Source: Flavobacterium ginsengisoli (GTDB lineage Bacteria; Bacteroidota; Bacteroidia; Flavobacteriales; Flavobacteriaceae). From it: a DNA stretch of 64,000 bases. The DNA lies in the NCBI RefSeq assembly GCF_029625315.1, contig NZ_CP121110.1, forward strand, positions 3,543,001 to 3,607,000. The letters are read 5' to 3'. The translations under genes and the position numbers were made by a program. Positions within the stretch are counted from its first letter, which is position 1. The number at the start of each line of letters is the position of its first letter. The notes under the pieces are model-generated. The model made no database searches and had not been told where the DNA came from. It was given only the letters and a program-made list of their open reading frames with translations. Below are positions 1 to 64,000 of the stretch, one piece after another.

Positions 1-629
1 AGATTTACATAATTTGATTCTTCTTTCGGATTTTTTTTAATCTGTTCCAAAAGATTGTCAATTTCAGCATTTTGGTATTTTCCTTGAGATAAAATCTGTG
101 TTTTATAAATTTCACGTTCAGCAGATTTTCCGAACTTATCATTCATTTCATTTATCGCGGTCAATGCCTTGTCATACTGATTGGTAATCATATATAACGA
201 AATCAAATCGTCTTTGTATTCTTCGTCAAAAACAATAATTTTTTGAATAATTTCAATTGCCAAAGGATAGTTTTTGGTCTCGTAACTTACATCATAAATC
301 CCAAGCCAAAACCATTTGTTTTTAGGATCAAGTTGTGTTGCTTTTTCAAAAGCATCTTGTGCATTCTGATATTGTTTAAGCGACAAATAGTTTTTTCCTA
401 ATTCAAAATAAGCAACTGCATCATTGGGTTTAAGTTTTATACATTTTTCCAATGATACAATGGCTTTATCATAATTTTCAATTCCTTTTTGTTTTAATGA
501 TTCATAAAATGAGTCCTGATATTCGTCTGTTGCCATAGCAATATCTTCGGGTTCTGTCTGTGCAAAAACCGAAAATGATGTGCTCAACAAAGCAAAAAAT
601 AAAACCGTAAAAACTCTTTTTTTGATCAT
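1..629 (-). CDS. TPR-repeat exported protein, 3' part outside window
   Basis: The protein starts at the ATG whose complement lies at 627-629 and stays open to the left edge, so only the N-terminal 209 or so residues are visible. It begins with a signal peptide (MIKKRVFTVLFFALLSTSF, then SVFAQ), so it is exported to the periplasm or outer membrane. Residues from about 45 onwards form at least three tetratricopeptide repeats, for example AVAYFELGKNYLSLKQYQNA followed by an AFEKATQLDP helix. TPR domains mediate protein-protein contacts; the specific partner cannot be told. It lies upstream in the same direction as a flippase, dUTPase and nucleotidyltransferase, probably as the last visible gene of that operon. 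The family is common in Flavobacteriia with no assigned function. Confidence 0.85.
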   Translation of the reverse strand, partial: MIKKRVFTVLFFALLSTSFSVFAQTEPEDIAMATDEYQDSFYESLKQKGIENYDKAIVSLEKCIKLKPNDAVAYFELGKNYLSLKQYQNAQDAFEKATQLDPKNKWFWLGIYDVSYETKNYPLAIEIIQKIIVFDEEYKDDLISLYMITNQYDKALTAINEMNDKFGKSAEREIYKTQILSQGKYQNAEIDNLLEQIKKNPKEESNYVN

Positions 630-675
630 TTGTAAAAACTACATTTTAAACAAAACGAAACCTTGCTAATTTATT

Positions 676-1692
676 TTATTCTAAAACAGCATAATCTCCA
701 ATACTAATACTTGTAAATTTACCATCGTAACTCACATGGTTTCCGATCATTGCATTATCAAGATTAGCATTTTTAATTTGAGAATATGTTTGTATCAAAC
801 TGTCTTTAATTGTGCTGTCTGTTACGTGACATCCTTTTCCAAGAGAAACATTTGGACCAATTGTAGTATTCTTCAAAACTACATTTTCGCCAATATAACA
901 TGGAGGGATAATCGTTGAATTTTCTAATGTAACACCGTAATCAACCAAATGCTCGCCATCATTATGAAGAAAACCTAACATTCTTGTATTAGTTTCAACT
1001 GTAACATCTTTGTTACCGCAATCCATCCATTCGTCAACACTTCCTGTTTTGAAAACTTTTCCGTTTGCCATCATCGCTTTGATACCATCATTAATCTGGT
1101 ATTCTCCACCATTCTGAATATTATTGTCCAAAACATTTTGAAGTTCGTTTCTTAAAATTCCAACTTCTTTAAAATAATAAATTCCTATAACAGCTAAATC
1201 GCTAACAAACTCTTTTGGTTTTTCAACCAATTCTATAATTTCATTATTTTGGTTTAGTTTTACAACACCAAAAGCTTCGGGCTGTTCTACTTGTTTTACC
1301 CAGATTACTGCATCTGCTTCTGGATCTAATTCAAAATCTGCTCTAATTAAAGTGTCTGCATAAGCAATTACCGCTGGTCCAGAAAGAGATTCTTTAGCAC
1401 ACATAATAGCATGTCCGGTTCCTAGAGGCTGATCTTGGCGATAGATTGAAGCTTTAGCTCCTAATCCTTTAGCTAAATCTTCTAAACTTGTTACAACATC
1501 TTCTCCAAAAAAAGCTTCATCTCCTAAGATAAAAGCAACTTCTTCAATTGGTTCTTTTAATATTTTGGCAATATCTTCAACTAAACGGTGTACGATAGAT
1601 TTTCCTGCTACTGGGATTAACGGTTTTGGAACTGTTAAAGTATGAGGCCTCAATCTTGATCCGCGGCCTGCCATTGGCACAATTATCTTCAT
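676..1692 (-). CDS. sugar-phosphate nucleotidyltransferase
   Basis: This 338-residue protein makes an NDP-sugar from a sugar-1-phosphate and an NTP. The N-terminal nucleotide-binding signature is intact (MAGRGSRLRPHTLTVPKPLI, with the catalytic Arg and Lys). An N-terminal Rossmann-like catalytic half (residues 1-240) is followed by a C-terminal left-handed beta-helix of hexapeptide repeats (about 255-338, for example IGENVV, IGPNVS, IGNHVS). That architecture is shared by glucose-1-phosphate thymidylyltransferase-like and mannose-1-phosphate guanylyltransferase-like proteins, and the exact base and sugar cannot be fixed from sequence. It sits next to dut and a flippase, which fits precursor supply for a surface polysaccharide. 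The start follows the usual MKIIVPMAG form. Confidence 0.88.
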   Translation of the reverse strand: MKIIVPMAGRGSRLRPHTLTVPKPLIPVAGKSIVHRLVEDIAKILKEPIEEVAFILGDEAFFGEDVVTSLEDLAKGLGAKASIYRQDQPLGTGHAIMCAKESLSGPAVIAYADTLIRADFELDPEADAVIWVKQVEQPEAFGVVKLNQNNEIIELVEKPKEFVSDLAVIGIYYFKEVGILRNELQNVLDNNIQNGGEYQINDGIKAMMANGKVFKTGSVDEWMDCGNKDVTVETNTRMLGFLHNDGEHLVDYGVTLENSTIIPPCYIGENVVLKNTTIGPNVSLGKGCHVTDSTIKDSLIQTYSQIKNANLDNAMIGNHVSYDGKFTSISIGDYAVLE

Positions 1693-1755
1693 TTTTTATT
1701 TGATTTTATGGGAAGATTAAAAAAAATCTTCATTGGGTTTGGTCTTTCTTTTTTA

Positions 1756-2191
1756 TTATTTCACTCCAGTGCTTCCAAAGCCTCCTTCACCTCTTGATGT
1801 TTCAGTTAATGTTTCAACTTCAATCCATTCAGCTCTTTCGTGTTTTGCAATAATCAACTGCGCAATTCGTTCTCCGTTTTCTATTACAAAATCGTCATTA
1901 GATAAATTTACTAAAATTACTCCTATTTCTCCTCTGTAATCTGCATCAATAGTTCCTGGCGAATTTAAAACGGTTACCCCTTTTTCTGTCGCCAGACCGC
2001 TTCTAGGCCTTACCTGCGCTTCGTAACCAATTGGCAATTCTATAAAAAGTCCTGTTTTTACAATAGTTCTTTCTAAAGGTTTTAACGTAATTGGTTCTAT
2101 AATATTGGCACGCAAATCCATTCCTGCAGATGCAATTGTTTCGTAATTTGGTAAATCGTGCTTGCGATTTATTGATAATTTGAATTTTCAT
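1756..2191 (-). CDS. dut: deoxyuridine 5'-triphosphate nucleotidohydrolase, apparent +1 frameshift
   Basis: dUTPase hydrolyses dUTP to dUMP and PPi, keeping uracil out of DNA and feeding dTMP synthesis. Trimeric dUTPase motifs are clear: AGMDLRA (motif 1), RPRSGLA (motif 2), [13 protein letters not shown] (motif 3), ERIAQLI (motif 4) and the Gly-rich C-terminal motif 5 [10 protein letters not shown]. The intact protein would have 144 residues starting [10 protein letters not shown]. The first ten codons are in a different frame from the rest: one extra base near 2161 turns a GCAGCA (or GCAACA) into GCAAGCA. Removing it reads [18 protein letters not shown], so the gene is annotated across the shift. 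In the essential dUTPase this is more likely an error in the sequence than a real mutation. Confidence 0.9.
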
Positions 2192-2218
2192 TTTTGAATA
2201 TAATTTTCTTAAAACGTC

Positions 2219-3679
2219 TTATTTTCTTTTCATTATTCCTTTTATAGTATCTTTTTCAAAATGGTAAACCATATACATAAAGATTAAAAGAAGTGGGATT
2301 CCAACATAATATTTTTCTCTAAATCCGTAAAATGAGATTACTGAAAATACTATTGAAACACCTAAATAAGCACCAATCTTGTTCATATCATAAGGAATCG
2401 GATAATATTTATTTCCTAAAACATAAGAAATAAGCATCATACTTCCGTAAGCCGAAATGGTTGCAATTGCAGAGCCATAATAGCTGTATTTTGGAATTAA
2501 AAGATAATTTAAAATCAAAGTTACAATTGCTCCTACAATAGAAATATAAGCTCCAATTTTTGTTTTATCAGTCAGTTTATACCAAACCGACAAGTTGTTA
2601 TAAATTCCCAAAAAGAAATTTGCCAAAATAATTAAAGGCACAACTTTCATTGCTTCCCAATACGATTTATTATCTAATAATAAATACTTTAAAAGATCTG
2701 CAAAAACAATTACACCCAATAAAATCAATGATCCTAAAATCACAAAATATTTGGTTATAACAGCGTAAGTCTGTGGTGCATTTTCATTTTTAGCATGACT
2801 AAAAAAGAATGGTTCAATTCCTAATCTAAAAGCTGTTGCAAAAAGAACCATAAATAATCCTAATTTGTAACAAGCAGAATAAGCTCCAACTTCAGATTTT
2901 GCAAGATTTTCAGGAAGTAAATATCCTAATAGGATTTTATCAAAATGCTCATTTACTGCAAAAGCCAAACCTGCCACCAAAATCGGAAGTCCGTATTTCA
3001 TCATTTTCTTCCAAAGCACTGGATCGAATTTTCGTCCAAGCGAAAGATAATTTGGAGAAAGCACAATAAAAGTTGCCAAACTTGCTAAAAGGTTTGCAAT
3101 GAAAATGTAAGCAATCTGGAAGTTTTGTACATATAAATTATCCCAAATAGAGTTCGGATTTGCTTCTGCCAATTTTGGAAGATACATCAGGAAAAATATA
3201 TTCAGTAATAAGTTTATAACAACATTTCCAATTTTGATTGCCGCATAAACCATAGGCCTTTGATTGGCTCTAAGTTTAGAAAACGGAATTAAAACCAATG
3301 CATCCAAAACTAAAATCCATACCGAATAAGTAATATACTGAACATCGACTTCGGCTAAATTTGCCAATGTATTTCTAAAAATCAAGCCTGCAAAAAGAAA
3401 TAGAATAGAGGTCCAAAAAATAGAAATAGTAGAAGTAGCAATTACATTTTTCTTATCATCTTCTGCACTGTAAAATCTAAAAAATGCAGTTTCCATTCCG
3501 TAAGAAAGAACCACATTAAAGAAAACCATCCAAGACAATACAATCGAAACTTCACCATACTCAGCTGTTGGTAAAATCCCTGTATATAATCTCACTAATA
3601 AAAAACTTAGCATTCTTGGTAAAACTGTCGCCAGTCCGTAAATTGCTGTTTGCTTGAATAGATTTTTATATAATCCCAA
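2219..3679 (-). CDS. polysaccharide flippase, Wzx/MATE-like (MVF superfamily)
   Basis: A 486-residue integral membrane protein with about 12-14 hydrophobic segments over its whole length, starting MGLYKNLFKQTAIYGLATVL. The N-terminal amphipathic helix and the following GxxxxLPRML-like pattern are typical of oligosaccharide flippases, which move undecaprenyl-linked repeat units across the inner membrane. It is separated by about 30 bases from dut and lies in the same orientation as the nucleotidyltransferase, so the three may be cotranscribed. It is not adjacent to the glycosyltransferase cluster at 26.6-37 kb, which has its own flippase, so it could serve another glycan or lipid-linked precursor. 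The substrate is unknown. Confidence 0.85.
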   Translation of the reverse strand: MGLYKNLFKQTAIYGLATVLPRMLSFLLVRLYTGILPTAEYGEVSIVLSWMVFFNVVLSYGMETAFFRFYSAEDDKKNVIATSTISIFWTSILFLFAGLIFRNTLANLAEVDVQYITYSVWILVLDALVLIPFSKLRANQRPMVYAAIKIGNVVINLLLNIFFLMYLPKLAEANPNSIWDNLYVQNFQIAYIFIANLLASLATFIVLSPNYLSLGRKFDPVLWKKMMKYGLPILVAGLAFAVNEHFDKILLGYLLPENLAKSEVGAYSACYKLGLFMVLFATAFRLGIEPFFFSHAKNENAPQTYAVITKYFVILGSLILLGVIVFADLLKYLLLDNKSYWEAMKVVPLIILANFFLGIYNNLSVWYKLTDKTKIGAYISIVGAIVTLILNYLLIPKYSYYGSAIATISAYGSMMLISYVLGNKYYPIPYDMNKIGAYLGVSIVFSVISFYGFREKYYVGIPLLLIFMYMVYHFEKDTIKGIMKRK

Positions 3680-3774
3680 AATATAATTCTAATAATGTTT
3701 ATAAGACAAAAATAACCATTTCTTTTGTTTAATGGTGCTTTTGTTGATGCAATAAAGAAAACTTATGATTGTTT

Positions 3775-4222
3775 TTAGACAGTCATTTTCTTTTCATCTA
3801 AAATTTTGACAAAATGAAATCCTTTCGGAGCATAACCCTGATTATAATAAAATCGATGAGCTCCAAAATTTCCTGTAAATGCATCCAAAACTATACTGCT
3901 CGCAATTTAATTCTATTGCCTTCTTCTCTATATAATCGGTTAACATTTTTCCTATCCCTCTAGATCTAAACTCAGGATTAACAACAAAATTGTCGATTTC
4001 TAGATATTTTCCTGTCCAAAGTTTTGTCGCAGACCAACAACCAGTAAGTCCAAGACAAGAATCATTTTCAAATACCGCAATCTGTATATAATTATGCGGA
4101 ACCATTTCAGAGAGAAATAATTGATATTTTTCAAGCGAAATATTCGGATATAAAAATCGAATCGTATTTATCTGAGCGACCATATCTTCAGCGGTAGTAA
4201 GCTCTCGTATTTGTAAAGTCAT
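3775..4222 (-). CDS. GNAT family N-acetyltransferase, apparent +1 frameshift
   Basis: A GNAT-fold acetyltransferase transferring acetyl from acetyl-CoA to an unknown amine. The acetyl-CoA-binding motif A is visible as VNPEFRSRGIGKML around residues 80-95. After ELNC the frame breaks; removing one base near 3901 turns GCGAGC into GCAGC-type sequence and the protein continues through DAFTGNFGAHRFYYNQGYAP to end at KMTV, giving 148 residues. The restored tail carries the conserved GNAT motif B (AHRFYYNQGY), so the shift is almost certainly a sequence error. It is a single gene, upstream of a large gap and downstream of nothing obviously related. Confidence 0.82.
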
Positions 4223-4460
4223 TGTATAAAAAAGAAATAGAATTCAAAAGTACTTAAAATAAAAACTACGAAATAGACGTTTAATATTTGAAAAATAAAT
4301 TAAACTTAATAAAAAAAGAAAAACACAAAATATACTCACGCTTAAAACCTTTATATCTAGATAATTATAATGTGTTTTTTATCAAAACATGTGAAATATA
4401 TAAAATTTAATTAAAAATTATGTAACATTTTTTTTACAGTCTTTATTTAAATTTGTTTCA

Positions 4461-4707
4461 AAGGGAATGAGAAAGCTAGATACAACCCTTATAAAAAAGA
4501 AGCACTGGGACTGATAAAGCTTGTTTGTTCCCATAAAAGACAAAGCATAAGGGATTGATTCAGCTGCAGTAACCCTAAAAAAACAGAGCACTGGGACTAA
4601 TAAAGCTTGTTTGTTCCCATAAAAGACAAAGCACAGGGATTGATTCTGCTGAAATGTAACCCTTAAAAAAACAGAGCATTGGGATTAATAAAGCTAGTTT
4701 GTTCCCA
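4461..4707. repeat. array of six related hairpins at 43-45 nt spacing
   Basis: Within the 661-base gap between the GNAT gene and atpG lie six short inverted repeats starting at 4461, 4506, 4549, 4592, 4635 and 4680. Two forms alternate. Type A (4506, 4592, 4680) has a TGGGA/TCCCA stem around a loop with ATAAAGCTTG. Type B (4461, 4549, 4635) has an AGGG/CCCT stem around a loop with an AGCT core. The linkers are also alike (AAAAGACAAAGCA after A, AAAAACAGAGCA after B), so the basic unit is about 43 nt, paired into an 86-88 nt higher-order repeat. The third type A copy has drifted slightly. No reading frame runs through it. Function is unknown; see findings. Confidence 0.8.
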
Positions 4708-4740
4708 TGAAAGACAAAGCACGCAGAGTTATCTGTCTAT

Positions 4741-4801
4741 TTTTATAAAATGGTAGTGATTCTCAACTTAATTGTAATTTGAGAATCACCATTTTATAAA
4801 A
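4741..4801. repeat. long hairpin next to the repeat array
   Basis: The left arm TTTTATAAAATGG plus TGATTCTCAA pairs with TTGAGAATCACC plus ATTTTATAAAA, giving a stem of more than 20 bp with a three-base bulge and a 12-base loop. It lies between the six-hairpin array and the atpG terminator. It has no T-run next to it, so it is not a textbook terminator. The rest of the 4223-4883 gap is AT-rich and holds nothing else I can identify. Confidence 0.7.
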
Positions 4802-4831
4802 TTATTTTTAAAAAAGAATAAAACTTCCAAT

Positions 4832-4866
4832 AAAAAGAAAAGCCAGCTAACGCTGGCTTTTCTTTT
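4832..4866 (-). terminator. intrinsic terminator of the atp operon
   Basis: A GC-rich stem AAAAGCCAGC/GCTGGCTTTT with a four-base loop (TAAC on the plus strand) is followed, on the minus strand, by a T-rich run. It lies 17 bases beyond the atpG stop and ends the ATP synthase operon. Confidence 0.88.
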
Positions 4867-4883
4867 ATATATTACGGAATAAA

Positions 4884-5744
4884 TTATCCATTTAAAGCTT
4901 CTGCTCCACCAACGATTTCTAAAATCTCACTTGTAATCGCAGCCTGACGAGCTTTGTTATAAGTTAATTTCAATTGGTTTCTCAATTCAGTAGCATTATC
5001 TGTTGCTTTATGCATCGCAGTCATACGTGCTCCATGCTCAGAAGCAAATGAATCACGGATACCTTTGTATAATTGTGTTTTTAAAGACTTAGGAATTAAA
5101 GCCAATACAATCTCTTCTTTTCCAGGTTCAAAAATATAATCTCCAGAAGTAGCAACTGCATCAGTATTAATAGGTGCTAACGGTAAAAACTGTTCTACTT
5201 GAACAATCTGAGTCGCAGCATTTTTAAACTGATTGTAAACCAATTCAATTCTATCGTATTCTCCAGTTAAAAACTTTTGAGTTAAATTATCAGCAATTCC
5301 AGCAACATTTTCAAATGTCAAATGATCAAAAATTGCATTATGATGACCGTGGATTTTATGCGTTTTAGCTAAAGCATCTCCACCTTTTTTACCAATGGCA
5401 AAAACGTCAACTTGCTTTCCAGCATAAAACTCTGTACGGTTTTTAATCTCTTTAATAATATTTGAATTGAAAGCACCACATAAACCTCTGTTTGAAGTTA
5501 CAGCAACTAACAATACTTTTTTTACTTCACGTTGAGTAGTGTAATCTCCCCCTATTTCACCTTCTAGTGTAGCAGAAAGATCTTGCAATAACTCCGTTAA
5601 TTTCTCGGCATAAGGACGCATTGCAGTGATTGCATCTTGTGCTTTCTTCAGCTTTGCGACAGAAACCATTTTCATAGCCGATGTAATTTGCATCGTCGAT
5701 GAAACGGAAGTAATTCTATTACGGATTTCCTTTAAATTTGCCAT
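4884..5744 (-). CDS. atpG: ATP synthase F1 subunit gamma
   Basis: The gamma subunit is the rotating central stalk of F1. At 286 residues it has the usual length. The N-terminal coiled-coil start MANLKEIRNRITSVSSTMQI and the C-terminal helix with RNQLKLTYNKARQAAITSEI, which together form the shaft, are both intact; the GLCGAFNSN motif of the central domain is also present. It is the last gene of the operon, 88 bases after atpA, with a terminator directly downstream. atpD and atpC, absent here, are usually encoded elsewhere in Bacteroidota. Confidence 0.97.
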   Translation of the reverse strand: MANLKEIRNRITSVSSTMQITSAMKMVSVAKLKKAQDAITAMRPYAEKLTELLQDLSATLEGEIGGDYTTQREVKKVLLVAVTSNRGLCGAFNSNIIKEIKNRTEFYAGKQVDVFAIGKKGGDALAKTHKIHGHHNAIFDHLTFENVAGIADNLTQKFLTGEYDRIELVYNQFKNAATQIVQVEQFLPLAPINTDAVATSGDYIFEPGKEEIVLALIPKSLKTQLYKGIRDSFASEHGARMTAMHKATDNATELRNQLKLTYNKARQAAITSEILEIVGGAEALNG

Positions 5745-5772
5745 CTATTAATTAGAAAATGTGACAATTTTG

Positions 5773-5819
5773 AAATTAGATAATTAGAATAATGATTACA
5801 TTTTCTAATTATCTAATTT
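5773..5819. repeat. intercistronic inverted repeat between atpA and atpG
   Basis: The arms AAATTAGATAATTAGAA and TTCTAATTATCTAATTT are perfect 17-base complements around a short loop. AT-rich dyads of this type are frequent between genes in Flavobacterium. Lacking a T-run, it may affect mRNA stability rather than end transcription. Confidence 0.65.
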
Positions 5820-5832
5820 ACCAATTATCTTA

Positions 5833-7410
5833 TTAGTTATATTTTGCTGAAACTTCTTTTGTCGCTTTTTCGATAACGTCAGTAATAGCGTCATCTAATT
5901 TTCCAGCTTTCAAAGCATTAAGTGTATCTTTATGTTTGCTGTTTAAGTAAGCTAAGAAATCTGCTTCGAATTCTTTTACTTTATTAACAGGAACATTTCT
6001 TAACAAGTTTTTAGAACCAGCGTAGATAATTGCTACTTGGTTTTCAACTGTATAAGGATCATTTAAACCTTGTTTTAAGATCTCAACGTTTCTTTTTCCT
6101 TTTTCAATTACGTTTAAAGTAACAGAATCTAAGTCAGAACCGAATTTAGCAAAAGCTTCTAATTCACGGAATTGAGCTTGATCTAATTTTAAAGTTCCCG
6201 AAACTTTTTTCATTGATTTAATCTGTGCATTACCTCCAACACGAGATACAGAGATACCTACGTTAATTGCAGGACGAACCCCAGAGTTGAACAAATCTCC
6301 ATCAAGGAAAATTTGACCATCTGTAATAGAAATTACGTTTGTTGGGATATATGCAGAAACGTCACCAGCTTGAGTTTCGATAATTGGTAATGCAGTTAAT
6401 GAACCACCACCTTTTACGATAGATTTGATAGAATCTGGTAAATCGTTCATGTTTTTAGCGATACCATCATCAGCGATTACTTTACAAGCACGCTCTAATA
6501 AACGAGAGTGTAAGTAGAAAACGTCTCCAGGGTAAGCCTCACGTCCCGGTGGTCTTCTTAATAAAAGAGAAACCTCACGGTAAGCAACAGCTTGTTTAGA
6601 TAAATCATCATAAACAATAAGAGCTGGACGACCAGAATCTCTAAAATATTCTCCAATTGCAGCACCAGCGAATGGAGCGTAAACTTGCATTGGAGCTGGA
6701 TCAGAAGCATTAGCAACAACGATAACTGTATAAGCCATTGCTCCTTTTTCTTCTAACATTTTAGCGATTCCTGCTACAGTTGAAGCTTTTTGTCCAATTG
6801 CAACATATATACAGAATACAGGTTTTCCTGCATCGTAAAATTCTTTTTGATTTAAGATTGTATCGATACAAACAGTAGATTTTCCTGTTTGACGGTCACC
6901 GATTACAAGCTCACGCTGTCCACGTCCAACTGGGATCATAGCATCAACTGCTTTTACTCCTGTTTGTAATGGTTCAGTTACTGGCTGACGGAAGATAACT
7001 CCAGGTGCTTTTCTTTCTAAAGGCATTTCATATAAGTCTCCACCGATTGGTCCTTTTCCATCAATTGGAAAACCAAGAGTGTTAACTACACGCCCTACCA
7101 TTTGCTCACCTACTTTAAGAGAAGCAATACGTTGAGTTCTTTTTGCAGTAGATCCTTCTTTAAGTCCAGTTGATGGTCCTAATAATACAACCCCAACATT
7201 ATCCTCTTCAAGATTCAATACGATACCTTCCATACCGTTATCAAATTCTACTAACTCTCCATATTGTACATTAGATAGCCCGTAAACACGAGCAATACCG
7301 TCTCCAACTTGAAGTACTGTTCCTACTTCTTCTAGCGTAGCACCAGATTCAAAACCTTCTACTTGCTTTCTTAATATTGCTGAAATTTCAGCAGGTTTTA
7401 TTTCCGCCAT
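5833..7410 (-). CDS. atpA: ATP synthase F1 subunit alpha
   Basis: The regulatory, non-catalytic nucleotide-binding subunit of the F1 hexamer. The protein has 525 residues with a beta-barrel N-terminal domain, a P-loop (GDRQTGKST, about residue 170), the conserved [20 protein letters not shown] segment and the arginine-finger region SVSRVGG around residue 380. Full length and undisturbed, it starts [10 protein letters not shown]. It follows the unrecognised exported-protein gene by 28 bases, so the two are probably on one transcript. Confidence 0.98.
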
Positions 7411-7438
7411 AATTATTATTTTTACCTACTTTTACTTT

Positions 7439-8971
7439 TTATTTAAAATTAGAATATAAATCAACTAGATTTTTTAAGCCCTCCAAATTGCTGTAGTCAA
7501 TTTTTTCCAAATCACTACTAGCAACAGAATCTCCTACATATTCTTTTAACTTACTTAAAAATTTATCTTCTTTACCTTTTTTTACTAAAATCTGAAATCC
7601 TTTTTCTTGCTTCGGTACTTTAATCACATAAGTGTTTGATGGTATATCCTGATAGATGCTCATCTTATCTGTAACTTGTACTTCTTTAAAATACTTCCAA
7701 GATGCTGAAGCTAAAGACACTCCTGCTAAAGCTCCTAAATCAAGAGCTGTATTGTCTTTTGGCGCAACATTTTCAATTTTTACCAAAAGAGCTCTGTATT
7801 TTGTTTCTGTATTGTCATCATTATAGACACCAAACATTACGTTTTCTTTTGCTTTGAAATTGAATGTTCTTAAATTTCCTTTTTCATTTGGACCAAAAAC
7901 CGTTACCAGTTTCCCATCACCACCGCTATCTAAATCTACCATACCATTGCTAGATTTTGGAACAGCGATTCTTTCAAAATCAATAGTTACTTTTCCTTCT
8001 GTTTTTTCACCTTTTGGATCAATAGCATATCCTTTTTTATCAAAAATATTAGCTGAATTTTTCTTAGCTTCCTCATATTTAGCCATCTTGTCAGCATTTT
8101 GAGCACTTAAAAGTACTTCTGCCTCACTTAAGGTCATAAATTTTTGACCATTTAAATACGAGTTATCTACAACTTCTTTAACTAATCTTTCAGTATCAGC
8201 TGCGCTGCTTCTGCTTGTATATTCGAAAGATGGTGCATAAGTAAATGTTTTATTTGACTCAGTCAAAGCTACTACCATTTTTCCTCCTCTGTCAACAGCT
8301 TTAACCAAAGATCTTCCGCTTAATGACAAAATATCAACATTCAAAACTGGATAAGGAGATGAATCTTGTTTCCAAGAAACAACATATTTTGCTACCACTT
8401 TAGACATAAACTCTTTACGCTCTGCATCACTATATTTTGACGTAAAAGCATCTTCAGGAACTTCACCAGAAAAAACCAATTTTTCAGCTGTATGAATTTG
8501 GTAATTTAAAGTGGCTAATTGTTTCGCATCAACTTTACCTGCTTCTTTTACTTTTTCTATTTCTGCAGAAATACTCGGGCGTTCTTCAGCAAAAAAAGCA
8601 TCAAGATTTTCAATACCTTTTGCAGTGAAAATTGTATACTTTTTAGCAAGAAGCTCTGCTATTGCTTTTTTATAATTTAATGTAAAAGACAATAACTCAA
8701 AGTTTACCTCTGTTTTTTTAGACCCATCTAAATTCGTAACCACTAACCAGCTTTTAGAATTTTGAGCATCAATTTTATGTGTTTTCAAATTAGCAACAAT
8801 CCCTGTCGAACCATCTAATGATGTATATGTAAATTGTGTACCTGTTTTATCTTTATCGACCTTAGCAATTGCAGTACCGTCAAATAAAATTTTGTTATCA
8901 TCTTCTTTGATCTTTTGACCAAACGATAGAAATGATATACAGAAAACAAATAAAATTAAAAAATTCCTCAT
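7439..8971 (-). CDS. unrecognised exported protein encoded inside the atp operon
   Basis: A 510-residue protein that I do not recognise. It starts with a signal peptide (MRNFLILFVFCISFLSFGQ) with a typical Flavobacterium cleavage context, and has no lipobox cysteine and no other membrane segment. The mature part alternates beta-rich and charged helical stretches (AEIEKVKEAGKVDAKQ; KYEEAKKNSANIFDKKG), ending YSNFK. No catalytic motif is visible. It lies 9 bases after the atpH stop and 28 before atpA, in the same direction, so it must be co-transcribed with F1Fo genes although an exported protein cannot be a stalk subunit. Base composition looks like its neighbours. Whether it is a chaperone-like periplasmic factor or an unrelated passenger is open. 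Confidence 0.85.
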   Translation of the reverse strand: MRNFLILFVFCISFLSFGQKIKEDDNKILFDGTAIAKVDKDKTGTQFTYTSLDGSTGIVANLKTHKIDAQNSKSWLVVTNLDGSKKTEVNFELLSFTLNYKKAIAELLAKKYTIFTAKGIENLDAFFAEERPSISAEIEKVKEAGKVDAKQLATLNYQIHTAEKLVFSGEVPEDAFTSKYSDAERKEFMSKVVAKYVVSWKQDSSPYPVLNVDILSLSGRSLVKAVDRGGKMVVALTESNKTFTYAPSFEYTSRSSAADTERLVKEVVDNSYLNGQKFMTLSEAEVLLSAQNADKMAKYEEAKKNSANIFDKKGYAIDPKGEKTEGKVTIDFERIAVPKSSNGMVDLDSGGDGKLVTVFGPNEKGNLRTFNFKAKENVMFGVYNDDNTETKYRALLVKIENVAPKDNTALDLGALAGVSLASASWKYFKEVQVTDKMSIYQDIPSNTYVIKVPKQEKGFQILVKKGKEDKFLSKLKEYVGDSVASSDLEKIDYSNLEGLKNLVDLYSNFK

Positions 8972-8980
8972 AGGTTAGAT

Positions 8981-9519
8981 TTAGTTTTGGGTTAACTCTC
9001 TTTTTAATACTTGTAATCTGTTAGCAACTGAAGCGTTGTACTGATTATCTCCTATTCTTAAAATAAATCCACCAATAATTGAAGGATCTACCACATTTTC
9101 AATTGTAATTTTTTTATCTGATAAAGTTGCAACTTTTGCTAAAACTTTAGCTTCTAAAGCAAGCATCCATTGGAATTGCTGTTGTAACTTTCGCTACTTC
9201 AACACCATTACTTTCATCAAATAATTTATTGTATTCTAATGCAATTGCATGTAGAATTTCAAATCTTTTGTTTTCGAATAATAAACGGAATAATCCTTTT
9301 GTCACTCCATTTACATCTGCAAAAACTTCTAAAAGAGCACCTTCTTTAACTTCAACTGTTGTTGTTGGGTTTTGAATAAATGTACTCAACTCTTCATTAG
9401 TCTCAATTACCTTAGCAATTGATTTCATATCGTTATTGACAGCTTCGGCAACACCTTTAGAGTTTGCTAAGTCTAGAATTGCTTTTGCATAACGAATTGT
9501 CTGCTCTTGTACTTGCCAT
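8981..9519 (-). CDS. atpH: ATP synthase F1 subunit delta, two apparent +1 frameshifts
   Basis: The delta subunit links F1 to the peripheral stalk. The intended protein of 178 residues reads MASTRAAIRYAKAILDLANS at the start and ends QVLKRELTQN, with the conserved C-terminal motif PSIIGGFILRIGDNQYNAS. Two single extra bases break it. One is near 9500, where GCAGCA has become GCAGACA right after the MASTRA start. The other is near 9167, where TGCTGC has become TGCTTGC. Removing one base at each gives an uninterrupted frame, and the total span is exactly two bases more than a multiple of three. Since the subunit is needed for ATP synthase, sequence error is the simplest reading. It starts 4 bases after atpF. 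Confidence 0.9.
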
Positions 9520-9523
9520 AATC

Positions 9524-10025
9524 TTAGTTTAACTTTACGTCACCTAACATTTTCTCAACCAATTTAGTTTGAGATTCTTTGTTAGATAATTCTTCTTTCA
9601 ATAATTTCTCAGCAATACTTAATGATAGAGAAGAAACTTGAGATTTCAATTCTGCCATTGCAAGCATTTTTTTCACTTTCGATAGCGGCTTTAGCTTGTT
9701 CGATCATTTTTTGACCAGCTTCTTGCGCTTCGTTTTTAGAATCAGCAATCATTTTCTCTTTCATTTCGCGAGCTTCCTTCAACATCGCGTCACGTTCAGC
9801 ACGAGCTTCATTCAAAATTCTTTGATTGTCAGCTTGTAAATTTTCCATTTCTCTCTTTGCGTTTTCAGCAGAAAGCAATGCATTTTTAATACCTTCTTCT
9901 CTTGCAGTAATAGATTCCATAATTGGTCTCCAAGCAAATTTTACTAAAAGTAAAATCAAAACTACCAAGATTAAAGCTTGCCAGAAGAATAATCCGAATG
10001 AAAAATCGTTAATTAACTTATCCAT
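9524..10025 (-). CDS. atpF: ATP synthase Fo subunit b, apparent +1 frameshift
   Basis: Subunit b forms the peripheral stalk. It has one N-terminal transmembrane helix (FFWQALILVVLILLLVKFAW) and then a long charged helix (AENAKREMENLQADNQRILN onwards). The frame breaks after IESEKNA; removing one base at 9656-9662, which turns TGCTTGC into TGCTGC, reads EKNAAMAELKSQVSSLSLSI and continues to KMLGDVKLN, giving the normal 166 residues. The stop lies 4 bases before the atpH start. An uncorrected frame would delete the dimerisation and delta-binding region, so an error is likely. Confidence 0.92.
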
Positions 10026-10115
10026 TTTATATAACTATATTAAATATTTAATTTCTTTTTTAAAAGTAACAACATCTTTAACCAACCGTTAAAGATGCTG
10101 TTATTTCTCTCTTTA

Positions 10116-10313
10116 TTATTTTCCTAAGATTAAAGCAACAAATGCTAAACCTTCTAATAAAGCCGCGATAATAATCATCGCAGTTTGAATTTTACCAGCA
10201 GCTTCTGGCTGACGAGCAATAGCGTCCATAGCAGATCCACCGATTTTACCTAAACCTAAACCTGCACCGATTACTACTAAACCAGCACCTACTAAAGTTG
10301 GAATTGTTCCCAT
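10116..10313 (-). CDS. atpE: ATP synthase Fo subunit c
   Basis: A 65-residue proteolipid that forms the ion-carrying rotor ring. There are two hydrophobic helices: residues 6-30 with the Gly-rich packing motif GAGLGLGKIGG, and 44-64. They are joined by the polar loop ARQPEA with the conserved Arg-Gln-Pro. The ion-binding carboxylate is Glu54 in ALLEGLAF. The residues around it do not show the usual sodium-site pattern, so proton use is inferred. It lies between atpB and atpF, as expected. Confidence 0.97.
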   Translation of the reverse strand: MGTIPTLVGAGLVVIGAGLGLGKIGGSAMDAIARQPEAAGKIQTAMIIIAALLEGLAFVALILGK

Positions 10314-10347
10314 AACTATTTATATATATAAAATTAAACTTCTAAAA

Positions 10348-11523
10348 TTAAATAATCGCAGTTTCGTCTTCGTGGTGGTGAGCATGATCATGATCTTGAA
10401 CTGCCATACCAATAAACAATGATGATAACATTGTAAAGATGAACGCTTGCAAAAACGCAACTAAAATTTCAATAACAGAGATAAACAATGTCAATCCTAA
10501 TGAGATTGGCAAATCTGTCGCTAAATTTTTTCCAACAAAAATCATTGCGATCAAACTCATAATTACTACGTGACCTGCAGTAATATTTGCGTACAAACGA
10601 ATTAATAATGCGAATGGTTTTGTTAATGTTCCTAAAATCTCAATTGGAGCTAAGATAATTTTCATTGGAACTGGTACTCCTGGCATCCAGAAGATGTGAC
10701 CCCAATAATCTTTGTTTGCACTAAATTGAGTAATGATAAATGTAAAGGCTGCTAGACAAACTGTAATAGCAATGTTTCCTGTTACGTTGATTCCTAGCGG
10801 AGTCATTCCTAATAAGTTCAAGATCCATACAAAGAAAAATACAGTTAATAGGTAACCCATATATTTACGGTATTTTTTCTCTCCAATATTTGGAATTGCA
10901 ATTTCATCTCTAATGAAAATTACAAGTGGTTCTAAAACTCTACCAAATCCAGTTGGGATTGGTCCTTTTTTATATGATTTTGCTAAACCAGTAAACATTA
11001 ATAATAATAATACTGATACGAAAAGCATTGAAACAACATTTTTAGTAATAGAAAAATCTAATGGCTTTTCATTTTCTGGATGACCGTGCTCATTAAAAGT
11101 AATTGTTCCGGCTGCATCTGTTTTGTAAATTTTACCGTGAACTAATTTGTAGAAGTTTCCATCAACTTCTGCAACTGTTTCTCCAAAGTGGAATTTTGAA
11201 GAAGAAAAAACTTTAAGACCACCATCAATTAAAATAACTGGTAATGGAAAACCGTAGTGTTTGTTTTCTTTCTCATCTTGAAAGAAAACAAAATCGTGAG
11301 AATCTTGTAAGTGGTGATCAATAAATGCATCAACTTTTGCCTTTGGATCTAGAGCAACGTGCTCTCCTTCTTCGGGAGCATTATGTGAAACTACTTTCTC
11401 TTCGTGAGCAGTTTCAGTTTGTACATGCGTCGAATCATTCTCTTGATTTGCAAAACCCATAATAGGTAGAGAAGCTACAAAAGCCGCAAGAATAAAGCTG
11501 AGTGGTTTGTTTGAAATCACCAT
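10348..11523 (-). CDS. atpB: ATP synthase Fo subunit a, with long N-terminal extension
   Basis: Subunit a forms the proton half-channels beside the c-ring. The C-terminal 230 residues carry the usual membrane helices, including the essential arginine in LLIRLYANITAGHVV. The N-terminal 160 residues are an extension typical of Bacteroidota: a signal-like segment (PLSFILAAFVASLPIMGFAN) and then a His- and Glu-rich periplasmic domain. The C-terminus is His-rich (DHDHAHHHED). It is the first strongly expressed Fo gene, with a well-matched promoter at 11566-11594. Confidence 0.96.
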   Translation of the reverse strand: MVISNKPLSFILAAFVASLPIMGFANQENDSTHVQTETAHEEKVVSHNAPEEGEHVALDPKAKVDAFIDHHLQDSHDFVFFQDEKENKHYGFPLPVILIDGGLKVFSSSKFHFGETVAEVDGNFYKLVHGKIYKTDAAGTITFNEHGHPENEKPLDFSITKNVVSMLFVSVLLLLMFTGLAKSYKKGPIPTGFGRVLEPLVIFIRDEIAIPNIGEKKYRKYMGYLLTVFFFVWILNLLGMTPLGINVTGNIAITVCLAAFTFIITQFSANKDYWGHIFWMPGVPVPMKIILAPIEILGTLTKPFALLIRLYANITAGHVVIMSLIAMIFVGKNLATDLPISLGLTLFISVIEILVAFLQAFIFTMLSSLFIGMAVQDHDHAHHHEDETAII

Positions 11524-11565
11524 ATCGTGGAAAATCTTATTTTTTTACGTTTCTAAAATTTGGTG

Positions 11566-11594
11566 CAAAGGTACATTTTTTATTAATATTCAAA
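11566..11594 (-). promoter_or_regulatory. promoter of atpBEFH-atpAG
   Basis: On the minus strand TTTG (11591-11594) is followed after exactly 17 bases by TACCTTTG (11566-11573), matching the Bacteroidota primary sigma consensus TTTG-N17-TAnnTTTG. Start of transcription is expected about 11560, some 35 bases ahead of the atpB ATG. Confidence 0.8.
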
Positions 11595-11641
11595 AGGATA
11601 TGAAAAATTATTTTTAAACCTTGTTTTAAAGAATTGTTATT

Positions 11642-12034
11642 TTAACGCTTTTCATTTAATAATCGGGCAGTTAAAAGCGTCTGAAATAACAAAAACAGCA
11701 CAAATGTTACAAAAAAACTAATTTTTTCAACATCGCTCTCCCCTGTTTTGTTTTTTAAGATTGGCCGCAAAACTAAATAGGCTAATAACATTTGTGTAAA
11801 GGTTCCGAATAAAAACGTCATTCCGACGATTTCAAAATTCTTCTTTTTTACTACTAATAATATAAGGTATAATAAAGACGAAATCGCGAAGAAAGAAAAA
11901 TACAGTAATTCTAAACTGTAATGAAAATTCTTCGTACTAATTTCACTAAAGAAAAAAATTGCTTTATGAATAATATAAGTCCCTAAAGCAAGGCCAAACA
12001 AATAAAAAAACGGTTTGTAATTTTTTGAAAGCAT
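11642..12034 (-). CDS. small four-helix membrane protein, DUF6168-like
   Basis: A 130-residue protein with four hydrophobic segments (about residues 9-27, 42-60, 70-92 and 103-122) and a basic C-terminus ending LNEKR. I recall it as the DUF6168 family, small Flavobacteriia membrane proteins with no known function. It sits between atpZ and atpB, where other bacteria encode AtpI, so a role in assembly or ion supply of the ATP synthase is suggested by position only. Confidence 0.75.
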   Translation of the reverse strand: MLSKNYKPFFYLFGLALGTYIIHKAIFFFSEISTKNFHYSLELLYFSFFAISSLLYLILLVVKKKNFEIVGMTFLFGTFTQMLLAYLVLRPILKNKTGESDVEKISFFVTFVLFLLFQTLLTARLLNEKR

Positions 12035-12092
12035 TTGAAATAATTTTTGTGCAAAGATGCAACTTTTATCTCAAGGCTTTTTTATTTACAAA

Positions 12093-12320
12093 CTACTTTG
12101 TTTTATTGATATCATTTACTTGTCGGATTACATTATACAATGCAACCCCAACACCGGCTAATACAAAAATGGTTTTATAATATACTTTGGGGCTTGGATG
12201 TTTCTCATCGAGCCAAGTTCCGAAATAAGAGAATACAAAAATGATTACTCCCATTTGAAAGGGAATGTTAATAAATGCCAACCATTTATTTCTCCTATCA
12301 TTGTTCGGCTCCTTTTCCAT
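12093..12320 (-). CDS. atpZ: AtpZ/AtpI family protein
   Basis: A 75-residue protein with two membrane helices (about residues 17-35 and 46-63). The segment FSYFGTWLDEKHPSP between them is the family signature: a Gly near the first helix end and an acidic linker. AtpI/AtpZ proteins aid c-ring assembly and are described as Mg2+ or Ca2+ transporters. Its start lies 23 bases inside the end of the bactofilin gene, a translational coupling seen also in related genomes to my recollection. It is encoded ahead of atpB, as expected for the family. Confidence 0.85.
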   Translation of the reverse strand: MEKEPNNDRRNKWLAFINIPFQMGVIIFVFSYFGTWLDEKHPSPKVYYKTIFVLAGVGVALYNVIRQVNDINKTK

Positions 12321-12699
12321 CTTCTAACATTATAACTGTGTTTGAATGTGCAAGCATTGTGCAGGTTGCTGTAAAGTCGGCACCTGGTTCTATTGAAAGT
12401 TTTCCTACTGCAACTTCTCCATGTATTTGAGCAGTCGATTTAATATTAAGGGTTTCTAGAACTTTTATTTTTCCGTGAAACTCTCCTTCAATATCTGCAT
12501 TGTTACAAATTATTTCTCCTTTAACAACTCCTTTTGCCCCAATCACTATTTTGCCTTGCGAAGTAAAATTTCCAATCAATTCGCCATCTAATCTAAAATC
12601 GGCTTTAGAGACTATATCTCCTACTATTGATGTTCCTTCAACAATTCTATTTGTTTTTCCTAATTGTTCAGTTCCGTTTTTTTTTACTTTTTCAAACAT
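12298..12699 (-). CDS. bactofilin (polymer-forming cytoskeletal protein)
   Basis: Bactofilins polymerise without nucleotide into filaments that scaffold cell-shape and motility proteins. At 133 residues it shows the right-handed beta-helix repeats of the family between about residues 20 and 115 (GTSIVGDIVSKADFRLDGEL; GKIVIGAKGVVKGEIICNNA; IEGEFHGKIKV). Short disordered ends flank the core. It starts 12 bases after sprE and overlaps atpZ, tying a cytoskeletal protein into a gliding/energy operon. Confidence 0.9.
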   Translation of the reverse strand: MFEKVKKNGTEQLGKTNRIVEGTSIVGDIVSKADFRLDGELIGNFTSQGKIVIGAKGVVKGEIICNNADIEGEFHGKIKVLETLNIKSTAQIHGEVAVGKLSIEPGADFTATCTMLAHSNTVIMLEDGKGAEQ

Positions 12700-12711
12700 G
12701 GCGGTTAAGAT

Positions 12712-15324
12712 TTAAGGGGTTTTTGGGCTAAGATATGTATCTAGATTTTTTTTAATTTGAACAATTTTATAATTGTCATTTGATATAATTATTGCTTGAT
12801 CTGGGATTTTATATTTCTTATCATCTCTGAAAACTCCAGCAACATCATTTGCATAAGCCTCAGATTTTAAACCATGAATAACTACAAAACTTTCTGTTTT
12901 ATTGTATTTATCCAATGATGTTGTCAATCTTTCGTAATTTTCAACTAATAAAAATACTCTAATTGCTTCTTCAATTCTTTTAACCGCCTTTGTATCGTTA
13001 TTATTAACTCGATATACTATTTTCCAGTTTTTAGTGTCTGTTGTTGTAAAATTAAGTTTCTCTAAAATAGGAACCTGTTTTTCTAGAATTTCTCTTGCAT
13101 TTTTACCTTCTTCACTATTCGGATAATTATCAGCTACATTCTCAAGTCCTTTTTTATAAGCTTCTAAACCATATACTTTTCCTTGAGTGTTAGCCTTTAG
13201 CAATTCGTATTTTGAAACAATATCATCTCCAGAATATTGGTTAATTAGATTGTCAATATTTGCCAAGACTTCGTTAAAATGTTCTTGCTCAAAAAGTTTA
13301 TACCATTTTTGATATTCTTTGTCTGGACTAGAATTTGGATCTTCTTCTTTATTGTTTAAAATATGAGCATATCTCGAATCTGGATATTTTGAAGATATCT
13401 CAGCTTTTATAGCTTCAGCTTTTGCTGGGTTTGTAATTTGATATATTTTGTATAAATTATACATTGATGGCAATACCAATTTTTCTTCAGGATTATTTTG
13501 AAGTAATTGTTCTAGCTTATCACTTGCCAAATTATATTCTTTAAACTTCTCCTTGTATATAAGTCCCAATTGATAGTATGAAAAGTTTCGTTCTTTGCCA
13601 ATGCTATCCATAGCTGTTTGCGAAGTTGGAAGCTGTTTTACATAATAGGCTACAGTATATTTTTCTGGTACAATGGTATCTTTTAATGCGTTAGCAACTT
13701 CTTTAGTTGCAATAGAATCATTCATCGCATCATTATTAATGGCTCTCATTCCTGCCAATCTCCAGTTTCCGGCCATAGTTCTGTTACCCCACATTTTTTT
13801 AAACTGTAGTTTTCCATAGGCTACGGTTGTAGGGTTATAAAAATAGAATGTACTTGCGTTATCATTTCCTCCAGGCGGCACGATTCCTTCTGGTTCCATT
13901 GATTTACCTAAAGATTGCGGGTTTACTGCTCCATTTCCTGGAATTCCCGATTGAGAATTTCGATCGATATTGGCTAATCGTTCTTTTTCTTTTTCTTCTA
14001 AAAGTCTTTTTTCTTCGTCTTTCTTTTTAAGCTTTGCAATATAACCTTCGAAATAATCTTTCTTTTCGCTTGGTGGCAAATTGTATACCTTAATAATACT
14101 ATCATTGCGTTTTGCGATAGCTTCGTATTTAATTACGTCATCAAGATTTTTTCTGTTTTTTTCTATAAAAGCAAATTCTCTGGTTTTGGGATCCAGTTTT
14201 ACCAAAGTACTATCATAATACTTTGCTTCGCCATAGAATAATCAGTGTTTTTAAAATACATGTTTCCGATGTTTCTGTAAGCAGATGCCATCAAATAAGG
14301 ATCTTTAGATTTTCTGCCTAAAGATTTATTGTAGAAGAATAATGCATTTTCTTGATCTTTCTTTTTATCATAATAAACTCCCATTTCATAAAAAAGAACA
14401 TCATAATAAGGACGATTTTCACGATCAGTCACCAATTTATTAAATGTTTTTAAGAAAATCGTATCATTATCTTTACCATAATCAAACATTTGTGCTTTTT
14501 TCGCGTAAGCGTGCATCATATACTTACGATCTGCTTTTCGGTTTAAATCAATAACAGCATCATAGAAATAAATGGCGCTGTCACGTTTTCCTTCTGCTTG
14601 ATACATCTGACCAAGTATAAAACGATACCTTGCGCGTTCTTCATTCTTTCTTGTAAATTGTTCTGCAACTCTAAGTCTAGAAACAGCACTGTCTTTTTGT
14701 TCCAGATTAATAAAAGCTTCTGCCAAAAGAGCGTTGGCATCAGCATAAGTCTGTTTATCTAAATCTGTTTTTTTAAGTAAAATTTTAATATTCTTAAGAA
14801 CAATCGCATCGTTTCCTAAACGCATATTGGTTTTTTCGCGCCAAATTTTTGCGGTATAAATATTATTACTTTCTGGATATTTGTATAAAATATAATTGAA
14901 AGCCTCAATTGCTGGAATGAAACGTTGGTCGTAATATCTCGCTTTTCCTAGCATAAGATACGCTTCGTCAATCTGCCAGTTTCTTTCTCTTCCTCCAATA
15001 TTCATGGAGTGTTTCTGAATGGCTTTTGTAGCTTTGGTTTCTGCCTTTTCAAAGTCAGGATTTTTAGTTTTTTCCCCTTCAGAAAAATTTTCATCAAACT
15101 GCATTTTTTCAATTGGCAGTATCTTCCAAAAATTATCTTCGTTATTAGCCTGAATTGACTTTAAACCTTTTTCTAGACCAATTCCTCCATTATAAAGAAT
15201 GTTATATTTTGTCCCAATCGAATGAGAACTTCGAGCCAAAAAAGTATTTTTTTTGGTAGAACAAGCTATCAAAAAAGAATAAAAAAACGAGAGTAAAACT
15301 ATATTTAAGAGTATTCTTTTTCAA
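12712..15324 (-). CDS. sprE: SprE/PorW-type TPR lipoprotein (gliding and type IX secretion), two apparent frame errors
   Basis: SprE (PorW) is an outer-membrane-associated TPR lipoprotein needed for type IX secretion and gliding in Flavobacterium. The gene should code for about 870 residues from a TTG at 15322-15324 (KKNTLKYSFTLVFLFF, then LIACSTKKN with the lipobox cysteine). Repeats such as AYLMLGKARYYDQRFIPAIE and ALLAEAFINLEQKDSAVSRL are TPRs in the N-terminal half. Two frame breaks occur: in the T-run near 15268-15273 inside the signal peptide, and near 14236, where adding one base (or removing two) joins DYSMAKQ to YYDSTLVKLDPKTREF. The C-terminal half from 14205 down continues to LDTYLSPKTP. 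The name comes from architecture and recalled homologues. The paired errors leave a total length that is a multiple of three. Confidence 0.78.
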
Positions 15325-15414
15325 TAGAAAAGAGTTTAAAACAGATAACTACTAAAAATTGGTTTTAGTATATTCACTTGTAAAAATACGCTTCTTTTTG
15401 AAATATAGAAATTC

Positions 15415-16110
15415 TTACACAGCAAAAAACAATTCTAGTTCTTGTAAGGTCTCTTTTGAGGTCTGAATGTCTTTGACAATCTCCCCCTTATTAAGAGCAA
15501 CAATACGATTACAAACCTCGACAGTATGTTGTAAATCATGGCTTGAAACTAAAACCGTTACGTTTGGATCATCGGCTAATTCTTTGATTATTTTTTTTAG
15601 TCGGCTCACCGTTGTTGGATCTAAATTTGCAAAAGGTTCGTCTAAAATTACAACTTCTGGATTACCAATAAGAGTAGCAATTATTCCCACTTTCTTTTGG
15701 TTTCCTTTTGATAAATCACGAAGATATTTTTTATTCTTTAAAATTTCTCCGTTAAAAAATTCCTCGTGCTTCGCCAGCAAAGCATCAATATCTGCCTTAT
15801 TCTGATTGCGTAAATCTCCGATAAAATAAAAATATTCTTCTGGAGTTAAATATCCGATAAGAAAATTTTCATCTAAAAAAGATCCAGTAAAAGATTTCCA
15901 GTTTTCACTTGTATTCACCTGAATATCATTACTTTTTATATATCCTGTTGAAGGCTGGATTAGGTCTAAAAGCAAACTGAAGAAAGTTGTTTTTCCTGCT
16001 CCGTTATTTCCTACCAACCCAAAACTTTGTCCTTTTGGAATTTCTAGACTATTAATATTTAAAACTGTTGTTTTGTTATATGTTTTTGAAAGCTGATGTA
16101 CTTGTATCAT
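15415..16110 (-). CDS. ABC transporter ATP-binding protein
   Basis: A stand-alone ABC ATPase of 231 residues. Walker A is GLVGNNGAGKTTFFS, the signature is LSKGNQKKVG, Walker B with the catalytic Glu is VVILDEPFANLDP and the switch His is in SSHDLQHTVE. The start is taken at the ATG at 16108-16110 (MIQVHQLSKTYN), the normal N-terminus of the fold; the longer frame upstream adds 13 residues unlike the family. It lies just downstream of a DUF5687-type permease, its likely membrane partner, so together they form an exporter of unknown substrate. Confidence 0.9.
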   Translation of the reverse strand: MIQVHQLSKTYNKTTVLNINSLEIPKGQSFGLVGNNGAGKTTFFSLLLDLIQPSTGYIKSNDIQVNTSENWKSFTGSFLDENFLIGYLTPEEYFYFIGDLRNQNKADIDALLAKHEEFFNGEILKNKKYLRDLSKGNQKKVGIIATLIGNPEVVILDEPFANLDPTTVSRLKKIIKELADDPNVTVLVSSHDLQHTVEVCNRIVALNKGEIVKDIQTSKETLQELELFFAV

Positions 16111-16149
16111 GGCAATGTTAGGTTTATTTTCTAATGGGCAAATTATCAA

Positions 16150-17610
16150 TTAACTCTTTTGTTTATAAGCACTTATTGTACTATATTTTTCTCTTTTGTA
16201 TATCTTTTCTATTAATGAAAACACTTTTTCTTTAAAGATAAAACCCAAGATTCCTACTCCTGCAACTAAGGCTAATGCAACCGTTTTATCTGCATAATGC
16301 AAACCAAACCAATATAATATCGATGGTAGAAATATTTTTGGCAATGACAATAACATTGCATTAACATTAAACACTTTTTTATCAGAAAAAGCACCGCCAG
16401 CATTACTTAAATCAATTGGCGTTTTGGTAAAAGCGCCACCCAAAAGCACTAAATGAGAATTGACTCCTATATTATAAATTGCTCCAACTACAACAATTAG
16501 ATAAGTTTCCCAACCATATAAAAGATAAAAAGAAGCAAGTATTGTTGAAATGAAAGTTGCAATTACAACAAGCCACCATTTTGCAGTAATGTAACCTCTA
16601 TACGGAATATTCTGCGTCATCATTAATTGATAGTATGAACTGTCCCAACTCGGTACAAATTGTCCAAATACAAATAGAAATCCGCCCGAAACAAAAATTC
16701 CAGCAAAAATTTGCATAGCAGGCGGCTGATTCATGTTTCCGAAAAAAATCAATCCGTAGAATAAAAAGATAACACTCATTACTATAGTGGTTTTGGATCT
16801 TTTATTTCTTTTGATGAGTTTAATGTCATTTTTAAGAAAAGTTCCCAAAGTCCCGAACTGATTCAGCCACGAAAGATTTTCTGTAGAAGCAACATCTTGT
16901 TTTACAGAGAGTCCTGCATCGAGATATAAATTCTTTTCAAAGTATTTAAAAGTAAAATAATGCAGTGTTATTAATACTAGAATCGGAATCAAAAACAATC
17001 CGTCTATTTCATAAAAACTTTGAAAAAATGGCGTTGTAAACTTTGTAATATCAAATAATTGATAATATTGTGCACTTCCTAAAACTATAATCAATAATAG
17101 AAAAAGAGCAAATAATCTGTCAATATTACTCAAAATAATATTTAGAAAATTGTTGATATAAATAATAGACATTACACCCAAATGCCAAAAAATAATCTGA
17201 ACAACATCATATCCGTTTAAAATTAGAACAACAGTAAATGGAACAAAAAATAAGGCATGTATCCAATTAAAAAAAGATAAAATCGTTTTGCCTAAAGAAA
17301 AATGAACAATGGTCCTTTTTTTTAAAGGAAGAACCAGCAAAGGTTTGATATTTAGAACAGGAATTGACTGTAATAACAATCTAATCATTAAATCGGCTAA
17401 AAAATAATAAATCAGAAATTTGTTTAAAGTCACCAATGGTTCCAATTTCATTTCTTTAAGCATATAAAATGCTCCAACTCCCATACCAATAAAAATTAAA
17501 GAAAAATAGATCATCAAAAAACCTATTACAATTTTCATTGCCAGATTTTTACCGAAAGATGCCGATCTAGTAAAAGCCTTCCATTCGAGATAAATAAACT
17601 TCTTAATCAT
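16150..17610 (-). CDS. ABC transporter permease, DUF5687-like
   Basis: A 486-residue membrane protein with about ten hydrophobic helices, a cytoplasmic loop around residues 235-262 (NDIKLIKRNKRSKTT) and a basic C-terminus (EKIYKREKYSTISAYKQKS). I recall it as the DUF5687 family, ABC permeases paired with a separate ATPase as here. The downstream ATPase frame begins one base after its stop, so the two are translationally coupled. Substrate unknown. Confidence 0.82.
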   Translation of the reverse strand: MIKKFIYLEWKAFTRSASFGKNLAMKIVIGFLMIYFSLIFIGMGVGAFYMLKEMKLEPLVTLNKFLIYYFLADLMIRLLLQSIPVLNIKPLLVLPLKKRTIVHFSLGKTILSFFNWIHALFFVPFTVVLILNGYDVVQIIFWHLGVMSIIYINNFLNIILSNIDRLFALFLLLIIVLGSAQYYQLFDITKFTTPFFQSFYEIDGLFLIPILVLITLHYFTFKYFEKNLYLDAGLSVKQDVASTENLSWLNQFGTLGTFLKNDIKLIKRNKRSKTTIVMSVIFLFYGLIFFGNMNQPPAMQIFAGIFVSGGFLFVFGQFVPSWDSSYYQLMMTQNIPYRGYITAKWWLVVIATFISTILASFYLLYGWETYLIVVVGAIYNIGVNSHLVLLGGAFTKTPIDLSNAGGAFSDKKVFNVNAMLLSLPKIFLPSILYWFGLHYADKTVALALVAGVGILGFIFKEKVFSLIEKIYKREKYSTISAYKQKS

Positions 17611-17715
17611 GGTTTATGGTTTAAGTATTTTTGTAGTAAGAGCCCAAATGTAGGAAAACGTTACAAAAAAAGTTAAAAAAAATAATTTCGTGCTAAAATT
17701 TTAATAGTGGTTTGC

Positions 17716-17723
17716 TACTTTTG
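17716..17723 (+). promoter_or_regulatory. -7 box upstream of the PaaE-like reductase
   Basis: TACTTTTG fits the Bacteroidota -7 consensus TAnnTTTG, 15 bases before the ATG. No good TTTG lies 17-23 bases upstream. A start codon so close to the box would leave a very short leader. Confidence 0.4.
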
Positions 17724-17738
17724 CATAAAAATTCTATC

Positions 17739-18791
17739 ATGCCTTCATTCTTAAAACTTATAATTAAAGAGGTTAAAAGAGAAACTGCAGATGCTGTTTC
17801 TATTCTTTTTAATGTTCCTGAAGAACTAAAATCTGACTATAAATTTATAGCAGGTCAATATATAAATTTAAAATTAACTCTTGACAATCAAGAAATTAGA
17901 CGTGCATATTCTATTTGCTCTGCACCAGACAGCGGCGAATTAAGAATTGCTGTAAAAGCAGTAAAAAATGGTCTTTTTTCTCAGTTTGCCAATACTAAAT
18001 TAAAAGCAGGAGATGTTCTTGAAGTAGGCCAGCCAGAAGGTAAATTTACTTTTGAACCAGATGCTGAAAGACAAAAGAACTATGCGGCATTTGCTGCAGG
18101 AAGCGGAATTACTCCGGTTCTTTCTATCATAAAATCAGTTTTAAAGAATGAACCAAAAAGCTCATTTGTATTGGTTTACGGAAATAAAACTCCTGAAAGT
18201 ACAATCTTTCATCAAGAGCTTCACGATTTGCAATTGCAATATGTAGGAAGATTTTTTGTGCATAATGTATACAGCCAAGCAAAAGCTGAAAATGCTTTAT
18301 TTGGACGAATTGAAAAATCGGCTGTTAATTTTGTTTTAAACAACAAACACAAAGAACTTCAATTTGATAAATTTTTCCTTTGCGGGCCAGAAGAAATGAT
18401 TAATACTGTTTCTAATGTTTTAAAAGAGAAAAACGTAAAAGAATCTGCTATTAAATTTGAGTTGTTTACATCTTCTTCTGAAGAGCACGAAATTCAAGGT
18501 TCTCAAGAAGGACACACAAAAATTACTGTTTTGGTAGACGATGAAGAGACTACTTTTGAAATGTCTAAAAAACAAATAATTCTTGACGCAGCTCTAAAAC
18601 AAGGTGTCGACGCTCCTTATTCTTGCCAAGGCGGAATCTGCAGTAGTTGTTTAGGTCGTGTTACGAAAGGAACCGCAGAAATGACGAAAAATTCTATTTT
18701 AACAGATGGAGAAATTGCTGAAGGTTTAATTTTAACTTGTCAAGCACATCCAACTTCAGAAACTATTTATGTTGATTATGATGATGTTTAA
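17739..18791 (+). CDS. PaaE-like ferredoxin-NADP reductase with C-terminal 2Fe-2S domain
   Basis: A 350-residue flavin reductase fused to a plant-type ferredoxin domain. The N-terminal part (residues 1-100) is the FAD-binding barrel with RRAYSICSAP. Residues 110-240 bind NAD(P)H, with GSGITPVLSIIKS and the CGPEEMI motif. Residues 260-350 carry the four cluster cysteines (PYSCQGGICSSCLG, then LTCQAHP). This order matches PaaE of phenylacetyl-CoA epoxidase and related oxygenase reductases. No paa genes are nearby, so it may serve another oxygenase or a desaturase. The start is the ATG at 17739 (MPSFLKLIIKEVKRE); nine further codons upstream are not conserved in type. Confidence 0.9.
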   Translation: MPSFLKLIIKEVKRETADAVSILFNVPEELKSDYKFIAGQYINLKLTLDNQEIRRAYSICSAPDSGELRIAVKAVKNGLFSQFANTKLKAGDVLEVGQPEGKFTFEPDAERQKNYAAFAAGSGITPVLSIIKSVLKNEPKSSFVLVYGNKTPESTIFHQELHDLQLQYVGRFFVHNVYSQAKAENALFGRIEKSAVNFVLNNKHKELQFDKFFLCGPEEMINTVSNVLKEKNVKESAIKFELFTSSSEEHEIQGSQEGHTKITVLVDDEETTFEMSKKQIILDAALKQGVDAPYSCQGGICSSCLGRVTKGTAEMTKNSILTDGEIAEGLILTCQAHPTSETIYVDYDDV

Positions 18792-18811
18792 TTGTTAAAC
18801 TCTCAAAATAT

Positions 18812-18857
18812 AAAATTCCAAATCTCAATTTTAACGTTGAAATTTGGAATTTTTTTT
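18812..18857 (+). terminator. terminator after the PaaE-like gene
   Basis: AAATTCCAAAT pairs with ATTTGGAATTT and a run of T follows. It starts 20 bases after the stop codon. Confidence 0.8.
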
Positions 18858-19067
18858 GCGCTTATCTTTCCTCTATGATATTTTTCTTATAGAATTTTGA
18901 TTTAAAAAAATATCGAAAAAGCCTTCATCTTTTTGAGTATTTTTTAAAAAATGTCCTGAAAATTTACTAAATTAGTAGTACGCTCTAGACTAATACATCT
19001 TTATCTTTTAAAGATACATTTTGTAAAGTCGCATTTAATTGTTAACACGTTTAAAACATTAAATATC

Positions 19068-19463
19068 ATGGAAATGCATCACTACCTCCGTCTAACTTTT
19101 ATATTGCTTTTTGTAATAACTGCACTATTCTGTGGCTATTTTATAATTAAAGCAGGAAAAAACAGAAAAGTTCCCAAACTCCTTTCAAAAGAAGAGTATA
19201 ATTCTTCAACAGCTAAGGAAATTAAAGAAGTATCAATCTCTGATAGTTTTTTTAATATTTGGCCTTATGTAAGCGAATTAAAAGCGACTAAAATTTTATC
19301 TAAAAAAATTAAAGAATCTGAATTGGTACATAAAGTTTACCGAAATTCTGCTGAAGATAGAGAATACATTTTACTAGCTACAGAAAAAGAAAATCAGTTT
19401 GTTGAAATTGTCGTTGACAAAAACAAAAAGAAAGTATTAGGCTATCTTTTTCTAAGCTTATAA
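19068..19463 (+). CDS. unrecognised membrane-anchored protein
   Basis: A 131-residue protein that I do not recognise. It has one N-terminal hydrophobic helix (LRLTFILLFVITALFCGYFI, about residues 7-27) and then a charged domain ending EIVVDKNKKKVLGYLFLSL. No motif stands out. It stands alone, with 276 bases of AT-rich sequence upstream that contain only the preceding terminator, and a strong terminator downstream, which supports a real monocistronic gene. Confidence 0.72.
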   Translation: MEMHHYLRLTFILLFVITALFCGYFIIKAGKNRKVPKLLSKEEYNSSTAKEIKEVSISDSFFNIWPYVSELKATKILSKKIKESELVHKVYRNSAEDREYILLATEKENQFVEIVVDKNKKKVLGYLFLSL

Positions 19464-19481
19464 AAAAACAGCTTTAAAAAT

Positions 19482-19534
19482 TAAAAGTAAGATCTTTGTC
19501 AGAGTTTTAAACTTTGGCAAAGATTTTACTTTTT
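19482..19534. terminator. bidirectional terminator
   Basis: AAAAGTAAGATCTTTG and CAAAGATTTTACTTTT form a long stem between convergent genes ending at 19463 and 19551. It has A-rich and T-rich sides and can serve both. Confidence 0.78.
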
Positions 19535-19550
19535 CTCCATTTTTTATATT

Positions 19551-20596
19551 TTAAATAATGGTATTTATCTTTGAAACAACATCTTCTGGTAAAATTGTTC
19601 TCATAGCATCTTCATATCCTTCGACAATTTTGTTTCCATAAACTGAAGTTGGTAATTTTGGATATTGATTTCGGTCTGAAGTTAAAGCATCTACCATCTT
19701 CTGGTTAAACGGCAAAAATCCTGCGTACGGATGCGTCGCGCCCCAAAGCGTAACTACTTTTACACCCAACATTGCCGCGATATGTGCATTTCCAGAATCC
19801 ATAGAAAGCATCACATCAAGATTGCTGATTAATTGTAATTCCTGCTGAAATTTAATTTTTCCAGCCATATTTATTACATTTTCAAATGGTTGTGCAAGAG
19901 AATCTAAAATTTCGATTTCCTTCTTTCCTCCACCAAAAAGTAAAATCGTCTGATCTTTATTTTCGGCCAATTTTGCAATTACTTCCTGCATTAAATCAAG
20001 AGGATAAACTTTAGAATCGTATTGCGCAAAAGGCGCAATTCCAATTAGTTTTCGATAATCGTGTCCAATTAAATCGTTAATTTCTGCACTTAAGTCTGCT
20101 TTTTTAGGAAACTCCGGATGAGACAAATCAATAGAAAAACCAAGTTCTTGAAACACTTTTACGTGTCTTTCAAACATCGTTGGCAATTGCTTGAAAATCT
20201 TATTTTCAGCACGTGTTAATTCTTTTTTACCTTCTCTTCCTTTATCAACAGTTGCTCTTTTTTTCCGCTTAAAGCGAAAAGTAAACTCACCACCTTAGAT
20301 CTCAAAACATTATGAAGATCAGCAAATGCATCAATCTTCAGTTTTTTTATATCTCCATATAAGCGTAAAAGCCCAAGAAATCCTTTGTGTCTTTCTTTTT
20401 CATCAAAAGCAAAAAACTCAAGATTAGGAATTCCGTCAAAAAAAGGTTTGAAAAATGGACGAGAAATAACGGTTAGTTTTACCGTTGGATATTGTTTTAC
20501 AAAAGCTCGTAAAACAGGAACCGTCATGGCGACATCTCCCATTGCGGATAGTCTCATGACGGCTATATGCTTAATTTTGCTAGACAAGTCTGCCAA
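19551..20596 (-). CDS. ADP-heptose--LPS heptosyltransferase family (GT9), apparent frameshift
   Basis: Transfers heptose from an ADP-heptose-type donor to a growing lipopolysaccharide core. The N-terminal Rossmann domain begins IAVMRLSAMGDVAMTVPVLR and the donor-binding C-terminal domain has LLFGGGKKEIEILDSLAQPF and SMDSGNAHIAAMLGVKVVTL, the family signature. The two halves are in different frames. Adding one A in the A-run at 20258-20264 makes SGKKRATVDKGREGKKELTR join them, restoring 348 residues. It starts two bases after the DUF4254 gene ends, so the two are co-translated. Confidence 0.86.
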
Positions 20597-20597
20597 A

Positions 20598-21202
20598 TTA
20601 TTTTTTATTTTGATATAAAACTGGGTTCAAATCGTCGTCGTTGTACATTTTCATTTGTTTGTAAACTTTCATGAATTTGTCACCGTTTTCGATATCTGTC
20701 AATAATTCTTCAATTGCTGTAGATAAATCTGTTCTTTGCTCTAAAAGAATATTTAATTTTTCCTGACATTTATCTCTATGTTCCTGAGAAGCTTCAGCAC
20801 GATTAGCTTCTTCATGCATGTGATAAATTTTTAAAGCCAAAATAGATAATCTGTCAAAAGCCCAAGCTGGACTTTCAGAATTGATTTTTGCTCCTTCTTT
20901 TACTTTTACATCGCTATATTTCTGTAAAAAGTAACTATCAATGTATTCCACCATATCAGTACGTTCCTGATTTGATGCATCAATTCTTCTTTTAAAGTTA
21001 ATGCCGCAACTGGATCAATCTGTGGATCACGAATAATATCTTCAAAATGCCATTGAACAGTGTCAATCCAATTTTTTAAATATAACAAATGCTCGAACTT
21101 ATCTTTTGGATAAGGATTATTGATCGGCTGATCTACATTATCAAACTGGTGATAATCTTTGATGCTTTGCTCGAAAACAGAATATGCTAATTTTGAAAAC
21201 AT
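20598..21202 (-). CDS. DUF4254-like protein, apparent frameshift
   Basis: A soluble, mostly helical protein of about 201 residues in a family I recall as DUF4254, often encoded next to LPS-core glycosyltransferases, as here. The frame breaks at a four-A run at 20990-20993; adding one A reads LTLKRRIDASNQERTDMVEY, and the protein continues to LNPVLYQNKK. No catalytic motif is visible; the acidic and aromatic helices (HFEDIIRDPQIDP) recur in the family. Function unknown. A TATCTTTG box lies 20 bases ahead of the start. Confidence 0.78.
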
Positions 21203-21222
21203 GTTTTTATTTTTTTATGAAA

Positions 21223-21230
21223 CAAAGATA
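21223..21230 (-). promoter_or_regulatory. -7 box for DUF4254-heptosyltransferase pair
   Basis: On the minus strand TATCTTTG fits TAnnTTTG, 21 bases before the ATG. No TTTG is at the expected distance upstream. Confidence 0.45.
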
Positions 21231-21312
21231 CTTTTTATACTTTTATACTTTGAAAAAAAACATTAATTTTTCAATTATTCCTAATAAACAATTGATCTTC
21301 TAAAAAAATATT

Positions 21313-21966
21313 ATGAAAATCCATTATATCTCTGAGAACAACAGTGTATTAAATCATTTTTTAGGTCAGATCCGAAATGTAAAGGTTCAAAACGACAGTA
21401 TGCGTTTTCGTCGAAATATTGAACGTATTGGAGAAATCATGGCTTATGAATTGAGTAAAATTTTACCTTACAAAGAAGTTGAAATTCAAACGCCTTTAGG
21501 AATTAAAAAGACGACAGAAATTGATGCAAATTTGGTACTATGTCCAATTTTAAGAGCTGGATTGCCTCTACATAATGGTTTTCTAAATTATTTTGATCAT
21601 GCAGAAAATAGCTTTGTTTCTGCCTGCAGATATCATCCAAATAATGACGATGAATTTGAAATTCGAGTTGAATATCAGGCAATTTCTGACTTAAATAATA
21701 AAACAGTCCTTCTTCTTGATCCAATGCTGGCCACTGGACAATCAATTGTTGCGGTTCATGAAAAATTAATAGAAAATGCTACTCCAACAGAAATTCATAT
21801 TGTTGTTGTTATTGCAGCTCCAGAAGGAATTGATCACCTTGAAAAAAATCTTCCAGAAAACTGTCATCTATGGGTTGCCTCTCTAGACGAAAAACTAAAT
21901 GAGAAAAACTACATTGTTCCTGGACTTGGAGATGCTGGCGATCTTGCTTACGGAAGTAAATTATAA
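21313..21966 (+). CDS. upp: uracil phosphoribosyltransferase
   Basis: Converts uracil plus PRPP to UMP in pyrimidine salvage. The 217-residue protein has the PRPP loop LLLDPMLATGQSI (about residues 135-148) and the family C-terminus with the uracil-binding PGLGDAGDLAYG. It is transcribed divergently from the DUF4254 gene. Its stop codon overlaps the convergent DUF6427-like gene by six bases. Confidence 0.97.
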   Translation: MKIHYISENNSVLNHFLGQIRNVKVQNDSMRFRRNIERIGEIMAYELSKILPYKEVEIQTPLGIKKTTEIDANLVLCPILRAGLPLHNGFLNYFDHAENSFVSACRYHPNNDDEFEIRVEYQAISDLNNKTVLLLDPMLATGQSIVAVHEKLIENATPTEIHIVVVIAAPEGIDHLEKNLPENCHLWVASLDEKLNEKNYIVPGLGDAGDLAYGSKL

Positions 21967-22891
21967 TTGAGAGAAAAAAGTAAATAAACTACACACAATC
22001 AGAGTATAATAAACAATCTCGTTATTAAGTTTCTGTTGCATGTATTCTACATGACTTGTTGCCATTATCGTTAATGGTGCAATACTGAATAATAATAAAT
22101 CATTGCTTTTATTTGGCGAAATGATATAAACAAAAGCGACTATAAAAAAACAAGCTACAACTTTCTTGTACGAAGAATGTACAATTTGAGGCCTGTTTGA
22201 TAGCGTCATTAGCATCGAAGTAACAAAAAATAACGCTACAGCGGTGTAAATTGAAAGTGCTTGCGTTTTCGTAATTATTTTTAAAATAATCTATTCTAAA
22301 ATCGATTACAGCTTTTTCTTGGATGAAAGCTATTGCATCAATATTTAAAATTAATGATGTCATATAGAATAAAATAGTTACGGCCAAAAGCGCTATAAAA
22401 GGCAGAACCCAGTTTCTATAATCTCTTGAAACATGAAAAATAATAGATATATAAACTAAAATTATAAAGAGAATACTCCAAAATTGAAATAAAGAAGCTA
22501 CAAAAATCCAAAATGCGGCATCAAATATTTTTTCTTTTGATGCTTTAAGAGATTGCAATGAAATTAATCTTCGAAGTGCCAATAAAATGAAAAAATTGGC
22601 ATAGATAACATTTGAGTTATTAAAAATCGTTGGGAAAAATAAAATAAACAATAAGTAAAAAAGTATCGAGTAACCGTTGTCTTTACTGAGTCCGTTCTTT
22701 TTTACAATGAAATTAATCATAAAAAAAGAAGCCAAAATAAAGCATAACAAACTCACTTTTTGAAACGCCAAAAAATAAGAAGTAACCCAAGATGGGTCTT
22801 TAATTTGGAACATAAAAAAGAAAACCAGTATTAAAATTACAACCAATGAATAATTTAATGGCGTAGATTTTTTAAAAACACTTGTTATCAT
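21961..22891 (-). CDS. DUF6427-like integral membrane protein, apparent +1 frameshift
   Basis: A membrane protein of about 309 residues with roughly eight to ten helices (for example LNYSLVVILILVFFFMFQIK). I recall it as the DUF6427 family of Flavobacteriia, function unknown. The frame breaks at 22261-22270, where GCAGCA has become GCAAGCA; removing one base reads NNYENAALSIYTAVALFFVT and the frame continues to YTLIVCSLFTFFSQL. The last six bases overlap the end of upp, convergent. No other clue about its role is visible. Confidence 0.7.
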
Positions 22892-23032
22892 AAGGATATT
22901 TTATACTTTTGTGATTGTAAAGATAATACTTGTTTAAAAGGAAAGACCTAACAAGTTGAAAAAAGATTTGGTTCGCCGAATTTTATCTTCAAGGCATTAC
23001 ACAACAATAAATAACATATAATTTTTAAAATT

Positions 23033-23263
23033 ATGACAGCTTTTTTTGAAGGAATTCAATACCTATTCGTTAACATTTTGTTTGCTCCTCTTGACTTTTT
23101 ACGTCATTTAGAATTAAAAACATGGTTTGGTGCAAACACTATTAACTGGATTTTTATGATCATCTGTGCATGCGCAATCGTTTATTGGATTAAACAATTA
23201 CGTATTTTTGATGACGCTGGAACAGAAAACCAAGATACAACGGCTCATTCATTTTTAAAATAA
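23033..23263 (+). CDS. small membrane protein, DUF6341-like
   Basis: A 76-residue protein with hydrophobic stretches at about 4-18 and 33-50 (INWIFMIICACAIVYWIKQL) and an acidic C-terminus (DDAGTENQDTTAHSFLK). I recall near-identical small proteins across Flavobacterium as DUF6341. Strong conservation suggests a general role, but none is known. It is convergent with purD, with a shared hairpin between them. Confidence 0.78.
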   Translation: MTAFFEGIQYLFVNILFAPLDFLRHLELKTWFGANTINWIFMIICACAIVYWIKQLRIFDDAGTENQDTTAHSFLK

Positions 23264-23265
23264 AA

Positions 23266-23292
23266 AACCAAACCCTTTAATTAAAAAGGGCT
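23266..23292. terminator. bidirectional hairpin between DUF6341-like gene and purD
   Basis: AACCCTTTAATTAAAAAGGGCT folds into a CCCTTT/AAAGGG stem, and T-runs are present in the minus direction (purD). Confidence 0.65.
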
Positions 23293-23305
23293 GGTGAATT
23301 TATTT

Positions 23306-24580
23306 TTAGATTAAATCGAAACCGATATCTTTTCTAAAATACATCTTATCAAAGCTTAGTTTATCTATGTTTTGATAAGATTTTTTTATGGCCTCTTGGA
23401 AATTATCTCCGTAAGATGTCACAGCAATTACACGTCCTCCATTAGTAACGACATTTTCGCCATCTAATTTTGTTCCTGCGTGAAAAACTATAGAATCTTC
23501 AATATTTTCTAAACCAGAAATTACTTTTCCTTTTTCGAAATCTTCAGGATATCCGCCAGAAACTACCATTACAGTTGTTGCACTTCTTGGATCAACTTCT
23601 AAATTAAAGTCTCCTAATTTCTGATCTGCAACAGACAAGAATAATTCAACCAAATCAGATTTTAATCTCGGAACAACAACTTCAGTTTCAGGATCTCCCA
23701 TTCTTACGTTATATTCGATAACGATTGGTTCGTTTTTAACATTGATTAAACCAATAAAAACAAAACCTTTATATTCGATTCCGTCTTTTTGGAAACCTTC
23801 GATTGTTGGTTTTACAATACGAGTTTCAATTTTTTCCATCAAAACAGCATCAACATAAGGAACTGGAGAAACTGCTCCCATTCCGCCTGTGTTTAAACCT
23901 GTATCTCCTTCTCCAATTCTTTTATAATCTTTCGCCGTTGGAAGAATTTTATAACTTTTCCCGTCAGTTAAAACGAAACAGCTTAATTCAATTCCATCCA
24001 AGAATTCTTCAATAACCACTTTTGAACTTGCTGTTCCAAATTTTGCATGAACCAACATGTTTCTTAATTCCGTTTTGGCTTCTTCAAGATCTTGAATGAT
24101 CAGAACACCTTTTCCAGCAACTAATCCGTCTGCTTTTAAAACGTAAGGAGGCTGTAAAGTTTCTAAAAACTCACATCCTTTTTCAACTGTTTCAGCTGTG
24201 AAACTGTCATAAGCTGCAGTTGGAATGTTATGTTTCATCAAGAATTCTTTTGCAAATTCTTTACTTCCTTCTAATTGCGCACCTAATTGAGATGGCCCAA
24301 TAACCGGAATATGTTTTAAACTTTCATCGTTTTTAAAATAATCGTAAATACCTTTTACCAACGGATCTTCTGGTCCTACGACTACTAAACTTATATTTTC
24401 TTTAAGTACTAATGCTTTCACTGCTTCAAAATCAGTTGCAGATATTGCAACGTTTTCAGCAATTGCGGCAGTTCCTGCATTTCCAGGTACTACAAAAAGT
24501 TTTTCGCAAAGCGGACTCTGTGTCATTTTCCATGCAAAAGCATGCTCTCTTCCGCCTGATCCCAATAATAAAATTGTCAT
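23306..24580 (-). CDS. purD: phosphoribosylamine--glycine ligase
   Basis: Joins glycine to phosphoribosylamine with ATP, the second step of purine synthesis. The 424-residue ATP-grasp enzyme starts MTILLLGSGGREHAFAWKM and has the ATP-grasp loop YVLKADGLVAGKGV and the metal-binding segment EYNVRMGDPETEVV. Complete and undisturbed. A TATTTTTG box lies 26 bases ahead of the start on the minus strand. Confidence 0.97.
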   Translation of the reverse strand: MTILLLGSGGREHAFAWKMTQSPLCEKLFVVPGNAGTAAIAENVAISATDFEAVKALVLKENISLVVVGPEDPLVKGIYDYFKNDESLKHIPVIGPSQLGAQLEGSKEFAKEFLMKHNIPTAAYDSFTAETVEKGCEFLETLQPPYVLKADGLVAGKGVLIIQDLEEAKTELRNMLVHAKFGTASSKVVIEEFLDGIELSCFVLTDGKSYKILPTAKDYKRIGEGDTGLNTGGMGAVSPVPYVDAVLMEKIETRIVKPTIEGFQKDGIEYKGFVFIGLINVKNEPIVIEYNVRMGDPETEVVVPRLKSDLVELFLSVADQKLGDFNLEVDPRSATTVMVVSGGYPEDFEKGKVISGLENIEDSIVFHAGTKLDGENVVTNGGRVIAVTSYGDNFQEAIKKSYQNIDKLSFDKMYFRKDIGFDLI

Positions 24581-24605
24581 GGTGTTGTTGTATTTAGTTG
24601 TGGTG

Positions 24606-24613
24606 CAAAAATA
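24606..24613 (-). promoter_or_regulatory. -7 box for purD
   Basis: TATTTTTG on the minus strand matches TAnnTTTG at a suitable distance from the purD ATG. No clear TTTG partner is seen upstream. Confidence 0.42.
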
Positions 24614-24715
24614 CTTGCTTTTGCACGTAAAAAATAATTAAATCTTCAAAAAATTGTTGGTTCTACATTGTTAGTAATTCCTAAACCTTATTTTTGACGA
24701 AAATTTTTCTGAAAA

Positions 24716-26026
24716 ATGATTCGCCTTTTTGATATTTCCCTTCAATTAAATGGTTTTCCGATAAAGAAAGCTAAAGCCGAATTGGACAAAATTGTTCATT
24801 TTTCTGAAGAAGAATTTACGGTTTTTCTCGAAAACAAAAAGAAGGAAATTGTTGATTTTCATCTTAAAAACAATTCTTTTTATGCAGCATTAGCTGGAAA
24901 TACAACTGCCGAAAATTGGGAAAATCTGCCGATTTTAAACAAACAGAATTTACAAAAACCCCTTGAAGAAAGACTTTCAAAAGGTTATTCTAAAAAATCT
25001 GTTTATCTCAACAAAACCTCTGGATCAAGCGGAACTCCTTTTGTTTTTGCCAAAGACAAATATTCACATGCCTTGACTTGGGCTTCCAATATTATGCGAT
25101 TTGACTGGTTCGGAATTGATTTTAATCATTCGTATCAAGCTCGTTTTTACGGAATTCCAATGGATTTTATTGGCTATCAAAAAGAACGTTTCAAGGATTT
25201 TTTGACACATCGATTTCGTTTTCCAGTTTTTGATTTATCTGATGAAGTTCTAGAAAAATTTTTTCAAAAATTCAAAACAAAAAAATTCGATTACCTCAAC
25301 GGTTATACAAGTTCTATTGTTTTATTTGCCAAATTTTTACAACAAAAAAATATCGTTTTAAATGAAATTTGTCCAACTTTAAAAGCTTGTTTTGTCACTT
25401 CGGAAATGCTCTTTGAAGCGGATAAAAAACTGTTAGAAAAACAATTCGGCATTCCGATTATTAGCGAATACGGCGCTTCTGAATTGGATTTGATTGCTTT
25501 TGAAAATCCGCAAGGCGAATGGCAAGTAAATGCAGAAACTTTGTTTGTAGAAATTTTAGATGAAAACAATAATCCTGTTCCACATGGAACAGAAGGAAAA
25601 ATTGTGATTACGTCTCTATTCAACAAAGCAAATCCTTTCATTCGATATGAAATTGGCGATATTGGAATTTTGGATGAAAAAAGTACGCCTCAAAAACCAA
25701 TTCTTAAAAAACTTATCGGCAGAACAAATGATGTTGCAATTCTTCCAAGTGGGAAAAAATCGCCAGGTTTGACCTTTTATTATGTAACTAAAAGCATTAT
25801 TGAAGATGATGGAAACGTAAAAGAATTTATCATCAAACAAACCCAAATTGATACTTTTGAAATTGAATATGTAGCTGAAAAAGAATTAGTTTCAGAACAA
25901 ATTGAAAAAATAAAACAAGCAATTGATTTGTATTTAGAACCCAATCTAAATTTCACTTTTACTCGAAAAACAGTTTTAGAAAGAACCAATCGCGGGAAAC
26001 TGAAACAGTTTAAATCTTATTTGTAA
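24716..26026 (+). CDS. adenylate-forming enzyme, CapK/PaaK-like
   Basis: A 436-residue member of the phenylacetate-CoA ligase (PaaK/CapK) group. The ATP phosphate-binding motif is KTSGSSGTPFVFAKD (about residues 100-115), with the adenylate-binding EYGASELDLIAFEN and the C-terminal domain containing LIGRTNDVAILPSGKKSPG. CapK-type members act in surface polysaccharide pathways, which fits its place next to glycan genes, but the acid substrate is unknown. It is divergent from purD. Confidence 0.82.
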   Translation: MIRLFDISLQLNGFPIKKAKAELDKIVHFSEEEFTVFLENKKKEIVDFHLKNNSFYAALAGNTTAENWENLPILNKQNLQKPLEERLSKGYSKKSVYLNKTSGSSGTPFVFAKDKYSHALTWASNIMRFDWFGIDFNHSYQARFYGIPMDFIGYQKERFKDFLTHRFRFPVFDLSDEVLEKFFQKFKTKKFDYLNGYTSSIVLFAKFLQQKNIVLNEICPTLKACFVTSEMLFEADKKLLEKQFGIPIISEYGASELDLIAFENPQGEWQVNAETLFVEILDENNNPVPHGTEGKIVITSLFNKANPFIRYEIGDIGILDEKSTPQKPILKKLIGRTNDVAILPSGKKSPGLTFYYVTKSIIEDDGNVKEFIIKQTQIDTFEIEYVAEKELVSEQIEKIKQAIDLYLEPNLNFTFTRKTVLERTNRGKLKQFKSYL

Positions 26027-26061
26027 ATAAAATATTACATTTGTTTTTTATTTAAAAACTT

Positions 26062-26592
26062 ATGGACGATAACTCTTTACTTTCTGAAGAAACAATTTCA
26101 AATAAAATATATTTTATTCGTGGTCAAAAAGTGATGCTCGATAGTGATCTGGCTTCTCTTTATGATGTCGAAACTAAGCGATTAAATGAGCAGGTAAAAA
26201 GAAATTTGTCAAGATTCCCAGAAGATTTTATGTTTCAACTAACTGAAAATGAATATAATTCTTCAAGGTCGCAATTTGCGACCTTGAAGAATGGTAGAGG
26301 TTCAAACTTAAAATACCTTCCTTATGCCTTTACTGAACACGGCATACTTATGCTTTCAAGTATCTTAAAAAGCGACAAGGCAATTCAAACCAATATTCAA
26401 ATTATGAGAATTTTTACGAAAGTGAGACAAATGCTTTTGGATACAACCGAAATTAAAGTTGATATTTTACAGATTCAGAAGAAGTTAGAAAACCACGATA
26501 AAAATATTGAATTGGTTTTTTCTTATTTAGATGAATTAACTGAGAAGAAAGAAAATGAATCTGAAAGAGTGAAGATTGGCTATAAAAAATAA
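26062..26592 (+). CDS. ORF6N (KilA-N-like) DNA-binding protein
   Basis: A 176-residue protein with the ORF6N domain at residues 10-110: IYFIRGQKVMLDSDLASLYD, then the core RFPEDFMFQLTENE and YLPYAFTEHGILMLSSILKS. ORF6N is a DNA-binding domain from phage and mobile-element proteins that is also found as stand-alone chromosomal genes in Bacteroidota. The C-terminal part is a coiled coil (KVDILQIQKKLENHDKNIEL). Two related 35-bp palindromes mark it: one inside the coding sequence (26258-26292) and one just after the stop (26592-26626). It starts 35 bases after the CapK-like gene. Confidence 0.88.
   Translation: MDDNSLLSEETISNKIYFIRGQKVMLDSDLASLYDVETKRLNEQVKRNLSRFPEDFMFQLTENEYNSSRSQFATLKNGRGSNLKYLPYAFTEHGILMLSSILKSDKAIQTNIQIMRIFTKVRQMLLDTTEIKVDILQIQKKLENHDKNIELVFSYLDELTEKKENESERVKIGYKK
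26258..26292. repeat. 35-bp perfect palindrome inside ORF6N coding sequence
   Basis: ATTCTTCAAGGTCGCAA, one centre base, then the exact complement. It encodes NSSRSQFATLKN in the domain. Its twin lies at 26592-26626, differing at two positions per arm, both compensated. Confidence 0.9.
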
Positions 26593-26626
26593 TTCTTTAA
26601 GGTCACAAATTGTGACCTTAAAGAAT
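26592..26626. terminator. 35-bp perfect palindrome after ORF6N gene, possible terminator or operator
   Basis: ATTCTTTAAGGTCACAA, one centre base, then its exact complement, beginning on the last base of the stop codon region. It lies between convergent genes (ORF6N and the GT2 gene ending at 26628). It lacks a long T-run, so termination is uncertain; as a sequence twin of 26258-26292 it may be a protein-binding site. Confidence 0.7.
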
Positions 26627-26627
26627 A

Positions 26628-27395
26628 CTAAACTTTCTTAATATATTTTGTTTTGATTATCAACTGAGTAAACAAAAACCTCATCATCAATAAAACAGAA
26701 AAAACGAGATTATACCTGTGAAATTCCCTGTAAACACCAAAATTATGTTTGATCAATTTAAATTTTGAAGAAGAAACAGAATCTTTTCTAATTCTATAAA
26801 AAGCTAAAGGTTCTGCGACTGGTTTTGCTATTTTAATTTGCTTCAAAATTGTTAGCCAAATTCTCCAATCCTGACGTTTTTGTGTGGTTTCAAGAATAAT
26901 TTTTCCGAAATAATCTGCATCATAAATGGCTGTCAAATTGCCTACATAATTACAGAAAAATAATTCTTTATAAGTTAATGGATTTGGTGATTCAACCCTT
27001 CTGTTTAAATCGTTTCCTTCTTCATCAATAGAATCGTAAAAACTAAAAGTAAAGTGTAAATTATTTGTTTTTAGAAACTGAATTTGTTTTTCTAATTTCT
27101 CAGGAAACCATAAATCATCGGCATCTAAGTAGGCAATATATTTTCCTGTGGCTTTTTCTAAAGCGGTATTTCGGGCAAAACCATTTCCGCGATTTTCTGG
27201 TAATTTGAAGAGTTTTATTCGATTGTCATTTTTCGCAAACCCTTCAATTATTGCAACCGTTTTATCTGTTGAAGCATCATCAGCCAGAATCATTTCCCAA
27301 TTGCTATAAGTTTGATTTTGAACAGATTCAATTGTTTGTCTAATGAACTTTTCAGTATTATATGTTGGTACAATAATAGAAACTAATTCGTTCAT
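26628..27395 (-). CDS. family 2 glycosyltransferase
   Basis: An inverting GT-A glycosyltransferase of 255 residues. The nucleotide-sugar domain begins SIIVPTYNTEKFIRQTIESV, with DDAS and the metal-binding DxD-type motif YLDADDLWFPEKLEK (about residues 90-104). Sugar donor and acceptor unknown. It is the last gene of the minus-strand polysaccharide cluster and is separated from the preceding SDR gene by a hairpin. Confidence 0.9.
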   Translation of the reverse strand: MNELVSIIVPTYNTEKFIRQTIESVQNQTYSNWEMILADDASTDKTVAIIEGFAKNDNRIKLFKLPENRGNGFARNTALEKATGKYIAYLDADDLWFPEKLEKQIQFLKTNNLHFTFSFYDSIDEEGNDLNRRVESPNPLTYKELFFCNYVGNLTAIYDADYFGKIILETTQKRQDWRIWLTILKQIKIAKPVAEPLAFYRIRKDSVSSSKFKLIKHNFGVYREFHRYNLVFSVLLMMRFLFTQLIIKTKYIKKV

Positions 27396-27423
27396 CTACA
27401 ACAGATTTATTTGGAGTTTAATT

Positions 27424-27461
27424 AAAAAACAGCCCGAATTCAATTGGAAATTCGAGCTGTT
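27424..27461 (-). terminator. terminator after the SDR gene
   Basis: On the minus strand AACAGCTCGAATT pairs with AATTCGGGCTGTT and a T-run follows, ten bases after the stop at 27471. It would separate the GT2 gene from the upstream transcript, at least partly. Confidence 0.78.
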
Positions 27462-27470
27462 ATAAAGTTT

Positions 27471-28454
27471 TTATTTGATATAACTAGAAAAATCTTTGTG
27501 TTCTTCTTTTGCAAGCTCTTCCGGAGATAATGATTTGAAATACTCATAAGTAATTTTCATTCCTTCGGCACGACTTACTTTTGCTTCCCAGCCTAATAAT
27601 TCCTTTGCTTTTGTTGTATCGGGCTGACGTTGTAATGGATCATTTATTGGCAACGGATGATAAACCACTTTTTGGTTTGTACCTGTGAGTTTTATAATTT
27701 CTTCAGCAAAATCTTTAATAGTGATTTCGTCTGGATTTCCAATATTTACTGGATATACATAATCAGAATGTAATAATCTGTAAATACCTTCTACTTGGTC
27801 GTCTACATAACAGAAAGAACGCGTTTGCATTCCGTCTCCAAAAATCGTTAAATCTTCGCCACGTAAAGCCTGTCCAATAAAAGCAGGAATTACACGTCCG
27901 TCGTTTAGCCGCATTCTTGGACCATATGTATTAAAAATACGTACTATTCTAGTTTCTACACCGTGAAAAGTATGGTAAGCCATTGTGATTGATTCCTGAA
28001 AACGTTTTGCTTCGTCATAAACGCCACGCGGACCTATTGTATTTACGTTTCCGTAGTATTCTTCCGTTTGCGGATGTACTAAAGGGTCTCCATAAACTTC
28101 AGATGTTGATGCAATTAGAATTCTTGCTTTTTTAACTCTTGCCAATCCAAGCAAATTGTGTGTTCCTAAAGATCCTACTTTTAAAGTCTGAATCGGAATT
28201 TTTAAATAATCAATCGGACTTGCTGGCGATGCAAAGTGCAATATATAATCTAAATCGCCAGGAACATGAACAAACTTAGTGATATCGTGATGATAAAATT
28301 CGAAGTTTTCTAATTTGAATAAATGTTCAATATTTTTAAGATCTCCTGTAATTAAATTATCCATTCCGATTACAAAGTAACCTTCCTTAATAAATCTGTC
28401 ACATAAATGCGATCCTAAAAATCCTGCCGCTCCAGTAATAAGTATTCTTTTCAT
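27471..28454 (-). CDS. UDP-glucuronate decarboxylase-like NAD-dependent sugar SDR
   Basis: A short-chain dehydrogenase of 327 residues that most resembles UDP-xylose synthase (UDP-glucuronate decarboxylase). The NAD motif is [16 protein letters not shown] and the catalytic pair is in [11 protein letters not shown] (YxxxK). Further family marks are [26 protein letters not shown] and a C-terminal region [14 protein letters not shown]. It supplies a nucleotide pentose such as UDP-xylose for the polysaccharide. Its ATG overlaps the end of the polymerase gene by four bases. Confidence 0.88.
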
Positions 28455-29773
28455 TTCATTATTTTCTGTTCATTACAATTATTTACCAAATTAAACATGC
28501 AGTAAAAAATTATAAAGAAAATTATTCCTCTTTGTCGACTCAAAAAAGATTCGGTCAAAAATAAGATTATCATTGTTACTGCGAAAGCAATATGTATAAA
28601 ATCTTTATTGAAAATTCCTTTTCTAATGGTAGCAAACAACATACTTACTACTATTAAAAAGCCAAATATTCCTAATTCTGAAAATATTTGAACATATTCA
28701 TTATGGAAGTTAAATTCTCCGTAATTTGGGTATAGGTTATGTTCTTTGACCTTTTCTTTTATTTTATTTTGCGAAGCATCTAATCCAAATCCTGTGAAAA
28801 AAATATTCTCTTCCTCAAGCATTTCTTTAAAAATTCTTATCTGAAAAAGTCTAAATGCTGTACCTGGAAAAAAATCATTTTGTTGAAATTGATCTTGGTT
28901 CCACGCTTGTTTTAAACTAATATTATAGATTCGTCCCTGATTCTTTTCTATAGTTTTATTCAAAGATCCATCAACAAATATGGTTTCAAATTCAATCATA
29001 AATCGGTCTCTAACCGGTTTAATAAAAAGTACAGAACTTATAGAAACTATAATGACTGCCAACAATATTATTTTCTTTGTTTTTTTGGAAACAGGAGAGA
29101 AAAACGAATAATACATTATTGTCATTATTAAATCGACTACAATGATATTTTTAGATGACAATAAAAATATAAAGACAATAAGAATCGAAAGTCCTATTTT
29201 ATCAACAATTGACTTTTCTTTTTTAGAAAGAAAGAAAAACATGGCTAATGAAGCAAAAACAGCCATATAAATTGCATTTAACTCTAAAGTAACTAGTTCG
29301 TGATAGAAAAAGACTTCTTTGTTTCCAGAATTTATAAATTTTACAACCGCCCTTAAAATATAGAATACCGCAAAACCCGTTATGGCAAAACTGTACGATC
29401 TTAAAATCTTGTTTATATCGTTTCGATTTATTTTTGGTAAGTCGCAAAATGCTAAAGGAATCAATAAAAATAAAACTTCTTTTTGTAATCCCTTGATTGT
29501 CTCCTTGCTTCCAATAGTCCAAAAAAGTGACATAAGCATTAAAACATACAATAGAATTGGAAGCAACAAAACCTTAGGAAGTGAAAAATGTGCTTTTTTA
29601 AATTTGACTAAAGAAACCAATAAAAAAACAATGCAAGTTAAACTCCCTATCGAATGTTTTAACGGAAGGGTAATCAACATTGCGCTTAAAAGAAAAATTA
29701 GCAATGTTTTGTTTTGCCATAATTCATCGATTTTACTGAAGGCTTTTTTCAAATAATCTGAGGTACGATTCAT
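28451..29773 (-). CDS. O-antigen ligase/polymerase-like membrane protein (Wzy/WaaL type)
   Basis: A 440-residue membrane protein with about twelve helices and one long periplasmic loop around residues 260-330. It belongs by pattern to the O-antigen ligase/polymerase (Wzy_C/WaaL) group that joins repeat units or links them to lipid A core. Its first 41 bases overlap the end of the upstream glycosyltransferase gene after frame correction. The loop carries [14 protein letters not shown] and an [16 protein letters not shown] motif typical of the family. Which of the two roles it plays cannot be told. Confidence 0.83.
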
Positions 29774-30820
29774 TTATTTTATTCCAATTAAATTCTTGAA
29801 TTATTGTATCGAAGTTATTCTGAACCATTTGGTTATTTTCTTTTCTATTTACCGTTTCGATCAGGCGTTTAACATCTGTCGCATAAAAAAGTAAAATGCA
29901 TTTTCTTGTAAAATTGCATGGTTAAATTTATTGTTGTGCGCTACAATTAATGCTTTTGCTGCCATAGCTTCTAGCAAAGATGGATTTGTCCCTCCTACAG
30001 AATGCCCATGAAAATAAAGATTAGAAAAATATCTCAAATTGTCTAAATGCTCTTTATTATAAATTCCTCCTATAAAACGTATATTCGAATAAGCATTAAA
30101 TTTCTTTTTAAGATAATTTCCAAAACTATTATCTTTATTTCCTACGACCAATATGTCTTTATCATCTTTACTATCAACAATTCCGTCTAAAATTATTTCG
30201 ATGTTATTCTCAGGTTCAAAGCGGGCAATCAATAAGTTGTACTTGTTTTTTTCTACATTATATAATGAAAGTACTTCTTCGTTTTCTTTAAGGAAAGGTT
30301 CAGCACCATAAGCAATGTAAGTTGCATCAATGCTATATTTCTCTTGCAGATATTGTTTAATGCCAATAGAATCTGCCACTAGATAATCGCTGCTTTTCAC
30401 TGCTTTCTTTTCGGCAAACTTTAGAAATTTTTGGGTATTGTACGAATATTTAGTTCTCTTCCACTCCAATCCATCCATATTGGTAATAATAACTGCTTTT
30501 TTGGGTAAGAGAAAAGACCATATAGAACTGCTTGTGTATCCTAATTGTAAAATAATATCAAAATTTCTCTTTCTAGAATCGAGAATACAATTCAAATCGT
30601 AAATAAATTGTCCAGCAGAACCTATTTTGTTTTCAGGGTCATATTGATGAATAATATTTACTCCCTTGTAGTTCTTCTCTTGAAAAACATGATTATGGGA
30701 ATTATAAACATAAACCTCATGTTTTTGTTGTACTAAATAGACAGCAAAAATTTCAGCAAACTGCTCAAAACCGCCATAATTATTAGGGATTCCTCTGGTA
30801 CCAAGAATGGCTATTTTCAT
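29733..30820 (-). CDS. family 1/4 glycosyltransferase (DUF1972-type), apparent frameshift
   Basis: A rhamnosyltransferase-like GT of about 362 residues. It starts MKIAILGTRGIPNNYGGFEQ, the DUF1972 signature, and has a GT-B donor domain with LIARFEPENNIEIILDG and HSVGGTNPSLLEAMAAKALI. The frame breaks in a T-run at 29885-29890; adding one T reads FYFFYATDVKRLIETVNRKE and the protein runs to EKSLQ at 29733, overlapping the next gene by 41 bases. Without correction the C-terminal helix that packs on the N-terminal domain is lost, so an error is likely. Confidence 0.84.
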
Positions 30821-30923
30821 CTAAATTTTATCAATCTGAAATCAAAAATAGCAATTTTAAAATTCTTAATAATTTAATTACAAACAAATTCGTTTTTAAT
30901 TAATGAATATTTAATTTAATTTC

Positions 30924-30931
30924 TACTTTTG
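30924..30931 (+). promoter_or_regulatory. -7 box for the 2OG-Fe(II) oxygenase gene
   Basis: TACTTTTG matches TAnnTTTG. Transcription would begin near 30938, which rules out the TTG at 30933 as start and supports the ATG at 30957. Confidence 0.5.
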
Positions 30932-30956
30932 TTTGGAAGCGACTAAAATAGCACCT

Positions 30957-31733
30957 ATGATTAATTTTGAATATCTGGAAAACCATTTAGATGATTTGCG
31001 TTTAAAATATTTAACTGCCAGACCATTTCCACATTTAATAATAGATGCCTTTTGTGAAGAAGAAAAATTACTAAAAGCCCATAAAAGCATTCCTGAACTC
31101 AACAATAAAAGCCGCGATTATTCTTTTGCAAATAATAAATTTGAAAAATCAAATTATAAAGAATTAGGCCCTGAATTGAATGAGCTTTATAATGATCTCT
31201 CGTCTGAAAGATTCAATAAAATCATATCGTACATAACATCAAAATCAATTTTTGTTGACCCAAAAAATCACGGCGGAGGATTACATCAGGGCAAGAAAAA
31301 TAGTTTTCTAGATATGCACTTAGACTTTAATTACCATCCTATTAACAAAAATTGGTATCGAGAGTTAAACTTACTTTTGTATTTAAATAAAGATTGGAAA
31401 CCGGAATATAAAGGAGGTTTAAAAATTTGTGATTTAAGAACTGGTGAAGAAGCTGAACTAGATGTTCCTTTTAATCGTTTAATTATCCAACAATGCGCAC
31501 CTTATACACTTCATGGATATGATATGACTAATTTTCCTGAAGGAAGCTATAGAACATCAATCGCGACATATGCCTATCAAATTCATAAAAAGCTAATTGA
31601 AAAACCACGTACAACAGATTGGTTTCCAAAAGAAGATGCTTCTTTTTTAAAAAAACAATTTGCAAAAAATTATAACTTTTTAGTGCAAACGAAGAATAAA
31701 TTATTTGGAAGCAATACTGCTAAAAATCAGTAA
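30957..31733 (+). CDS. 2OG-Fe(II) oxygenase
   Basis: A 258-residue dioxygenase-type protein. The iron ligands are probably the His and Asp of MHLDFN (about residues 121-126) and a later His in YTLHGYDM (about residue 186), followed by RTSIATYAYQ, where the Arg would hold 2-oxoglutarate. The start is the ATG at 30957; a TTG frame 24 bases earlier would begin before the predicted transcript. It is the only plus-strand gene inside the minus-strand polysaccharide cluster, so a role in modifying the sugar or its carrier is inferred from position. Confidence 0.84.
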   Translation: MINFEYLENHLDDLRLKYLTARPFPHLIIDAFCEEEKLLKAHKSIPELNNKSRDYSFANNKFEKSNYKELGPELNELYNDLSSERFNKIISYITSKSIFVDPKNHGGGLHQGKKNSFLDMHLDFNYHPINKNWYRELNLLLYLNKDWKPEYKGGLKICDLRTGEEAELDVPFNRLIIQQCAPYTLHGYDMTNFPEGSYRTSIATYAYQIHKKLIEKPRTTDWFPKEDASFLKKQFAKNYNFLVQTKNKLFGSNTAKNQ

Positions 31734-31739
31734 ATCAAA

Positions 31740-32855
31740 TTATTTCGTTTTTGTTATAAGATGATATAAAATCTCTGCTGATTTTTTCCAGCTGTATTTT
31801 TCTTTAATGTCTTCTGCCATTCTTTCGAAATCTGAACTTAAGTTTTCGTCCAATATTTTTTGGAGCTTTATATTAAATTCAGCTTGATTATAAGGATCAA
31901 AATAAAAATCTTTGAAAAAACTAAAATCGGACATTGCCGTTTTATTGGAGCAAATTGTCGGTATTTTTGCCGCTACTGATTCTAATGGAGGAATTCCGAA
32001 ACCTTCTGCTATAGAAGGATAAACAGCTGCATTTGCTCCTCTTAACAATAATAACATGGTCTTAAAATCAATGTTTTTTAAAGTTATGATCTTCTTTTTT
32101 ATTTCAGAATCGAGTTTGTTAAATACTTCAGTAAATTGAGGATTCTCTAAAGTATCATTTCCTAAAAAAAGAAGTTCGTATTCTTTATATAATTCCAGAT
32201 TTAAAAAAGCTTTTAAAACCATTTGATGATTTTTTCTTGGCTCCCATCGGCTTACATAAATAATATACTTTTTTAATGAAAAAATTTTTGCGACTTCAGC
32301 CTTAATTGATTCTTTATCATATGCTTCAAAAAAGATTTCATCAATTGCATTTGGAGTAATCTCATAATTTGACATTACAAAATGCTGTCGGATTTTTTCT
32401 TTGGAATACTCTGAAACTGTTAATCTGATTTCTGACCATTTAGCACTTTGTTTATATAAAAACGTGTTGATCGTTTTACTAAAGAAAGAGAAATATTCTG
32501 GAAAATCGATAAACAATATATCGTGTGTTGTCACTATGTATTTACATCTTTTAAATGGCGAAACAGTATATTGAAAATGGGCAAAATCTATTTTATACTT
32601 TTTGATAATCTGCGGAACATCAATAAGTAATCTCAAATATTTGTTTTGATATTTATACTTCAAATAAGTAACATTTGAATGATTACCAAAAACAGTCGCC
32701 AAATTATCGGGATGGGAAGAGACTAGAAAAAAATGAAGATCTTGTTTTGTAATTAATTCAGAATATAAACCTTGTATATATGTTCTAGTTCCTTGAAAAC
32801 CACTATCAAAAACATGGCAGTCAACAAAAATGCTAGTTGTGTTTTTAATACTCAT
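31740..32855 (-). CDS. family 4 glycosyltransferase
   Basis: A GT-B fold retaining glycosyltransferase of 371 residues. The donor-binding domain has YVSRWEPRKNHQMVLKAF and the E-x7-E motif PSIAEGFGIPPLESVAA. The N-terminal acceptor domain begins after FVDCHVFDSGFQGTRTYIQG. The start lies 11 bases inside the end of the preceding polymerase gene, so the two are coupled. The sugar is unknown. Confidence 0.9.
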   Translation of the reverse strand: MSIKNTTSIFVDCHVFDSGFQGTRTYIQGLYSELITKQDLHFFLVSSHPDNLATVFGNHSNVTYLKYKYQNKYLRLLIDVPQIIKKYKIDFAHFQYTVSPFKRCKYIVTTHDILFIDFPEYFSFFSKTINTFLYKQSAKWSEIRLTVSEYSKEKIRQHFVMSNYEITPNAIDEIFFEAYDKESIKAEVAKIFSLKKYIIYVSRWEPRKNHQMVLKAFLNLELYKEYELLFLGNDTLENPQFTEVFNKLDSEIKKKIITLKNIDFKTMLLLLRGANAAVYPSIAEGFGIPPLESVAAKIPTICSNKTAMSDFSFFKDFYFDPYNQAEFNIKLQKILDENLSSDFERMAEDIKEKYSWKKSAEILYHLITKTK

Positions 32856-34107
32856 TTTTTATTCTTTTTTGACTATTATGCTCTCTAATCATTACTTCTC
32901 TAAGAGCAACCAAGAATCCAATTATTATCGATTTATTGTCAAGTTTTAAGTACAATCCTAAAAATACCCAGTTTGATACTATCAAAAAAACGCTTGATCC
33001 TATTAATAAATAATTTATTGTTTGCACATTGTCAATATCCGATTTTTTTTGTCGGAACAAAACAACTAAAAAAGTCAATAGAAATAAAACGCCTAATATT
33101 CCCGATTTTAAAAACACTGTCATATATCCGTTGTGTACAATTGGAATATACTGAACATATTCGTGATCATTGGTCCATACTTTTCTTCCGAGATTTAATG
33201 TAGATCCTAAACCTTCTCCAAAAAGTATTGCTCTATTTCCGTTTGCCGAAACTTGGTTTACAGCAATTATATTCTCAAATGATCTATAATTGTCATTAAA
33301 ATCTTTCCAATCATCCTTGTCGATTCGAGTTTTAAAAGCTTCTTTTGGAGCGATTTTTATTTTATATAAAAAGGCTTGGATTCCTCTTCCTTCCCTTTTC
33401 GGATTAATATAAACAATGGCTGCATAGCCGATAATCGCAGCCAGTACAATGGATAAAATTACTTTTAAAGATCTTTTATTAAAGGTTAAATATCCTTTTA
33501 AACCAACATATAAAATCACAAACTGAATTAAATTTGTACGTGCCAAATATAAAAAACTTGACAAGCCTATTGTTGCTATTAAAAATAATCTTTGATTCTT
33601 TGAAATTTCTAGTTTAAAGTCTTTATAGAAAATGAGAATAATTAGTATATAAATCTCATAATCACTAAAATACCCTCCACGATCTCTTAAAAGATTTACA
33701 CTTAAAGTTCTAAATTCTATTACTGCAAAAAGTAACATTATTAAGTGTATAATAGAAATTGCTAATCCGGTATAAACCAATACTTTTAAAGCTAGTTTGC
33801 TACTAAATCTGCAGAGTTGATATCCTACTAATAATCCTAAAATAGGTTTAACCAAATACGTAAAATCTCTTATAAATAAAAAAGCGGTTGTTTTATTGAA
33901 AAAAGTAGAAACAATTGCAATTAAAAGTATGGACAAAAAAATGGCATTGTACTGAATTATCGTAAAAGAGTATTTTCTTTTAATTGTTATCAATAACGTT
34001 AAAGACCAAACAGCAAAAGTAAGTTCATAATTGGCAAACAAAGAAACCACAATGCAAAGCAAAAATAAAATCTGATAGGGAAAATTTTTATAAATTGTGA
34101 TATTCAT
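32845..34107 (-). CDS. O-antigen polymerase-like membrane protein
   Basis: A 420-residue membrane protein with about ten to twelve helices and a large periplasmic loop at about 255-320 (KDDWKDFNDNYRSFENIIAV, then GNRAILFGEGLGSTLNLG). This is the second polymerase/ligase-type protein of the cluster. It is packed between a flippase (two bases upstream) and a GT4, the typical place of a Wzy polymerase. The one at 28451 may then be a ligase, but this division is a guess. Confidence 0.8.
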   Translation of the reverse strand: MNITIYKNFPYQILFLLCIVVSLFANYELTFAVWSLTLLITIKRKYSFTIIQYNAIFLSILLIAIVSTFFNKTTAFLFIRDFTYLVKPILGLLVGYQLCRFSSKLALKVLVYTGLAISIIHLIMLLFAVIEFRTLSVNLLRDRGGYFSDYEIYILIILIFYKDFKLEISKNQRLFLIATIGLSSFLYLARTNLIQFVILYVGLKGYLTFNKRSLKVILSIVLAAIIGYAAIVYINPKREGRGIQAFLYKIKIAPKEAFKTRIDKDDWKDFNDNYRSFENIIAVNQVSANGNRAILFGEGLGSTLNLGRKVWTNDHEYVQYIPIVHNGYMTVFLKSGILGVLFLLTFLVVLFRQKKSDIDNVQTINYLLIGSSVFLIVSNWVFLGLYLKLDNKSIIIGFLVALREVMIREHNSQKRIKNEY

Positions 34108-34109
34108 TA

Positions 34110-35378
34110 TTACTTATTCAATTTAATCATTGGTTTTAAAACTAAACAATAGGCAATTATCACCAGTATTTCGATAATAATTGTAGCAATAAAAGCACCT
34201 TGCAATCCGATGTTTTTTACTAATAGAAAAAATACAAGTAAACTAAAAACAGAAGAACCAATTGTAATATGTATATATACCCTATTTCTGTCTAATGCAA
34301 AAAGCAATTGTTTTAAAGCAAAAGAAATTGCCATAAATATGGGTATAATTAAACCTAACCTAAAAAAGAATGCCATTGATTCTAATTCATTTGAAGGAAT
34401 ATTGAAATATAACAAAATCTGCTCTGTTAAAACAAATGCAATAAATACTAATGATAGAACAAATAGATAATTTAAGCCATTATATTTCAGCCAATTATAA
34501 ATACCTTTTTTTAAATTCAAGTGTATCTGCAAACAAACATCGGCATATATAAAATTAAAAAACATTTGCAGATATGTTCTAAAAGTCATTATAATCTGTT
34601 CTATAATTCTATATTGTCCTGCCATGCCATTTCCGCCCACATAACTAATTATCATTATGGGCAGATATTGATAAAACGAAAGAAACAATTGTGAAAATGT
34701 TAGAGAGAATTCCTCTTTTAACAACTGTAAAGCGTCTTTAGTAACATTGTTGTAGAACCTTAAATTGTATTTTTTTATAAGACTAGCCAATCCTATCAAA
34801 CTTGAAATTATCAATCCTAATCCCAAATAAGCATTGGCATAAATATAATCATCCTTTTTATGGATAAAAATAAAAATGCCAGCCACATAGATTATTTTAG
34901 AAATAATATTAATGAAAGAGATCCATTTGTAATTTTCTAAACCCTGAAAAATCCAAGTGGGATTTATTAATTGACCTATTACATACAAAAAACTAAAAAA
35001 GAAAACGGCTTGTTCCTTATTAAAAAATGGGACAAAATAAATAAGTAAAAGAGCTGCAAATAGTAAAATTACAGTCAAAAACAATTTCATTACATAAATA
35101 GAAACTATTTTCTTTTTTATAATTTCAGGATTGTTTCTGTTAATTGATATTTCTTTAGTTCCGTTAATGTAAGAACCATAATCAACTAAAACATTTAATA
35201 TTAAAGCAAACGAAAAACCAACCGCAATCTTTCCTAATCCTTCTTTTTCGCAAATAGCAACCAAATATGGTACAACCAGCAGCGGACTAACCAGATTAAT
35301 AATCTGACCAATGCCGTAAATAACAAAATTTTTCATTCGGTTATTCTGCAATATCTTTAAGTATTTTGATCTAAACAA
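34110..35378 (-). CDS. oligosaccharide flippase, Wzx-like
   Basis: A membrane protein of 422 residues (or about 408 from an internal ATG near 35336, MKNFVIYGIGQIINL) with twelve to fourteen helices. The N-terminal amphipathic segment and the PYLVAICEKEGLGKIAVGFS region match Wzx/RfbX flippases. It begins an operon with the Wzy-like and GT4 genes directly downstream. A terminator at 35471-35497 isolates it from the lipoprotein gene upstream. Confidence 0.87.
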   Translation of the reverse strand: MFRSKYLKILQNNRMKNFVIYGIGQIINLVSPLLVVPYLVAICEKEGLGKIAVGFSFALILNVLVDYGSYINGTKEISINRNNPEIIKKKIVSIYVMKLFLTVILLFAALLLIYFVPFFNKEQAVFFFSFLYVIGQLINPTWIFQGLENYKWISFINIISKIIYVAGIFIFIHKKDDYIYANAYLGLGLIISSLIGLASLIKKYNLRFYNNVTKDALQLLKEEFSLTFSQLFLSFYQYLPIMIISYVGGNGMAGQYRIIEQIIMTFRTYLQMFFNFIYADVCLQIHLNLKKGIYNWLKYNGLNYLFVLSLVFIAFVLTEQILLYFNIPSNELESMAFFFRLGLIIPIFMAISFALKQLLFALDRNRVYIHITIGSSVFSLLVFFLLVKNIGLQGAFIATIIIEILVIIAYCLVLKPMIKLNK

Positions 35379-35470
35379 GATAATAAGATTGGTTTACAAA
35401 TGCGACAAAGATTCAAGATGATTTAAAAAATAGATAGAAAGTTACAGAATCTTTTATAACGAAACTAGAT

Positions 35471-35497
35471 AAAAAGAGCCACAAAATTGTGGCTCTT
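35471..35497 (-). terminator. terminator after the lipoprotein gene
   Basis: On the minus strand AAGAGCCACAA pairs with TTGTGGCTCTT, and a T-run follows. It ends 20 bases after the lipoprotein stop at 35517. Confidence 0.85.
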
Positions 35498-35516
35498 AGA
35501 TATTTATAAAGTAAAG

Positions 35517-36065
35517 TTATTTTACGATTAATTGAATTTGATCATAAAGCGCTTTCTCTGAATAAAACAACGGATCATATTTTCCTTCTTTTGTTTTGAA
35601 GTTTTGAATAGTTGAATTTTTCTTGTCTAGAATTTTTATACAATCATTTGGTATAAAATAGTTAAAAAATAGCGAGTCTTTAGCTTCAAAACTTTTGCTA
35701 TAGTATTTCATTCTAAAATTCTTAATAACAATTTCTTTTTGCGCTTCATTAGTTCCAAAATCAATTCTAATGTAATTTGGAATTACATCTTCTGGTAAGT
35801 TAAAAACAATATCTTGCTGATTCTCGTTAGCTTTTACAGCTGTCCAAACAGAATTTTCTTCTTTATAAGGAACCTCATAAGCATCCTGGCTATAATACAA
35901 CTGAAAATTATCGTCTGCTTTTACAATTGCTGATAACGTTACTTGAAAATTGTTGTTCTTTACTTCAACTTCGGCTGGTTTAACCTCATCTTTATTGGCT
36001 TCTTTTTTACAAGAAGTAAACGTTACAAATAAAATTAAACTTACAAAAAATAGTTTTGTTTTCAT
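35517..36065 (-). CDS. unrecognised lipoprotein
   Basis: A 182-residue lipoprotein. The signal MKTKLFFVSLILFVTFTSCK ends in the lipobox Cys at about residue 19. The acidic linker after it (DEVKPAEVEVKNN) is followed by a beta-rich domain (NFQVTLSAIVKADDNFQLYY; IPNYIRIDFGTNEAQ). I do not recognise the fold from sequence; the beta sandwich pattern could be a carbohydrate-binding type. It sits 74 bases after the Wzz-like gene and has its own terminator. Confidence 0.8.
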   Translation of the reverse strand: MKTKLFFVSLILFVTFTSCKKEANKDEVKPAEVEVKNNNFQVTLSAIVKADDNFQLYYSQDAYEVPYKEENSVWTAVKANENQQDIVFNLPEDVIPNYIRIDFGTNEAQKEIVIKNFRMKYYSKSFEAKDSLFFNYFIPNDCIKILDKKNSTIQNFKTKEGKYDPLFYSEKALYDQIQLIVK

Positions 36066-36139
36066 TTTGGAAATTTTTGGCTAATTTAGTTTTTAAACTT
36101 TAAAAAAAGCTTTACCTCGATAATACTATTATATTTTTT

Positions 36140-37129
36140 TTAGACTGTTTTTTCTACAATTAATGACTTTTGTTTTCTGTAAAAATTCTTAAAATATTGT
36201 AGAGAAATATAAATTAAAATAAACAAGAAAGGAAATAACAATTTCTTGTGTCCATAAAGAATACCTTTTTTCTCGATATTTATTGTTGTACTAATATCTT
36301 TGATAATTTTATCGTATCCTATTAATTCAAGTCTATGGCTTCCTTGTTCATTAACTAAATCTCCTTTTGTTCTAATGACATCATTAAGCTGATTATTTTC
36401 ATTATAATAAACTAATTTGTCACTTTTTTGAGAGTTTGCGTTAGCAGAAAATTCATTTAAGACCCCATCTATTTGAGCAATAGTGACTTCATTTTGTGCC
36501 ATTTTTGCTTTGACATTTGCCAGTTGTGCTTCCTGAATTTTTTTATAATATTCCGCTTCGTTTAAATATTTCAAGATAGGCTCTATAATTTCTTTATCAT
36601 CAATTAAACCATCAGTTCTAATTGAAATACTATGAAAACGGTAATTCTTACTAGTTATATCATCCGAAATAATCTTTTTTATATCTCCATTATCAGCCAT
36701 TAACTTTATTAATTCAAAATTTTCAGGCTTATTATTTATAAAATTATAAACGTCTGCAACAGGTTCAATTTCTATAGTAACCAGTTTATTTGGTTTTTTA
36801 ATACCTACATTTTTCTTTAAAAATAAGCTATCGTCTTCATTGATTTTTGAGCTTATCAAATCAATTTTTGAATATAGATATTCTATGCTTCCAAAATTTG
36901 GCGCCACAATAATCTGATGGTCATATTTCTTTTGAGTTTTGTCTAAAAAAAGACCAATACCAAACCCAACAATAATTAAAATTGCCGAAATCTTCCAATT
37001 CTTAATAAAGAACTGAATTGCATTGAAAATAGATCTTTTAGTAGATTCAAAAAATCCATTAATCTTTTTTGAAACATCAGCTAAATCAATCTCTTGATCT
37101 GTATTATCCTGCGGTACTTTTGTACTCAT
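36140..37129 (-). CDS. Wzz-like polysaccharide chain-length regulator
   Basis: A 329-residue protein with a membrane helix at each end (about residues 46-66, WKISAILIIVGFGIGLFLDK, and 294-313, LLFPFLFILIYISLQYF) and a periplasmic domain between them with coiled-coil stretches. That two-helix layout is the mark of Wzz chain-length determinants, which set the number of repeat units added by Wzy. The Pro-rich motif usually seen before the second helix is weak here. It follows the DUF6909 gene by seven bases. Confidence 0.8.
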   Translation of the reverse strand: MSTKVPQDNTDQEIDLADVSKKINGFFESTKRSIFNAIQFFIKNWKISAILIIVGFGIGLFLDKTQKKYDHQIIVAPNFGSIEYLYSKIDLISSKINEDDSLFLKKNVGIKKPNKLVTIEIEPVADVYNFINNKPENFELIKLMADNGDIKKIISDDITSKNYRFHSISIRTDGLIDDKEIIEPILKYLNEAEYYKKIQEAQLANVKAKMAQNEVTIAQIDGVLNEFSANANSQKSDKLVYYNENNQLNDVIRTKGDLVNEQGSHRLELIGYDKIIKDISTTINIEKKGILYGHKKLLFPFLFILIYISLQYFKNFYRKQKSLIVEKTV

Positions 37130-37136
37130 TCACAAT

Positions 37137-38816
37137 TTATTTTATATTGAAAATCTGCTCTAAAATTTTAATCGTAATTAAATAAGTAGGTTTTACACCA
37201 GTTGTTCCCAATCCGCCTGAAGCCAAAGTGCTTCCTGTTTCAAGAGGATTATCTGATGCATAATAGGCGTAACGAACTTTTATATCGTGCGGAACGCTTT
37301 TTCTAATTTTTGATGCTGACTGAATCGCTTTTTGGTAATAAGAACCTTCCATTTCTAGACCGATTACACCCCAAGTCGATTCGTGGAAAAACTTCAATAA
37401 ATCTCTGTTTTGCAATGACGTTCCTAAAACAGTAACCATTGCTCCTTCGTAAATATCAATGTCATTTCCTTCGAACATAGAACCTGTTAGTTCATTTTCG
37501 AAGAAATAGTTATCGGCCGTTCCTTCGTTAATATGAGCAGAAGGAATCATGATATCTCCTTTTCCACCTTCTAGAATTCCTGCTTTACCCATAATAGAAA
37601 CCGATTTTATATTTAGTAAAGTTTCTTTTTTATATGGTTTTAAGAGCTCATCAATAGTTTCATAAGCCTGCTCACCAAAAGCATAATCCATTACAATGAT
37701 TACCGGTTTGTCTTCGCCTACATTTGCATGTGAAAATGCTGTTTTTGACCAGTCAATTTTTGCTGTATCAAAAATCTGAACATCGATATTGGTTCCTGAA
37801 CAATCTGGCAACGAAATCATTCCGTTTTTTAAAGCCAAATCTTCTACTTGAGCTCTAATTTCTTTTGAGCCAGAACTACTTAATTCTTCATAAATAAAGA
37901 AATCTGTTTTTCCTTTATATTTTGTTTTCAGCAAAGGTGTTGCAAAGATCGAATTCATTACACTATGCATATTGGCACTAATTACGTGAATTGGTCTTTT
38001 CAACAAATCGTTTGCTTTTAAAACTTCTTTAATATTTGTTGCCCAGATTTCTCCATGAATATGATGACCAAGACGCTCACGTAAAACTGGACTAAAAGTA
38101 ATTGTACGTTTATTGTTTTCAACAATTTCTTCGATTGCTAATTTTCCTAACCAATAAATTACGTGCAGGAAACGATCTGGTGCAGTTTCTGAACCAAAAG
38201 CATCATAGATATCCAAAACTTCCTCAAAAGTTCTCGCTAAAATATTTGCAACATGCGAAATGGCTTTTTCTTTCTCAATCTGTGTTAGCTTTTTAGTTTG
38301 CATAACAGCTTGCTCCAGTTTCTGCCAATCGCGAGAAACCTCTCCACCATCATCGATTAAAACTCTATTTTTAATTTTATGAGATTCAATAAAAATGAAA
38401 GTCAAATGTGTTAGAATATCATAAATGTCAGAACGTCCACGTGTGATTTCTACATTCATTTGTTCTTCGTCTATTCTGTAGCAATTTCTTCTTCTTTTTG
38501 GAGGAACAATCGGCTGAAAATGCGATTTAGAATATCCTTCGTCTGAAGTTAAATTAATAAAACGGCATTGCTCAATTCCAATTGGAAGACGCTCAATAAC
38601 GTATAAAAGTCCGTTTAATTCTACTTTTTCTTCTGCAATATTCCCATAAATTTCTGGACGTAACGCTAATAATGATTCTCTTAAACTATCACCAGAAACT
38701 CCCATTGGTTTGTAAAAACCACGGTTGAATAAATGGCGCATTGTAATGTACATTTTTTCTATCGCCGCAGAAGATTCCTGTGCTCTTGATCTTGATATAT
38801 GTTTAGTTTCTTTCAT
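37137..38816 (-). CDS. DUF6909-like protein, possible nucleoside-phosphorylase-like C-terminal region
   Basis: A 559-residue soluble protein that I recall as DUF6909, function unknown. The N-terminal 270 residues are helical and rich in charged residues. The C-terminal part has GKAGILEGGKGDIMIPSAHI, then TVLGTSLQNRDLL and GVIGLEMEGSYYQKA. The GDIMIP and MEG pieces recall nucleoside phosphorylases, where the Met-Glu binds the ribose, but this is only a pattern match. It sits ahead of the Wzz-like gene, seven bases apart, and 138 bases behind a GH3-like gene. Complete, with no frame break. Confidence 0.72.
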   Translation of the reverse strand: MKETKHISRSRAQESSAAIEKMYITMRHLFNRGFYKPMGVSGDSLRESLLALRPEIYGNIAEEKVELNGLLYVIERLPIGIEQCRFINLTSDEGYSKSHFQPIVPPKRRRNCYRIDEEQMNVEITRGRSDIYDILTHLTFIFIESHKIKNRVLIDDGGEVSRDWQKLEQAVMQTKKLTQIEKEKAISHVANILARTFEEVLDIYDAFGSETAPDRFLHVIYWLGKLAIEEIVENNKRTITFSPVLRERLGHHIHGEIWATNIKEVLKANDLLKRPIHVISANMHSVMNSIFATPLLKTKYKGKTDFFIYEELSSSGSKEIRAQVEDLALKNGMISLPDCSGTNIDVQIFDTAKIDWSKTAFSHANVGEDKPVIIVMDYAFGEQAYETIDELLKPYKKETLLNIKSVSIMGKAGILEGGKGDIMIPSAHINEGTADNYFFENELTGSMFEGNDIDIYEGAMVTVLGTSLQNRDLLKFFHESTWGVIGLEMEGSYYQKAIQSASKIRKSVPHDIKVRYAYYASDNPLETGSTLASGGLGTTGVKPTYLITIKILEQIFNIK

Positions 38817-38954
38817 GCTTTTTTATTTTAAAAATCTTCTTCATTTTTTTTAAGAAGATACAAATATTTCGATAAACGAAATTAGGAATTATATACAAAA
38901 CTTTAATGAATTCCCATTTAACAAATTGTTAGATGACCTTTTTAAAAGCCGATT

Positions 38955-40439
38955 TTACTTCAAATTATCTGCAATATCCCTATTATTTGATAATCTAGGT
39001 ATTTTATTCTGTCCACCCAGTTTTCCTTGCGATTTCATATAATCTTGAAATCCGTTTTTAGAAACTTTAGTGATCACTACTTTTCTTAAAACATTTCCGG
39101 TAATTAAATCGTCATAATAAATGTTTTGCTTTCGCATCGAGTTATCAATCTTTTCGGCAAAAACTTCCATGTTTTCTGGCTCTTTTTCAAATTCTACAAA
39201 CCATTCGTGGTAAGGTAATCCGCTAGCTGGCGTAATTTGTGGTGCTACGGTAAATTCGTTAATAACAATATTGGTAGAATTTATAGCTTCTTTCATCGCA
39301 TTTTCGACTTCATTAGCAATTACGTGCTCTCCAAAAGCCGAAATATAATGTTTAATACGTCCAGAAACTATAACTCGATACGGATCCAAAGAAGTAAATT
39401 GAATAGTATCTCCAATATTATAACGCCAAAGTCCTGCATTTGTCGAAATAATCAAAACATAGTTTACTCCTACCTCAACTTCGCCAATTGTGTATACTTT
39501 CGGGTTTTCGTTAAAGAATTCATCTGCTTTTATAAACTCATAGAAAATACCAGATTTTAAAAGTAATAACATTCCTTTTTCTTTCTGTGAATCTTGGTAC
39601 GCAAAAAAACCTTCAGAAGCTGGAAACAATTCTATACTGTCTACTTTCTTGCCAATCATCTGCTCAAATTTGGCACGATACGGCTCATAATTTACACCTC
39701 CGTAAATAAACAGATTGAAATTTTTGAATATTTCACTAATCTTTTTACCACCGCTTTTTTGCTGTAAACGTTCAAAATACATCTGTACCCAAGACGGAAT
39801 TCCAGAAATAACAGACATATCTTCTCGTATTGTTTCATCGACAATTGCATCTACTTTGGTTTCCCAATCTTCAATACAATTCGTTTCCCAAGATGGCATT
39901 CTGTTTTTCTGCAGATATTTTGGAACAAAATGCGCCACGATTCCAGAAAGTCTTCCAAACTTAATTCCGTATTTCTCCGTTAGAATAGGACTTCCTTGCA
40001 AAAAGATCATTTTTCCGTCAACAAAATCGGCTTTTCCCGTTTCGTTAATATAATGAAGAATTGCATTTCGAGCCGCTTCTATATGAAATGGCATAGATTC
40101 TTTAGTTAACGGAATAAATTTTGCGCCAGAAGTTGTTCCAGAAGTTTTAGCAAAATATAATGGTTTTCCTTTCCAAAGAATATCAGCTTCTCCTTTTACA
40201 ACCTTTTCGACATACGGTTTTAGATCTTCATAATCTCTAACTGGAACACGTTTCTGAAAATCTTCAAAAGTTTTTATCTCATTAAAATTATGATCTTTTC
40301 CAAATTCAGTGTTTTGTGCAATCTCAATCAAACTTTTAAAAACCTCATGTTGGGTTTGAATTGGCTTATTTGCCCATTTAAGAGTTTGTTTATATATTTT
40401 TCGGGCAAAAATTTTTGCCGCAATTGACTTAATTGACAT
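38955..40439 (-). CDS. GH3-type acyl-adenylating enzyme
   Basis: A 494-residue member of the GH3 (auxin-responsive) family of acyl-acid-amido synthetases. The ATP motif is YFAKTSGTTSGAKFIPLT (about residues 93-110), with ELFPASEGFFAYQDSQ and a C-terminal region with SAFGEHVIANEVENAM. Bacterial GH3 proteins have unknown substrates. It follows the M23-like gene by 11 bases. Complete. Confidence 0.88.
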   Translation of the reverse strand: MSIKSIAAKIFARKIYKQTLKWANKPIQTQHEVFKSLIEIAQNTEFGKDHNFNEIKTFEDFQKRVPVRDYEDLKPYVEKVVKGEADILWKGKPLYFAKTSGTTSGAKFIPLTKESMPFHIEAARNAILHYINETGKADFVDGKMIFLQGSPILTEKYGIKFGRLSGIVAHFVPKYLQKNRMPSWETNCIEDWETKVDAIVDETIREDMSVISGIPSWVQMYFERLQQKSGGKKISEIFKNFNLFIYGGVNYEPYRAKFEQMIGKKVDSIELFPASEGFFAYQDSQKEKGMLLLLKSGIFYEFIKADEFFNENPKVYTIGEVEVGVNYVLIISTNAGLWRYNIGDTIQFTSLDPYRVIVSGRIKHYISAFGEHVIANEVENAMKEAINSTNIVINEFTVAPQITPASGLPYHEWFVEFEKEPENMEVFAEKIDNSMRKQNIYYDDLITGNVLRKVVITKVSKNGFQDYMKSQGKLGGQNKIPRLSNNRDIADNLK

Positions 40440-40450
40440 TTTTAGTGGTA

Positions 40451-40956
40451 TTATTTTTTGTCACTTTTCTTTTTGTCTTTAGATTTTGTCTTCGTTTCTT
40501 TTTCGGTTTCAGCGACATCTTCTCTTAGTTTTATTTCGGCCTCTGAGGCTTTCATATTTAAATCTAAAGCGTCTTCAACAGACTCTGTTAATATAGAATC
40601 TTTGTTAAATTTTGAATATTCTAATTCTCCTTTTAAAACTTTCTGGATTCCTTTTATATAAATTTCATTGTGTTTTAAAGCCGTTTCTAAAGAATCTGAT
40701 TTAATTGCCAGTCTCGTAGCATTTCGTTTCAATTCTGTAGAAGAATATCCCGAATAAATTCGCGAAGCGGAGTAAATGCGATAATGAAAGTAGTAACCAA
40801 AATTAGAAATATTCCGCCTAAAGTAAACGTTACAAATACATTCATTAAAGTAAGCCTAAAAGAAAAGATCTCTTCAAAAGTGTCTTCATTTAAAATTACT
40901 AATCGGTTTTTAATGAACAGTTTTTTTCTAAAATTCTTTTTATTTTTCTTAGTCAT
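40451..40956 (-). CDS. N-terminal region of an M23-peptidase-type protein without catalytic domain, apparent frameshift
   Basis: A protein of about 168 residues from two frames. The first part (NEDTFEEIFSFRLTLMN, then a transmembrane helix and AFTPLREF) is the usual N-terminus I remember for Flavobacterium M23 metallopeptidases. Adding one base near 40752 gives IPGYSSTELKRNATRLAIKS and joins it to the second part, ending KTKSKDKKKSDKK. No LytM/M23 catalytic His-Asp-His motifs follow, because the GH3-like gene starts at once. It would therefore be a membrane-anchored coiled-coil protein, possibly a truncated relative. Identification is by memory of the N-terminal pattern. Confidence 0.6.
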
Positions 40957-41113
40957 TATCCTTCTTTATGCTAGCAAATATAGTAATTAATCATCATGAT
41001 ATTTATTCGAAAAATTTCATGAAGAGCTATAATCTACGATTTTATAAAATATTTAACGTAGTCTTATTGAAATATTTTAAACTAAAAATACTTCTATTTC
41101 GTATATTTCTATA

Positions 41114-41121
41114 TACCTTTG
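41114..41121 (+). promoter_or_regulatory. -7 box for tatA
   Basis: TACCTTTG matches TAnnTTTG, 50 bases ahead of the tatA ATG. No clean TTTG is 17-23 bases upstream. Confidence 0.45.
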
Positions 41122-41171
41122 CGGGATAATTAATAAAAATCAATTTGCTTCGGCATTAAATATAGTTAGTC

Positions 41172-41354
41172 ATGGGAAGATTAGGTCTTACAGAAATCCT
41201 TGTTATCGTAGGTATTGTGATATTACTTTTTGGAGGTAAAAAAATTCCAGAATTAATGAAAGGTTTAGGAAGTGGAATTAAGGAATTTAAAAACGCCGCT
41301 AAAGACGATCAACCTGCTGCTTCTAAAAAACAAGAAGAAGAAGAAACAAAATAA
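41172..41354 (+). CDS. tatA: twin-arginine translocase subunit TatA
   Basis: A 60-residue protein with one N-terminal membrane helix ([20 protein letters not shown]) and then the amphipathic helix [18 protein letters not shown] with the conserved Phe-Lys, which is the TatA/E pattern. TatA multimers form the pore for folded protein export. The tail is charged (QEEEETK). tatC is not in the window. It ends in a good terminator. Confidence 0.95.
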
Positions 41355-41368
41355 GAAATTCGAAAAAA

Positions 41369-41407
41369 TTAAAATCCCAAACTACAATGTAGTTTGGGAT
41401 TTTTTTT
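41369..41407 (+). terminator. terminator of tatA
   Basis: AATCCCAAACTACA and TGTAGTTTGGGATT pair, and eight or more T follow. It begins 15 bases after the stop. Confidence 0.9.
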
Positions 41408-41440
41408 ATGGCTCATAATGAACCTACTCAATAGTTTTGT

Positions 41441-41540
41441 GATTTCTCCCTTCGGTCGAAATCTTCGCTAGAAACTCTACAAAAATTGGACAATTGTAAC
41501 GGAGTTACTTGTGAAGATTTTCCCTTCGGTCGAAATGACA
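41441..41540. repeat. interspersed imperfect inverted-repeat element, copy 1
   Basis: About 100 bases ending TCGGTCGAAATGACA, with the opposite end showing CTTCGGTCGAAAT. Inside it are CTCTACAAAAATTGGACAAT and ACGGAGTTACTTG. The same element, in reverse orientation and about 85% alike by eye, is at 49514-49613. It lies in the tatA-tex gap, which contains nothing else. Confidence 0.82.
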
Positions 41541-41587
41541 AGATTACGCAAGTTTTTGGAATTTGGTATTTAAAAAAATTGGAATTT

Positions 41588-43710
41588 TTACAAAATCATC
41601 GTCAACTGAATTCTCTTTCTATCTTCATCAATCTCAGTCACTTTCACATCAACATGCTGGTGTAATTTTACCACTTCGTTTACATCACTCACGAAACCAG
41701 CTTTTAACTGTGAAATATGCACTAATCCGCTTTCTTTGATTCCGATGTCAACAAAACAGCCAAAGTTGGTAATGTTATTCACAATCCCTGGTAATATCAT
41801 TCCTGTTTTCAAATCTTTGATTGATTTTACATTGGCATCAAATTCAAAAACCTTAGCCGACTTTCTTGGATCCAATCCCGGCTTTTCAAGCTCTTTTATG
41901 ATGTCTTTTAGCGTAAGTAAACCAATTTCAGGTGTTACATATTTTTCGGCCTTAATAAGCGCTGTTTTATCTTTGTTTGCAATTAAGTCATTTAAAGAAA
42001 TATTCAAATCCTTCGCCATCTTTTCAACAACCGGATATGCTTCTGGGTGTACAGCCGAATTATCTAACGGATTTTTAGCATTTGTAATTCTAATAAACGC
42101 TGCTCCTTGTTGATATGCTTTATCTCCTAAACGTGGCACTTTTTTAAGTCGCTTTCTATCTTCAAAAGGTCCGTTTTCAGAACGGTATTGTACAATGTTC
42201 TCTGCTAGCTTCTCCCCGATTCCACTCACGTAACTTAATAAATGCTTACTTGCAGTGTTAATGTTAATTCCAACCGAGTTTACGCAACGAATAACCGTAT
42301 TATCTAATTCTTCTTTTAATTTTGTTTGGTCAACATCGTGCTGATACTGTCCTACTCCAATCGCTTTTGGATCAATTTTTACCAATTCGGCCAACGGATC
42401 TGAAAGTCGTCTCCCAATAGAAACCGAACCACGAACGGTTACATCATAATTTGGAAATTCTTCTCTCGCAATTTTTGAAGCAGAATAAACCGAAGCTCCT
42501 GCCTCAGAAACTACAAATACTTGAATTGGTTTATCAAACGCGATTTTTTTGATGAAAAATTCTGTTTCGCGAGAAGCTGTTCCGTTTCCGATAGAAATGG
42601 CATCAATTTGATACGCATTTACCATCGAACGGATTTTCTTTATCGCCATTGATTCCTCATTTTGAGGCGCGTGCGGATAAATGGTTTCGTTGTATAATAA
42701 ATCACCTTTTTCGTCCAGACAAACTACTTTACAACCGCTTCTAAATCCTGGATCAATTGCCAAAATACGTTTTTCTCCCAATGGCGGAGCTAATAAAAGT
42801 TGTCCTAAATTGTTAGCAAAAACCTGAATTGAGTTTGCATCGGCTTTTGCTTTTGCTTCTTGCGCCGTTTCGTTTCCAATTGCTGGATTCAACAAACGTT
42901 TGTAACTATCTTCAATCGCCAGCTGTAAATGCGCTGTCGTATTATTTTGTTTTTTAATGATGATTTCGTCAATTACATCGTAAGCATCGTCGATATCAAC
43001 ATCAATTTTCATTTTAATAAAACCTTCATTTTCTGCACGAAGCATCGCTAATAAACGGTGTGCTGGCGCTTTTGTTAAAGGCTCTTCCCAATCAAAATAT
43101 TGGTTGAATTTTTGTGCACCTTCTTCTTCAGCTTTCTTTTTAACCACTTTTGTAGCGATAGTTGCTTTTCGCTGAAATAATCTACGCAACTGTTTACGAA
43201 CATAAATATTTTCATTAATCCATTCTGCTACAATATCTCTTGCGCCTTGAATAGTCGCTTCTTCGTTAATAACATTTTCATTAATGTATTGTGTCGAAAT
43301 AAAATCGATATCGGCATCACTTTCAGATATAATCAGTTTTGCTAAAGGTTCTAAACCAAATTCGCGCGCAACATCGGCTTTTGTTTTTTCTTCTTTTTGT
43401 ACGGAAGGTAGAAATCTTCTATTTCTTGTAAATCAAAACTGTCTTCAATTTTTTTCTTCAATTCTGGCGTAAGTGCTTTTTGCTCTTCGATCGATTTTAA
43501 AACAGCTTCTTTACGTTTTATAAGCGTATCGTATTCTTTCTGCAATTTTGCAATATGCTCAATAACAGTTTCATCAAGGTTTCCGGTCGCATCTTTTCGG
43601 TAACGCGAAATAAACGGAATTGTACAGTCTTCCTCTAATAATTTTACTGTGTTTTGAATACTAACTGCCGGTGCCTGAACAGACTTGGCAATAAATTGAA
43701 TATTAGTCAT
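41588..43710 (-). CDS. tex: Tex-like S1 RNA-binding protein, apparent frameshift
   Basis: Tex is a nucleic-acid-binding protein with helix-hairpin-helix and S1 domains that affects transcription and toxin expression in other bacteria. Restored length is about 707 residues. The N-terminal helical part (MTNIQFIAKSVQAPAVSIQN) is joined by adding one A to the A-run at 43384-43389, giving FYLPYKKKKKTKADVAREFG. A YqgF-like domain (IDPGFRSGCKVVCLDEKGDL) follows, then HhH (YVSGIGEKLAENIVQYRSEN) and a C-terminal S1 domain (GCFVDIGIKESGLVHISQL). No part is missing apart from the single frame break. Confidence 0.92.
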
Positions 43711-43801
43711 ACTTTTAATGAAATGATTTTCTTACTTAAAAATGATATAATTTACTTGTTAAAGCATTTCTGCAAAATAGTAAATCATTCGGCTAAAATA
43801 A

Positions 43802-43809
43802 TATCTTTG
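43802..43809 (+). promoter_or_regulatory. -7 box for DUF1294 gene
   Basis: TATCTTTG matches TAnnTTTG, 17 bases before the ATG at 43827. The -33 partner is not obvious. Confidence 0.42.
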
Positions 43810-43826
43810 TTTCTAATTTTAAGCCA

Positions 43827-44096
43827 ATGGAAGTTTTATTACTATATTTTTTATTTATAAATGTGCTCGTTTTTATTTTCGCTGGATATGACAAATCTCA
43901 AGCTCGAAAAAATAACCGACGTGTTCCTGAAAAAACCTTGTTTCTCATGGCTCTAACGGGTGGTTCACTAGGGTTATTAACAGCAATGTTATTATTTAAA
44001 CATAAAACGAGTAAAACTTCTTTTATTGTAAAGTTTACTGTGATTTTAGCAATCCAAGTAGCACTTATATATGCTCTTTTGAATTATAAAAAGTAG
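43827..44096 (+). CDS. DUF1294 small membrane protein
   Basis: An 89-residue protein with three hydrophobic segments and the family motif FAGYDKSQARKNNRRVPEKT, then LALTGGSLG-like sequence (LMALTGGSLGLLTAMLLFKH) and HKTSKTSF. DUF1294 proteins are widespread and of unknown function; some are fused to cold-shock domains, though not here. Divergent from tex, with 116 bases between them. Confidence 0.9.
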   Translation: MEVLLLYFLFINVLVFIFAGYDKSQARKNNRRVPEKTLFLMALTGGSLGLLTAMLLFKHKTSKTSFIVKFTVILAIQVALIYALLNYKK

Positions 44097-44170
44097 ATAT
44101 TAACATTGTTGATAACTCAAAAAACAATGTTTTTATAGAAGTTAAATAATTGAATTATAAATACTTAAAT

Positions 44171-44202
44171 AAAAAACCGAGCAAATTAAAAATCGGCCCG
44201 GT
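44171..44202. terminator. hairpin between DUF1294 gene and rpiB
   Basis: On the minus strand CCGGGC pairs with GCTCGG (one G-T pair) and a T-run follows, 45 bases after the rpiB stop. A second small hairpin, GGTGC/GCACC, lies directly before it. Confidence 0.65.
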
Positions 44203-44246
44203 GTGTTTATGAATAGGTGCGAAGCACCGAATTTTTTTTTGACTTT

Positions 44247-44678
44247 TTACGAACAAGCAATTTTATTTACTCTATTTTGGTGTCTTCCGCCTTCAAAAGC
44301 AGTATCAAGAAAAGTTTCAACGATTTCAACAGCTTGATGAATAGATGTGAATCTCGCTGGAATACTAACAATATTTGCATCATTGTGTAAACGAGTTAGA
44401 TATGCAATTTCTTTAGTCCAGCATAAACCAGCTCTTACTTTCGGGTGTTTATTAACAGTCATTGCAATTCCGTTACCGCTTCCACAGATTACGATTCCAA
44501 AATCAGCTTTTCCTTCAGATACATCATTGGCAACTGGATGCCCAAAATCTGGATAATCTACTGAAGCATCAGTATCTGTTCCATAATTTGTTACCTCATA
44601 TCCTCTAGCTTTAAGCATTTCAACAATTGCTTTTTTATATTCTGGCCCTGCGTGGTCGTTTCCTATCGAAATTTTCAT
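44247..44678 (-). CDS. rpiB: ribose-5-phosphate isomerase B
   Basis: Interconverts ribulose-5-phosphate and ribose-5-phosphate in the pentose phosphate pathway. The 143-residue protein starts MKISIGNDHAGPEYKKAIVE and carries the catalytic Cys in FGIVICGSGNGIAMTVNKHP (about residue 65), with the phosphate-binding His and Arg around it. The family usually has about 150 residues. A TAAATTTG box lies ahead of the start. Confidence 0.96.
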   Translation of the reverse strand: MKISIGNDHAGPEYKKAIVEMLKARGYEVTNYGTDTDASVDYPDFGHPVANDVSEGKADFGIVICGSGNGIAMTVNKHPKVRAGLCWTKEIAYLTRLHNDANIVSIPARFTSIHQAVEIVETFLDTAFEGGRHQNRVNKIACS

Positions 44679-44705
44679 TTTTCTATACTATTTAGTTGTG
44701 TCATG

Positions 44706-44713
44706 CAAATTTA
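44706..44713 (-). promoter_or_regulatory. -7 box for rpiB
   Basis: On the minus strand TAAATTTG matches TAnnTTTG, 27 bases before the ATG. Confidence 0.4.
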
Positions 44714-44729
44714 CTTAATAAATGTATGT

Positions 44730-44828
44730 TTGCCACGAATTGCACCAATTTTCACAAATTATTTTCTTTTTCAATACTATATAAACATTACAATATAAAT
44801 TCGTGAACATTCGTTCAATTCATTGCAA
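44730..44828. repeat. degenerate inverted repeat of the CGTGAATTTCGTG type in the rpiB-DUF2007 gap
   Basis: GCCACGAATTGCACCAATTT and, further on, AATTCGTGAACATTCG with CAATTCATTGCAAA form imperfect opposite arms. Similar sequences occur between genes in many Flavobacterium genomes to my recollection. The rest of the gap to 45480 is AT-rich; I see no gene or clear signal in it. A 90-codon frame at 45005 looks spurious. Confidence 0.5.
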
Positions 44829-45480
44829 AAACCCTTATTTTACAACTATCTTACTGTCAAAACCTTATAGGTTATTAACAATTTTGATAACTCTATAAGT
44901 ATCTCAAAATCAATAAATAATATTCAGAATATTTGTTAAAATTTTGAGGTGTTAATAGGAGTTTGTAATTGCTTGATATTCAATTAACTTTAAGTTAACA
45001 GAAAATGTTAATAAGTTCGAAAAGAAAATTAGAAGTTTTTTTTGGTTGTTTAAGAAAAATGCTTAATCCAAAACGTGATTTAAATATGCAAGAAAAGTTT
45101 CGTGAATTTTTGGAAAAGTTATCAATATTAAAAATACCATTTTCAACACAAATCAACATATCAACTTATCTACAAAATCAATTCAAATTTGGTTGTCAAC
45201 CGTTGTTAATTAAAATACAAAAAGTCTTAAAAATTAATCATTTAACCAAAAATAACTATGTTGATAACTCAGAATAAATAAGTAAAACGAGATTTCAATG
45301 ACTTCAAAAAAAAATTTATTCGACATATTAACACGCTATAATAACCATAAATTTTTTTTAAATTTTTAAAAATCTTTTTTGTTGTATTTAATATATGTTG
45401 AAAACTAAAAAAGTTGAAAAGGAAAAAAATTTTTTGATGAATTGAATTTTACTCTGTTTTGAGTTTGTTTGAATTTTGTT

Positions 45481-45714
45481 TTAGACGATTTTGAGAGGAT
45501 TGTTGAGATTGTCCAAGATTTGCTGAACTTCTTCGAAATCGTTTGGATGAACTTTGAGTTTGATTCCGCCAAGTGCTGTTGAGTATAATGGAACGACTGA
45601 GAGCGTCATTTCGTTTTCGAAAAAATAAGGAATTCCTTCTTGTTCCAGTAAGTGTTTGAGAACCACTGTTTCGTGCAGATAATTGAATACGGCAATCGTT
45701 TTAAAGCTTTCCAT
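45481..45714 (-). CDS. DUF2007 domain protein
   Basis: A 77-residue protein of the DUF2007 type (putative signal-transducing, PII-like fold). It has the start FKTIAVFNYLHETVVLKHLL, then EGIPYFFENE and a GGIKLKVHPNDFEEVQQIL end. Such small proteins are common next to many genes and their role is unknown. It is divergent from rnr with 110 bases between. Confidence 0.82.
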   Translation of the reverse strand: MESFKTIAVFNYLHETVVLKHLLEQEGIPYFFENEMTLSVVPLYSTALGGIKLKVHPNDFEEVQQILDNLNNPLKIV

Positions 45715-45824
45715 TTTAGGTCTTTTTGTAAATGTACGAAAAGTTATATTTTTAATAATTCTATTTGCTAAAAAGTATTATCTGATATCTTATTTGTAAT
45801 TTTAAGCCTTATTAGAAAAGATAT

Positions 45825-48008
45825 ATGAGTAAGAAAATTAGAAAGCCGATAAAAAAAGAGAAAGATTTCTCTGGAAAAATACTTAAGATTTTATCGCAAA
45901 ATGCTAATAAACCTTTCAATTACAAACAAATAGGAGCTAAGCTAGAATTAGACGATACAAAAAGCAGAAATCAGATCATAAAAGATTTAAAGATTCTTGT
46001 GACTCAAAAGAAGATTATAGAAACAGAACCTGGAAAATACTTGATTAAAGCAGTAAGCCAGGATTATTACGAAGGAACAATAGATATGACGAGCAGAAAA
46101 ACGGCATATTTTATTTGTGATGAGTTTGAAGAAGATGTTTTTATTCCTACCAATAATTTGAATCGTGCATTAGATAAAGACAAAGTAAAAGTTTACGTTT
46201 ATAACAGAAGAAAAGGTAAAAGACCTGAGGGTGAAGTTATTGAAGTTATAGAAAGAGATAAAACAGAATTTGTAGGTGTAATAGATATGCAACCAAATTT
46301 TGCTTTTGTGTCTACTGCAAACCCTAAAATGTATACCGATATTTTTATTCCTAAGGATAAACTTGGTGAAGCAGAAAACGGTGATGTAGTTTTAGTGAAG
46401 ATTGAAGATTGGCCAAAAAGAGCCGATAGTCCGTTCGGATCTGTAATTAGAGTTTTAGGAAAACCTGGAGAACATAATACTGAGATTCATGCTATTTTAG
46501 CGGAATACGGATTGCCTGCAGATTTCCCTGTAGAAGTTGAAGTCTTTGCACAAAAACTAGATACTTCAATTCAGGAATCTGAGATTGCAAAACGTCGTGA
46601 TATGCGTGATACGCTTACGTTTACGATAGATCCAAAAGATGCAAAAGATTTTGATGATGCCTTGTCTTTCAAAAAGTTAGAGAATGGAAACTTCGAAATC
46701 GGAATTCATATTGCTGATGTTTCCTATTATTTAGAAGAAGGTACAATTCTGGATGATGAAGCGTATCAAAGAGCAACTTCGGTTTATTTGGTTGATAGAG
46801 TAGTGCCAATGCTTCCAGAAGTATTGTCTAACTTTGCGTGTTCGTTACGTCCGAATGAGGAGAAATATACATTCTCTGCAATATTCGAAGTTTCTCCAAC
46901 TGCACAAGTTATTAACCAATGGTTTGGAAGAACTGTAATTTATTCAGATCAGCGTTTTGCTTATGAAGAGGCTCAGCATATTATTGAAACAAAAGGAAAT
47001 AATACAATTCCAGTTGATATTTCTATTACAGGAGATTCTTATGTTGTTTCAGATGAAATTGTTGAAGCTACTTTAAAACTAGATGAATTAGCTAAGATTT
47101 TAAGAAAGAAAAGAATGCAACAAGGCGCTATTTCTTTTGATAAAGTTGAAGTTAAATTTAATCTAAATGAAGAAGGAGAACCTGAAGGCGTTTATTTCAA
47201 AATATCAAAAGATGCCAATCATTTGATTGAAGAATTTATGCTTTTAGCCAATAGAAAAGTGGCAGAATATATTGGAAAACAGAAGAAAACCTTTGTCTAC
47301 CGTATTCACGACGAACCAAACGAAGACAAACTGGTTGCAATGCAAACAGTTATTGCTAAGTTTGGTTATAAAATTGATTTTAGAACAAAAGGTGATATTG
47401 CTAAATCAATAAATGCTTTGATGGAAGAAGTAAACGGTAAGAAAGAACAAAATCTTATTGATACTCTTGCTATTAGAAGTATGAGCAAAGCCAAATATTC
47501 GACTGATAATATTGGTCATTATGGTTTAGCTTTTGATTATTATAGCCATTTTACATCGCCAATTCGTCGTTATCCAGACGTTATGGTACACCGTTTGTCG
47601 CAGTATTATTTGGATGGAGGAGCTTCTGTAGACGAAGAAACTTACGAAACCAAATGTCTGCATTGTTCAAACATGGAAAACTTAGCAACAAATGCTGAGC
47701 GAGATAGTATTAAATACATGCAGGTTAAATACATGCAGGATCATCAGGATGAAGAATTCCTTGGTGTTATTTCTGGTGTTACCGAATGGGGAATTTATGT
47801 TGAAATCGTTTCTAACAAATGCGAAGGAATGGTAAGAATCAGAGAAATAAAAGAAGACTACTATACTTTTGACGAAAGACAGTATGCATTGGTTGGAGCA
47901 ACTTCAAACCGTTTATTGCAATTGGGAGACGAAATTTATGTGAAAGTAAAAAATGCCGATTTAGTTAAAAAACAACTTGATTTTCATTTTTTAAGAAGAG
48001 CAGAATAA
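45825..48008 (+). CDS. rnr: ribonuclease R
   Basis: A 3'-5' exoribonuclease that degrades structured RNA and helps in rRNA quality control. The 727-residue protein has an N-terminal winged-helix (residues 13-75), cold-shock-like OB domains (76-230), the RNB catalytic domain with TIDPKDAKDFDDALSF (about residues 265-280; Asp ligands) and a C-terminal S1 domain (GVISGVTEWGIYVEIVSNKC). It has the full family length. It is followed 22 bases later by a DUF2807 gene. Confidence 0.96.
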   Translation: MSKKIRKPIKKEKDFSGKILKILSQNANKPFNYKQIGAKLELDDTKSRNQIIKDLKILVTQKKIIETEPGKYLIKAVSQDYYEGTIDMTSRKTAYFICDEFEEDVFIPTNNLNRALDKDKVKVYVYNRRKGKRPEGEVIEVIERDKTEFVGVIDMQPNFAFVSTANPKMYTDIFIPKDKLGEAENGDVVLVKIEDWPKRADSPFGSVIRVLGKPGEHNTEIHAILAEYGLPADFPVEVEVFAQKLDTSIQESEIAKRRDMRDTLTFTIDPKDAKDFDDALSFKKLENGNFEIGIHIADVSYYLEEGTILDDEAYQRATSVYLVDRVVPMLPEVLSNFACSLRPNEEKYTFSAIFEVSPTAQVINQWFGRTVIYSDQRFAYEEAQHIIETKGNNTIPVDISITGDSYVVSDEIVEATLKLDELAKILRKKRMQQGAISFDKVEVKFNLNEEGEPEGVYFKISKDANHLIEEFMLLANRKVAEYIGKQKKTFVYRIHDEPNEDKLVAMQTVIAKFGYKIDFRTKGDIAKSINALMEEVNGKKEQNLIDTLAIRSMSKAKYSTDNIGHYGLAFDYYSHFTSPIRRYPDVMVHRLSQYYLDGGASVDEETYETKCLHCSNMENLATNAERDSIKYMQVKYMQDHQDEEFLGVISGVTEWGIYVEIVSNKCEGMVRIREIKEDYYTFDERQYALVGATSNRLLQLGDEIYVKVKNADLVKKQLDFHFLRRAE

Positions 48009-48030
48009 ATATTAATTTAAAAATAAAAGT

Positions 48031-48700
48031 ATGAAAAAGCTAATTATAGGAGCAAGCAATTTTATTTGTACAAATGTCTTTTGGTCAGGTTACCAAAGAG
48101 TTGGGCGATTTTGATACCGTAAAAGTATTTGATAAATTAAGTGTAAAATTAGTTCCAGGTTCTGAAAATAAAATTGTAATAAAAGGAACAAGAGAAGCAG
48201 AATTAGAAGCTGTTAATAAGAATGGTATTTTAAAATTGAGAATGCCTTTTCCAAAACTCCTTTCAGGAAATGAACTTCAAGTAACTTTGTATTACAAACA
48301 TTTAGAATTGATAGATGTTAATGAAGGAGCAGAGGTAAATAGCACTGAAGCTATTAAAGCAACTTCTTTTAAGGTTAGTGCTCAAGAAGGTGGTATTATT
48401 AACGTTGATTTGGATGTTGATAAATTAAAAGTAAGTTCAGTTTCAGGAGGTAAAATTACTTTAACTGGTAAAGCAACAAATCAAGATGCAAGTCTAGGAG
48501 CAGGAGGATATTTACTAGCAAGTAAATTAGAGACGTCTCAGACTACTGTAAGCGTTTCTGCGGGAGGAAAAGCTGATGTTAATGCTTCTACCCTTGTTGA
48601 TGCAAAAGTAAGCGCAGGAGGCTCTATTTACATTTATGGAAAACCAAAACAAATAAATCAGAAAACAGTTTTTGGTGGTAAAATCGAAGAAGTAAAATAA
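48031..48700 (+). CDS. DUF2807 (head-GIN) exported protein, apparent +1 frameshift
   Basis: An exported beta-helix protein of about 222 residues. The N-terminal signal (MKKLIIGA, then ILFVQMSFGQ) is joined to the rest by removing one base near 48055, where GCAGCA has become GCAAGCA. The mature part (FDTVKVFDKLSVKLVPG; VSSVSGGKITLTGKA; VSAGGKADVNASTL; VSAGGSIYIYGKP) is the repeated strand pattern of DUF2807 (putative auto-transporter adhesin, head GIN). Role unknown. It lies between rnr and a LysE-family gene, 13 bases from the latter. Confidence 0.88.
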
Positions 48701-48713
48701 CACGAGATATTTG

Positions 48714-49394
48714 ATGATAAATGATATTCTGGCTGGACTGCCATGGGGACTTGTTCTTAGTTTTATGGTTGGCCCAGTATTTTTTGTTTTATTAGAAACC
48801 AGTATTACAAAAGGTTTTAGATCTGCAATTGTTTTCGATTTAGGCGTAGTATTAGGAGATATTTTCTTTATTGCTATCGCTTATTTAGGAAGTTACAGAT
48901 TGATTTCAAGTTTAAAAGACGATCCAGCTCTTTTTATTTTTGGAGGGATAATTATGCTTTCTTATGGAATTATTTCTTTTGTAAAACTAAAAAAAGAAGA
49001 AAAAATAAACGACGAAGAAATTGACCGTGATATTTTAAAAAGAAACTACGCAAGTTTGTTTGTAAAAGGGTTTTTATTGAACGTTATCAACATTGGAGTC
49101 TTAGGATTCTGGTTAGCAGTAATTATTTCTGTTGGACCAAAACTAGAAATGCAGACTCCTAGAATGATGACTTTTTTTGCCGCTGTAATCATCACTTATT
49201 TATTAATTGATTGTGCTAAAATTTTATTAGCCAAACAGTTAAAATCAAAAATGACTCCAACTAATATTCTTAAAATTAAAAAAGGAATTAGCGTTGTTTT
49301 AATGGTTTTCGGATTTGCATTAGTAGTTCAAGGTTGGTTTCCAAAAGAAAAGGAAATGGTTAAAAATGCCTTCGAAAGAATAGAGAAGAAGTAG
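48714..49394 (+). CDS. LysE family transporter
   Basis: A 226-residue membrane protein with about six helices, starting at the ATG at 48714 rather than the TTG three bases before. The family pattern GPVFFVLLETSITKGFRSAI lies at the first helix end, the spot of the LysE/RhtB consensus, and NVINIGVLGFWLAVIIS is in the middle. Such proteins export amino acids or related solutes; the substrate is unknown. It ends in a good terminator. Confidence 0.88.
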   Translation: MINDILAGLPWGLVLSFMVGPVFFVLLETSITKGFRSAIVFDLGVVLGDIFFIAIAYLGSYRLISSLKDDPALFIFGGIIMLSYGIISFVKLKKEEKINDEEIDRDILKRNYASLFVKGFLLNVINIGVLGFWLAVIISVGPKLEMQTPRMMTFFAAVIITYLLIDCAKILLAKQLKSKMTPTNILKIKKGISVVLMVFGFALVVQGWFPKEKEMVKNAFERIEKK

Positions 49395-49421
49395 TTGTTA
49401 ATAACTCAAAAATATAAAATT

Positions 49422-49448
49422 AAACCTCTGAATTTCAGAGGTTTTTTT
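49422..49448 (+). terminator. terminator of the LysE-type gene
   Basis: AAACCTCTGAA and TTCAGAGGTTT pair, and a T-run follows. Confidence 0.9.
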
Positions 49449-49513
49449 ATGTTTATAACTGTTAGTTTTGAACTTTGTCAAAGTTTCAAACTTTGATAGA
49501 GTTGACAACAGTT

Positions 49514-49613
49514 TGTCATTTCGACGAAGGAGAAATCTTCGCAAGTAACTCCGCAACAATTATCCAATCTTTGTAGAGCTTCTCGTGGAGATTTCTCCTT
49601 CGTCGAAATGACA
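49514..49613. repeat. interspersed inverted-repeat element, copy 2
   Basis: TGTCATTTCGACGAAGGAGA at the left and its near complement TCTCCTTCGTCGAAATGACA at the right bound about 100 bases. Orientation is opposite to the copy at 41441-41540. This copy keeps both arms better. Confidence 0.88.
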
Positions 49614-49641
49614 AGATTGTGTATAATTACGTTAAATAGAA

Positions 49642-49672
49642 AACCCTAGAGGTTTTTAAAACCTGTCGGGTT
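49642..49672. repeat. short inverted repeat of the AACCCGACAGGT type
   Basis: AACCCTAGAGGTTTTT pairs imperfectly with AAAACCTGTCGGGTT. I recall near-identical palindromes between genes in many Flavobacterium genomes. Confidence 0.6.
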
Positions 49673-49708
49673 AATATATAGGCTTTAATTTTTTTTTAAT
49701 TATACATA

Positions 49709-49762
49709 AAAAAAGAGACACATTTCCATATCTCTTTTTGAAGCATTGTCCGGATTTGAACC
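49709..49762 (-). repeat. decayed copy of the tRNA-Cys 3' end and its terminator
   Basis: On the minus strand the segment repeats, 91 bases away, the last 20 or so bases of the tRNA-Cys (GGTTCGAATCCGGACGATGC with a few changes) plus the hairpin AAAGAGATA and TGTGTCTCTTT. It cannot make a tRNA. The copy is a remnant of a duplication or of an integration event at the tRNA 3' end. Confidence 0.85.
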
Positions 49763-49798
49763 AATATATTTAATTAATTTTTCCTAAAAATTAAACAC

Positions 49799-49830
49799 AA
49801 AAAAAGAGACACATTTCTGTATCTCTTTTT
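49799..49830 (-). terminator. terminator of tRNA-Cys
   Basis: On the minus strand AAAGAGATACAGAAATGTGT closes as AAAGAGATACA/TGTGTCTCTTT and ends in a T-run, two bases after the tRNA. Confidence 0.85.
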
Positions 49831-49831
49831 G

Positions 49832-49902
49832 AGGCATCGTCCGGATTCGAACCGGAGTAGGAGCTTTTGCAGAGCCCAGCCTAGCCGCTCGGCCACGACG
49901 CC
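49832..49902 (-). tRNA. tRNA-Cys(GCA)
   Basis: A 71-nt cloverleaf on the minus strand. The acceptor stem pairs GGCGTCG with CGATGCC (one G-T). The anticodon loop CTGCAAA carries GCA, and the T loop GGTTCGAATCC is standard, with a U discriminator. CCA is not encoded. Its terminator follows directly. Confidence 0.93.
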
Positions 49903-49996
49903 ATTACTTGAACGGTTGGCAAAAGTAACTAAAATCTTTAAATTTCAAAAGTTTCATAGTAACTATTTTAAAATTTTAGGAATTTAATTTTAAAAA

Positions 49997-50356
49997 TTAC
50001 TTTCTAATTTCCGTCATTTTTATAGTAACTGACTCAACATCACCACCAATAGGCGGATTTATTTTAGAAACCCAAACTGTTGTTTTTTCTACCATTTCTA
50101 TCTCTGCCAGCACACGAATATTGATTCTTTTGGCCACATGTTCCAATAAATGCGAACGAATTGCCATTTCTTCGGCTACAATTTTGTTCAAATGAACATA
50201 ATCAACAGTGTCTAAAAGATGATCTGTTTCTGCTGATTTCTGTAAATTGGTTTTAATTTTTAGATCTACTTTGTAATCAGATCCAATTTTTCCTTCTTCA
50301 ATTAAACATCCGTGGTAAGAAAAAGTACGGATATTTTTCAATTTTATAACTCCCAT
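49997..50356 (-). CDS. folB: dihydroneopterin aldolase
   Basis: Cleaves dihydroneopterin in folate synthesis. The 119-residue protein starts MGVIKLKNIRTFSYHGCLIE, where the Tyr-His-Gly is the family mark, and has EKTTVWVSKINPPIGGDVES with the conserved lysine and Pro-Pro. The family has about 120 residues. It is divergent from glnS with 107 bases between that hold a short repeat of CTGAAAC type. Confidence 0.93.
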   Translation of the reverse strand: MGVIKLKNIRTFSYHGCLIEEGKIGSDYKVDLKIKTNLQKSAETDHLLDTVDYVHLNKIVAEEMAIRSHLLEHVAKRINIRVLAEIEMVEKTTVWVSKINPPIGGDVESVTIKMTEIRK

Positions 50357-50436
50357 TTTTATGTTGTTTCACGTTTAAAGTTTCAGGTTTTATGCCAGTT
50401 AGATAACTTTAAACCTGAAACCTGAAACCTTTTTTT

Positions 50437-50444
50437 TATCTTTG
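50437..50444 (+). promoter_or_regulatory. -7 box for glnS
   Basis: TATCTTTG matches TAnnTTTG, 19 bases before the ATG. The upstream side is the AAACCTGAAAC repeat and carries no TTTG. Confidence 0.45.
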
Positions 50445-50463
50445 CTAAAATTACTATAAAATA

Positions 50464-52581
50464 ATGGCATCAGAAGAGAAATCACTCAATTTTATTGAAC
50501 AAATCATAGAGGAAGACGTAAAATCAGGTCTTTCAAATACTAAACTTCGCTTTCGTTTTCCACCAGAACCTAATGGTTATTTGCACATTGGGCACGCGAG
50601 TTCTATTGCGTTAAATTTTGGTTTAGGAATTGATTATCAATCTCCTGTGAATTTACGTTTTGATGATACAAACCCTGAAAAAGAAGAACAGGAATTTGTT
50701 GATGCTATTAAAAAAGATGTAGAATGGCTAGGATATACTTGGGCTGAAGAATGTTATGCATCAGATTATTTCCAACAATTATACGATTGGGCAGTTTTCT
50801 TAATTAAGAAAGATAAAGCGTATGTTGACAGTCAGACTTCTGAAGAAATGGCGATCCAAAAAGGAACTCCAACAACTCCAGGAACTGATAGTCCGTACAG
50901 AAATCGTTCTGTTGAAGAAAACTTAGATTTATTCGAAAGAATGAAAAATGGTGAATTTGAGGCTGGTACTCATATTCTTCGTGCAAAAATTGACATGAAA
51001 TCAACAAACATGTTAATGCGTGATCCTATCATGTATAGAATTTTACACAAACATCACCACAGAACTGGAGATGCTTGGAAAATCTATCCAATGTACGATT
51101 GGGCACACGGACAAAGTGATTATTTAGAACAAATTTCGCACTCATTTTGTACACTTGAATTCTTGCCTCACCGTGAATTATACGATTGGTTTTTAGATCA
51201 GATTTTAGATGAAAATAAACTACGTCCAAAACAAAGAGAATTTGCTAGACGTAATTTATCACATACTGTTGTTAGTAAAAGAAAATTACAGCAACTAGTT
51301 AAAGAAAAGCATGTTAACGGTTGGGATGATCCAAGAATGTCAACCATTTCTGGATTAAGAAGACGTGGTTATACAGCTGCTTCATTACGTAATTTTGCTA
51401 ATACAATTGGTATTGCAAAACGTGATAATTTGATCAATGTATCGGTTTTAGAATTCTGTATTCGTGAAGATTTGAATAAAATTGCACCTCGTGTAATGGC
51501 TGTTTTAGATCCTGTAAAACTGGTAATTACCAATTATCCAGAAGGAAAAGAAGAGTGGTTGGAAGCAGAAAATAATCAAGAAGATGAAAATGCTGGTTTC
51601 AGAAAAGTGCCTTTTTCTCGTGAATTATATATTGAAAGAGAAGACTTTTTGGAAGAAGCTCCAGCTAAGTTTTTCCGTTTGACTTTAGGAAAAGAAGTTC
51701 GTCTTAAAAATGCTTATATCATTAAAGGTGAATCAGTTGTAAAAGATGGAAACGGAAATATCACAGAAATTCACGTAACATATGATACTGATTCTTTAAG
51801 TGGAAGTGGGACAGAAGCAAGCCAAAGAAAAGTGTCAGGAACATTGCATTGGGTTTCTATTCAACATGCTTTAGAAGCAGAAGTTCGTTTATATGATCGT
51901 TTGTTTACAGATGAAGCTCCGGACAGTTATAAAGAGAAGAATTTCTTAGATTTTGTGAATCCAAATTCATTAGAAATTGTAACTGGATATGTTGAACCAA
52001 GTTTATCAACAGCTCAAAATGAAGATAAATTTCAGTTTCAACGTTTAGGTTATTTTACTGTTGATAAAGATTCAACTGCTTCAAAATTAGTATTTAACAA
52101 GACTGTTGGATTGAAAGATGCTTGGGAAGAAAAGGGTAAAAAAGAAGAAAATAGCATCAATAATTCTTTGAAAGATATCAACAAATATTTTAAAGTTGAG
52201 ACTAAACCAGAAAGAATTGCAATTGAAAGTGCAATAGGGGAGAACATTAAAAATATCTCGACTTTTTCACTTTTGCAGAATTCTTTAAAGAAGAATATCA
52301 ACAATAATAAGGCTTCGCTGTTGTTTTCTCAGTTTATTTTGAAATATTCAAACTGGAAATCAACAGATTTTGAAGAAGAGGATATTAAGAAGTTATATTC
52401 AATGTCTCTAAAAAGTGAATCGACTTATGTTAGATCAAAAGCACTTTTAAATTTAAGAGATATTGAAAGTGAAAGTTTCAAAAATCAGTTTGATGATGAA
52501 ATTTTGAAATTATATTCAAATCCACCAAAAAATGCTTCTGAGAGAGAAATTGAAATTCTTTCTGAAATGGTGAAGAAGTAA
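50464..52581 (+). CDS. glnS: glutamine--tRNA ligase with C-terminal extension
   Basis: Charges tRNA-Gln with glutamine. Class I motifs are PNGYLHIGHASS (HIGH, about residue 38) and VVSKRKL (the KMSKS equivalent, about 268), and the GlnRS region PEGKEEWLEAENN lies in the C-terminal half. Core length would be about 560 residues; another 145 follow, helical and rich in Lys, Glu and Asn (KKNINNNKASLLFSQFILKY). That tail does not show an obvious YqeY sequence. Full length and uninterrupted. Confidence 0.95.
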   Translation: MASEEKSLNFIEQIIEEDVKSGLSNTKLRFRFPPEPNGYLHIGHASSIALNFGLGIDYQSPVNLRFDDTNPEKEEQEFVDAIKKDVEWLGYTWAEECYASDYFQQLYDWAVFLIKKDKAYVDSQTSEEMAIQKGTPTTPGTDSPYRNRSVEENLDLFERMKNGEFEAGTHILRAKIDMKSTNMLMRDPIMYRILHKHHHRTGDAWKIYPMYDWAHGQSDYLEQISHSFCTLEFLPHRELYDWFLDQILDENKLRPKQREFARRNLSHTVVSKRKLQQLVKEKHVNGWDDPRMSTISGLRRRGYTAASLRNFANTIGIAKRDNLINVSVLEFCIREDLNKIAPRVMAVLDPVKLVITNYPEGKEEWLEAENNQEDENAGFRKVPFSRELYIEREDFLEEAPAKFFRLTLGKEVRLKNAYIIKGESVVKDGNGNITEIHVTYDTDSLSGSGTEASQRKVSGTLHWVSIQHALEAEVRLYDRLFTDEAPDSYKEKNFLDFVNPNSLEIVTGYVEPSLSTAQNEDKFQFQRLGYFTVDKDSTASKLVFNKTVGLKDAWEEKGKKEENSINNSLKDINKYFKVETKPERIAIESAIGENIKNISTFSLLQNSLKKNINNNKASLLFSQFILKYSNWKSTDFEEEDIKKLYSMSLKSESTYVRSKALLNLRDIESESFKNQFDDEILKLYSNPPKNASEREIEILSEMVKK

Positions 52582-52598
52582 TATCAGATAAATTTATT

Positions 52599-52627
52599 AA
52601 AAGCGCTTTTATAAGCGCTTTTTTTTA
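52599..52627 (+). terminator. terminator of glnS
   Basis: AAAAGCGCTT and AAGCGCTTTT close a stem with a T-run after it, starting 17 bases past the stop. Confidence 0.88.
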
Positions 52628-53798
52628 TTATATAGGTTAACTATTAAAAAGTAAAATTTTATAATTTTTATAGATTAAAACTGACTTTCATAAATTTAAT
52701 TTAATCGAAAATAAAATTTTATTGGATAAGGAATTCATTTTTTTATTTTAAATCTATTAGAAAGCTTTATTTTGATTATGTACTTTTTTTATGTCTAATT
52801 TTTGTTTTAAATCCTTAATAATAAAATTTAATTATTTAAAATGTGTGATTTTTAATATTTTATCTATTATTAGTAAAATCTATTAATTTTAATATTTTTA
52901 TTTGTTTTATATATTAAAAGTGACTTTCATAATTTAATTTTAAAGAAGAATAAAAAATATTCGAGTAGAGAAGACCTTTTTTTACTTTTCATTCATTAAA
53001 ACTCTTTATTTTATTTTTTTACTTTTTTGCTTCCAGTTTTCTTCTAAAAAAACTAAAATTAAGGTTTTTTCTTATTTTTTATATTTTTGACTTTAATTTT
53101 TATAATCATAAGTTTTGATTATTATTATTGTCTAAAATTTAGTTTGTATTTATTATTTATAAAACTAACTAAAGAATATTATATAATAGTTTTTAATTAT
53201 TTACAAAGCCCTTTATTTTAGTTTTTCTATTTATAAATTTTTATTATAGATTTTTTAAAAGTTTAGTTTTTAATTATTATTTATAAAAATGATTGAATTA
53301 TTAAATATAATAGTTTTTGTATATTAATTTTAACCTTCATAAATTAATTTTAAGGCATTTTTTAAACGTGTTTGATAGATAACTCGTTTTTGTGATAATC
53401 GTTTATTTAAGAGCTTTATTTTAGTTTTTACTGTTATTTTAGTCAGTTTAACGGGTTGTTAACACACAATTGTTTATAAAACTGCTATTTTTAACTCAAT
53501 ACCAAAAGTCAGAGATGATTTTTGTAAAAAATTAAAATTTGCCGTAAAGAATCTAAGTTGAAATTTATTGTTTTTAGAAACTCGTAATTTTTATAACAAT
53601 AAGTTTTCAAAACTGATTTCCTAAAAAGACAATTTTATGTTCTCATTTTTATTATGATGTAATTCTGATAATATTTCCCGTAAAAGATATTTTTTCAAAT
53701 TGTGTCATAATATACAAAATACCATAATGTTGAATTTGAGTGAAAGTTTAGTTTTTAAATTTCAGGTCTGACAATTTTTAATTTAAATCTAATTTATC
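52628..53798. repeat. 1.2-kb AT-rich gap with about four degenerate 205-240-base repeats
   Basis: No gene is seen in this gap, the AT-richest part of the window. The phrase GACTTTCATAAATTTAATTT recurs at 52683 and 52922, with a related ACCTTCATAAATTAATTTTA at 53334. The phrase CTTTATTTTAGTTTTT (with changes) recurs at 52764, 53001, 53208 and 53413. The spacings (237, 207, 205) indicate four decayed units. Nothing in it looks like a promoter, except the last 100 bases ahead of 53799, which are not clear either. Confidence 0.6.
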
Positions 53799-54278
53799 AT
53801 GAAAATTTTATATTTCACACTAGCATTATTATTTGCAAATGTTGCAATTTCTCAAACACATCAAATTACAAAACACAACGGAGAACAACTTGATGTAAAT
53901 TTTATTAAATCTGAAAATGGTTTTGTTTACTATTCTTTAAACGGAAGTTCTGAAGAAATCAAAATCAGTAAATATGCAGTTTCATCTATTACAAATAAAG
54001 AAACAAAACAAACTCAAAAAGTTTCTGATAAAATAGTAGTTGATTCAAAAGACGATTACAAAATGGTAACTGTTCTTCCGCAAGAAAAAACAATAGGACT
54101 GAAACAAGCGACTAGTTTTACAGGAGTCTCAACAAGGACAAAAGGTGAACCGCCAATTGCTAATCAGAACCAGACTGCTATGAGAATTAAATCTAGATCG
54201 GCTTCAAATGGTTATCCTTTTGTTAGCATTGTTGAAAAAGCAGATGGTAAGTACGAAGCTGTAGCTTATGTGTATTAA
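53799..54278 (+). CDS. unrecognised exported protein
   Basis: A 159-residue protein with a signal peptide (MKILYFTLALLFANVAISQ) and a mature part with an N-terminal beta-rich segment (KHNGEQLDVNFIKSENGFVY) and a Ser- and Lys-rich middle. I do not recognise the family. It follows the AT-rich gap and precedes three small genes with envelope features, which may form a loose group. It looks real from its signal peptide and codon use. Confidence 0.75.
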   Translation: MKILYFTLALLFANVAISQTHQITKHNGEQLDVNFIKSENGFVYYSLNGSSEEIKISKYAVSSITNKETKQTQKVSDKIVVDSKDDYKMVTVLPQEKTIGLKQATSFTGVSTRTKGEPPIANQNQTAMRIKSRSASNGYPFVSIVEKADGKYEAVAYVY

Positions 54279-54371
54279 TAAGATTGTTAATTTTTTGTAA
54301 ATTGCAATTAATCAAAGTTTTATCATTTTAAAAAAGAGTATCTTTATTAATAATTTTAAATTGTAACTATC

Positions 54372-54698
54372 ATGTCTAAGAATTTAAATACAGCAGCGAC
54401 AATTTTGGCTGCGGCGGCTGCAGGAGCGGCAATCGGAATTTTATTTGCTCCAGATAAAGGATCAAAAACAAGAGCAAAAATTAAGGAAGGTATCGATGAT
54501 GCTAAACATAATCTGAAAGATTCTTTTGATGCCAGCTCTGAAGTTCTTCGTGAAAAATTTACAAGTGCTACTCATAATCTTGACGGAACTTTGAATGAGT
54601 TACTTTCTAATGTCAGCCATAAAACAGAAGAAGTAATTACTTTTTTAGAAACTAAATTGGCTGAGTTAAAAGCACAAAACGCTAAACTTCAGAAATAA
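54372..54698 (+). CDS. YtxH-like protein
   Basis: A 108-residue protein of the YtxH type. It has an N-terminal Ala/Gly-rich membrane segment (ATILAAAAAGAAIGILFAPD, about residues 8-27), then GSKTRAKIKEGIDDAKHNL and a long amphipathic helix to the end. YtxH proteins are linked to general stress in Firmicutes; in Bacteroidota the role is unknown. A hairpin follows at 54708-54756. Confidence 0.85.
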   Translation: MSKNLNTAATILAAAAAGAAIGILFAPDKGSKTRAKIKEGIDDAKHNLKDSFDASSEVLREKFTSATHNLDGTLNELLSNVSHKTEEVITFLETKLAELKAQNAKLQK

Positions 54699-54707
54699 TA
54701 TTTTTAT

Positions 54708-54756
54708 AAAGCACATTACTTGCTTATTTTTATAAGAAAGTTTTGTGCTTTTTTTA
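54708..54756 (+). terminator. terminator after YtxH gene
   Basis: AAAGCACA and TGTGCTTT pair, and a T-run follows. It lies ten bases after the stop. The loop is long and the next gene starts at 54772, so partial readthrough is possible. Confidence 0.65.
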
Positions 54757-54771
54757 TCTAAAATTTTAAAT

Positions 54772-55122
54772 ATGGCTTTTGAAGAATTAAAAGAAAACAC
54801 TGAAAAAGTTCAGGATCAAGCTAAAGAATACATTGAAAGTCATTTAGCTTATTACAAACTTTGGGGTTTTAAGGTTGCAATGAAATCAACAACTTTAATC
54901 TTTAAGTTTACTTTAATTTTATTGTGTTTCAGTATGGTGATGATTTTTGGATCTTTCGCCGCAGCGTATGCTTTTGGTTCTCTGTTTGAAAGTAATGCTC
55001 TCGGATTTTTGACGGTAGGAGGAATCTATTTGGTAATAACTATTTTGCTTTTCTTTATAAAAGACAAATTTGTTGAAGGACCAATTTTGGAGAAATTTTC
55101 AGAAATCTTTTTTAATGATTAA
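54772..55122 (+). CDS. holin-superfamily-like membrane protein
   Basis: A 116-residue protein starting MAFEELKENTEKVQDQAKEY. A charged N-terminal helix is followed by two membrane segments (FKFTLILLCFSMVMIFGSFA and FLTVGGIYLVITILLFFI). The pattern matches the phage-holin-like superfamily proteins of Bacteroidota that are encoded beside YtxH and small coiled-coil genes; no lytic role is implied here. The start is the ATG at 54772, because the nine codons before it lie in the terminator. Confidence 0.78.
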   Translation: MAFEELKENTEKVQDQAKEYIESHLAYYKLWGFKVAMKSTTLIFKFTLILLCFSMVMIFGSFAAAYAFGSLFESNALGFLTVGGIYLVITILLFFIKDKFVEGPILEKFSEIFFND

Positions 55123-55124
55123 TT

Positions 55125-55379
55125 ATGGAAAGAAAAAAATACTCTTCGTATGCTGAGATTGAAAGAGATCTAGAAATTTTGAAATTAGAAAAAGAAATCA
55201 ATTATCAGAAATTGGTTTTGAGTTTTCAGAAAACTAAGGAAAGTATCACTCCACAAAATATTGTAAATGGTTTCATTTCATCTTACACAGATTACTTTTC
55301 AAATTCTTATGTAAAAATTATCCAGACCATTTTACCGTATGTAATAGGTTGGTTCATAAATAGAAAAAGAGGCGATTAA
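55125..55379 (+). CDS. DUF6327-like small protein
   Basis: An 84-residue basic protein starting MERKKYSSYAEIERDLEILK, which I recall as DUF6327. It has a helical N-terminal half and an amphipathic C-terminal segment (VKIIQTILPYVIGWFI). It begins two bases after the holin-like gene, so the pair are coupled. Its stop codon lies in the loop of a terminator. Confidence 0.78.
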   Translation: MERKKYSSYAEIERDLEILKLEKEINYQKLVLSFQKTKESITPQNIVNGFISSYTDYFSNSYVKIIQTILPYVIGWFINRKRGD

Positions 55380-55390
55380 GCCTCTTTTTT
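55364..55390 (+). terminator. terminator overlapping the DUF6327 stop codon
   Basis: AAAAAGAGGC and GCCTCTTTTTT pair with the TAA stop in the loop. Convergent with the SPFH gene ending at 55400. Confidence 0.85.
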
Positions 55391-55399
55391 ATTTTATAA

Positions 55400-56383
55400 T
55401 TATTGTTGAACATCTGGTTGAACATCATCTTCATAACCAGATTGTCTGTGAGTTGGTTTTGGTTTTTCAATTTTCTTATTTCCCTTTTTCATCATTTCGC
55501 CAACTTGGTTTGAAGCCGTAAAAGAAGCAACCATGTTATTTAGCATATCGCTTCCGGCTTGTGGAGAATTCGGAAGAAGAATTAAATTTGAGTTTGTATC
55601 AGAACCAATAGATTGTAAAGTATCATAATGTTGAGTAACTACAATTAGGGCAGAAGCTTCTTGAGAATTAATACCGACATTGTTCAAAACTTCAACACTT
55701 TCTACAAGACCTCTTGCAATTTCACGACGCTGATCTGCAATACCTTGACCTTGTAAACGTTTACTTTCTGCTTCGGCTTTTGCTTTTGCAACGATTCTAA
55801 TTCTTGAACTTTCTGCTTCAAATTCAGTTGCAGTTTTTTCTCTATCAGCTGCGTTGATTCTGTTCATTGCATTTTTTACCTGAATGTCCGGATCAATATC
55901 AGTAACCAAAGTATTGATAATATCATATCCGTAAGTTGACATTGCTTCGTTCAATTCACGTTTTACTGCAACCGCAATATCATCTTTTCTTTCAAAAACG
56001 TCATCCAATTTTAGTTTCGGAACTTCGGCACGAACTACGTCAAATACATAAGAAGTAATTTGATCATGCGGATATTCTAATTTATAAAATGCTTCATACA
56101 CTTTATCTTGAATCACTTTGAACTGAACTGAAACTTTCATTTTGATGAAAACGTTGTCTCTAGTTTTAGTTTCGATGATAACATCTAGTTGCTGAATTTT
56201 AAGATTTACTCTTCCGGCCAATCTATCAACCATCGGAATTTTAAGTTGTAATCCTGAATTTCTTACACTCTGAAATTTTCCAAATCGTTCGATAATTACG
56301 GAAGATTGTTGTTTCACAGTAAAGAACGACGACATGAAAATGAAGAATGCCAATACTAAAAAGATAATAAATGCTGTACTCAT
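55400..56383 (-). CDS. SPFH/band 7 domain protein
   Basis: A 327-residue membrane-anchored SPFH protein (stomatin/paraslipin type). It has an N-terminal membrane helix (TAFIIFLVLAFFIFMSSFFT), the band-7 domain (VIIERFGKFQSVRNSGLQLK, about residues 30-190) and a coiled region with AKAEAESKRLQGQGIADQR. Such proteins organise membrane microdomains and scaffold proteases. No NfeD partner is next to it. It ends in a Pro/Asp-rich tail. Confidence 0.9.
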   Translation of the reverse strand: MSTAFIIFLVLAFFIFMSSFFTVKQQSSVIIERFGKFQSVRNSGLQLKIPMVDRLAGRVNLKIQQLDVIIETKTRDNVFIKMKVSVQFKVIQDKVYEAFYKLEYPHDQITSYVFDVVRAEVPKLKLDDVFERKDDIAVAVKRELNEAMSTYGYDIINTLVTDIDPDIQVKNAMNRINAADREKTATEFEAESSRIRIVAKAKAEAESKRLQGQGIADQRREIARGLVESVEVLNNVGINSQEASALIVVTQHYDTLQSIGSDTNSNLILLPNSPQAGSDMLNNMVASFTASNQVGEMMKKGNKKIEKPKPTHRQSGYEDDVQPDVQQ

Positions 56384-56453
56384 GGTTATTTAGTTTAATT
56401 TATGAATTTCGGTAAATTACGAAAATTCTTCTAAAAAGGAATTATCAAACATT

Positions 56454-56498
56454 AAAAAAACGCTAAGAACATTTGGTCGATGTTTCTTAGCGTTTCTA
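56454..56498 (-). terminator. terminator of gltX
   Basis: On the minus strand AAACGCTAAGAA pairs with TTCTTAGCGTTT and a T-run follows, 20 bases after the gltX stop. Confidence 0.88.
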
Positions 56499-56518
56499 TT
56501 TTTGAATGAAATTTTTAA

Positions 56519-58024
56519 TTATAAAGTTTCAATTGCTTTCTGGATTCTAGAAATAGTTTCTTCTTTTCCAATGATTTCAACAATGTCAAATAGGTGAGGA
56601 CCTTTTAGAGCTCCAACTAAACTTAGACGGAAAGGTTGCATTACTTTACCCATTCCGATTTCGTTTTTGGTTAACCAATCTTTTACGATTGCTTCAATAT
56701 TTGCAGAAGTAAAATCTTCGATATTTTCTAAAACAGAAATCAGTTCTTGCATTAAAGTAGGAGTTTCTTCTTTCCAGTTTTTACTTGCTTTCTCATCATA
56801 TGATGTTGGCGCTTGGAAAAAGAAATCAGTTAAATCCCAAAATTCAGAAACGAAATTTGCTCTTTCTTTGATAAGTGATACAATGCGAGTTGTCACTTCG
56901 AGCGGAGTCGAGAAGCCTTTTTCTTCTAAAATAGGAGAGAAGGTTTTTGCTAAATCAGCATCATTTTGTTTTACTAAATATTGGTGATTGAACCATTTGT
57001 TTTTCTCTGGATCAAATTTTGCTCCAGCTTTGTGAACTCTGTTCAAGTCAAAAGCTTCTGCTAATTCTTCTAAAGAAAATAATTCTTTATCAGTTCCATC
57101 ATTCCATCCTAAAAGAGCAAGGAAGTTTACAACTGCTTCTGGAAAAAATCCTTTTTCTCTGTAACCAGATGAAACACCTTCTTCAGTTTTCCATTCTAAA
57201 GGAAATACTGGGAATCCCATTTTGTCTCCATCTCTTTTTGATAATTTACCATTTCCAATTGGTTTCAAAATCAAAGGTAAGTGAGCAAATTCTGGAGCTT
57301 CCCAACCAAATGCTTTGTATAATAAAACGTGAAGTGGCATAGAAGGCAACCATTCTTCACCACGAATTACATGTGAAGTTTCCATCAAATGATCATCAAC
57401 AATATTCGCTAAATGGTACGTTGGCATTCCGTCACTTTTGAATAAAACTTTATCATCCAAAAGATTAGTTTCAAACTTCACATCTCCACGAATGATATCT
57501 TTCAAATGTAAAGTTTCATCAACTGGAGTTTTAAAACGAATTACATAATGTTCTCCATTTGCAATTCTTTTAGTAGTTTCTTCTGCAGAAATTACCAATG
57601 ATGTATCTAGTTTTTCACGATTGTGGTGATTGTAAATAAATGTTTTTCCTTCAGCTTCGTGTTGTTTTCTATGTGCATCCAAAGCTTCAGGAGTATCAAA
57701 TGCATAATATGCCCAACCAGAATTGATCAACTGATCTGCATATTGTTGGTATAAATCTTTACGTTCGCTTTGTCTGTATGGACCAAATTTTTCATTTTTC
57801 CCAACCGTTTCTTCAGGAGCAATTCCTAACCATTCAAGAGCTTCCATAATGTAAGCTTCTGCACCAGGAACAAAACGAGTCTGATCTGTATCTTCAATTC
57901 TCAGATAAAAAACACCATTATGTTTCTTTGCAAATAAATAATTAAATAAGGCAGTACGAACTCCGCCAATATGTAACGGTCCAGTCGGACTTGGTGCAAA
58001 ACGCACACGAACTTGCTTTGACAT
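56519..58024 (-). CDS. gltX: glutamate--tRNA ligase
   Basis: Charges tRNA-Glu. The 501-residue class I synthetase has the HIGH motif in FAPSPTGPLHIGGVRTALFN and the KMSKS equivalent KLSKRDGDKMG (about residue 255), a central editing-free catalytic domain and a C-terminal anticodon-binding half. Length is typical. A well-matched promoter lies right upstream. It is convergent with no other gene. Confidence 0.96.
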   Translation of the reverse strand: MSKQVRVRFAPSPTGPLHIGGVRTALFNYLFAKKHNGVFYLRIEDTDQTRFVPGAEAYIMEALEWLGIAPEETVGKNEKFGPYRQSERKDLYQQYADQLINSGWAYYAFDTPEALDAHRKQHEAEGKTFIYNHHNREKLDTSLVISAEETTKRIANGEHYVIRFKTPVDETLHLKDIIRGDVKFETNLLDDKVLFKSDGMPTYHLANIVDDHLMETSHVIRGEEWLPSMPLHVLLYKAFGWEAPEFAHLPLILKPIGNGKLSKRDGDKMGFPVFPLEWKTEEGVSSGYREKGFFPEAVVNFLALLGWNDGTDKELFSLEELAEAFDLNRVHKAGAKFDPEKNKWFNHQYLVKQNDADLAKTFSPILEEKGFSTPLEVTTRIVSLIKERANFVSEFWDLTDFFFQAPTSYDEKASKNWKEETPTLMQELISVLENIEDFTSANIEAIVKDWLTKNEIGMGKVMQPFRLSLVGALKGPHLFDIVEIIGKEETISRIQKAIETL

Positions 58025-58041
58025 TTGTTTAAATTTTGTTG

Positions 58042-58070
58042 CAAAGATACGATATTAGTCAAAAGCCAAA
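58042..58070 (-). promoter_or_regulatory. promoter of gltX
   Basis: On the minus strand TTTG (58067-58070), 17 bases, then TATCTTTG (58042-58049) match TTTG-N17-TAnnTTTG. The ATG is 18 bases downstream. Confidence 0.8.
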
Positions 58071-58138
58071 AGTCGAAAGTTTGAAAGGTTTTTAGCTGTG
58101 TGCTAAACTTTTGACTTTCGACTTTTGACTTTCAGACT
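58058..58138. repeat. inverted repeat built from AAAAGTC heptamers
   Basis: AGTCAAAAGCCAAAAGTCGA on the left and TCGACTTTTGACTTT on the right form opposite arms around about 30 bases. It lies in the gltX-DUF4175 intergenic region and overlaps the -33 end of the gltX promoter. Confidence 0.65.
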
Positions 58139-58187
58139 TATTGTTATAATTACTACTTTTATAGGTTATAATTAAAACAGATTTATT

Positions 58188-61100
58188 TTGAAAACATCAT
58201 CTGCAATATATCAAAAGTTAGAGGCTTTCATTAAGAAATATTATACCAACGAACTGATAAAAGGGATATTACTTTTTACCGGTTTTGGATTATTATATTT
58301 TCTATTTACGCTTTTTGTGGAGTACTTTCTTTGGTTAAAACCATTAGGAAGAACTTTACTATTTTGGTTATTTGTCGGAGTTGAAGTTTTCCTTTTAGTC
58401 CGTTTAATTCTTTTTCCTTTGTTCAAGTTGTTCAAACTTCAAAAGGGAATTGATTATAGTCAGGCTTCAAAAATTATTGGAAATCATTTTACAGAAGTGA
58501 GTGATAAGCTTACTAACTTTTTGCAATTGTCTTCTGAAAATAATTCAGAAAGTTCAGAATTGGTTTTAGCTTCAATTGAGCAAAAAGCAAATTCATTACA
58601 GCCAATTCCTTTTGGAAATGCAATCAATTTTAAAGCTAACAAAAAATATTTACCATTGGCTTTAGTTCCAATTTTGCTTTTTGCTGTGTTTTATATTTCT
58701 GGAAATAGTAATGTAATTTCTCAAAGTTTGAATAGAGTAGTGCATTTCAATTCTGCATTTTTGCCACCAGCTCCATTTAAGTTTGTGGTTTTGAATTCGA
58801 ATTTACAAGCTGAACAAAATAAAGATTTCGTTATTAAAATGGAATCTGTTGGAAATATAGTTCCAGAGAATGTTATGATTCATATTGGAAATGAAAGCTA
58901 TTTTATGGAATCTTCTCAACCTGGAAAGTTTGAATTTAAAGTGGAGAAACCAGCTGAGAATATTCAATTTTCTTTTGAAGGAAATTCTGTTGTTTCAGAA
59001 GAATACGAATTGAAAGTAATCACAGTTCCGTCTATTGCAAACTTCGAAATGGTTTTAAATTTTCCTTCTTATCTAAAGAAAAAATCAGAGACAATTCAAG
59101 GAACTGGAAATGCAATTGTACCTGAAGGAACGACCGTAACTTGGAAAATGAATACCAAATCTACACAAGAAGTTGAATGGAAAAGAGATAATGAAGTATT
59201 TAAGTTCAATAAGGTTGAAAATGACTTTAAATTGAGTAAAAATATTAGTCAAAACACAGAATATCAAATTCTTACGTCTAACGATAAGGTTAAAAACTAC
59301 GAAAAACTCGATTACCAGCTCTCTGTAATCAAAGATCAGTATCCAACTATCAATGTTGGTCCTGCACCTGATAGTTTGAAGCTAGATAAGAACTATATTC
59401 TAGGAAGATTAGGTGATGATTATGGACTTTCTAAATTACAAATTGTGTATTACGAGCGTAACAAACCTCAATCTGCTAAGCGTGGAAACATTCCTGTTAA
59501 GGCTGGAGTATTTGATCAGTTTGTTTTTAATTTTCCAAGTAACCTTCCAGTAGAAGAAGGTGTTTCATACGAGTACTATTTTGAAGTTTTTGATAACGAT
59601 GCACCACACGGATTTAAGTCTACAAAGTCTTCTACGTTTTCAGATCGTGTAGCTACAACAGATGAAATTCAGGATCAAGAATTACAACAGCAAAATCAAA
59701 ACATCAATAGTTTATCTAAATCTTTGAAGAACCAAACAAAGCAGATTTCAGAAATGGATAAGCTTCAGAATACTGGAAAAGAAAAAGATAATTTAGAGTT
59801 TAAAGATCAGCAGAAGATCAATGATTTTATCAAACGTCAGAAACAACAAGACGAAATGATGAAGCAATTTTCTGAAAAGATGAATCAGAATCTAGATAAG
59901 TTTAAAGAGGATAAGAAAGATAAAACTGCCGAAGATTTACAAAAGCGTTTAGATAATGCACAGAAAGATTTAGAAAAGAATCAGAAATTATTAGACGAGT
60001 TGAAGAACTTAAACGATAAATTAAACAGTGAAGAGCTGTTTGATAAGATTGAAAAGTTCAAGCAAATTAGTAAAAACCAATCTCGTAATCTAGAACAATT
60101 GGTTGAGTTAACCAAACGTTTTTATGTTTCAAAGAAAGCAGAACAGGTTGCTGAGAAATTAAATAAACTGTCAGAACAACAGGAACAGTTATCAAATAAA
60201 GAGAAAGAAAATACTAAAGAAAAACAGGATGAAATCAATAAATCTTTTGATAAGATTCAGGAAGATTTAAAAGATTTGAAAGAGGAAAATAAGACCTTAA
60301 AGAAACCTTTGGACATTCCATCTGATGCTTCAAAAGAGAAAGATGTAGATAATGATCTTAATAAAGCTTCTGAAGAATTGAGTAAAAAGAATACTTCTGG
60401 AGCTAAACCAAAACAGAAAAGTGCTTGCAAAGAAAATGAAGTCTATGGCTCAAGAAATGCAGAGCGAAATGGAAGGTGGAGAACAAGAACAATTGGAAGA
60501 AGATGTAGCAATGCTTCGTCAGATTCTAGATAATCTTTTAGCTTATTCTTTGTCGCAAGAAGATGTGATGAAACAGTTCAAAGCAATGAAATTAGGTTCT
60601 TCTGCATTTACAAAAAACATAAAGATTCAGCAGAATTTGAAACAGCAGTTCAGACATGTTGATGACAGTTTGTTTGCACTTTCGCTACGTAACCCAAAGG
60701 TAGCTGAAGATGTAACTAAAGAAATTGGAAATGTTCAATATAACATGGACAAGGCTATAGAAACTTTAACTGATGTTCAGATTCCAAGAGGAGTTTCACA
60801 CCAACAATATGCAGTTTCATCAGCCAATAAGTTAGCCGATTTCTTAAGTGATTTATTGAATAATATGCAGATGTCTATGTCTAAACCGGGAGCGGGGAAA
60901 CCTAAACCTGGAGACGGACAAGGAATGCAATTGCCAGATATTATTCAGAAACAAAAAGGACTTGCTGATAAGATGAAAGAAGGTATGAAACCTGGACAGC
61001 AATCTGGAGATAAACCTGGAGAAGGTAAAGATGGAAAATCTGGGCAGGGACAAAATGGGCAAGGAAAAGATGGTCAGGGTAAAGAAGGACAAGGTAACAA

Positions 61101-61590
61101 AAGTGGAGATAAAGGTTCTTCGGGTAAAGATGGAAAGAATGGAAAAGGAGAGAAGAACGGTAATGAAGGAGAAGATGGAGAAGGAGATGCTGAAGCTATA
61201 ATGGAGATTTACAAAGAGCAAGTTAAACTTCGTGAAGCACTTCAAAAAGAATTAGCAAAGAAAGGTTTAGACTCTCAAGGTAAATCTGTAATAGATCAAA
61301 TGAAACAATCTGAAAAGCAGATTTTGAACAAAGGATTTAAGAATGAGAACTTGCAACGTATATTAAATATTCAGCAAGAATTATTGAAATTGAATAACGC
61401 AGTTCAGCAACAAGGTCAAGATACACAAAGACAATCTGAAACTAATAAGGCTGAATTTACTAATCGTTCCAATGCTTTGCCAAGTTCACTATTGGAATAT
61501 TTAAACAGTGTAGAGATATTAAACAGACAATCACTACCTTTGCGCTCGAATTTTAATCAAAAAGTTCAAGAATACTTTAATACAAAATGA
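58188..61590 (+). CDS. DUF4175-like membrane protein, apparent +1 frameshift
   Basis: A large envelope protein of about 1133 residues. Three N-terminal membrane helices (about residues 24-45, 57-77 and 153-172) anchor a periplasmic region, then long coiled coils (QQNQNINSLSKSLKNQTKQI; NAQKDLEKNQKLLDELKNLN), a Gly/Lys/Gln-rich stretch (about 900-1000) and a final helical part ending VQEYFNTK. The start is a TTG at 58188, no ATG being near. One base too many at 60420-60427 (TGCTGC to TGCTTGC) breaks the frame; removing it reads QKSAAKKMKSMAQEMQSEME. I recall it as DUF4175; function unknown. It overlaps ybeY by four bases. Confidence 0.8.
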
Positions 61591-62006
61591 TAAATTTTAA
61601 TTACGAAACAGATTTTACTTTAGGAGACGAGCAGGCTTTTAGTGACTGGCTTAGTGCTGTAATTGTTTCTGAAAACAAGAATGAAGGAGAAATCAATTAT
61701 ATATTTTGTGATGATGAGTATCTTCATAAAATCAATGTAGAATATTTAGATCACGACACTTTAACTGATATAATTAGTTTTGATTATTCAGTTGGTAACG
61801 AGTTAAATGGAGATATTTTTGTTTCTGTAGAACGCGTTGCAGATAATGCAAAAGACTTCAATGTTTCATTTGCTGAAGAACTTAAAAGGGTGCTATCTCA
61901 TGGTATACTACATTACTGTGGATACAAAGATAAGTCAGAGGAAGAAGCTCAATTAATGAGACAGAAGGAAGAAGAGAAAATGAAGATGTTTCACGTGGAA
62001 CAGTAA
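61587..62006 (+). CDS. ybeY: rRNA maturation RNase YbeY
   Basis: A zinc endoribonuclease for 16S rRNA 3'-end processing and ribosome quality control. The 139-residue protein has the metal-binding HGILHYCGYKDKSEEE (HGxLHxxGY; the third ligand position holds Lys-Asp instead of the usual Asp-His, so the site looks slightly changed). Its ATG overlaps the DUF4175 stop. The last sense codons contain a parS-type site (KMFHVEQ). Confidence 0.93.
   Translation: MINFNYETDFTLGDEQAFSDWLSAVIVSENKNEGEINYIFCDDEYLHKINVEYLDHDTLTDIISFDYSVGNELNGDIFVSVERVADNAKDFNVSFAEELKRVLSHGILHYCGYKDKSEEEAQLMRQKEEEKMKMFHVEQ
61987..62002. other. parS-type site 1
   Basis: TGTTTCACGTGGAACA, a near-perfect palindrome around CACGTG, inside the end of ybeY. 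Confidence 0.85.
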
Positions 62007-62028
62007 TTAAACATCTTTTTAATACATA

Positions 62029-62044
62029 TGTTCCACGTGAAACG
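62029..62044. other. parS-type site 2
   Basis: TGTTCCACGTGAAACG, the same core with an asymmetric outer base. Confidence 0.85.
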
Positions 62045-62068
62045 TTTTGGATTTTTAAATTTTTATAA

Positions 62069-62084
62069 CGTTCCACGTGAAACA
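62069..62084. other. parS-type site 3
   Basis: CGTTCCACGTGAAACA. Confidence 0.85.
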
Positions 62085-62113
62085 TATCCGAAGAAAATAA
62101 AAGAATTTTACAA

Positions 62114-62129
62114 CGTTCCACGTGGAACG
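62114..62129. other. parS-type site 4
   Basis: CGTTCCACGTGGAACG, a perfect 16-bp palindrome. Confidence 0.85.
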
Positions 62130-62161
62130 TTAATGTAAAGAATTTGAATTAAAGATTAAAT

Positions 62162-62177
62162 CGTTCCACGTGGAACG
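62162..62177. other. parS-type site 5
   Basis: CGTTCCACGTGGAACG, identical to site 4. Confidence 0.85.
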
Positions 62178-62214
62178 ATTTTTTAAGTTTGAATTTGAAA
62201 GAGAAAGAATAGGA

Positions 62215-62230
62215 TGTTTCACGTGGAACA
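62215..62230. other. parS-type site 6
   Basis: TGTTTCACGTGGAACA, identical to site 1. Confidence 0.85.
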
Positions 62231-62249
62231 TGATTTTAAAATGTTCTTT

Positions 62250-62443
62250 GGAAGTTTAGAATGGAAGTTTAGAATGGAAGTTTAGAATGGAAGTTTAGAA
62301 TGGAAGTTTAGAATGGAAGTTTAGAATGGAAGTTTAGAATGGAAGTTTAGAATGGAAGTTTAGAATGGAAGTTTAGAATGGAAGTTTAGAATGGAAGTTT
62401 AGAATGGAAGTTTAGAATGGAAGTTTAGAATGGAAGTTTAGAA
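62250..62443. repeat. 13-bp tandem array A, 15 units
   Basis: GGAAGTTTAGAAT is repeated without change 14 times, and a last unit lacks its final base. It fills the space between parS-type sites 6 and 7. Reading frames through it are artefacts, since 13 is not a multiple of three. Confidence 0.95.
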
Positions 62444-62444
62444 A

Positions 62445-62460
62445 TGTTTCACGTGAAACA
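62445..62460. other. parS-type site 7
   Basis: TGTTTCACGTGAAACA, a perfect palindrome matching the classical B. subtilis consensus. Confidence 0.9.
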
Positions 62461-62473
62461 TTTATTGAAAAGA

Positions 62474-62616
62474 TTCTGTTTGAAAGTTCTGTTTGAAAGT
62501 TCTGTTTGAAAGTTCTGTTTGAAAGTTCTGTTTGAAAGTTCTGTTTGAAAGTTCTGTTTGAAAGTTCTGTTTGAAAGTTCTGTTTGAAAGTTCTGTTTGA
62601 AAGTTCTGTTTGAAAG
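62474..62616. repeat. 13-bp tandem array B, 11 units
   Basis: TTCTGTTTGAAAG is repeated 11 times without change between parS-type sites 7 and 8. Its rotated form GAAAGTTCTGTTT shares 8 of 13 positions with the array A unit GGAAGTTTAGAAT and has the same period. Confidence 0.95.
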
Positions 62617-62628
62617 TAAATAAAAAGA

Positions 62629-62644
62629 TGTTCCACGTGAAACG
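62629..62644. other. parS-type site 8
   Basis: TGTTCCACGTGAAACG, identical to site 2. Confidence 0.85.
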
Positions 62645-62694
62645 TTTTTATTTGTTTTCTGAATTTGAAGATATCAGTTTGCAGGTTTCAGTTT

Positions 62695-62761
62695 GAACTT
62701 GAAACTTGAAACCTGAAACTTGAAACCTGAAACTTGAAACCTGAAACTTGAAACCTGAAAC
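62695..62761. repeat. 14-bp tandem array (GAAACTTGAAACCT), 4.4 units
   Basis: The unit GAAACTTGAAACCT, itself two similar heptamers, is repeated four times plus five bases between parS-type sites 8 and 9. Similar AAACCTGAAAC runs are ahead of glnS. Confidence 0.9.
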
Positions 62762-62770
62762 AAAAATAAA

Positions 62771-62786
62771 AGTTCCACGTGGAACA
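62771..62786. other. parS-type site 9
   Basis: AGTTCCACGTGGAACA, the last site, 62 bases ahead of the mnmG start. Confidence 0.85.
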
Positions 62787-62810
62787 AGAAAAATATAAAT
62801 GTAATTCTAG

Positions 62811-62830
62811 AAACCGCGTTAGCGGTTTTT
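62811..62830 (+). terminator. small hairpin ahead of mnmG
   Basis: AAACCGC, loop GTTA, then GCGGTTTTT. It could end ybeY transcription or act as a leader attenuator for mnmG, whose ATG is 18 bases on. Confidence 0.65.
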
Positions 62831-62848
62831 GGAGAATAATAAAACAAA

Positions 62849-64000
62849 ATGTTTTTAGAAGAATACGATGTTATTGTGGTTGGTGCAGGCCATGCTGGTT
62901 CTGAAGCTGCGGCTGCGGCTGCAAATTTGGGATCGAAAACTTTATTGGTTACAATGAGTTTGCAAAACATAGCACAGATGTCTTGTAATCCTGCGATGGG
63001 TGGAATTGCAAAAGGACAGATCGTTCGTGAAATTGATGCGCTTGGTGGATATTCAGGAATTGTTTCTGATAAGACTGCGATTCAGTTCAAGATGTTGAAC
63101 AAATCAAAAGGACCTGCAATGTGGTCGCCAAGAGTTCAAAGTGATAGAATGCGTTTTGCAGAAGAATGGAGAATGATGTTGGAGGCAACTCCAAATCTTG
63201 ATTTTTATCAAGAGATGGTAAAAGGGTTGATAATCGAAGATGGAAAGATAAAAGGAATTAGAACTTCACTTGGTGTGGAGATTCGTTCCAAATCTGTGGT
63301 TTTGACGAATGGTACTTTTTTGAATGGTTTAATTCATATCGGAGAAAAACAATTCGGAGGAGGTAGAGCAGGAGAAAGTGCTGCAACCGGAATTACAGAA
63401 GATTTGATCAAAGCAGGTTTTGAAGCTGGAAGAATGAAAACAGGAACGCCACCTCGAGTAGATGGACGTTCTTTAGATTATTCTAAAATGAATGAAGAAA
63501 AAGGAGATGCAACGCCAGCTAAGTTTTCTTATTCAGATGTGACTTCTCCGTTAACGCATCAGCGTTCTTGTTACATGACGTATACGTCTTTGAATGTTCA
63601 TGATATTTTGAGAGAAGGTTTTGATCGTTCTCCAATGTTCAACGGAAGAATCAAAAGTTTGGGACCAAGATATTGTCCGTCGATTGAAGATAAAATAAAT
63701 CGTTTTGCGGATAAAGAACGTCACCAATTATTTGTTGAGCCAGAAGGATGGAATACTTGCGAAGTTTACGTAAACGGATTTTCAACTTCACTTCCAGAAG
63801 ATATCCAGTTCAAAGCGCTTCGTTCAGTTGCAGGTTTTGAAAATGTAAAATTCTTTAGACCTGGTTATGCAATCGAATATGATTTCTTTCCTCCAACGCA
63901 ATTAAAACATACTTTGGAAACAAAGTTAGTTGAAGGATTATATTTTGCAGGACAGATTAACGGAACTACAGGTTACGAAGAAGCAGCTTCTCAAGGTTTG
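62849..64000 (+). CDS. mnmG: tRNA uridine-5-carboxymethylaminomethyl modification enzyme, 3' part outside window
   Basis: MnmG (GidA), with MnmE, adds the carboxymethylaminomethyl group to U34 of certain tRNAs using FAD and a folate. The frame is open from the ATG at 62849 to the right edge (384 codons). The FAD-binding start is YDVIVVGAGHAGSEAAAAAA, followed by SCNPAMGGIAKGQIVREIDA with the catalytic-type Cys region, and later GRMKTGTPPRVDGRSLDYS and YFAGQINGTTGYEEAASQGL. All are MnmG marks. The remaining third lies outside. The gene lies just downstream of the parS-type sites. Confidence 0.97.
   Translation, partial: MFLEEYDVIVVGAGHAGSEAAAAAANLGSKTLLVTMSLQNIAQMSCNPAMGGIAKGQIVREIDALGGYSGIVSDKTAIQFKMLNKSKGPAMWSPRVQSDRMRFAEEWRMMLEATPNLDFYQEMVKGLIIEDGKIKGIRTSLGVEIRSKSVVLTNGTFLNGLIHIGEKQFGGGRAGESAATGITEDLIKAGFEAGRMKTGTPPRVDGRSLDYSKMNEEKGDATPAKFSYSDVTSPLTHQRSCYMTYTSLNVHDILREGFDRSPMFNGRIKSLGPRYCPSIEDKINRFADKERHQLFVEPEGWNTCEVYVNGFSTSLPEDIQFKALRSVAGFENVKFFRPGYAIEYDFFPPTQLKHTLETKLVEGLYFAGQINGTTGYEEAASQGL

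Follow-up and report, generated by a model that had tools for sequence, protein, structure and literature searches.

The window analyzed in this study, a stretch of 64,000 nucleotides, covers positions 3543001–3607000 of the Flavobacterium ginsengisoli genome, which is a single contig of 5,414,540 bp. Near the end of the window, ybeY (61587..62006, + strand), coding for the rRNA maturation RNase YbeY (Pfam PF02130; NCBIfam TIGR00043 above cut-off), is followed by mnmG, also known as gidA (62849..64000, + strand, continuing beyond the window; Pfam GIDA; NCBIfam mnmG_gidA above cut-off). Upstream lies gltX (56519..58024, − strand; NCBIfam gltX_bact above cut-off), and MnmG, GltX, GlnS and YbeY all scored above the cut-offs of curated NCBIfam models. 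The gene at 58188–61590 had a weak match to DUF4175, below cut-off. It is present here as two overlapping frames (785 and 402 codons from stop to stop) and as one frame of 1136–1137 codons in all four relatives compared; the split is a frameshift, either real or derived from the assembly. Just 5′ of mnmG, at 62806–62833, a strong RNA hairpin is predicted (−17.7 kcal/mol, z −6.4), whose stem letters were identical in 5 of 6 relatives compared and which may be a terminator-like or leader structure.

The most distinctive feature of this region is a cluster of 16-bp palindromes matching the consensus of the ParB-binding site parS. Nine sites with the core TTYCACGTGRAA had been proposed for the window in the original prediction, and all were present where it placed them: site 1 at 61987..62002, site 2 at 62029..62044, site 3 at 62069..62084, site 4 at 62114..62129, site 5 at 62162..62177 (its dyad extends outward), site 6 at 62215..62230, site 7 at 62445..62460, site 8 at 62629..62644 and site 9 at 62771..62786. 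Site 7 is a perfect TGTTTCACGTGAAACA, and all nine match the strict pattern. The parS-type identity was borne out, and the variants occurred in the numbers given before: TTTCACGTGGAA twice, TTCCACGTGAAA and TTCCACGTGGAA three times each, and TTTCACGTGAAA once. Shuffled sequences had a mean of 0.01 TTYCACGTGRAA sites, and none of 100 shuffles reached nine. Two details of the prediction needed adjustment. Sites 2–9 do occupy the gap between ybeY and mnmG, but site 1 lies inside the end of ybeY, where it overlaps the last codons and encodes part of the MFHVEQ tail of the protein. The proposed extent of 800 bp holds for the nine sites, but the cluster continues beyond the window, with two more strict sites at genome positions 3607787 and 3607877 (64787 and 64877 in window numbering). 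Thus, nine sites precede mnmG and two lie just after it.

The strict 14-mer GTTYCACGTGRAAC occurred 11 times in the genome, and all copies were located within 2.9 kb (3604988–3607890); its reversed control pattern had no copies genome-wide. Many other clusters of this density would have spoken against a single centromere; no second cluster of strict sites was found. With up to three mismatches to TGTTTCACGTGAAACA, there were 40 matches genome-wide, nine of them in the cluster, compared with 47 for a control pattern, and therefore the genome has no overall excess of degenerate parS sites. Four of the 31 mismatch matches outside the cluster were weak parS-like palindromes lying around it, within approximately 48 kb of each other: TGTTCCACATGGAACA at 25576–25591 of the window, and three at genome positions 3613037, 3615821 and 3616050.

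The tandem arrays previously noted between the last sites are real and three in number: a 13-bp array of 15.0 copies between sites 6 and 7 (62249..62443), a 13-bp array of 11.4 copies between sites 7 and 8 (62469..62617) and a 14-bp (2 × 7) array of 4.7 copies between sites 8 and 9 (62696..62761). A second genome of the same species (G074, locus L248) also has 11 sites, while its arrays differ: in place of the 15 copies it has about one, and its two remaining arrays are shorter. This marks the arrays as variable spacers, and most simply they look like recent expansions in the present genome that left the site count unaffected. Spacers among sites 1–6, examined by eye, did not resemble copies of each other. 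Start-to-start spacings were collected from 41 Flavobacterium loci; 147 of them were under 400 bp, with a minimum of 38 bp and a median of 51 bp. Helical phasing of the sites was considered and judged unlikely, as these 147 spacings were scattered broadly. Elsewhere in the window, an imperfect 88-bp tandem repeat (2.8 copies) was observed at 4484–4722.

We examined the position of the cluster relative to the replication origin using 43 stretches of 20 kb, which together represent 0.86 of 5.41 Mb, or 16% of the genome. Both raw GC skew and skew at codon position 3 switched from minus to plus at 3.58–3.59 Mb, and the opposite switch was at 0.83–0.95 Mb, half a genome away. The parS cluster is at 3.605 Mb, so that the 11 strict sites lie 15–25 kb from the skew-defined origin as located by these samples. 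The codon-position-3 score was 6226 at the best origin, compared with 2208 when the origin was forced to dnaA and 3528 when it was forced to parB. This measure was added after the raw skew of another genome, G019, disagreed with its parS position, and both measures are given here. In G019 (21 stretches), codon position 3 placed the origin at 0.92–0.97 Mb, 31–81 kb from parS at 1.00 Mb, whereas raw GC skew placed it at 0.52–0.66 Mb, 0.34–0.48 Mb off. In genome G264 (21 stretches), both measures gave 1.14–1.26 Mb, which is 0.12–0.24 Mb from parS at 1.38 Mb. An independent observation is available for Flavobacterium enshiense: according to passages of its genome report, in a genome rotated to dnaA the skew switch and the origin were found at gltX, 0.71 Mb along (PMC9867689). 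As in that report, a flavobacterial genome rotated to dnaA does not start at its origin. In F. ginsengisoli, gltX is 4 kb upstream of the parS cluster. A similar approach appears in passages of a study of gut bacteria, including the Bacteroidetes Bacteroides caecimuris and Muribaculum intestinale, in which parS sites were mostly clustered and were used together with GC skew to locate the origin, which was not systematically at dnaA (PMC10197239). The same passages report that neither the number nor the position of sites correlated with secondary-diagonal strength, and they contain no mention of Flavobacterium, of sites bracketing mnmG or of site number in relation to genome size (PMC10197239).

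The best candidate for oriC itself, by its AT content, is the 17% GC gap after glnS (52582..53792), although its position is a guess. This 1.2-kb gap contains most of the lowest-GC 100-mers of an 84-kb region. Nineteen of the 41 loci, those belonging to the clade of the present genome, were tested for an AT-rich stretch 3′ of glnS, and all 19 had one. The lowest-GC 300-mer was located 8.2–10.8 kb before mnmG in 25 of 41 loci and elsewhere in the remaining 16. No exact DnaA box TTATCCACA was found in the 84 kb around the window, and the gap after glnS contained no cluster of DnaA boxes.

Genes for parA and parB had been reported as missing from the window, and indeed the only ParB_N match in the genome is at 4.44 Mb. 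This single protein (4.4447 Mb) has a canonical three-domain architecture, with ParB_N, HTH_ParB and ParB_C domains; its residues 38–234 can be aligned with structures of ParB and Spo0J, and both the GERR motif and the helix-turn-helix are retained. A gene for a ParA-type ATPase is located directly upstream of parB, and dapB and a signal-peptidase gene are nearby. The genome that carries the sites thus also encodes a ParA and a ParB with the features expected of the cognate protein, namely the CTPase motif and the helix-turn-helix. Binding sites for Noc were also considered and seem unlikely: the only ParB_N protein scored 239.5 against a cut-off of 315 for the Noc model, and the sites in the cluster have a CACGTG core. 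The parAB genes are usually, if not universally, close to the origin, but here parB is 0.84 Mb from the parS cluster, and dnaA (4.650 Mb) is 1.04 Mb away. Both are unusually far for chromosomal parS. Among 18 genomes searched, ten were single contigs, and in all ten (two with rounded genome sizes) parS was 0.69–1.17 Mb from parB and 0.54–1.59 Mb from dnaA, which makes the separation a property of the group rather than a peculiarity of one strain.

Taken together, the uniqueness of the 11 sites, a skew origin 15–25 kb away and the published origin at gltX indicate that the cluster is very probably an origin-proximal centromere on which ParB is loaded. We consider it highly probable that it is the chromosomal parS array of Flavobacterium, loaded with ParB near the origin and moved by ParA. 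The original prediction of one compact chromosomal centromere agrees with the confinement of all strict sites to one short stretch, and its suggestion of a main ParB loading point is very probably right, given the nearby skew origin and the one three-domain ParB.

Comparison of the ybeY–mnmG region across the genus, proposed earlier as a check, showed the same arrangement. Strict parS sites were present in all 149 Flavobacterium genomes sampled, with 2–12 per genome. We read 41 loci whole, picked from these genomes for long contigs. Locus L213 was left out of the comparisons, as the stretch examined contained no mnmG. All 41 had at least one site before and at least one after mnmG, a site overlapping the end of mnmG being counted as downstream, and in every case the mnmG locus contained all strict sites of the genome. 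In 38 loci the first site started exactly 15 bp before the end of ybeY. These loci held 230 strict sites and six sites with one mismatch, presumably decayed or nascent parS. In a sample of the phylum, 359 of 392 genomes had at least one strict site. Other genera of the family had exactly two sites (18 of 20 genomes) or one (2 of 20), and the rest of the order was similar, with two sites in seven of eight genomes and one site in the eighth; the highest count outside the genus in the phylum sample was seven. In the six two-site Flavobacteriaceae genomes with positions listed, the sites were approximately 1.9 kb apart, and in all three loci read the two sites flanked mnmG, as in the bracketing seen in Flavobacterium. 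These relatives differ in having two sites and no dense array, compared with 11 sites here. At the class level, mnmG was within 3 kb of the sites in 23 of 30 loci and not in the other seven.

The number of sites within the genus was related to genome size (Spearman rho 0.77 over 149 genomes, most with sizes rounded to 0.1 Mb and relatedness uncorrected). At least six sites were present in 31 of 32 genomes of at least 5 Mb and in none of 96 genomes smaller than 4 Mb. Independent contrasts on a 41-genome tree of one gene, mnmG, which itself lies at the parS locus, gave r of 0.67–0.70; the value stayed at or above 0.61 when any one contrast was dropped, and 25 of 33 non-zero contrasts pointed in the same direction. 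The ybeY–mnmG gap also grew with genome size (r 0.47, 40 loci; L235, with a gap of 1575 bp, was excluded). Outside the genus, Bacteroidota with six or seven sites, seemingly the result of separate gains, can have genomes of about 3–3.6 Mb, and a 5.3-Mb member of the family has two sites; therefore, this is a within-genus pattern and not a general law. One possible explanation, which we put forward tentatively and hold to be on the doubtful side, is that where Smc–ScpAB is not detectable, the strength of the centromere is set by parS dose, the 2–12 sites at the single mnmG locus being tuned to the length of chromosome to be pulled by ParA, with parAB and dnaA remote from the origin.

The main alternative accepts the parS cluster as real, and is thus compatible with the centromere reading, but regards the extra sites as neutral passengers of a growing spacer: the repeat-prone DNA between ybeY and mnmG would grow by slippage or duplication, with relaxed intergenic constraint in large genomes. 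We regard this as a serious possibility, only somewhat short of an even chance. It is consistent with the slippage-prone arrays, which differ between genomes of the same species, with the one-mismatch sites found beside strict ones in relatives, and with the fact that elsewhere a single parS often suffices, as noted in passages of a 2020 review (PMC7333895). Besides, among genomes of at least 5 Mb, the size trend was not significant (rho 0.43, p 0.11, n=15). On the other hand, the sites are far more conserved than the spacers. In four relatives picked for sharing the layout of the six-site block, which lies before the arrays, there were 0, 0, 1 and 1 substitutions per 84 nt of sites, compared with 15, 18, 11 and 29, respectively, per 158 nt of spacer. 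The count of 11 sites in both F. ginsengisoli genomes despite their different arrays also argues against neutrality, as does the lack of visible mutual copies among the spacers of sites 1–6. Finally, a control gap between gltX and the next gene, usable in 33 of the 41 loci, showed no increase in larger genomes (r −0.17, p 0.35).

A second alternative is that the array chiefly serves to load an Smc-type condensin, with extra sites folding longer chromosomes. Passages of the same review describe the recruitment of Smc by ParB at parS in model bacteria (PMC7333895). However, searches detected neither the Smc hinge (PF06470) nor ScpA (PF02616) in this genome, and they were likewise negative in 10 of 11 genomes. 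The seven Flavobacterium genomes were all negative for both domains, which makes Smc loading an unlikely purpose of the array; the only exception, G412, from another family of the class, had both. The sensitivity of these searches was imperfect, as 10 of 14 control genomes were positive for the hinge and 9 of 14 for ScpA: Caulobacter was positive for ScpA only, and Thermus and Deinobacterium for the hinge only. DUF4194, which we take to be linked to MksE, was also found in none of the 11 genomes, a weak test given that only 1 of 14 controls was positive. Bacteroides caecimuris and Muribaculum intestinale are likewise described, in passages of the gut-bacteria study, as having no known condensin (PMC10197239). 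A diverged condensin may exist in Flavobacterium, but Smc loading as the chief role of the array is improbable.

It could also be proposed that the dyads act mainly at the RNA level, as hairpins or terminators in the ybeY–mnmG interval. The RNA of site 5 has the potential to fold into a 10-bp stem with a run of Us after it (−12.4 kcal/mol, z −3.68), and pairing at the first four flanking positions was slightly above expectation (0.57 versus 0.53, 0.43 versus 0.35, 0.46 versus 0.38, and 0.40 versus 0.33). However, 99 of the 230 strict sites had no dyad beyond 14 bp, the half-sites were unequal in 151, site 1 lies inside ybeY and further sites are 3′ of mnmG, all of which makes this role very improbable.

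The density of sites had previously been considered closer to that of a plasmid centromere. This part of the original prediction did not hold, as dense chromosomal parS clusters exist in many phyla. A scan of genome contigs for three strict sites with gaps of 20–50 bp found at least 117 such stretches, with actinobacteria, planctomycetes, firmicutes, proteobacteria, acidobacteria and others among the matches listed. We examined 80 of these at least 117 loci: one had nine sites in 800 bp, two had eight and four had seven, two of the latter from Flavobacterium. In the same 80 loci (up to 8 kb each), searched with the proteins of the present genome, ParB was found in 33, MnmG in 30 and both in 10, while 24 had none of ParA, ParB, MnmG and DnaA. 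These co-occurrence counts suggest that the closeness of parS to mnmG is ancestral and that the lack of parAB nearby is a derived condition. A regular array was noted on an uncultured Bacilli contig (L102, 5385–5893), where nine of the 10 parS sites fell on a grid of 55 bp that had one empty slot. One of the closest published systems is that of Myxococcus xanthus, for which passages of a study describe 22 near-identical parS sites in about 3 kb, close to the origin on a large chromosome and served by a chromosomal ParABS system (PMC3899335). There, approximately 4 kb separates the cluster from parA, and approximately 35 kb separates parAB from oriC (PMC3899335), whereas in F. ginsengisoli parB is 0.84 Mb off. 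That the array is a plasmid-type centromere from an integrated element has density alone in its favor and is extremely improbable, since the mnmG address was shared by all 41 genus loci and all 3 other family loci that were read, the array matched nothing in 72,556 plasmid records, and it lies on a 5.4-Mb contig without adjoining parAB. We found no paper on this locus by title or start of abstract in a literature collection without most subscription journals.

How the chromosomal parS array would function can be outlined from the ParABS literature, as covered by passages of the 2020 review (PMC7333895), and from general knowledge of these systems. The single ParB, made 0.84 Mb away beside ParA, would recognize each dyad. 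It would nucleate there, close as a CTP-gated clamp and slide outward over the ybeY–mnmG region. Since neighbouring sites in the 41 loci have their starts at least 38 bp apart, there is room for a dimer on each site, and the many sites would feed one ParB focus, the cargo moved by ParA. With the focus moved in this way, the origin region would be segregated first. In the loci read from other genera of the family, mnmG has a single site on either side; Flavobacterium has gained extra ones, chiefly in the ybeY–mnmG interval and chiefly in large genomes. In cells without Smc, additional sites could raise ParB loading and hence the cargo of ParA. In this view, extra sites may strengthen loading for longer chromosomes.

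The parS centromere as a type is well known; what is unusual here is the distance of the sites from their partner genes and the rise of site number with genome size. Within one genus and at one address (41 genomes), site number changes six-fold, from 2 to 12, tracking genome size. Why some chromosomes have one parS and others many, and what drives clustering, is posed as an open question in the passages of the 2020 review (PMC7333895). As Smc loading is apparently absent in Flavobacterium, ParA-driven segregation may be separable from condensin loading, which could be tested by deletion of sites. If the tuning of parS dose to chromosome length is true, Flavobacterium would provide a natural series for understanding why parS number varies.
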